Source: a candidate division KSB1 bacterium (lineage in GTDB: Bacteria; Zhuqueibacterota; JdFR-76; DREG01). Taken from it: a DNA stretch of 24,061 nt. Positions 1 to 24,061 of the stretch are shown one piece after another (position 1 is the stretch's first letter; every line of letters begins with the position of its first letter). The position numbers and the translations under genes were made by a program. The notes beneath the pieces were generated by a model, which searched no databases, was not told the origin of the DNA, and saw nothing but the letters and a program-made list of their open reading frames with translations. The DNA lies in NCBI GenBank assembly GCA_022566355.1, contig JADFJB010000070.1, forward strand, positions 1 through 24,061, read 5' to 3'.

Positions 1-164
1 TTTCTCTGATCCGACATAAATGCCGTTTTACCACCTTCTTTTATTTCTTTGTTACTTCTTTTTTCACAATTTCTTTATTTGAAATCTTCAATAAATCCAT
101 TTACTTTATACCCATTCATATTTTGATAATACCCAATTTCACAAGTAAACTTAGGAGAATACCC

Positions 165-1028
165 ATGAATGTATTGGTCATTGGTGGTACAGGTACTGTT
201 GGCAGCCAGGTTGTCAAACTTCTTTCAGCAAAAGGAGCAAATGTTAAGGTTACCTCGCAATCCACAGAAAAAATAAATCAATTGCCGGATGGAGTAAGCG
301 GCGTTTTAGCAAATTTAGAAGATAAGAATACCTTGCAACCTGCTTTTGAGGGTATGGAAAATGTCTTTCTTTTGAATGCCGTTTCTATGACTGAAACAGC
401 CCAGGGTTTAGCGGCAGTCGAAGCGGCAAAATCAGCCGGAATCAAACGAATCATTTATTTATCCGTTCATAATCTATATGACGGGTTGCATATTCCCCAT
501 TTTAAAACAAAAGTCCCTATCGAAAATGCCATAAAAGAATCCGGCATTGCTTATACGATCTTAGCGCCAAATAATTATTATCAAAATGATTATTGGTTTA
601 AGCAGGCTATTATGGAGTATGGAGTTTATCCACAACCCGTCGGCGATGTTGGACTTAACCGTGTTGATGTTCGTGACATAGCTGAAGCTGCCGTAAACGC
701 ATTTTTTGAACCTGGCCATGACGGGAAAACATACCCATTAGTCGGACCTGATGTTCATACCGGAAATGATATTGCAGCTATCTTTAGTAAACATTTGGAC
801 AAAGAAATTCATTATGGCGGCAACGATCTGGAAGCATGGGGTGAACAGTCAAAACAATTCTTGCCGGAATGGATGATTCATGATTTCAAGATTATGTATC
901 AACATTTTCAGGATCACGGATTTATTGCATCTGATGAGGACTATATCCAACAAAAAAGGATATTGAAAAAGGACCCCCGCAGCTTCGATGCTTTTGTTGG
1001 TGAACTTGCAGGAGATTGGAAGAGTTGA
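165..1028 (+). CDS. NmrA-like NAD(P)-binding protein (atypical short-chain dehydrogenase)
   Basis: The protein (287 aa) begins with the glycine-rich dinucleotide-binding loop VIGGTGTVGSQVVKLL at about residues 4-19. The body is of the NmrA/atypical SDR type: a YLSVHN segment near residue 100, and an ILAPNNYYQND segment near residue 145 where NmrA proteins usually carry their substrate-side loop. Members of this family bind NAD(P) and act as redox sensors or as reductases/epimerases on small molecules; the substrate cannot be read here. An in-frame TTG lies 42 bases upstream, but ATG at 165 is preferred because TAGGAG sits just before it at 153-158 and the Rossmann strand starts immediately after. 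It is a single gene, with about 460 bases of repeat-bearing non-coding DNA downstream. The family call is firm and the function is open. Confidence 0.88.
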   Translation: MNVLVIGGTGTVGSQVVKLLSAKGANVKVTSQSTEKINQLPDGVSGVLANLEDKNTLQPAFEGMENVFLLNAVSMTETAQGLAAVEAAKSAGIKRIIYLSVHNLYDGLHIPHFKTKVPIENAIKESGIAYTILAPNNYYQNDYWFKQAIMEYGVYPQPVGDVGLNRVDVRDIAEAAVNAFFEPGHDGKTYPLVGPDVHTGNDIAAIFSKHLDKEIHYGGNDLEAWGEQSKQFLPEWMIHDFKIMYQHFQDHGFIASDEDYIQQKRILKKDPRSFDAFVGELAGDWKS

Positions 1029-1162
1029 GACTTTAGTTACACAAACACGATTGTCTTTGCCTCAGTACTCCAGGTTTTTGAGTCCTGTTCTGTGGTTTTA
1101 TCTTTCTGATTTGGCAAATCATATAAAATATTCCTTGCTAAAACCTTTCTTATGTATCTAAT

Positions 1163-1352
1163 TAGTGTCTGAACGAAAAACACCCGCATGCTTTTAGGCT
1201 GTCCGAGAACAGGTTTTGTCACTCCTGCATGCTTAAAGCGGGTGTTATTCCGTGCTTGATAACGTAAAAAGATCCCCGATAATCCCGCCCAGGCGGGACG
1301 GGAATGACATTTTGGTAGGGCTCGAACAGCAGGCTTACCCGCTAAAAGCATG
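1163..1352. repeat. MITE-like inverted-repeat element, one recognisable terminus
   Basis: The left end reads TTAGTGTCTGAACGAAAA, nearly the same as the ends of the element at 20240-20375 (AGTGTCTRAMCGAAAA). Inside are nested palindromes. AACACCCGC near 1179 pairs with GCGGGTGTT near 1238, and CATGCTTTTAG at 1187-1197 pairs with CTAAAAGCATG at 1342-1352. A GTCATTCCCG core occurs on the minus strand near 1300. No matching right terminus was found before 1489, so the copy looks truncated or rearranged. The rest of the 1029-1489 gap shows only the ribosome site of the next gene at its end. Confidence 0.6.
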
Positions 1353-1489
1353 TGGAAACAAGTTTTTGCAAGAAAGATTTACAGGAATGCTCAGGCATTA
1401 ATGAGTTGATAGGTATTCCCTTTGAATCATCTCAATCGTTTATTTAAAACAGGTGCACATTTTATTTCAACAAAAGAAAGGAGTTGTTC

Positions 1490-4198
1490 ATGCGTTTAAG
1501 ATTGTTACTGACGATTATTCTATCCATGATTTTATTTCCAGGTAAAGGATACTCACAAGATTTCGAATTCTATCCGAATGCGAGTTATAATCCAAATATC
1601 CCAACTTTGCAGCAAGTTGTGGGTCATAAATGGGGTGAAAAGGTAACCATGCATCACGAGGTGCAGCAATACATAAAAGCATTGGCCGAGGCTTCACCAA
1701 ATGTCGAAGTGGTTGAATATGGAAAAACCTGGGAAGGACGAACGCTTTACTATCTCATCGTCGCTTCACAAGAAAACATGGCAAGAATAGATGATATCAA
1801 AGCAGGTATGAAAAAACTTGCTAATCCACAAACCATCAACGATAGGGAAGCAAATCAATTAATCGCCTCATTACCTTCGATCACATGGTTGGCTTATGGC
1901 GTACACGGTAATGAAATTTCCAGTACAGACGCCGGCTTGCTAACCGCTTATCACCTGGCCGCCGCAGTCAATGATACACTGGCGCAATCTGTTTTGCAAA
2001 ACAGTATCGTCCTCATCGATCCAATGCAAAACCCGGATGGCCGCGACCGTTTCATCAATTATTTTCGCCAAACTCGCGGCCGCTGGGCTGACGAAAACCA
2101 ACAGTCTGCCGAGCATCGGGAAGTCTGGCCTGGTGGTCGTACCAACCACTATCTTTTCGACATGAACCGGGATTGGTTCGCATTAACCCAGCCGGAAACC
2201 CGGGGTAAAGTAGCGCTATTTTTAGACTGGTATCCGCAAGTCGTGGTGGATTTACATGAGATGGGTTCAAACTCGACGTATTATTTTGCGCCACCGGCTG
2301 ATCCGTTAAATCCAGAAATACCGCCTGCCCAACTTCAATGGCTGAAAAACTACGGTAAGGATATTGCCAGGTGGTTTGACCGAATGAAGTTCGACTATTT
2401 TACGCGCGAAGTTTTTGATTCATTTTATCCAGGTTATGGTGAAGGCTGGCCGATGTTTCATGGATCAATAGGAATGACTTATGAGCAAGCTTCTACCCGA
2501 GGTCTGGTAGTAAAACGAAGCGATGAAACTGTCATGCATTATCGTGAAACCGTGCAGCACCATTTCATTTCCTCACTATCAACTGCCGAGACTTCCGCAA
2601 AAAATCGACAGGATCTCCTGAAATACTTTTATGAATATCGTCGCTCAGCGATTGAAGAAGGCGGTCGTGAACAAATCAAAGAATTTATTTTTACCCCGGG
2701 AAACGATCCTGACCACGCCGCTAAACTGGCAGGGCTGTTACTCTCACAAGGAGTAGAGGTACAACAAGCAACAGAATCATTCAGCAATAGCAAAGTGGAA
2801 GATTATTACGATGGCGGTGTCCAATCGAAGACTTTTCCCGCAGGAACTTATCTTGTCTCGTTAAGTCAACCCGCAAAGCGCATGGCCAAAACTTTGCTTA
2901 TTAAGCAAGTTTCAATGGATGATAAATTTATCCAGGAACAAATCAGGCGGCAGAAAAAAAGATTGGGCAACCAGATTTACGATGTCACGGGTTGGTCGCT
3001 GCCATTATTATATGATGTGGATGCTTATATGGCCCATGTGCCTTCCAAGGGTCAATTCAAAAAATTGGAGCACACTCCCGCTTCTGTGGGAAAAATAAGC
3101 GGTAAGGCAAAATTGGCGTATCTTATTCAATGGGGAACGCATTCCGCCGCCAGGGCGCTTGCGAGACTATTCCGAGAAAAGATCAGAGTTTTCTCGTCCG
3201 ACAAGCCATTTTCCCTGGAAGGGAGAAAATATCCAAGCGGATCCCTGATTATCAAAACCAAAAACAATCCGGATGATTTATATGAAAAACTGGCAAAAAT
3301 TGCTGGTGAAGAAAACCTTGATATTTTTGCGACCCACTCATCCTGGGTTGATGAAGGCGTTAATTTCGGCAGCGGTCAGGTTAAATATTTGAAAAAACCA
3401 AAAATTGCCTTGGCTTACAACACCCCAACCTCATCCTATTCCACAGGTTGGACCAGGTATATCATAGAACAGACTTATGGATATCCAGTGACAGTCATCC
3501 GAACGGAGCAATTAGGCAGTGCGGATTTAACCAAGTTTAATGTGATAATTTTACCTAACGCCCGTGGCGGCTATAGTCGTGCTCTTGGAGACGACGGTAC
3601 AGAGAGAATAAAAAATTGGATCAGGAGTGGCGGCACACTGGTAACTTATGGCCAGGCCACTTATTGGTTGACAGGTGAAAAGGTTGGTTTGCTGGCAACC
3701 AATCGTGAGCTAAAAGGCGGCAAGCCTGATAAACCAAAGAAAGATAAAACAGACAAAGATAAAACAGACAAAGATGAAGAAAACAAACCAGATCTGACCA
3801 AGACTTTCGATGTGGAAAAAGAGATCCAGCCGGAGAAAGAGCTGCCGACCAGTTTGGCCGGCGCTATATTACGCATTTCCCTCGATAAAGAGCATTGGCT
3901 TGCCTTTGGTTACGACGGAGATGCAAATGTTTTAACCGAGGGCCGGAATATATTTACACCCCTTAAACTGGATAAAGGACGAAATGTAGGACTTTATATG
4001 CCTGAAGACAAAGTGCTGCTCAGTGGGTTTATCTGGGATGATTATAAAAAGCAAATTGCAAACAAGGCTTATTTAATGCACCAACGACTTGGTCAAGGTA
4101 ATGTAGTGGCTTTTGCCCAGGATCCAAATTATCGAGCATTTTTTGACGGCCTCAATTTGCTTTTGATCAATGCGATCTTTTTAGGACCCTCTCATTAA
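1490..4198 (+). CDS. Secreted M14-family zinc carboxypeptidase with C-terminal amidotransferase-like domain
   Basis: The protein (902 aa) has an N-terminal signal peptide: a basic MRLR start, a hydrophobic stretch, and a likely cleavage after GYSQ near residue 23. The M14 fold follows at about residues 40-360. Its zinc ligands are the H and E of HGNE (about 139-142) and a third histidine in DLHEMGS (about 256). NPDGR (about 181-185) supplies the substrate-carboxylate arginine region, and the E of YEQASTRG (about 332) fits the catalytic glutamate. The second half holds a Rossmann/glutamine-amidotransferase-like domain (about 635-735) containing VIILPNARGG and GGTLVTYGQ. This domain is interrupted by a Lys/Asp-rich linker at about 743-770. 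The protein probably hydrolyses peptides or peptide-like substrates outside the cytoplasm. ATG 1490 is chosen over the in-frame TTG at 1484 because GAAAGGAG lies at 1476-1483 with ideal spacing. The ligand motifs are complete, so it should be active. Confidence 0.92.
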   Translation: MRLRLLLTIILSMILFPGKGYSQDFEFYPNASYNPNIPTLQQVVGHKWGEKVTMHHEVQQYIKALAEASPNVEVVEYGKTWEGRTLYYLIVASQENMARIDDIKAGMKKLANPQTINDREANQLIASLPSITWLAYGVHGNEISSTDAGLLTAYHLAAAVNDTLAQSVLQNSIVLIDPMQNPDGRDRFINYFRQTRGRWADENQQSAEHREVWPGGRTNHYLFDMNRDWFALTQPETRGKVALFLDWYPQVVVDLHEMGSNSTYYFAPPADPLNPEIPPAQLQWLKNYGKDIARWFDRMKFDYFTREVFDSFYPGYGEGWPMFHGSIGMTYEQASTRGLVVKRSDETVMHYRETVQHHFISSLSTAETSAKNRQDLLKYFYEYRRSAIEEGGREQIKEFIFTPGNDPDHAAKLAGLLLSQGVEVQQATESFSNSKVEDYYDGGVQSKTFPAGTYLVSLSQPAKRMAKTLLIKQVSMDDKFIQEQIRRQKKRLGNQIYDVTGWSLPLLYDVDAYMAHVPSKGQFKKLEHTPASVGKISGKAKLAYLIQWGTHSAARALARLFREKIRVFSSDKPFSLEGRKYPSGSLIIKTKNNPDDLYEKLAKIAGEENLDIFATHSSWVDEGVNFGSGQVKYLKKPKIALAYNTPTSSYSTGWTRYIIEQTYGYPVTVIRTEQLGSADLTKFNVIILPNARGGYSRALGDDGTERIKNWIRSGGTLVTYGQATYWLTGEKVGLLATNRELKGGKPDKPKKDKTDKDKTDKDEENKPDLTKTFDVEKEIQPEKELPTSLAGAILRISLDKEHWLAFGYDGDANVLTEGRNIFTPLKLDKGRNVGLYMPEDKVLLSGFIWDDYKKQIANKAYLMHQRLGQGNVVAFAQDPNYRAFFDGLNLLLINAIFLGPSH

Positions 4199-4204
4199 AG
4201 ATTA

Positions 4205-4290
4205 GCTGTTTTTTTTAGACAGGATAAACAGGATTATCAGGATATAAATCCAGTATATCTTGTTAATCCTGTCAAAAAAGAAAAAACAGC
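4205..4290. repeat. Short inverted repeat between the peptidase and the first kinase
   Basis: The left arm GCTGTTTTTTTTAGACAGGA (running on to about 4234) is matched in reverse complement by the right arm ending TCTTTTTT...ACAGC at 4265-4290. Both arms contain the GACAGGAT-AACA-GGAT theme. The hairpin starts 7 bases after the peptidase stop and ends 8 bases before the kinase ATG. It may therefore act both as a transcription terminator (it is U-rich) and as part of the kinase leader. Confidence 0.65.
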
Positions 4291-4297
4291 ATGTGTT

Positions 4298-6175
4298 ATG
4301 AATAAAATCCCGGAACTCGAAAAAGAACTTGCCAGACTTGGAAAGGATCAATCAAAAAAAAGGATTGATGCCCTTAACAAACTGGCCTGGGAAATTGGCT
4401 TCAACGATATTAAGAAAGCATACCAATATAGTAGCGAAGCTTATGAATTATCCTTAGCCCACAATTATGATTCGGGAAAAGCGAAGGGCTTGTTGATGGC
4501 TACCTATTATCTGTATTCACAAAGCGATTTTGAAGCTGCTATCAATAAAGGCAAACAAGCTTTTGAATTATTCAAAGAATTAAATGACAAAGAAGGGCAA
4601 GCTCACATTTTAACCGGATTTGGTATGATTCAATGGGGATTAGGTGATTACGAAAAAGCCTTAAAATACATGCTTGATGGCTTGAAGATTTACGAGAAGA
4701 TTGACAGTTTGGAATACCAATCATGGACATTGACTTCCCTTGGCGGGGTCTATCAGGAAATCGGCGATCCGGATCAGGCATTGTACTATCATTTTAAGAG
4801 TCTTGATGTTTTTGAACAGATCAATAATGAATTGGGCAAAGGCAGGGCTCTTAGTGGAATTAGTACTGTTTACTTCAGTCTCGGTGAATACGAGTCTGCC
4901 CTGGAAAACCACTTTAAATGTTTGCAAATATTCTTGGATCAAGGTCACAAGTTGAGTATTGCCAGGGCGATGAACGATATTGGCAATGTTCAAATGGCTA
5001 TAGGTAAACTTGATGAAGCTTTAAATTATTATGAAGGAAGTCTTAAGATTCGCCAGGAACTGGAAACTAAAACTGCAGAAACGACAAGTCTGATTAATTT
5101 AGGTAAATTATATAATCAAAAAAAAGAAGGTCAAAAAGCATTGGCCTATCTTAAAAAATCGTTGACAATATCGACTAAACTTGGCCTAAAACCAAAACTC
5201 TATCAAACTCATCAAGCGATGTCGGAAGCTTATTACCTTATCAGGAATTACGAAAGGTCTTTAATTCACCAGAAAGAATTTCAAAAAGTGAAGGAAGAAG
5301 TTTTCAATGAAGAAATAGACACAAAACTAAAGAATTTGCAAATTGGTTTTGAGATCGAAAAATCCGAGAAGGAGGCAGAGATTCAAAGACTGCGAAATGT
5401 TGAATTAGCCGACACTCTCGAAAAACTCAAACTGGCGCAAGTGCGGTTGGTACAATCCGGTAAAATGGCAGCCCTGGCTAATTTGATCAGCGGAATCGTT
5501 CATGAGGTCAATGCACCGATTTCGGAAGCAACTAAAAATATGGAGCAAATTATTCACAGCGTTCAAAGGATTAAGGATGGTCTTGCAGAAACAGAGCGTG
5601 AAAATGGCAACGGCAGTCTCTTAGAAGAAATTGATCGTATCCATTCTTACAATCAACAAAGCGTTGAAGCAGCACAAAGAATCAAACAACTCATCAAAAA
5701 TTTAAAGAATTTCGCCAAATTGGATGAAGCCAAATTGCAATCGGTGGACATCCATGATTGCATAGAAAGTTCCCTGGCAGTGATTACTCCACAATTACCC
5801 GGTACCATTGAAGTGCAAAAAAAATATGGTTCCATACCCAAAATTAATGCCTACGTGCAGGAATTAAACCAGGTTTTTATTACACTCTTAGCAAATGCAG
5901 TTGAAGCCATTGAAAAAAAAGGGACGATAAAAATTAAAACCAACTCCAGTGATAATACTATCCATATTAAAATTTCGGATACCGGAAGAGGCATTCCAAA
6001 AAATAAGCTGAATAAAATTTTTGATATTGGTCTTAGCGAGAAAGAAACCGGTATGCGAATGCAGGTTAACCTGGCGAATTCTTATCGTATTATTCAAAAA
6101 CATAAAGGACAAATGACTGTTAAAAGTAAACCGGGTAAGGAAACTTCTTTCGAAATACGCTTGCCCATCAATTAA
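4298..6175 (+). CDS. TPR-containing soluble sensor histidine kinase (paralogue 1)
   Basis: The protein (625 aa) has no signal peptide or membrane segment, so it is probably cytoplasmic. Residues about 30-340 are consecutive tetratricopeptide repeats, with signatures such as GDYEKALKYMLDGLKI and GDPDQALYYHFKSL. A charged coiled coil (about 345-390) leads into the kinase core. The H-box is HEVNAP with the phospho-acceptor His402, the N-box is NQVFITLLANAVEAI with Asn533, and the G1 box is DTGRG at 561-565. The usual glycine-rich G2 segment is strongly altered to MQVNLANS. The TPR array presumably senses a protein partner. No response regulator gene is adjacent, so it is an orphan kinase here. 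No clear Shine-Dalgarno precedes ATG 4298. It is closely related to the next kinase throughout its length. The kinase family is certain, but its activity is uncertain because of the G2 change. Confidence 0.9.
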   Translation: MNKIPELEKELARLGKDQSKKRIDALNKLAWEIGFNDIKKAYQYSSEAYELSLAHNYDSGKAKGLLMATYYLYSQSDFEAAINKGKQAFELFKELNDKEGQAHILTGFGMIQWGLGDYEKALKYMLDGLKIYEKIDSLEYQSWTLTSLGGVYQEIGDPDQALYYHFKSLDVFEQINNELGKGRALSGISTVYFSLGEYESALENHFKCLQIFLDQGHKLSIARAMNDIGNVQMAIGKLDEALNYYEGSLKIRQELETKTAETTSLINLGKLYNQKKEGQKALAYLKKSLTISTKLGLKPKLYQTHQAMSEAYYLIRNYERSLIHQKEFQKVKEEVFNEEIDTKLKNLQIGFEIEKSEKEAEIQRLRNVELADTLEKLKLAQVRLVQSGKMAALANLISGIVHEVNAPISEATKNMEQIIHSVQRIKDGLAETERENGNGSLLEEIDRIHSYNQQSVEAAQRIKQLIKNLKNFAKLDEAKLQSVDIHDCIESSLAVITPQLPGTIEVQKKYGSIPKINAYVQELNQVFITLLANAVEAIEKKGTIKIKTNSSDNTIHIKISDTGRGIPKNKLNKIFDIGLSEKETGMRMQVNLANSYRIIQKHKGQMTVKSKPGKETSFEIRLPIN

Positions 6176-6176
6176 A

Positions 6177-6372
6177 AGGCTGTGTGAAAATGCAATATCA
6201 TCACAAAAACACAATAACGTTCAACTTTTTGTCATTCCGTAGGAATCTTGTTATGGTTTATGTAAGGTGTTGTTTTTTAACAAGTTTCTTCCAGAATGAC
6301 ATGTCTCAATCTTTTGGAAAATAGTTATAAAATCTGTGGAAATCTGCAACTAATATTGTTTTCACACAGTCT
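6177..6372. repeat. MITE-like element with TGTGTGAAAA termini
   Basis: The terminal inverted repeats are AGGCTGTGTGAAAA (6177-6190) and its near-perfect reverse complement TTTTCACACAGTCT (6359-6372). An inner palindrome pairs GTCATTCCGTAGGAATC (from 6231) with the segment ending CCAGAATGACA (6301). The element starts one base after the kinase stop codon. It encodes nothing and resembles a non-autonomous miniature element. Confidence 0.72.
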
Positions 6373-6476
6373 CTTAACCTGACCTATTCATAAGCCTTAT
6401 CACTTTTATTCGAGAAAAGAGCTTTTTCACCCTATTTTATGCATAACATTCAACTTTATCAAATATATGGAAATAG

Positions 6477-6650
6477 ATCCCGTCGCGCAGGCTGTTGCAG
6501 AATACACATATCTAGCGAAATGTCATTCTGAACGAAGTGAAGAATCTCTTGATTTTATTGGGTTTATGACAATTCAGAGATCCTTCGCTACGCTCAGGAT
6601 GACAATTTTATTATCTTTGGATGCATTTGCAACAACCTCCGCGACGGGAT
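6477..6650. repeat. MITE-like element with ATCCCGTCGCG termini, overlapping the start of the second kinase
   Basis: The ends are ATCCCGTCGCGCAGGCTGTT (from 6477) and the reverse complement of ATCCCGTCGCGGAGGTTGTT (ending at 6650), so about 25 bases match with few differences. The interior is a long palindrome: GTCATTCTGAACGAAGTGAA (from 6522) against the segment ending CTCAGGATGACA (6604). This is a common type of intergenic repeat. The right terminus contains the ATG at 6621 from which the kinase frame opens. Confidence 0.78.
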
Positions 6651-8570
6651 GAACAAGATCCAGAGTATCCATTGAACGAAAAAATCAAAGTTCTAGAAGA
6701 TAAATTAAAAGCTCTCCCTGTCGATCTTGAGTCCAGGGAAAAAGTTGACCACCTCAATGACTTAGCCTGGGAATTGGGACTCACCGACACAAAACGAGCT
6801 TTCTCACTAAGCAAAGACGCGCTTAAATTATCCCGTAAAATAGATTACGATATCGGTCTGGCATATGGATACAGAAACTTGGGATACTGTCAGCTGATCT
6901 CATCTCAATTGGAAGAAGGGCTACAAAACGCTCAAAATGCGATGGACCGTTTTAAAGCTCTGAATGATAAAAAGGGTGAAGCTACGGCAATGGATACGAT
7001 TTCACTAATCTTTTGGAGGCTAGGTCATTATGACGAAGCTTTGAATTGCTCTTTTATGGCGCTCGATCTTAATAATGAAATTAAAGATAAACGTGGCCAG
7101 GCCTGGGCCTTGCAAAATATTGGTTTAATATATTTAGAAGTTGGTGATAAAAAACTTTCGCTCGATTTTTTCGATAAGTCATTAAAGTTATTTCGTAAGA
7201 TTGGTTACCTGGTTGGTGAAGCCAGAGTGTATACAGGATTGGGGCAAGTTTATCAAAATTCAGGAGAATTAGAAAATGCCTTACAATTTCACTTAAAGAG
7301 TCTTGGAATCTCACAGACAACACAAATAAAAATTGGAATAGCAACTACGTCGATTGCTATTGGAACGATCTATCATAAATTGGGTCAATTCGAACAGGCT
7401 TTGGAATATTTCAACAATAGTCTGAAGCAATTGGAACAATTTGAAAATAAAGAGATTAAAGCGACCACACTATTATGCCTTGGAAACCTTTATGCAGATC
7501 ACCAGGATTCTTCCAAAGCTTTCGAATATCTGGATGAAGCATTGTCATTAATCAAACAAACCAAAGCCAAGCCCACAGCTTTCAAAATACATGAAGCTTT
7601 ATCCCATCTTTATGAATCCCGCAAAAATTTTAAAAAAGCCCTGGTTCATTTTAAGAGATATCAAAAATTCAAAGATTCAGTTTATAACGATGATAGTAAA
7701 ATCAAAGTCAAAAATATGCAAATTCGAATGCATGTTGAGAAATCGTATAAAGAAGCTGAAATTCAAAGAATCAAGAATATTGAATTAGCAAAATCTCTTG
7801 AAGATCTAAAGCAAACCCAGGCCAGGTTAATCCAATCTGAAGGCATGGCTGCATTGGGTAGTTTGGTTGCCGGAATAACCCATGATATGAACTCACCCCT
7901 GGCTGTCATCACAAGTAACACAGATGTTATCGATCGAGCATTGACAAAAATTAAAAGAGGATTCCTGGCAAAAGAAAATCAACCTATCAAATTGAACAAA
8001 AATTTGATGCAAACTCTGGACATTATCAAACCTAATTCTGAGTCCATATTGCAAGCCGGTAAGCGAGTTGAAAAAATCGTCAATAATTTGAAAAGATTCA
8101 CTCACTCGCATGAAGAAGAATTACAAATAACAGATCTCAATTATGAGCTTGAAAATACGATTGCGTTAACTACACCCCGACTACCTGAGAACACAGAAAT
8201 CATTAAAGAATTTGGAGCTTTACCAAAAATCAAGGTTTATCACCAGGAATTAAACCAGGTTTTCATGACTCTTCTAGTTAATGCAGCCGAGGCTATAAGG
8301 GATAAAGGGACCATTACAATCAAAACCTCTACTGAAAATAATCATGTAACCATATTCATATCCGATACGGGCAAGGGCATCGCTAAAAATAAATTGGCCA
8401 AAATTTTTGAGGTTGGTTTTAGCCAAAAAGAATCACGCGTGCAGATGAATGTTGGCCTAGCCAGTTCCTACAATATCATTCAAAGGCACGAAGGAGAAAT
8501 TCAGGTTAAAAGCGAAGTTGGCAAAGGGACCAGGTACCAAATAAAATTACCTGTTAATTTAAGCGATTAA
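6621..8570 (+). CDS. TPR-containing soluble sensor histidine kinase (paralogue 2)
   Basis: The protein (649 aa from ATG 6621) has the same layout as the kinase at 4298: TPRs at about 45-360, a coiled coil, then the core. The phospho-acceptor is His421 in HDMNSPL, the N-box is NQVFMTLLVNAAEAI with Asn554, and G1 is DTGKG from 582. The G2 region reads MNVGLASS and keeps one glycine that the paralogue has lost. The start is ambiguous. Residues 1-10 are encoded by the right end of the inverted-repeat element, and alignment with the paralogue begins at the TTG codon at 6672 (LNEKIKVLEDKL). The ancestral start was therefore probably at or near 6672, and ATG 6621 may be a later gain. Neither start has a convincing ribosome site. 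No signal peptide or membrane segment is present, and there is no response regulator nearby. Confidence 0.88.
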   Translation: MHLQQPPRRDEQDPEYPLNEKIKVLEDKLKALPVDLESREKVDHLNDLAWELGLTDTKRAFSLSKDALKLSRKIDYDIGLAYGYRNLGYCQLISSQLEEGLQNAQNAMDRFKALNDKKGEATAMDTISLIFWRLGHYDEALNCSFMALDLNNEIKDKRGQAWALQNIGLIYLEVGDKKLSLDFFDKSLKLFRKIGYLVGEARVYTGLGQVYQNSGELENALQFHLKSLGISQTTQIKIGIATTSIAIGTIYHKLGQFEQALEYFNNSLKQLEQFENKEIKATTLLCLGNLYADHQDSSKAFEYLDEALSLIKQTKAKPTAFKIHEALSHLYESRKNFKKALVHFKRYQKFKDSVYNDDSKIKVKNMQIRMHVEKSYKEAEIQRIKNIELAKSLEDLKQTQARLIQSEGMAALGSLVAGITHDMNSPLAVITSNTDVIDRALTKIKRGFLAKENQPIKLNKNLMQTLDIIKPNSESILQAGKRVEKIVNNLKRFTHSHEEELQITDLNYELENTIALTTPRLPENTEIIKEFGALPKIKVYHQELNQVFMTLLVNAAEAIRDKGTITIKTSTENNHVTIFISDTGKGIAKNKLAKIFEVGFSQKESRVQMNVGLASSYNIIQRHEGEIQVKSEVGKGTRYQIKLPVNLSD

Positions 8571-8582
8571 CCTGGATAATTC

Positions 8583-8837
8583 ATGAATCATATGATAGAA
8601 GCAGGGATGCCGGCAATGGAAGCCATAAAATGTGCCACGGTTAACGCCGCTGATTTACTGGGAAAATCTGATGTTCTTGGCACCTTAAAACCAGGATATT
8701 ATGCGGATATTGTGGCTGTAGAAAAGAATCCACTGCAAAATATCTCAGCTTTAAAAGAGATCGCCTTTGTGATGAAGGAAGGCACAATCTACAAACAAGA
8801 CGGAACTGCAAATCCGAAGGCGTTCGGATTAAAATAA
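8583..8837 (+). pseudogene. C-terminal remnant of an imidazolonepropionase-like amidohydrolase
   Basis: The 84 codons match the last part of metal-dependent amidohydrolases. MIEAGMPAMEAIKCAT and the ADLLG segment are followed by the characteristic GTLKPGYYADIVAVE and NPLQNI. Full proteins of this family are about 400-450 aa, and every metal-binding His/Lys/Asp lies in the missing N-terminal part. A stop codon lies in frame at 8577 and the kinase gene ends at 8570, so there is no upstream continuation. The piece was most likely truncated when the kinase gene or flanking repeats arrived. If translated it would be catalytically inert. Unusually for a remnant, it has no internal stops. Confidence 0.75.
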
Positions 8838-8854
8838 AATACCGGGTTCGTTGA

Positions 8855-9292
8855 CTAACGCCCTTTGCTTTTGATTCGATTCTCTATGGATTCAAAATAC
8901 CTCTTATAATAGAACTGTTCCTTTCCTACATCCATCTCAACCTGGAACCATCCTGACATTTGACTTCTTTCTTCTGAAATGATGGTTAATGTAAGCTTGG
9001 TTTCCTGGTCGCTGACTTGAATGACTTTGCCGGTTACCTTTGCCCTTCTATTAGTCATGGATCTGGTTGCCCAACCGGCACCTTCCCTGTATTCCGTCTC
9101 AATGTCCCCGGAAGACAGATTCGCTTTATTGATCTGGAATCCACGTTCTTGGAAATAATCTACCGTACTCTCAAAAGTGTTTTCATAAGATGCAGTGAAC
9201 ACCCGGGATCTATATTTAGATGTTGTCATCGAAGAACCGGCGCATCCGATTAAAACCAACAAAGTAAAAATGTTAATGGTATTCTTTCTCAT
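8855..9292 (-). CDS. Small outer-membrane-type lipoprotein, BamC-like at low resolution
   Basis: The protein (145 aa) opens with a lipoprotein signal: basic MRKN, a hydrophobic run, and the lipobox LIGC with the lipidated cysteine near residue 17. The mature part has a short Ser/Thr linker, then SRVFTASYENTFESTVDYFQ, a GDIETEYREG turn, and beta-strand-rich sequence. This pattern (variable residue, strand, helix, then G-x-I-x-T-E) is seen in small periplasmic domains such as that of BamC/NlpB, but no family assignment is secure. The start is supported by AAGGGAGG four bases upstream of the ATG. It is convergent with the amidohydrolase remnant. A 12-base perfect palindrome, ATTTGATCAAAT (9347-9358), lies about 55 bases upstream and could be an operator. 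Confidence 0.82.
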   Translation of the reverse strand: MRKNTINIFTLLVLIGCAGSSMTTSKYRSRVFTASYENTFESTVDYFQERGFQINKANLSSGDIETEYREGAGWATRSMTNRRAKVTGKVIQVSDQETKLTLTIISEERSQMSGWFQVEMDVGKEQFYYKRYFESIENRIKSKGR

Positions 9293-9445
9293 TCTACCTC
9301 CCTTGCCTGATAGTTAGATTTGATGGGTTATGAAAGTTCGGTTAATATTTGATCAAATGTAGTCAAACAGACAAATATTATCAATGAAATACAATGGAAT
9401 CCGCCTTAAATTCAAGAAGATATTACTATCAAATTTCATTTTTTA

Positions 9446-9898
9446 CTAATCTTCTAAAGCTCTTAACTTAGCTTCAATCAATTTTTTATGAGAGAGCCGA
9501 AGTAAAGAAGCGAGTTTGCGGACCAGGTAATCTTCATGCTCATCGACCTTGCCATCCGCATACAGCAACTTCCATAATAACTCCACAACCCGAATTTTTT
9601 CTTCTTCTGAATAATTCTCGTTAATGAGATTGGTAAAACGCCATAAATCGATACTGCCCTGCAATTCCTTGTTGGCAGTCTCGGAAAGTTCTAAAGCATG
9701 TTCTTCAGATAGGTCATATTCTTCTTTCAAAATTGACATAATACTTTCCCGCTCAGCATCACTAAACTCACCATCAATATTAACCATTTCGAGAAAAAGA
9801 GCGCAGGTTGCAATCCGAATATCCTGTTCTTTTACCTCGTTTGTTTGGCTTGATCGCTCTTCAGTTTTGGTTTCAAATATTCTTTTTAAGAAATCCAT
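9446..9898 (-). CDS. TerB-like (DjlA N-terminal-like) cytoplasmic protein
   Basis: The protein (150 aa) has a polar N-terminus followed by an all-helical TerB-type domain at about residues 25-145. Two acidic loop motifs mark the fold: NIDGEFSDAERESI (about 40-53) and YADGKVDEHEDYLV (about 114-127). Each corresponds to the D-G-x-x-x-x-x-E signature of tellurite-resistance TerB and the DjlA N-terminal domain, which bind divalent metal. No signal peptide is present. In this family the role is stress-related but not settled, and no other ter genes are nearby, so tellurite resistance should not be assumed. It is transcribed in the same direction as the lipoprotein, 153 bases apart. Confidence 0.85.
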   Translation of the reverse strand: MDFLKRIFETKTEERSSQTNEVKEQDIRIATCALFLEMVNIDGEFSDAERESIMSILKEEYDLSEEHALELSETANKELQGSIDLWRFTNLINENYSEEEKIRVVELLWKLLYADGKVDEHEDYLVRKLASLLRLSHKKLIEAKLRALED

Positions 9899-10070
9899 GG
9901 TTACACTCTACTTTCTAATGGCTTAAATAATGTGAATCACAAAATGATAATCAAGAAAAATATTTTCGCACAAAAAAATTCGAATGCTTTTCTCAAATTG
10001 TGGTTATATTAATTTTGTGACTTTACATTTACGGTACTTATTTGAGTTTGATTGAATTATTCTTTGATAC

Positions 10071-10200
10071 CGCAAGGCTATGCGAAATCCGACAGTATTT
10101 GTAAATACTGAAAATGGATCGTGACTGAGTTAAGCACAGCGATCTCAGCCTCGTAGGTTATACATTGCGGAAACCACTGGGTTAATTTCCGCAACGATCT
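10071..10200 (+). other. Hairpin-rich intergenic region, possible structured RNA or decayed repeat
   Basis: The 9899-10340 gap contains several consecutive stems. CGCA...TGCG spans 10071-10084, CAGTATTT/AAATACTG spans 10093-10110, CTGAG/CTCAG spans 10125-10148, and a perfect 9-bp stem TTGCGGAAA/TTTCCGCAA spans 10165-10194. The last two are enclosed by GATCG (10117-10121) pairing with CGATC (10195-10199), giving a three-way-junction shape. It ends about 140 bases before the beta-lactamase-like gene. It matches no riboswitch class I know, and it could equally be an old inverted-repeat element. The rest of the gap shows nothing recognisable. Confidence 0.4.
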
Positions 10201-10340
10201 GTTTAAATGAGTTATTTTTGTATGAATTTGCAAAAACTAATTTATTCAGTTTTATTTAAATCACTTTGTAACTTTTCTGCTTGAATTGTTGTAGTTAAGA
10301 ATAATACCCTTTCCTATTAACTTCGACCAGGAGGCTACCC

Positions 10341-11828
10341 ATGAAAAACAAAAAATCCTTTTTGTTACTATTCATTTTCATGCTGTTTTGCATTACACAT
10401 GTTCATACTGGGAATACATTCGCCCAAACAGATAAAAAAAATCGAAAGAAAGTTCAGTCAATTATTAATGACTTGGATATCCAAATTCCAAAACTCATGC
10501 AGCAGGCCAATATCCCAGGACTTTCCATTGCACTCATCGATCATGCAGAAATAGTGTGGGCGAAAGGTTTTGGTGTAAAGGACAATAAGACCAAAGAACC
10601 TGTTACGGAAAATACCGTTTTCGAAGTAGGTTCACTAACTAAACCGGCTTTTGCTTACGCAATCATGAAAATGGTGGAAAATGAACAACTCGATTTAGAC
10701 CAGCCATTGTCAAAATATCTACCTGAAAAATACATCGAAGATGACCGGATCGACCAGATCACCGCTCGAAAAGTATTGAGCCATCAAACCGGTTTTCCGA
10801 ATTGGCGTCCTAGAGATAGAGAGTTAAAGATTCTTTTTACACCAGGAGAAAGATTTAGCTATTCAGGAGAGGGTTATGTTTATCTGCAAGCAGTGCTCGA
10901 TGAGCTTACTGCCGAGCAAGTCAACGAAACCTTAGAAAAACTAGTCTTAAAACCACTGGGTATGAAAAATAGCAGTTTTATCTGGCAAGATAGTTTTGAT
11001 AGCCAGAGCGCTTCCGGCCATGATGTGGCTGGCATATCCATAAAACCCCGAAAAGGAAAGATGGTTAATGCGGCAGCCAGTTTAAGAACTACAGCTGTGG
11101 ATTATGCTAAATTTGTCATTGCAATTCTTAATGAAGAGGGCCTGCAGAAATTTACATTTGCAGAAATTCTAACTCCACAAGTTCAACTCGACAAAAATTG
11201 TGTGAATTGCACCAATCGTCCTCTAGGTGAGTTATCGCAAATGTTAGGCTGGGGATTGGGATGGGGTTTACAAAAAACAGATGATGGCCATTCTTTTTGG
11301 CACTGGGGTGACAATGGGACTTTTAAGTGCTACATCGTTGCAAATATGGAAAATAAAACGGGAGTTGTCTATTTGACCAACAGTCAGAATGGATTAGCCA
11401 TCCGCAACGAAATCGTTACTAAGGCGATTGGCGGAAATCAACCGGCCTTCGATTGGGTTCAGTACGAACAGTATGATTCTCCGGAAATGGTGTTCCAACA
11501 AACTGTTTTGAATCATGGGGCAAAAACAGGACTGAAAAAATATACTGATTTGAAGAATGAAAAAGAAGACCCTCCGGTAAGTGAACAATCGATTAACAAT
11601 CTTGGATATACTTTACTCAGATTGAAACGCATCAATGATGCTGTTGAAATTTTCAAGTTGAATGTATACGAATACCCGGAATCTTTTAATGTTTATGATA
11701 GCCTGGGAGAAAGTTATATGGTGAATGGCGATACAACACTTGCGATTGAATATTATGAAAAATCTATTGAAATAAACCCCAAAAATACAAATGGGATGGA
11801 AATGTTGAAAAAGTTGAGAGGATATTAA
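10341..11828 (+). CDS. Periplasmic S12 serine beta-lactamase-like protein with C-terminal TPR
   Basis: The protein (495 aa) carries a signal peptide: MKNKKS, then a hydrophobic core, with cleavage after FAQ near residue 29. The S12 beta-lactamase/DD-peptidase domain covers about 45-370. It has the nucleophile motif SLTK (Ser98, Lys101), Tyr174 in YSG replacing the class C YxN, and HWGDNG from His321 in place of KTG. This variant set is typical of S12 esterases and peptidases rather than clinical beta-lactamases. Residues about 410-495 form TPRs (GYTLLRLKRINDAVEIFKLN and GDTTLAIEYYEKSIEINPKN), perhaps for partner docking. It probably acts on peptides or esters in the periplasm. A strong AGGAGG at 10330-10335 fixes the start. 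It is a single gene. Confidence 0.92.
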   Translation: MKNKKSFLLLFIFMLFCITHVHTGNTFAQTDKKNRKKVQSIINDLDIQIPKLMQQANIPGLSIALIDHAEIVWAKGFGVKDNKTKEPVTENTVFEVGSLTKPAFAYAIMKMVENEQLDLDQPLSKYLPEKYIEDDRIDQITARKVLSHQTGFPNWRPRDRELKILFTPGERFSYSGEGYVYLQAVLDELTAEQVNETLEKLVLKPLGMKNSSFIWQDSFDSQSASGHDVAGISIKPRKGKMVNAAASLRTTAVDYAKFVIAILNEEGLQKFTFAEILTPQVQLDKNCVNCTNRPLGELSQMLGWGLGWGLQKTDDGHSFWHWGDNGTFKCYIVANMENKTGVVYLTNSQNGLAIRNEIVTKAIGGNQPAFDWVQYEQYDSPEMVFQQTVLNHGAKTGLKKYTDLKNEKEDPPVSEQSINNLGYTLLRLKRINDAVEIFKLNVYEYPESFNVYDSLGESYMVNGDTTLAIEYYEKSIEINPKNTNGMEMLKKLRGY

Positions 11829-11897
11829 ATTTTTATCAGAAAAACAACTTTGATTTTGAGTCAAGTTTTTTCAGAAGAAATAAAATTACTTTGATTT

Positions 11898-12075
11898 TAA
11901 AATTCGAAATCCTAAATTCGAGATTCTAAACAATATCGAAAATTAGAATGTACAAAATTAAAAACAAGGTAAAACTGATTTACTCTCCTCAATAGGTTTC
12001 TTCGTTTTGTTTGGTGTATTTGGAATTTTATCATTGGAATTTGTCTAGGATTTCGATATTAGGATTTCGAGTTTA
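11898..12075. repeat. Inverted-repeat element of the TTCGAAATCCTAAA family, copy A
   Basis: The left arm begins ATTCGAAATCCTAAATTCGA (11900-11945) and is mirrored by the right arm (12020-12073), whose reverse complement begins CTCGAAATCCTAATATCGAA and continues TCCTAGACAAATTCC. The same arm sequence occurs at 20148-20200 and 20409-20464. It lies in the 326-base gap between two convergent genes and contains no ORF. As a long imperfect hairpin it could also stop transcription from both sides. Confidence 0.65.
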
Positions 12076-12154
12076 TTAAGCTTGTTTTTCTTGACGGTTT
12101 GATGTGAAGCTTCGCTAGGTATTATTCTAAGTTTGAGCGATCAATCAAAGCGAA

Positions 12155-14950
12155 TTACAGAGCCTTAACAACCACCACCGTCTGATCATCATGCTGGTGT
12201 GAATCCCCGGTAAATTTTTTAACAGATGCCATAATCTCATCACGAATTTGATTTGCAGAATGTGAGTTTCCTGATTTAAGAATATTTACTAAGGATTCTT
12301 CTCCATATTCTTCTCCTCCCTCTCCACGGGCTTCTGTGATTCCATCAGTAATAAGAAGAAAGACATCCCCCTTATTGTAATGAATCGTGGTTTCTTCCAG
12401 CTCAGAAGAAAATTTCTCCACCGTATCCAATCCAAGCCCTAATCCTTTTGGAATAACAAGTACGATTTTACGGCTGTTAGATTGATAATGGTACAATGGC
12501 AAGTGGCCTGCGCGGGCAACGACCAACTGTTTGTTGCTGGCATCAAATGAGGCGCCAATCGCTGTGATAAACGATTGTTTTTCAAGATCTTTATATAACA
12601 GAACATTCGCACGAATAAAAAGTTCACGAGGAGTCAAATCAAAACTTTGCAGCGAACGCATGATACCCTGGATTTTCGATAAATACAGAGCCGCCGAAGT
12701 GCCCTTCCCGCTTACATCTCCTACAATGATTGTTACTCGATTTGGATAGCCATTTAAATAATCAAAATAATCGCCGCCAACTTCTGTTGCCGGGATCGAG
12801 ATGCCGGCTATCTCCAATTCATCAAGTTTTGGTGTTGTCTGTGGCAGCGATGCCAACTGAATGCGCCGGGCAATTTCTAATTCCAGCTTGAGTCGCTCTT
12901 GTCCTGCAAGTTTTTCATAGAGAAATGCATTTTCCACCGCAATCGCTGCCTGTTTAGCGATTGAATTCAGTAAAGTCAAATCTTCCTGATCAAATGGCGC
13001 TTCCGATAGTTTGTCGCCAATGAGCAATGTCCCAACCAGTTTATCCTTTGACCGGATCGGTATTATATGACGAAATCTCAATTGTTCGAAAATGGGGCGA
13101 ACATTTGAAGGTAAGAATTCCACACTAAATCGCGCTTCATTACGGAATCTCTGGATTTCGGTTATAAGTTTGTCTTCAACTTCGATACAAAACTCACTCC
13201 ATTCTTTATCTTGCAAACCATAAACTTCATGACAACAGCCAGAAATTTCGTTTCGAAAAAACAAGATCCCGGCTCGCCGCAAGTGCATCAATCTTGAAAG
13301 TTTTTCCACAATTCCTTTAGCCAGGTCAACCATGGTCAAGTTGTGCTCCATAACCTCGGCCAAGGCATTAGAAATATATTGATAGCTCTGATGACTGCGA
13401 AAATATTTTTCATCGATCAATTTCTGACCAACATTTCGAATCTTTAATAACAATGCAGATAAACCGATCGCAACCACGATGATTAAAATATTCTCAAAAA
13501 AATTACGGCGCGTTTCCGGTAACGGGGTATCAGAGATTTGCAGAGATGTTCCTGTAAAGGAAATATTTGGCAGGTTTATATTTACGTTTGCGATTACAAG
13601 TAATAAAAACAACAAAGATCCAAAAACAAAAGTTCCCCAGAATATGGTAAGAATCGTGTATTGAATATTACGGCGAACCTTTAAATCCAATTCCCATATC
13701 CGGTAACGGCCAATTGTGTACAAATATGCCAGAGGAATTAAAATAAAAATAGCCGATATAAAACCGCTGTTAATAAATATTCCCCGAATAATAATAACTA
13801 GAACACATAAAATTGAAACAGCCCAGAATATCGTGCGATTAAGTTTTTTATATTCAAGAGAGATCTTTTTGCGTTGGATGACCCTAATGATCAAATAATA
13901 TGTGACCATTGATATTAATGCTACGAATATACCCATATCTTCATTCAAAGCATTTGTCAGAACAAGTAAGACTACGAAACCGGATATTAAATAAGGACCA
14001 CCCACTTCCCAGAATTTTGGTTTATCTTCCGATCGTTGTTTTGGGAAATAGTAAAAACTGTGCAGCCATAAGGCAACCCCCAATAACAATCCGATTATTC
14101 TCAATGCATCCCTGATGATCACAAAATGATCTTCTTCAATTCCACGAGAATACGAAACAAGCAACACATACCCAATTAATACAAAAACAATACCAAGGAT
14201 TCGAGCTGAAAAGAAATTTGGCCGTTTGATTCCTAAAAAGGCTCCCAGGCTTAAAAATATAAGCCCGGTTAATAAAGCAACTATCATGGAAAATTGAATA
14301 CCAAAATTGGCAATTTTCACTTGAAGAGGTATTTCACGGTTATTGCGGAAAACTTTGTACTCTACAGTCTCCCCACTTCTGGTGCGACGTAAAATGTTAT
14401 CTGCATCATAGTAATCATCGAATTCCTGGCCATCTATACTGAAAATAAGATCCCCCACCAGCATGCCCGCTTGTTCAGATGCGCCACCTGGAAATACATC
14501 AAAAACATATGCTGTCGGTGGTAATTCTATAAAAAAACTATCAGGTACTACTGATTTGTTGACAACATAGTCGAAATCCTTATTAAATCTTGTGCGAGAG
14601 ATATCGAAACGCAAAGTGGAATCTGCCGGAACCAGTTCAAGAGTTTTCATAACCGACAAACTATTACGCTGACTCCTGCCGTTGATGAAAAGAATTAAAT
14701 CGCCTACTTGAATAGAATCTTCCTGGCTGCTGGTTAGTTCACCCTCTCCTGCAATTGTTGATAGCCCTACTAAATCGGCGGGAAAACTTTTGGTTACATA
14801 CAAATTTGATGCCGGATTGTTAAACCAATTTTCATCAGTTGGTGAGCTGGCATAGCGATGGGTATTTATCGATGCAATAAAAAGCAGAAAAACTACAAGT
14901 AAAGCAAATAATATCTGAAAGACTCGTGAATTTCGATCAAAATAAGACAT
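12155..14950 (-). CDS. Membrane-bound RsbU-like PP2C phosphatase with tandem PDZ and GAF domains
   Basis: The protein (931 aa) begins with one membrane segment (about 10-30). Two PDZ-like domains follow (about 40-120 and 125-210), the second with GGASEQAGMLVGDLIFSIDG. A block of roughly eight or nine membrane helices covers about 215-520. Next comes a GAF-like domain (about 540-690) ending in AKQAAIAVENAFLYEKLAGQ, then a SpoIIE/RsbU-type PP2C domain. That domain has the metal-binding motifs EVGGDYFDYL (about 722), GDVSGKGTSAALYLS (about 743), LITDGITEARG (about 865) and HDDQTVVVV (about 920). Such proteins dephosphorylate anti-sigma-factor antagonists in partner-switching stress pathways. The PDZ pair lies outside the membrane and may sense envelope peptides. 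No anti-sigma factor or antagonist gene is in the window. No Shine-Dalgarno precedes the ATG. Confidence 0.92.
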   Translation of the reverse strand: MSYFDRNSRVFQILFALLVVFLLFIASINTHRYASSPTDENWFNNPASNLYVTKSFPADLVGLSTIAGEGELTSSQEDSIQVGDLILFINGRSQRNSLSVMKTLELVPADSTLRFDISRTRFNKDFDYVVNKSVVPDSFFIELPPTAYVFDVFPGGASEQAGMLVGDLIFSIDGQEFDDYYDADNILRRTRSGETVEYKVFRNNREIPLQVKIANFGIQFSMIVALLTGLIFLSLGAFLGIKRPNFFSARILGIVFVLIGYVLLVSYSRGIEEDHFVIIRDALRIIGLLLGVALWLHSFYYFPKQRSEDKPKFWEVGGPYLISGFVVLLVLTNALNEDMGIFVALISMVTYYLIIRVIQRKKISLEYKKLNRTIFWAVSILCVLVIIIRGIFINSGFISAIFILIPLAYLYTIGRYRIWELDLKVRRNIQYTILTIFWGTFVFGSLLFLLLVIANVNINLPNISFTGTSLQISDTPLPETRRNFFENILIIVVAIGLSALLLKIRNVGQKLIDEKYFRSHQSYQYISNALAEVMEHNLTMVDLAKGIVEKLSRLMHLRRAGILFFRNEISGCCHEVYGLQDKEWSEFCIEVEDKLITEIQRFRNEARFSVEFLPSNVRPIFEQLRFRHIIPIRSKDKLVGTLLIGDKLSEAPFDQEDLTLLNSIAKQAAIAVENAFLYEKLAGQERLKLELEIARRIQLASLPQTTPKLDELEIAGISIPATEVGGDYFDYLNGYPNRVTIIVGDVSGKGTSAALYLSKIQGIMRSLQSFDLTPRELFIRANVLLYKDLEKQSFITAIGASFDASNKQLVVARAGHLPLYHYQSNSRKIVLVIPKGLGLGLDTVEKFSSELEETTIHYNKGDVFLLITDGITEARGEGGEEYGEESLVNILKSGNSHSANQIRDEIMASVKKFTGDSHQHDDQTVVVVKAL

Positions 14951-15180
14951 AGCTAAATTTTTGTATGATTAGTATCAATTGAAGTTAAATACCCTGTTTA
15001 AAACAAAAAGGTTTAATCCTAAAAACTATATCTTTAATTTTTCTAAATAAAAAGCTAGCTTAACTATCATAATCTAGTTAATTTTACCGGATGAACAAGA
15101 TAAAAATTATTTATTAAAGATACATTGAATATTACTCGTACGCGGTTTTTTTCTAATTAAAATTTATTTACGATTCTTGA

Positions 15181-15211
15181 TTTTGAATTATACTGGATTT
15201 TGCCTATATTT
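15181..15211 (+). promoter_or_regulatory. Possible Bacteroidota-type promoter upstream of the SRAP gene
   Basis: TTTTG at 15181-15185 is followed 19 bases later by TATATTTA (15205-15212). This is close to the Bacteroidota sigma pattern TTTG-N19-21-TAnnTTTG and would give a leader of about 40 bases before ATG 15257. The rest of the 306-base divergent gap (14951-15256) is AT-rich, and nothing else recognisable was seen in it. Confidence 0.25.
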
Positions 15212-15256
15212 AAACCGATTAAATTTTTATAAACTCTTTATTCTGACATTCAGTTT

Positions 15257-15940
15257 ATGTGTGGTAGATTTTCAATATCAGCAAGAGAAGAGATTCTTGA
15301 AAAAAGATTTGGCGCCAGTTTTTACACTGAGACCATCGAAAAGAGATTTAATATTGCGCCTACTGATAAGGCTCCGATCATAACAAATACCACTCCGGAT
15401 CGTATCCAGCTTTTCCAGTGGGGATTGATCCCCTATTGGTCGAAAGAGCCTTCAATCGGAGCAAGGCTAATAAACGCCCGGGATGATACGATAGCTGATA
15501 AACCAGCTTTCAGGGATTCTTTTAGAAGGAAAAGGTGCCTGGTTTTATCAGATGGATTTTATGAATGGAGAAAAATATCAACTGGCAAAATCCCATATCG
15601 CATAACTTTAAAAGATGGTGAACCATTCGCTTATGCCGGCTTGTGGGATAAATGGAAAAATGGCCAGGGAGAGAAGTTTACCTTCACCATTATAACAACA
15701 GAACCCAATGACCTGGTAAAAAAACTGCACAACCGTATGCCTGTTATTTTAAAACCTGAAGACGAGTCTGCGTGGCTGGACCAGAGTATTCCTCTCCAAC
15801 ATGCCCGTCAATTGCTCCAACCTTATGCTGGTGACAAAATGGAAATTTACCCCGTTTCGACGATGGTCAATTCCTCGCGTAATGAAGCTCCCGAGCTAAT
15901 TGAACCTTGCGATTATCCTGATTTAGTTGAGTGGTTTTGA
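15257..15940 (+). CDS. yedK: SRAP-domain abasic-site protein (YedK/HMCES family)
   Basis: The protein (227 aa) has the full length of bacterial SRAP proteins and begins MCGRFS. Cys2 becomes the catalytic N-terminal residue after Met removal and forms the thiazolidine crosslink with abasic sites in single-stranded DNA, which fixes the start at 15257. The other active-site residues are in place: Asn73 in LINAR, Glu103 in GFYEW and His158 in LHNRMPVIL. The family shields abasic sites during replication and is often located with SOS genes. Here the error-prone polymerases and S24 regulator follow within 7 kb. The 3' end of this gene is present a second time at 16482-16553. A toxin pseudogene on the opposite strand ends 9 bases after its stop. 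Confidence 0.95.
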   Translation: MCGRFSISAREEILEKRFGASFYTETIEKRFNIAPTDKAPIITNTTPDRIQLFQWGLIPYWSKEPSIGARLINARDDTIADKPAFRDSFRRKRCLVLSDGFYEWRKISTGKIPYRITLKDGEPFAYAGLWDKWKNGQGEKFTFTIITTEPNDLVKKLHNRMPVILKPEDESAWLDQSIPLQHARQLLQPYAGDKMEIYPVSTMVNSSRNEAPELIEPCDYPDLVEWF

Positions 15941-15948
15941 AGGGAGGA

Positions 15949-16234
15949 CTAAATTTCTTTTGGTAATATCATTGATCCATGGATTACAGCTAAAATATCG
16001 ATTTGAGTAAGTTTTATCAATAAATGATTCTATAATTTCCCTCAAAGATCTCCCTAATATCTTCCGAATCATGCTCAGGAACCTTTCTTCCAATTTTAGG
16101 AAATTCTGCCAATGTTTTGGAACGGTCCGTTAACCGATCTACAATCTATCTTCATAATATTTTTTATCTTTAGAAATATATCTGTAAATTGCTATCAAAT
16201 GTTCTACGGAACGATTAGTCCAGTGAACCTTCAC
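15949..16234 (-). pseudogene. ParE/RelE-type toxin, broken by two frameshifts
   Basis: Reading from GTG 16234, the frame gives VKVHWTNRSVEHLIAIYRYI and continues to YYEDRL before a stop near 16141. One base-shift away it resumes as VDRLTDRSKTLAEFPKIGRK, then IREIFEGNYRIIY up to a stop near 16020. A second shift gives IDILAVIHGSMILPKEI and a stop at 15949. Together these make a nearly complete ParE-family toxin: the A-I-Y-x-Y-I helix, the FPxxGRxVPE motif, the RIIY strand and the final IDILAVIHG strand. Both lesions are consistent with single-base losses. The GTG start overlaps the antitoxin stop as GTGA, the translational coupling typical of such pairs. The toxin should be inactive. Confidence 0.8.
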
Positions 16235-16419
16235 TTCGATAAACCGAACTTTGCACCTAGATCGTTAACATCGATAGTTCGACCTGCCTTACTATCCTCA
16301 AGCCCTGCTTCAATCGATTGTCGAACATAAATTCTATACCTCAAATCATCCCATGTTGCATCATCTGATAATTCATTCACTATCTGCAAAGCATTTTGTT
16401 TAACGGTTTCTTCTTTCAT
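16231..16419 (-). CDS. ParD-like small antitoxin of a type II toxin-antitoxin pair
   Basis: The protein (62 aa) reads MKEETVKQNALQIVNELSDD, then ATWDDLRYRIYVRQSIEAGL and EDSKAGRTIDVNDL. The D-A-T-W-x-D-x-x-Y-x-I-Y-V-R-x-x-I-E-x-G-L and G-x-x-I/V pattern is the usual form of small antitoxins paired with ParE/RelE toxins in cyanobacteria and FCB bacteria. ATG 16419 is preferred over the in-frame TTG at 16443 because AAAAAGGAAA lies just upstream of it. Its stop overlaps the GTG of the toxin pseudogene. With the toxin dead, the antitoxin is probably a leftover, or it neutralises a related toxin elsewhere. Confidence 0.75.
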   Translation of the reverse strand: MKEETVKQNALQIVNELSDDATWDDLRYRIYVRQSIEAGLEDSKAGRTIDVNDLGAKFGLSK

Positions 16420-16481
16420 TTTGATTTTCCTTTTTGTTGCCAAAATTAGTAAATATTTTCCTCAAATGCAGTGACATTTTA

Positions 16482-16553
16482 AATTCCACGCGTAATGAAG
16501 CGCCGAAATTAATCAAGACTTGCGATTACCCGGATCTGTTTGAGTGGTTTTGA
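16482..16553 (+). pseudogene. Fossil second copy of the 3' end of the SRAP gene
   Basis: The sequence translates as NSTRNEAPKLIKTCDYPDLF followed by EWF and a stop. The real SRAP C-terminus is NSSRNEAPELIEPCDYPDLV followed by EWF. Nucleotide similarity extends past both stop codons into GGGAGG. Only these 24 codons are recognisable, and nothing upstream in this frame looks like SRAP. The two copies lie about 615 bases apart in direct orientation and flank the toxin-antitoxin pair. Confidence 0.88.
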
Positions 16554-16578
16554 GGGGAGGTCTTATACTATGGAATCT

Positions 16579-16932
16579 TTAAGCTCGATGTAAAAAATTC
16601 TCTAGCACAAAAATCTTTCGAATTCTAAACTGAATTGGACTTTCCGCAAGCGCTATCGCCTTTAAATTTTCCATTCCGGAAACGAACCACGGTTCTTTGC
16701 ATGAGGGAACTTCATGAATCCAGTCTGGACATTCTAAATTGAGTTCGTCACATAAGTACATTACAGTTGAAGCCAATAATGCATCAAATTTTTCATTATT
16801 TAAATCGAAGGACTGTTCAATTACGTCTGGATTTTTGTAATAACGAAAATCATCGACAAAATCCATTAGATAAATAGACCAATTCTTTTGATCTGAAATG
16901 ATATTTTTTTTAGTTTCTATTAAAGTGATCAT
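16579..16932 (-). CDS. Small conserved protein found paired with DUF6036-type nucleotidyltransferases
   Basis: The protein (117 aa) is acidic to neutral, with no signal peptide. Its C-terminal half has the pattern PDWIHEVPSCKEPWFVSGME, then LKAIALAESPIQFRIRKIFV and a final ENFLHRA. I recognise P-x-W...PWF-x-x-G...L-K-x-x-x-L-x-E-S-P-x-x-F-R-x-R-x-I-F-V...R-A as a recurring small protein encoded directly after DUF6036/AbiEii-like nucleotidyltransferase genes. Such pairs resemble toxin-antitoxin modules, but I know of no established function. Its ATG overlaps the stop of the upstream nucleotidyltransferase remnant (ATGA). The length looks complete, whereas the partner is truncated. Confidence 0.7.
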   Translation of the reverse strand: MITLIETKKNIISDQKNWSIYLMDFVDDFRYYKNPDVIEQSFDLNNEKFDALLASTVMYLCDELNLECPDWIHEVPSCKEPWFVSGMENLKAIALAESPIQFRIRKIFVLENFLHRA

Positions 16933-17120
16933 TGTCCAAATAGTTCCTCAATAAAGAATTGAGTCGCAGGTTTAATTTGATTGCGTGGATAATATTTTTC
17001 TAAAATATTAAATACTTCTTGAACAGATTGTATTCCCATAAAATGAATTAGAAATTTAATATCCTGCTTATCTGTACTGTCCACTCTTAGTGTAAGAATC
17101 CTCTTATATGGCTTTAGATA
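16929..17120 (-). pseudogene. C-terminal remnant of a DUF6036-like nucleotidyltransferase
   Basis: About 63 codons are open from 17120 and end in a TGA that overlaps the next start codon. The translation includes RILTLRVDSTDKQDIKFLIH, then EVFNILEKYYPRNQIKPATQ and FFIEELFG. The K-x-D-x-x-D-I-x-x-L motif followed by a YYP helix is characteristic of the C-terminus of AbiEii/DUF6036 nucleotidyltransferases, which would normally be around 150-200 aa. A stop at 17121-17123 closes the frame upstream, no start codon or ribosome site is available, and the catalytic GS-D-D part is missing. The adjoining dnaE2 gene ends at 17162. Confidence 0.6.
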
Positions 17121-17161
17121 TCAATCGATATCTGTTTTAGAATTAGAACAGTTTAAGACAG

Positions 17162-20134
17162 CTAAACATCTACTCCCCTCAATCTCCCCGGCTTTAACTC
17201 CTCCTCCAATCTCGGATCCGGCCGTAACGGCAGTTTGACCATTTTGTCCACTTCAATACTGGGATGGCCAAATTCTTCGACAATTTTTCCTTTTACTGCA
17301 TACAACCCATAGCCCCGAAAAGGATATTGCTGTAAACTTTGCGGAAAGTGAGTGGTGTCAAAAAAATCACCGTCAACATCCAAAAAATTGGCAAAGTGCA
17401 TCTGGTCACCTTTAACAGTGCGTATATACTTGATGGACACCAGGTAACCGACCATGCGCACGGTTTTACCGACCTGGTTCATCAGTTCCTGTGCTTTTAT
17501 ATCGCCACGGTGACTCGTTTTAAGCAAATCGAACGGCGAGCACAACGGAAAACCCAGCAATTCGATTTCATCATAAGTATCTTCCAGGGGTTCATGGACC
17601 AAGTGAGGAAGCTGGTATTGTTTGGTGGCAACCGCGAATAGCGATCTCTCCGGTTTGGAGCGGCCCACACCCAGGCGAAGGTGAGCATGCCAGAGCAGCT
17701 CTTTTTTGCTTTGGCCGCTGAATCGAAAAGCACCAATGCGAATCAGGATCACCAACTGTTCGAGAGAAATAGAAACACGATTAAGAAAATCATCCGGATT
17801 TTTGAAGGGTCCTTGTTTTTCTCGCTCGTACGGAATCGCCCGGCCAATCTTTTGCTCCAAATCCTTCAGGTGAATGAATCCCAGGTAAAGGGTCTCGCCC
17901 CGAATCCTGGTGAGGAGATTGCTATGATTAACGCATGGCGCCTCAACGTTCGCTCCCTCTTTTCGGGCTTCATGAATGTAAATTTCAGTGCGATAAAATC
18001 CGCCGAAATTATTGATCACGGCCGTCATAAATTCCAGCGGATAGTAAGCTTTTAAAAACAGGCTCTGGTAACTTTCCACCGCAAAACTTGCCGAATGTGC
18101 CTTACAAAATGAATAGCCGGAGAAACTTTCCATCTGGCGCCAGACTTCTTTGGTCAGTGATTCTGGATATCCCTTCTCGTTGCAGTTGGCAAAAAATTTA
18201 TCTATCACTTTCTGAAATGCGTCCAGGGAGCGGGTCTTGCCCGACATGGCCCGGCGCAAGATGTCCGCCTCACCAAGATCAAGACCGGCGAAGTGATGGG
18301 CAATCTTGATCACATCTTCCTGGTAGACCATCACGCCAAAGGTCTCCTGCAGATTCTCCTTAAAAATGGGATGCAGATACTCAAACTGATCCGGGTGGTG
18401 GAAACGCCAGATATATTCCCGCATCATGCCCGACTTTGCCACACCGGGGCGGATAATGGAGCTGGCAGCTACCAGCCCTAAGTAGGTATCGCAACGCAGC
18501 TTACTCAGCAATCCGCGCATGGCAGGCGATTCGATGTAAAAACAACCCATGGTCTTACCCTTGCGCAGCATCTTCTTAACTTTTTCATCCCTGGTAAAAC
18601 GGGAAACCTGGTGAATATCCACCTTCGTACCGCGGTTTTCCCGGATGTATTCAACCGCATCTTTGATATGCCCCAAACCCCGTTGGGACAGGATATCATA
18701 TTTATAGAAGCCAAAATCTTCCGCCACGTGCATGTCCCAGTGTGTCGTGGGAAATCCTTTTGGCATCATCTCCAGGGCGGTGTAGCAGGTGATCGGCTCT
18801 TCTGTAATCAACACTCCGCCGGCATGGATGCTCAAATAATTCGGGAATTTTTCGATGAGCTTGCCGTAACGAATAATACTATCCGTAATATGATTTCCTT
18901 TCTCTGAGTATGAACTGTTCAGAAAGGCGTCTATTTCGCTTTTCGGCAAACCGTACACTTTGCCAAGCTCACGGACAATGGATTTCCCCTTAAAGGTGTT
19001 GTAGGTCGCCAGCAGCGCTACATATTTTCTGCCGTAGCGTTTGAAAATATAATCGATGATTTCATCGCGCTCATTCCAGGAAAAGTCGATATCAAAATCG
19101 GGTGGACTGGTGCGGTGGGGATTTATAAAACGTTCGAAATACAGATCCAATTCTATAGGATCGATATCGGTAATGCCAAGACAGTATGCCACTATTGAAT
19201 TGGCGCCGCTGCCCCTGCCAACGTGGTGATATCCGCGGCCCTGGGCATAGCGCACAATATCCCAGGTGATCAAAAAATAGGCAGAAAAATCCAATCGGTC
19301 GATGATATTCAGCTCTTTCTCGAGACGTGCATTGGCCTCGCGATTGTGTTCACCATAGCGGCAGCGCATCCCTTCGATTGCCAGCTTATCCAGCAACGAC
19401 CTGTCGTCGCGGCGGCTGCCGGTAAATGTCTTCCTGTTCTTGGGGGAATCCAGGTCCAGGTCGACCGAGCAATTTGCGGCCAGCTTATCAGTGGTGCGAA
19501 TAACCTGTGGAAAATTTCGGTAGCAATCCAAAAGCCGGTCCATCGACATCAAGATTTCATTACCGGAGGCATGGTCTGTTTCAGTTAATTGGCTGAATAA
19601 AATGTTGTTATCCACTGCCCGTAAAAGCCGGTGAACATGGTATTCCAGCCGGGTATTAAACGTAACGGAATGAAAAATCACAAGTTTGTCTTGATAAGCC
19701 TTTTCCTCCGAACCGTATAGCCTGGGCACATCCGTAACTTTAACGCCGATAAATTCATTTTCCTTTAAGTCAGCCACACTTTTGCTGCCAAAAGGATAAA
19801 TGACATAGGCATGTTCAAAATCCGGCGCGGTTTCCGGCAGGGATGTTTTGGCCAGGGAGCATGCTGTCAAATGTTCGTTCAGTTCTCGAATGCCCTGGTT
19901 GTTTTTGGCAATACCCACATACAATAACTCCTGGCCGTTCCTGAACTCGATGCCCAGCAAAGGTTTTATATTGGCTTTTTTACAGGCCAAATAAAAATCG
20001 AAGCACGCCGAAGTATTGTTGATATCTGTTAAGGCAAGGACTTCTACGCCTTTGGCCTGGGCTTCAGATGCCAATCGCTCCGGCGATAGCGTGCCGTAGC
20101 GCATGCTGTAGTATGTGTGACAGTTTAAATGCAT
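17162..20134 (-). CDS. dnaE2: Error-prone DNA polymerase III alpha subunit (DnaE2-type)
   Basis: The C-family polymerase (990 aa) has an N-terminal PHP domain (MHLNCHTYYSMRYGTLSPER), whose HxH pair is incomplete (N-C-H). The palm domain includes GRGSGANSIVAYCLGI and the catalytic PDFDIDFSW near residues 343-351. The fingers/thumb region includes VMVYQEDVIKIAHHFAGLDL and LRRAMSGK, followed by a helix-hairpin-helix region. A C-terminal OB fold (about 890-975) ends shortly before the end. It is shorter than the replicative DnaE (about 1160 aa) and lacks the tau-binding tail, matching the DnaE2 group used in translesion synthesis. Its neighbours are DinB, the S24 regulator and SRAP. On the minus strand it follows dinB after 346 bases filled with repeats. 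No Shine-Dalgarno precedes the ATG. Confidence 0.93.
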   Translation of the reverse strand: MHLNCHTYYSMRYGTLSPERLASEAQAKGVEVLALTDINNTSACFDFYLACKKANIKPLLGIEFRNGQELLYVGIAKNNQGIRELNEHLTACSLAKTSLPETAPDFEHAYVIYPFGSKSVADLKENEFIGVKVTDVPRLYGSEEKAYQDKLVIFHSVTFNTRLEYHVHRLLRAVDNNILFSQLTETDHASGNEILMSMDRLLDCYRNFPQVIRTTDKLAANCSVDLDLDSPKNRKTFTGSRRDDRSLLDKLAIEGMRCRYGEHNREANARLEKELNIIDRLDFSAYFLITWDIVRYAQGRGYHHVGRGSGANSIVAYCLGITDIDPIELDLYFERFINPHRTSPPDFDIDFSWNERDEIIDYIFKRYGRKYVALLATYNTFKGKSIVRELGKVYGLPKSEIDAFLNSSYSEKGNHITDSIIRYGKLIEKFPNYLSIHAGGVLITEEPITCYTALEMMPKGFPTTHWDMHVAEDFGFYKYDILSQRGLGHIKDAVEYIRENRGTKVDIHQVSRFTRDEKVKKMLRKGKTMGCFYIESPAMRGLLSKLRCDTYLGLVAASSIIRPGVAKSGMMREYIWRFHHPDQFEYLHPIFKENLQETFGVMVYQEDVIKIAHHFAGLDLGEADILRRAMSGKTRSLDAFQKVIDKFFANCNEKGYPESLTKEVWRQMESFSGYSFCKAHSASFAVESYQSLFLKAYYPLEFMTAVINNFGGFYRTEIYIHEARKEGANVEAPCVNHSNLLTRIRGETLYLGFIHLKDLEQKIGRAIPYEREKQGPFKNPDDFLNRVSISLEQLVILIRIGAFRFSGQSKKELLWHAHLRLGVGRSKPERSLFAVATKQYQLPHLVHEPLEDTYDEIELLGFPLCSPFDLLKTSHRGDIKAQELMNQVGKTVRMVGYLVSIKYIRTVKGDQMHFANFLDVDGDFFDTTHFPQSLQQYPFRGYGLYAVKGKIVEEFGHPSIEVDKMVKLPLRPDPRLEEELKPGRLRGVDV

Positions 20135-20147
20135 CGTGTTTTCAAAA

Positions 20148-20464
20148 AAAATCCGAAATCCGAATCACGAATTCCTAAACAAATTCCAAATCTTAATCTC
20201 CAATGTTGCAAACCTTATGAAACCAATTCTTCATTCTACTAAGTGTCTGACCGAAAACCTGCTCATCAATGTCATTCCGGCAATCTTTAGGCCGGAATCT
20301 CGTTATTTCAGGCAGGGAATTCCCGCTTAAAACATGCGGGAATGACAGAAAAGGTTGTTTTCGTTTAGACACTAATCGAATGTTAATCTCCTGGTTCGTT
20401 TCTGATTTAGGATTTATGTAATTAGAATTTGTTTAGAATTTCGATATTCGAGCTTAGAATTTTC
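20148..20464. repeat. Inverted-repeat element of the TTCGAAATCCTAAA family, copy B, interrupted
   Basis: The left arm (20148-20200) contains TCCGAAATCCGAATCACGAA and TTCCTAAACAAATTCC. The right arm (20409-20464) in reverse complement gives TTCTAAGCTCGAATATCGAA and ATTCTAAACAAATTC. The arms match each other and those of the copy at 11898-12075, but here they are about 200 bases apart because another element sits between them. The repeat fills the gap between dinB and dnaE2. Confidence 0.65.
20240..20375. repeat. MITE-like element with AGTGTCT termini, nested in the larger repeat
   Basis: The terminal repeats are AGTGTCTGACCGAAAAC (from 20242) and TTTTCGTTTAGACACT (ending about 20373), the reverse complement of AGTGTCTAAACGAAAA. 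Inside, GTCATTCCGG (20271) and CGGGAATGAC (20337-20346) form the outer part of a palindrome, with further stems CCGG...CCGG and GGGAATTCCC. It is the same family as the partial copy at 1163. It is 136 bases long and encodes nothing. Confidence 0.75.
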
Positions 20465-20480
20465 AAATATTCTCCATTAT

Positions 20481-21677
20481 TTATTTTTGTTTAAACATCT
20501 TCGTGACTTCTGTGTCTCTGTGACCGGCCTTTACTGAGGATGCCCGCCTGATTGCATTTGCACCATATCGTACCTTGATGCGATCAATGGCCTGGTAAAG
20601 CTTGATTACCCGGTCGTTGTCATCGAACAAATCGATCTGGTCATAACCCGGCACCAGGTGACTGAACTTTACCCCAACCAGGCGAAGCAGCATTCTCCGT
20701 TTGTATGCCTTATCAAAAAGTCCCATTGTTTTTTCGATGAGCACATGATCGTGGGCCGTGTAGGATACCCTGGCTTGCACCGTATGGGTATCAAAATTTG
20801 AATAGCGGATTTTCACCGAAACGCAGGACGTCAATTTTCGTGATCTGCGCAGGTCAAAGGCCAGGCGTTCCACCATGCCCAAAAGGATCGATTTGAGCTT
20901 AGCGATGTCGGTGGTATCCCTTTCGAACGTTCGTTCGGTGGACATGGATTTGGCATCCGAGTACGGAACCACCGGGGTATTATCGATACCATTGGCTCGC
21001 TGCCACAAGATAATCCCGTTTTTGCCGAACACCCGTTCCATCATATCGACAGGGATTTCGCTCAACGTTGCGATTTTTCGTACTCCCATGTTGATCAGCA
21101 ATTGGTTGGTTTTCTTGCCGACCATGGGCATCTTGGCAATCGAAAGCGGGGCAATGAATTCTCTTTCTCGGCCCGTTTCCACCTCCAATTGGCCGTCCGG
21201 CTTCACCTCTCCTGTAGCGATCTTGGCAACGGTTTTATTCACCGATAGCCCGAATGTAATGGGCAGTCCAATCTCCTTGCGTACGGTTTTCTTAAAATCC
21301 ACCGCCCATTTGTAACAGCCAAAGAATCGTTCCATGCCGGTAAGCTCCACATAAAACTCGTCGATGGAAGATTTTTCGAACAGGGGCGCTCTTTCGGTAA
21401 TGGCCTCCGTGACCATATCGGAATAGCGGGTGTAGGCATCAAAATCGCCGGAGATCACCTGAATTTCCGGGCACAGGTATTTGGCTACTTTCATCGGCAT
21501 TGCAGAACGGACGCCAAATTGCCGCGCTTCGTAACTGGAGCAGGCCACCACCGCCCGGTCGCTGTTGCCGCCGATTACAATGGGTCTGCCAATCAGTTCC
21601 CTGTTGTGGAGCCTTTCCACGCTGACGAAGAAGCTGTCCAGGTCCAGGTGGACGATGTGTCGGTTGTTGGAATTCAT
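20481..21677 (-). CDS. dinB: Y-family translesion DNA polymerase (DinB/Pol IV-like)
   Basis: The protein (398 aa) opens with HIVHLDLDSFFVSVE, whose Asp12 is a catalytic metal ligand. SSIDEFY follows with Asp106-Glu107, completing the acidic triad. The palm/fingers domain (YEARQFGVRSAMP), the thumb helix-hairpin-helix (MPMVGKKTNQLLINMGVRKI) and the little-finger domain (about 240-345) are all present. Residues 347-351 read QIDLF, a textbook beta-clamp-binding motif, which argues for a functional replicative-clamp partner. It bypasses lesions at low fidelity. It is probably the first gene of a dinB-dnaE2 unit, with the S24 regulator reading away from it. No clear ribosome site is seen; a GGAGGGG lies too far upstream, within a repeat. 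Confidence 0.95.
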   Translation of the reverse strand: MNSNNRHIVHLDLDSFFVSVERLHNRELIGRPIVIGGNSDRAVVACSSYEARQFGVRSAMPMKVAKYLCPEIQVISGDFDAYTRYSDMVTEAITERAPLFEKSSIDEFYVELTGMERFFGCYKWAVDFKKTVRKEIGLPITFGLSVNKTVAKIATGEVKPDGQLEVETGREREFIAPLSIAKMPMVGKKTNQLLINMGVRKIATLSEIPVDMMERVFGKNGIILWQRANGIDNTPVVPYSDAKSMSTERTFERDTTDIAKLKSILLGMVERLAFDLRRSRKLTSCVSVKIRYSNFDTHTVQARVSYTAHDHVLIEKTMGLFDKAYKRRMLLRLVGVKFSHLVPGYDQIDLFDDNDRVIKLYQAIDRIKVRYGANAIRRASSVKAGHRDTEVTKMFKQK

Positions 21678-21697
21678 TGCTTGTTTTGTCTCAAAAA

Positions 21698-21768
21698 CCC
21701 CTCCTAACCTCCCCTTATCAAGGGGAGGAATTTCCCCTCCTTGTTAAGGAGGGGTCAGGGGAGGTTAA
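21698..21768. repeat. Palindromic CCTCCCCTT/AAGGGGAGG repeat
   Basis: The left half CCCCTCCTAACCTCCCCTTA and AAGGGGAGGAA is followed by the inverted half CCCCTCCTTGTTAAGGAGGG and CAGGGGAGGTTAA. It is a GC-rich imperfect dyad of the widespread short intergenic type, lying 20 bases upstream of the dinB ATG, so it would be in the dinB leader. Confidence 0.7.
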
Positions 21769-21821
21769 CCTCATAAAAAACTTGCTTCTTTCTACAAAAT
21801 CCGCTAATTTACATAGCAATG

Positions 21822-21854
21822 ATACAAATATTATCGGCATTATGCAAATATAAT
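21822..21854 (+). promoter_or_regulatory. Pair of direct repeats, candidate operator of the mutagenesis genes
   Basis: ATACAAATATTAT (21822-21834) and ATGCAAATATAAT (21842-21854) match ATRCAAATATWAT at a 20-base spacing, about two helical turns. They lie in the divergent region between dinB and the S24 regulator gene, where a LexA-like repressor would be expected to bind. The site is inferred only from position and repetition. Confidence 0.35.
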
Positions 21855-21881
21855 TAGCAGTTATTTTTTAAAGGTTCAGCA

Positions 21882-22694
21882 ATAAAATTCTTCAATACTA
21901 ACATAAAGTATCTCAGAAAAGAGATGGGCCTGTCTCAAACCGAGTTTGGCAAACGTTTCGGTTTGGAACGCGGTGCGGTGGATTCCTATGAAGGCAATCG
22001 TGCCGTAGCGCCGGTTAAAATTCTACTCAAACTAGCAGAACAGATCGGTGTGAAAATCGATGAGTTGCTAAATTTCGAATTGAGCAAAATCCTTGGCTAT
22101 GACAGCGAGCGGGGTTGGTTTCCTAAAATTAAAACAAGCACTCCGGTTCAGAAACTAAATATCCTGCCCATTGTGGTAGATGAAGACAATAACGAATTCG
22201 TCACGGTTGTGCCGATCCCGGCCCAGGCGGGTTATCTCGCAGGTTATGGAGATCCGGAATATATCGAATACTTACCTCGGATGAAATGGCCGTTTCATCA
22301 TTTACAGGGGACCGGCAGATTCTTCCAGATCCAGGGAGAAAGTATGCTGCCGATTGAGCCAGGTTCTTATATTCTAACTGAATATGTCTTGAATTTAACT
22401 GACATCAAAAATGACAAATGTTATGTGCTGGTCAGCAAAAACGACGGGATCGTGTATAAACGGGTTTTTAAAAAGCCGGACGAGGATAAGTTGCTGCTGA
22501 AATCGGACAACGTCGATTTTGAACCTTACGAAATTGACCTGGCTGAAATCTTACAGGTGTGGAAAGCCGTTGCGTATTTAAGCCTGGACTTGCCTCATTC
22601 GAATGATTTGACTTCCAAAAATCTGACAGGAACGGTAATGAAGCTGCAACAGGATGTGAAAAGGATTAAGCAGAGATTGGAGATAAAGAATTGA
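21882..22694 (+). CDS. HTH-S24 self-cleaving regulator (LexA/UmuD-like)
   Basis: The N-terminal XRE-type helix-turn-helix (NTNIKYLRKEMGLSQTEFGK and on) is joined to an S24 peptidase domain. Numbered from ATG 21924, the cleavage pair is Ala102-Gly103 in PAQAGYLAGYG, the nucleophile is Ser140 in GESMLP, and the general base is Lys179 in VYKRVF. Like LexA or UmuD, it should self-cleave on RecA-ssDNA and so control or activate translesion synthesis. The start is unusual. The first ATG (21924) would delete helix 1 of the HTH, while the frame continues upstream as KFFNTNIKYLRKE from an ATA at 21882. That ATA is preceded at 7 bases by AAAGG (21870-21874). Either ATA is used for initiation or an ATG has mutated. 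A coiled-coil-like tail ends the protein. It is divergent from dinB. Confidence 0.88.
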   Translation: MKFFNTNIKYLRKEMGLSQTEFGKRFGLERGAVDSYEGNRAVAPVKILLKLAEQIGVKIDELLNFELSKILGYDSERGWFPKIKTSTPVQKLNILPIVVDEDNNEFVTVVPIPAQAGYLAGYGDPEYIEYLPRMKWPFHHLQGTGRFFQIQGESMLPIEPGSYILTEYVLNLTDIKNDKCYVLVSKNDGIVYKRVFKKPDEDKLLLKSDNVDFEPYEIDLAEILQVWKAVAYLSLDLPHSNDLTSKNLTGTVMKLQQDVKRIKQRLEIKN

Positions 22695-22794
22695 CGGAAA
22701 AATTGCCGCAAAGTATCTGATAGAGCATAGAGAAAGAAAAATAACTCCTGGCCTATGTGTCTCGATGGCAATTACAAGATCAATAAAATACGAA

Positions 22795-22839
22795 TCATAA
22801 ATTCTTCTCAAACCTCATCATTATTCTTATTTTTTTCAT
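22795..22839 (-). CDS. Very short ORF with a perfect ribosome site, doubtful
   Basis: TTAAGGAGGAACA lies directly before ATG 22839, followed by 14 codons (MKKIRIMMRFEKNL) and a stop. The basic start resembles the beginning of a signal peptide. It lies 30 bases downstream of the sorting-domain gene on the same strand. It may be the surviving 5' end of a lost gene rather than a real peptide. The rest of the 22695-22868 gap shows nothing. Confidence 0.2.
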   Translation of the reverse strand: MKKIRIMMRFEKNL

Positions 22840-22868
22840 TGTTCCTCCTTAAGTTATGTGATTTGTCA

Positions 22869-24061
22869 CTATCTCAACAAAATCATCTTCTTGATGTTTA
22901 TGAAAGTACCTGATCTAATTTGAACCCAATAAACGCCGGAGCTGGAATCTTTACCCTCAGAATTTCTGCCATTCCAGGTAACCGAATATTCGCCAGGCAA
23001 CACCGCTTGCTGATCCACTAATTGTATCACTTCACGGCCGGCCATATCATAAATGACTATTTCAACAGCATCTGACCCGGGTATTTTATACCTGATGGTG
23101 GTCTCGCCATTAAATGGGTTGGGATAATTTTGAATAAGTCGAATTGGATTATTATTTGACTCGAAGTCAAAATTTCCCTCAACTTTTGTAACCGTTGATT
23201 TTATCTTTGTAGAGACTATGCGAAAAGGAGTTGTATTCCCTTCAACCCATACAATTAATAATGAATCATCCGGTAAAGGAATAATTTGAGGGAAAACTGA
23301 ATTTTCTTCTGATACGCTCACATTTTCAGGCGTTGACCATTGATCATCATTTCTTAAGCTCCAATAAATATCTGACCTATTATCCAAATCCTGCTGCCAT
23401 GCCGCATATAATGTTCCGCTTGAATTGCCAGAGATTACCGGATTTTTACTTTCAGCGGAAGCCTGGCTGACATTTTGGCCGCTTTGGAATTCCAGGGTAT
23501 CACCAATTTCATATGTGACATAATATATATCATTGAAATCATTATTCTGGAACGTAAAGACCTCTTGAAATACTGAATGGACTATTGCATTTAATCCTAC
23601 AAACATACTTGGAATTCCAGCAATTGATTCTATTGGCCCAATAGCTGTTTGGCTTAAATTGATTCTGTTTGACCATTCTGATTGGGTTTTAAATTTGAGA
23701 AAATTTCCAAGCTGCTCTGTTGGACTAAACTCCAACCAGGTAATGAAATGGATATTACTGCCAGTTCCTATGGCGGGAAAAAATGAAGATCCTATTCCCA
23801 TGGCATTACCAGGTATTTCAGGAAAGGTCCAATCATACGATCCTGTAAGTCCCAGACCTATAAGAGTACCTTCTGAATAATTAATTTCCCAGCCTAAATT
23901 CAGACCCATAAAAGCAGCCCAAGCAGCATAAAGCTTACCATCCGAATCAACTGCAATGGCTGGATTTAGACTATTCCCAACACTTTCGCCAATTAGAATA
24001 GCAAATCTTTTTTGTATGTCATCTACATCTATAAAATTTTTATAATAGATTCGTATTTTAT
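22869..24061 (-). CDS. Secreted propeller-like protein with C-terminal type-A sorting domain, N-terminus outside the window
   Basis: About 397 codons are visible and the frame stays open to the right edge, so the true start lies beyond 24061. Repeated units such as NPAIAVDSDGKLYAAW and NPVISGNSSGTLYAAWQQD resemble sialidase/BNR-type beta-propeller blades. The last 85 residues form a FlgD-like Ig fold with the secretion-sorting signature QNYPNPFNGETTIRYKIP, then YDMAGREV, NSSG-like turns in DSSSGVYWVQI, and the final KKMILLR. Such C-terminal domains direct export by the type IX (Por) system or a related route and surface anchoring. The substrate or ligand is unknown. The methionine at 23909 is internal and not the start. 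Confidence 0.85.
   Translation of the reverse strand, partial: KIRIYYKNFIDVDDIQKRFAILIGESVGNSLNPAIAVDSDGKLYAAWAAFMGLNLGWEINYSEGTLIGLGLTGSYDWTFPEIPGNAMGIGSSFFPAIGTGSNIHFITWLEFSPTEQLGNFLKFKTQSEWSNRINLSQTAIGPIESIAGIPSMFVGLNAIVHSVFQEVFTFQNNDFNDIYYVTYEIGDTLEFQSGQNVSQASAESKNPVISGNSSGTLYAAWQQDLDNRSDIYWSLRNDDQWSTPENVSVSEENSVFPQIIPLPDDSLLIVWVEGNTTPFRIVSTKIKSTVTKVEGNFDFESNNNPIRLIQNYPNPFNGETTIRYKIPGSDAVEIVIYDMAGREVIQLVDQQAVLPGEYSVTWNGRNSEGKDSSSGVYWVQIRSGTFINIKKMILLR

Follow-up and report, generated by a model that had tools for sequence, protein, structure and literature searches.

Genes for the initiation factor IF3 (infC) are known to begin at AUU, AUC or AUA codons, and these starts are conserved and autoregulatory. 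In S. aureus, AUA starts have been proven experimentally for infC, citZ and ccpN, the last of which encodes a helix-turn-helix (HTH) repressor; the reporters tested gave about 10% of the AUG output, and ccpN rose to as much as 30% in rich medium (PMC13009471). The Streptomyces stress regulator gene sigR carries a GTC start that is repressed by IF3 (PMC5472188). Among SOS regulators, a non-canonical LexA family has been described that combines a CI-like HTH_3 domain with an S24 peptidase domain, contains an Ala-Gly bond and a Ser-Lys dyad and uses CTAA-N5-TTAG operators (Sanchez-Osuna et al. 2021, PMC8565304). Operator binding as well as mitomycin C induction of the regulator and of a divergent polymerase have been published for this family, which was described as exclusive to Bacteroidota (PMC8565304).

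We analyzed a window of 24,061 nt, positions 1 to 24,061 of contig JADFJB010000070.1 (assembly GCA_022566355.1) from a candidate division KSB1 bacterium, which contains a regulator gene next to a divergent error-prone polymerase cassette (Table 1). By its domain content the encoded protein is a non-canonical Bacteroidetes LexA with lambda-CI-like HTH_3 and S24 domains, and not a canonical LexA or UmuD. The preliminary description had called it LexA/UmuD-like; an assignment to LexA proper or UmuD did not hold. The N-terminal domain is CI-like, and the winged-helix profile LexA_DNA_bind (PF01726) found no match in the protein. With E. coli LexA and UmuD it shares the S24 self-cleavage domain, and a comparison of folds pairs its structural model with LexA and lambda-type repressors. 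The residues A116, G117, S154 and K193 are at least nearly invariant among homologues, and the reading frame is intact with conserved catalytic residues and no visible decay. The locus resembles the CTAA-N5-TTAG group (PMC8565304) in the HTH_3 and S24 domains, the Ala-Gly bond, the Ser-Lys dyad and the divergent error-prone polymerase gene and, tentatively, in the candidate operator sites of the shared promoter region. It differs in that the host lies outside Bacteroidota, which concerns the published distribution and not the structure of the family, ATA takes the place of ATG, each operator-like site bears one mismatch and exact sites show no genome-wide excess. By analogy with this group, the protein would act as a repressor that cleaves itself when triggered by RecA.

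Table 1. Features of the regulator locus; nucleotide positions refer to the window, residues to the protein read from ATA 21882.
Feature	Position	Strand	Remarks
SRAP (SOS response-associated peptidase) gene	15257–15940	+	beyond the dnaE end
dnaE, second Pol III alpha, error-prone cassette type	17162–20134	−	57% identical to Emticicia plasmid cassette DnaE
dinB-like Y-family polymerase	20481–21677	−	divergent from the regulator; 54–61% identical to Bacteroidota cassette DinB
Palindromic dispersed repeat, roughly 76 bp	21700–21775		between dinB and regulator; about 40 copies in host
Operator-like CTAA-TTTAC-ATAG	21804–21816		one mismatch to CTAA-N5-TTAG
Sigma-70-like dinB promoter TTTGCA-18-TATCAT	21819–21848	−	weak; whole scan gave fewer sites than shuffles
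Two tandem 20-nt units, 75% alike	21819–21858	+	second unit holds operator-like site and TATAAT
Operator-like CAAA-TATAA-TTAG	21845–21857		one mismatch to CTAA-N5-TTAG (motif: PMC8565304)
Upstream frame, part 1	TAG 21855–21857, then CAG TTA TTT TTT AAA GGT TCA GCA	+	read directly
AAAGG, Shine-Dalgarno-like	21870–21874	+	7-nt spacer to ATA 21882; sequence and genome SD statistics
Upstream frame, part 2	ATA(21882) AAA TTC TTC AAT ACT AAC ATA AAG TAT CTC AGA AAA GAG ATG(21924)	+	read directly
ATA, proposed start codon	21882–21884	+	homologue ATGs; other near-cognate codons of the open frame lack an SD-like motif
Regulator gene read from ATA 21882	21882–22694	+	270 codons plus TGA
First in-frame ATG	21924–21926	+	codon 15, end of helix 1; expected call of a standard gene finder
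HTH_3 (PF01381)	residues 8–62		35 bits
Peptidase_S24 (PF00717)	residues 123–221		27.6 bits
Predicted cleavage bond; catalytic residues	A116-G117; S154/K193		alignment of homologues

The frame of the regulator opens after the TAG at 21855–21857, and the stretch ahead of ATG 21924 encodes the peptide KFFNTNIKYLRKE. Between these two codons no ATG, GTG, TTG, CTG, ATT or ATC occurs in frame, and the near-cognate codons present are just ATA 21882, ATA 21903 and AAG 21906. No canonical start is compatible with the conserved N-terminus, and an SD-like motif is found upstream of ATA 21882. Out-of-frame ATGs upstream of 21882, followed by eye, hit stops within a few codons. Direct reading of the sequence confirmed the coordinates and the peptide of the preliminary description, including AAAGG seven bases before ATA 21882 and a frame without stops back to 21855. 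Its remark that ATG 21924 has no spaced ribosome site was borne out as well, as neither this codon nor ATA 21903 or AAG 21906 is preceded by an SD-like motif in the sequence.

By homology, ATA 21882 is the beginning of the protein. When in-frame codons were placed against the profile position, all 34 homologues proved to have an ATG somewhere between −6 and +3, counting codons from ATA 21882 (at +1 in 13 and at +2 in 16 of them). In the homologues closest by identity, L085 (40%), L084 (39%) and L096 (38%), the aligned position itself is an ATG. The expectation that homologue starts coincide with 21882 and that ATG is normal there thus proved right. N7 and R12 are invariant across the 35 aligned proteins, which marks the N-terminal stretch as genuinely coding. 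A near-cognate start was seen in none of the other 34 homologues, so that conservation of ATA at this position is unsupported.

In a 400-kb sample of the host genome, an SD-like 4-mer at such spacing is found before 44% of first in-frame ATGs, before 7% of internal ATGs and before about 8–10% of ATAs. The AAAGG before ATA 21882 gives roughly fivefold support for a start, which is supportive but modest and short of proof; stronger motifs are seen both at the host infC gene (AAAAGGAG) and in genes known to start at AUA, whose SDs are extended. The host has one IF3 gene (L101:1249, G000:C67) and also RecA. No ATG, GTG or TTG lies before residue 61 of infC, and its N-terminus starts at an ATC behind AAAAGGAG. 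Since infC is startable only at this ATC, host ribosomes use near-cognate starts, and near-cognate initiation together with discrimination by IF3 very probably operates in the host. A second candidate near-cognate start was noted in a Peptidase_C26 gene (L112:13046, G000:C11), which has no ATG, GTG or TTG ahead of its domain. The candidate is an ATT that overlaps the end of the frame before it and follows a GGAG located 8 nt upstream.

The regulator is like infC in having an essential N-terminus behind a near-cognate start with an SD ahead; it differs from the conserved and autoregulatory starts of infC in that its ATA is unique to one genome. With ccpN of S. aureus and B. subtilis it would share the combination of an HTH transcriptional repressor and an AUA start, but in ccpN the AUA is conserved and the SD extended, and the protein families are unrelated (PMC13009471). 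Streptomyces sigR offers a parallel in which a non-canonical start keeps the level of a stress regulator low, although sigR is a sigma factor, uses another codon and has been proven experimentally (PMC5472188).

From the starts of all homologues, an HTH_3 domain that is complete only when read from ATA 21882, the intact reading frame, the AAAGG motif and the host infC gene we infer a genuine, working AUA start at 21882 that is weak and IF3-sensitive, and assign this reading a probability of about 0.58. Taking the assembled sequence as genuine, translation would begin at AUA 21882, guided by AAAGG, and the initiator tRNA would put methionine at residue 1. As AUA is expected to be inefficient and to be discriminated by IF3, synthesis of the repressor would run at roughly one tenth to one third of the AUG rate, a range borrowed from the S. 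aureus figures and applied here by analogy. A repressor that scarce would be easily cleared: upon DNA damage RecA filaments would trigger the predicted cleavage at Ala116-Gly117, which would free the operators in 21804–21857, so that the regulator, presumably repressing itself, and dinB-dnaE would both be expressed. In such a scheme scarcity itself might be adaptive.

A single G-to-A change turns ATG into ATA, and a recent mutation or an error in the consensus of the metagenome-assembled genome would therefore explain the same data. If ATG was lost by recent mutation, the ATA would be a lesion rather than a device, with the repressor very low or absent and dinB-dnaE partly derepressed. The universal ATG of the 34 homologues, the uniqueness of ATA to the host genome, the only moderate SD and the fact that one transition suffices all speak for such a loss. 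However, the remainder of the gene is intact with its catalytic residues conserved, so any loss must be recent, and the AAAGG at its 7-nt distance points to an initiation site that has been maintained. We consider this rather unlikely; because AUA retains some initiation, it also grades into the reading as a weak working start. A one-base consensus error, with ATG or another canonical start as the true codon at 21882, we regard as unlikely. The genome is a draft of 213 contigs and the position falls within an A/T-rich run (AATAAAATTC), but completeness of the assembly is 98.5% and contamination 0.21%, and in our judgement a substitution would a priori seldom hit precisely a start codon.

Translation from ATG 21924 would yield a UmuD-like protein of 256 aa, lacking helix 1 and unable to bind DNA normally. 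This codon is the first canonical start of the frame and the one that a standard gene finder would be expected to choose. Against it, the HTH_3 match of 35 bits over profile positions 1–55 obtained from ATA 21882 falls to 22.9 bits over positions 9–55, under the Pfam cut-off of 23.0. In the predicted structure, whose mean pLDDT for residues 1–40 is above 90, helix 1 comprises residues 4–15, and a start at codon 15 would delete this DNA-binding helix, as had been proposed earlier from the sequence. Codons 1–14 encode conserved residues, and none of the 34 homologues needs a start at or near this codon, a finding that would have gone the other way had their starts aligned with ATG 21924; with the SD-like motif also missing there, we hold this start to be very improbable. 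Starts at ATA 21903 (codon 8) or AAG 21906, in-frame near-cognate codons though they are, can practically be dismissed, as they have no SD-like motif, lose the invariant N7 and coincide with no homologue start.

The polymerase genes beside the regulator have counterparts on plasmids. The same dnaE-dinB operon, with a homologue of the regulator in divergent orientation, is found on Emticicia and Chryseobacterium plasmids, and a Dyadobacter plasmid carries the imuA/Y-family/dnaE form of the cassette; an SRAP gene near the cassette is also present on the Emticicia plasmid (there beside the regulator) and on the Dyadobacter plasmid. A scan with a DinB alignment recovered 80 Bacteroidota loci, in 28 of which the regulator was detected, mostly divergent and directly upstream of dinB. 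Genome contigs scanned with the regulator alone as query gave no relatives, and viral contigs scanned with DinB gave no match.

In the control region, exact CTAA-N5-TTAG is absent from the regulator's own promoter region, where two sites with one mismatch occur. Two or more such sites per 114 nt are expected with P of about 0.004 in a first-order Markov simulation. The site at 21845–21857 overlaps a TATAAT at 21849–21854, about 28 nt before ATA 21882, and the weak dinB promoter-like match overlaps the operator region, too. The operator-like sites would fit shared repression of the regulator and dinB. A genome-wide regulon defined by exact GCWAA-N5-TTAGC was not supported, with 25 matches compared to 30 in the reversed control; nearly all of the sites inspected lie inside ORFs, and by eye none was seen just upstream of the RecA gene. 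Upstream of a subgroup of Bacteroidota homologues (L071, L074, L088, L023, L026 and L045) we observed TGATTA-N5-TAATCA palindromes, not CTAA-N5-TTAG, and these are a candidate for the diverged operator of that subgroup.

The host genome (G000) is a 4.6-Mb draft. The genome collection contains just 82 genomes of the host's phylum, a number so low that it speaks against Bacteroidota. At E <= 1e-20 the regulator was found only in the host among these 82 genomes. Canonical LexA, present in 72 of these 82 genomes including both other members of the host's family, where lexA adjoins dinB, was not detected in the host genome with either the LexA_DNA_bind profile or a family member's LexA as query. 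A replacement of the SOS regulator in the host is possible. The dispersed repeat within the cassette is the host's own, with several copies at contig ends of its genome, which makes binning contamination unlikely, and horizontal acquisition of the regulator cassette is the simplest reading. In the tree the regulator sits on a long branch, and neither the donor nor the direction of transfer is resolved. Elsewhere in the data a fumarase/aspartase-like frame (L120:8254-9592) without its N-terminus was noticed, possibly owing to a frameshift or to a fault in the assembly.

Should the AUA be genuine, an SOS-type repressor would join the very few bacterial genes for which near-cognate starts are on record. 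Such a start would hold repressor levels down and conceal the true first residue of the protein from gene finders, and the gene would be a concrete case of standard gene finders deleting a DNA-binding helix. That a host outside Bacteroidota lost its own LexA and now runs damage-inducible mutagenesis on an acquired Bacteroidota-type LexA, with AUA tying its supply to IF3 activity and translation fidelity setting the threshold, is an idea that we put forward as quite doubtful. Irrespective of the start codon, a non-canonical Bacteroidetes LexA is thereby located in a second phylum, in a host without detected canonical LexA, so that the exchange of one SOS regulator for an unrelated one can be put to the test.
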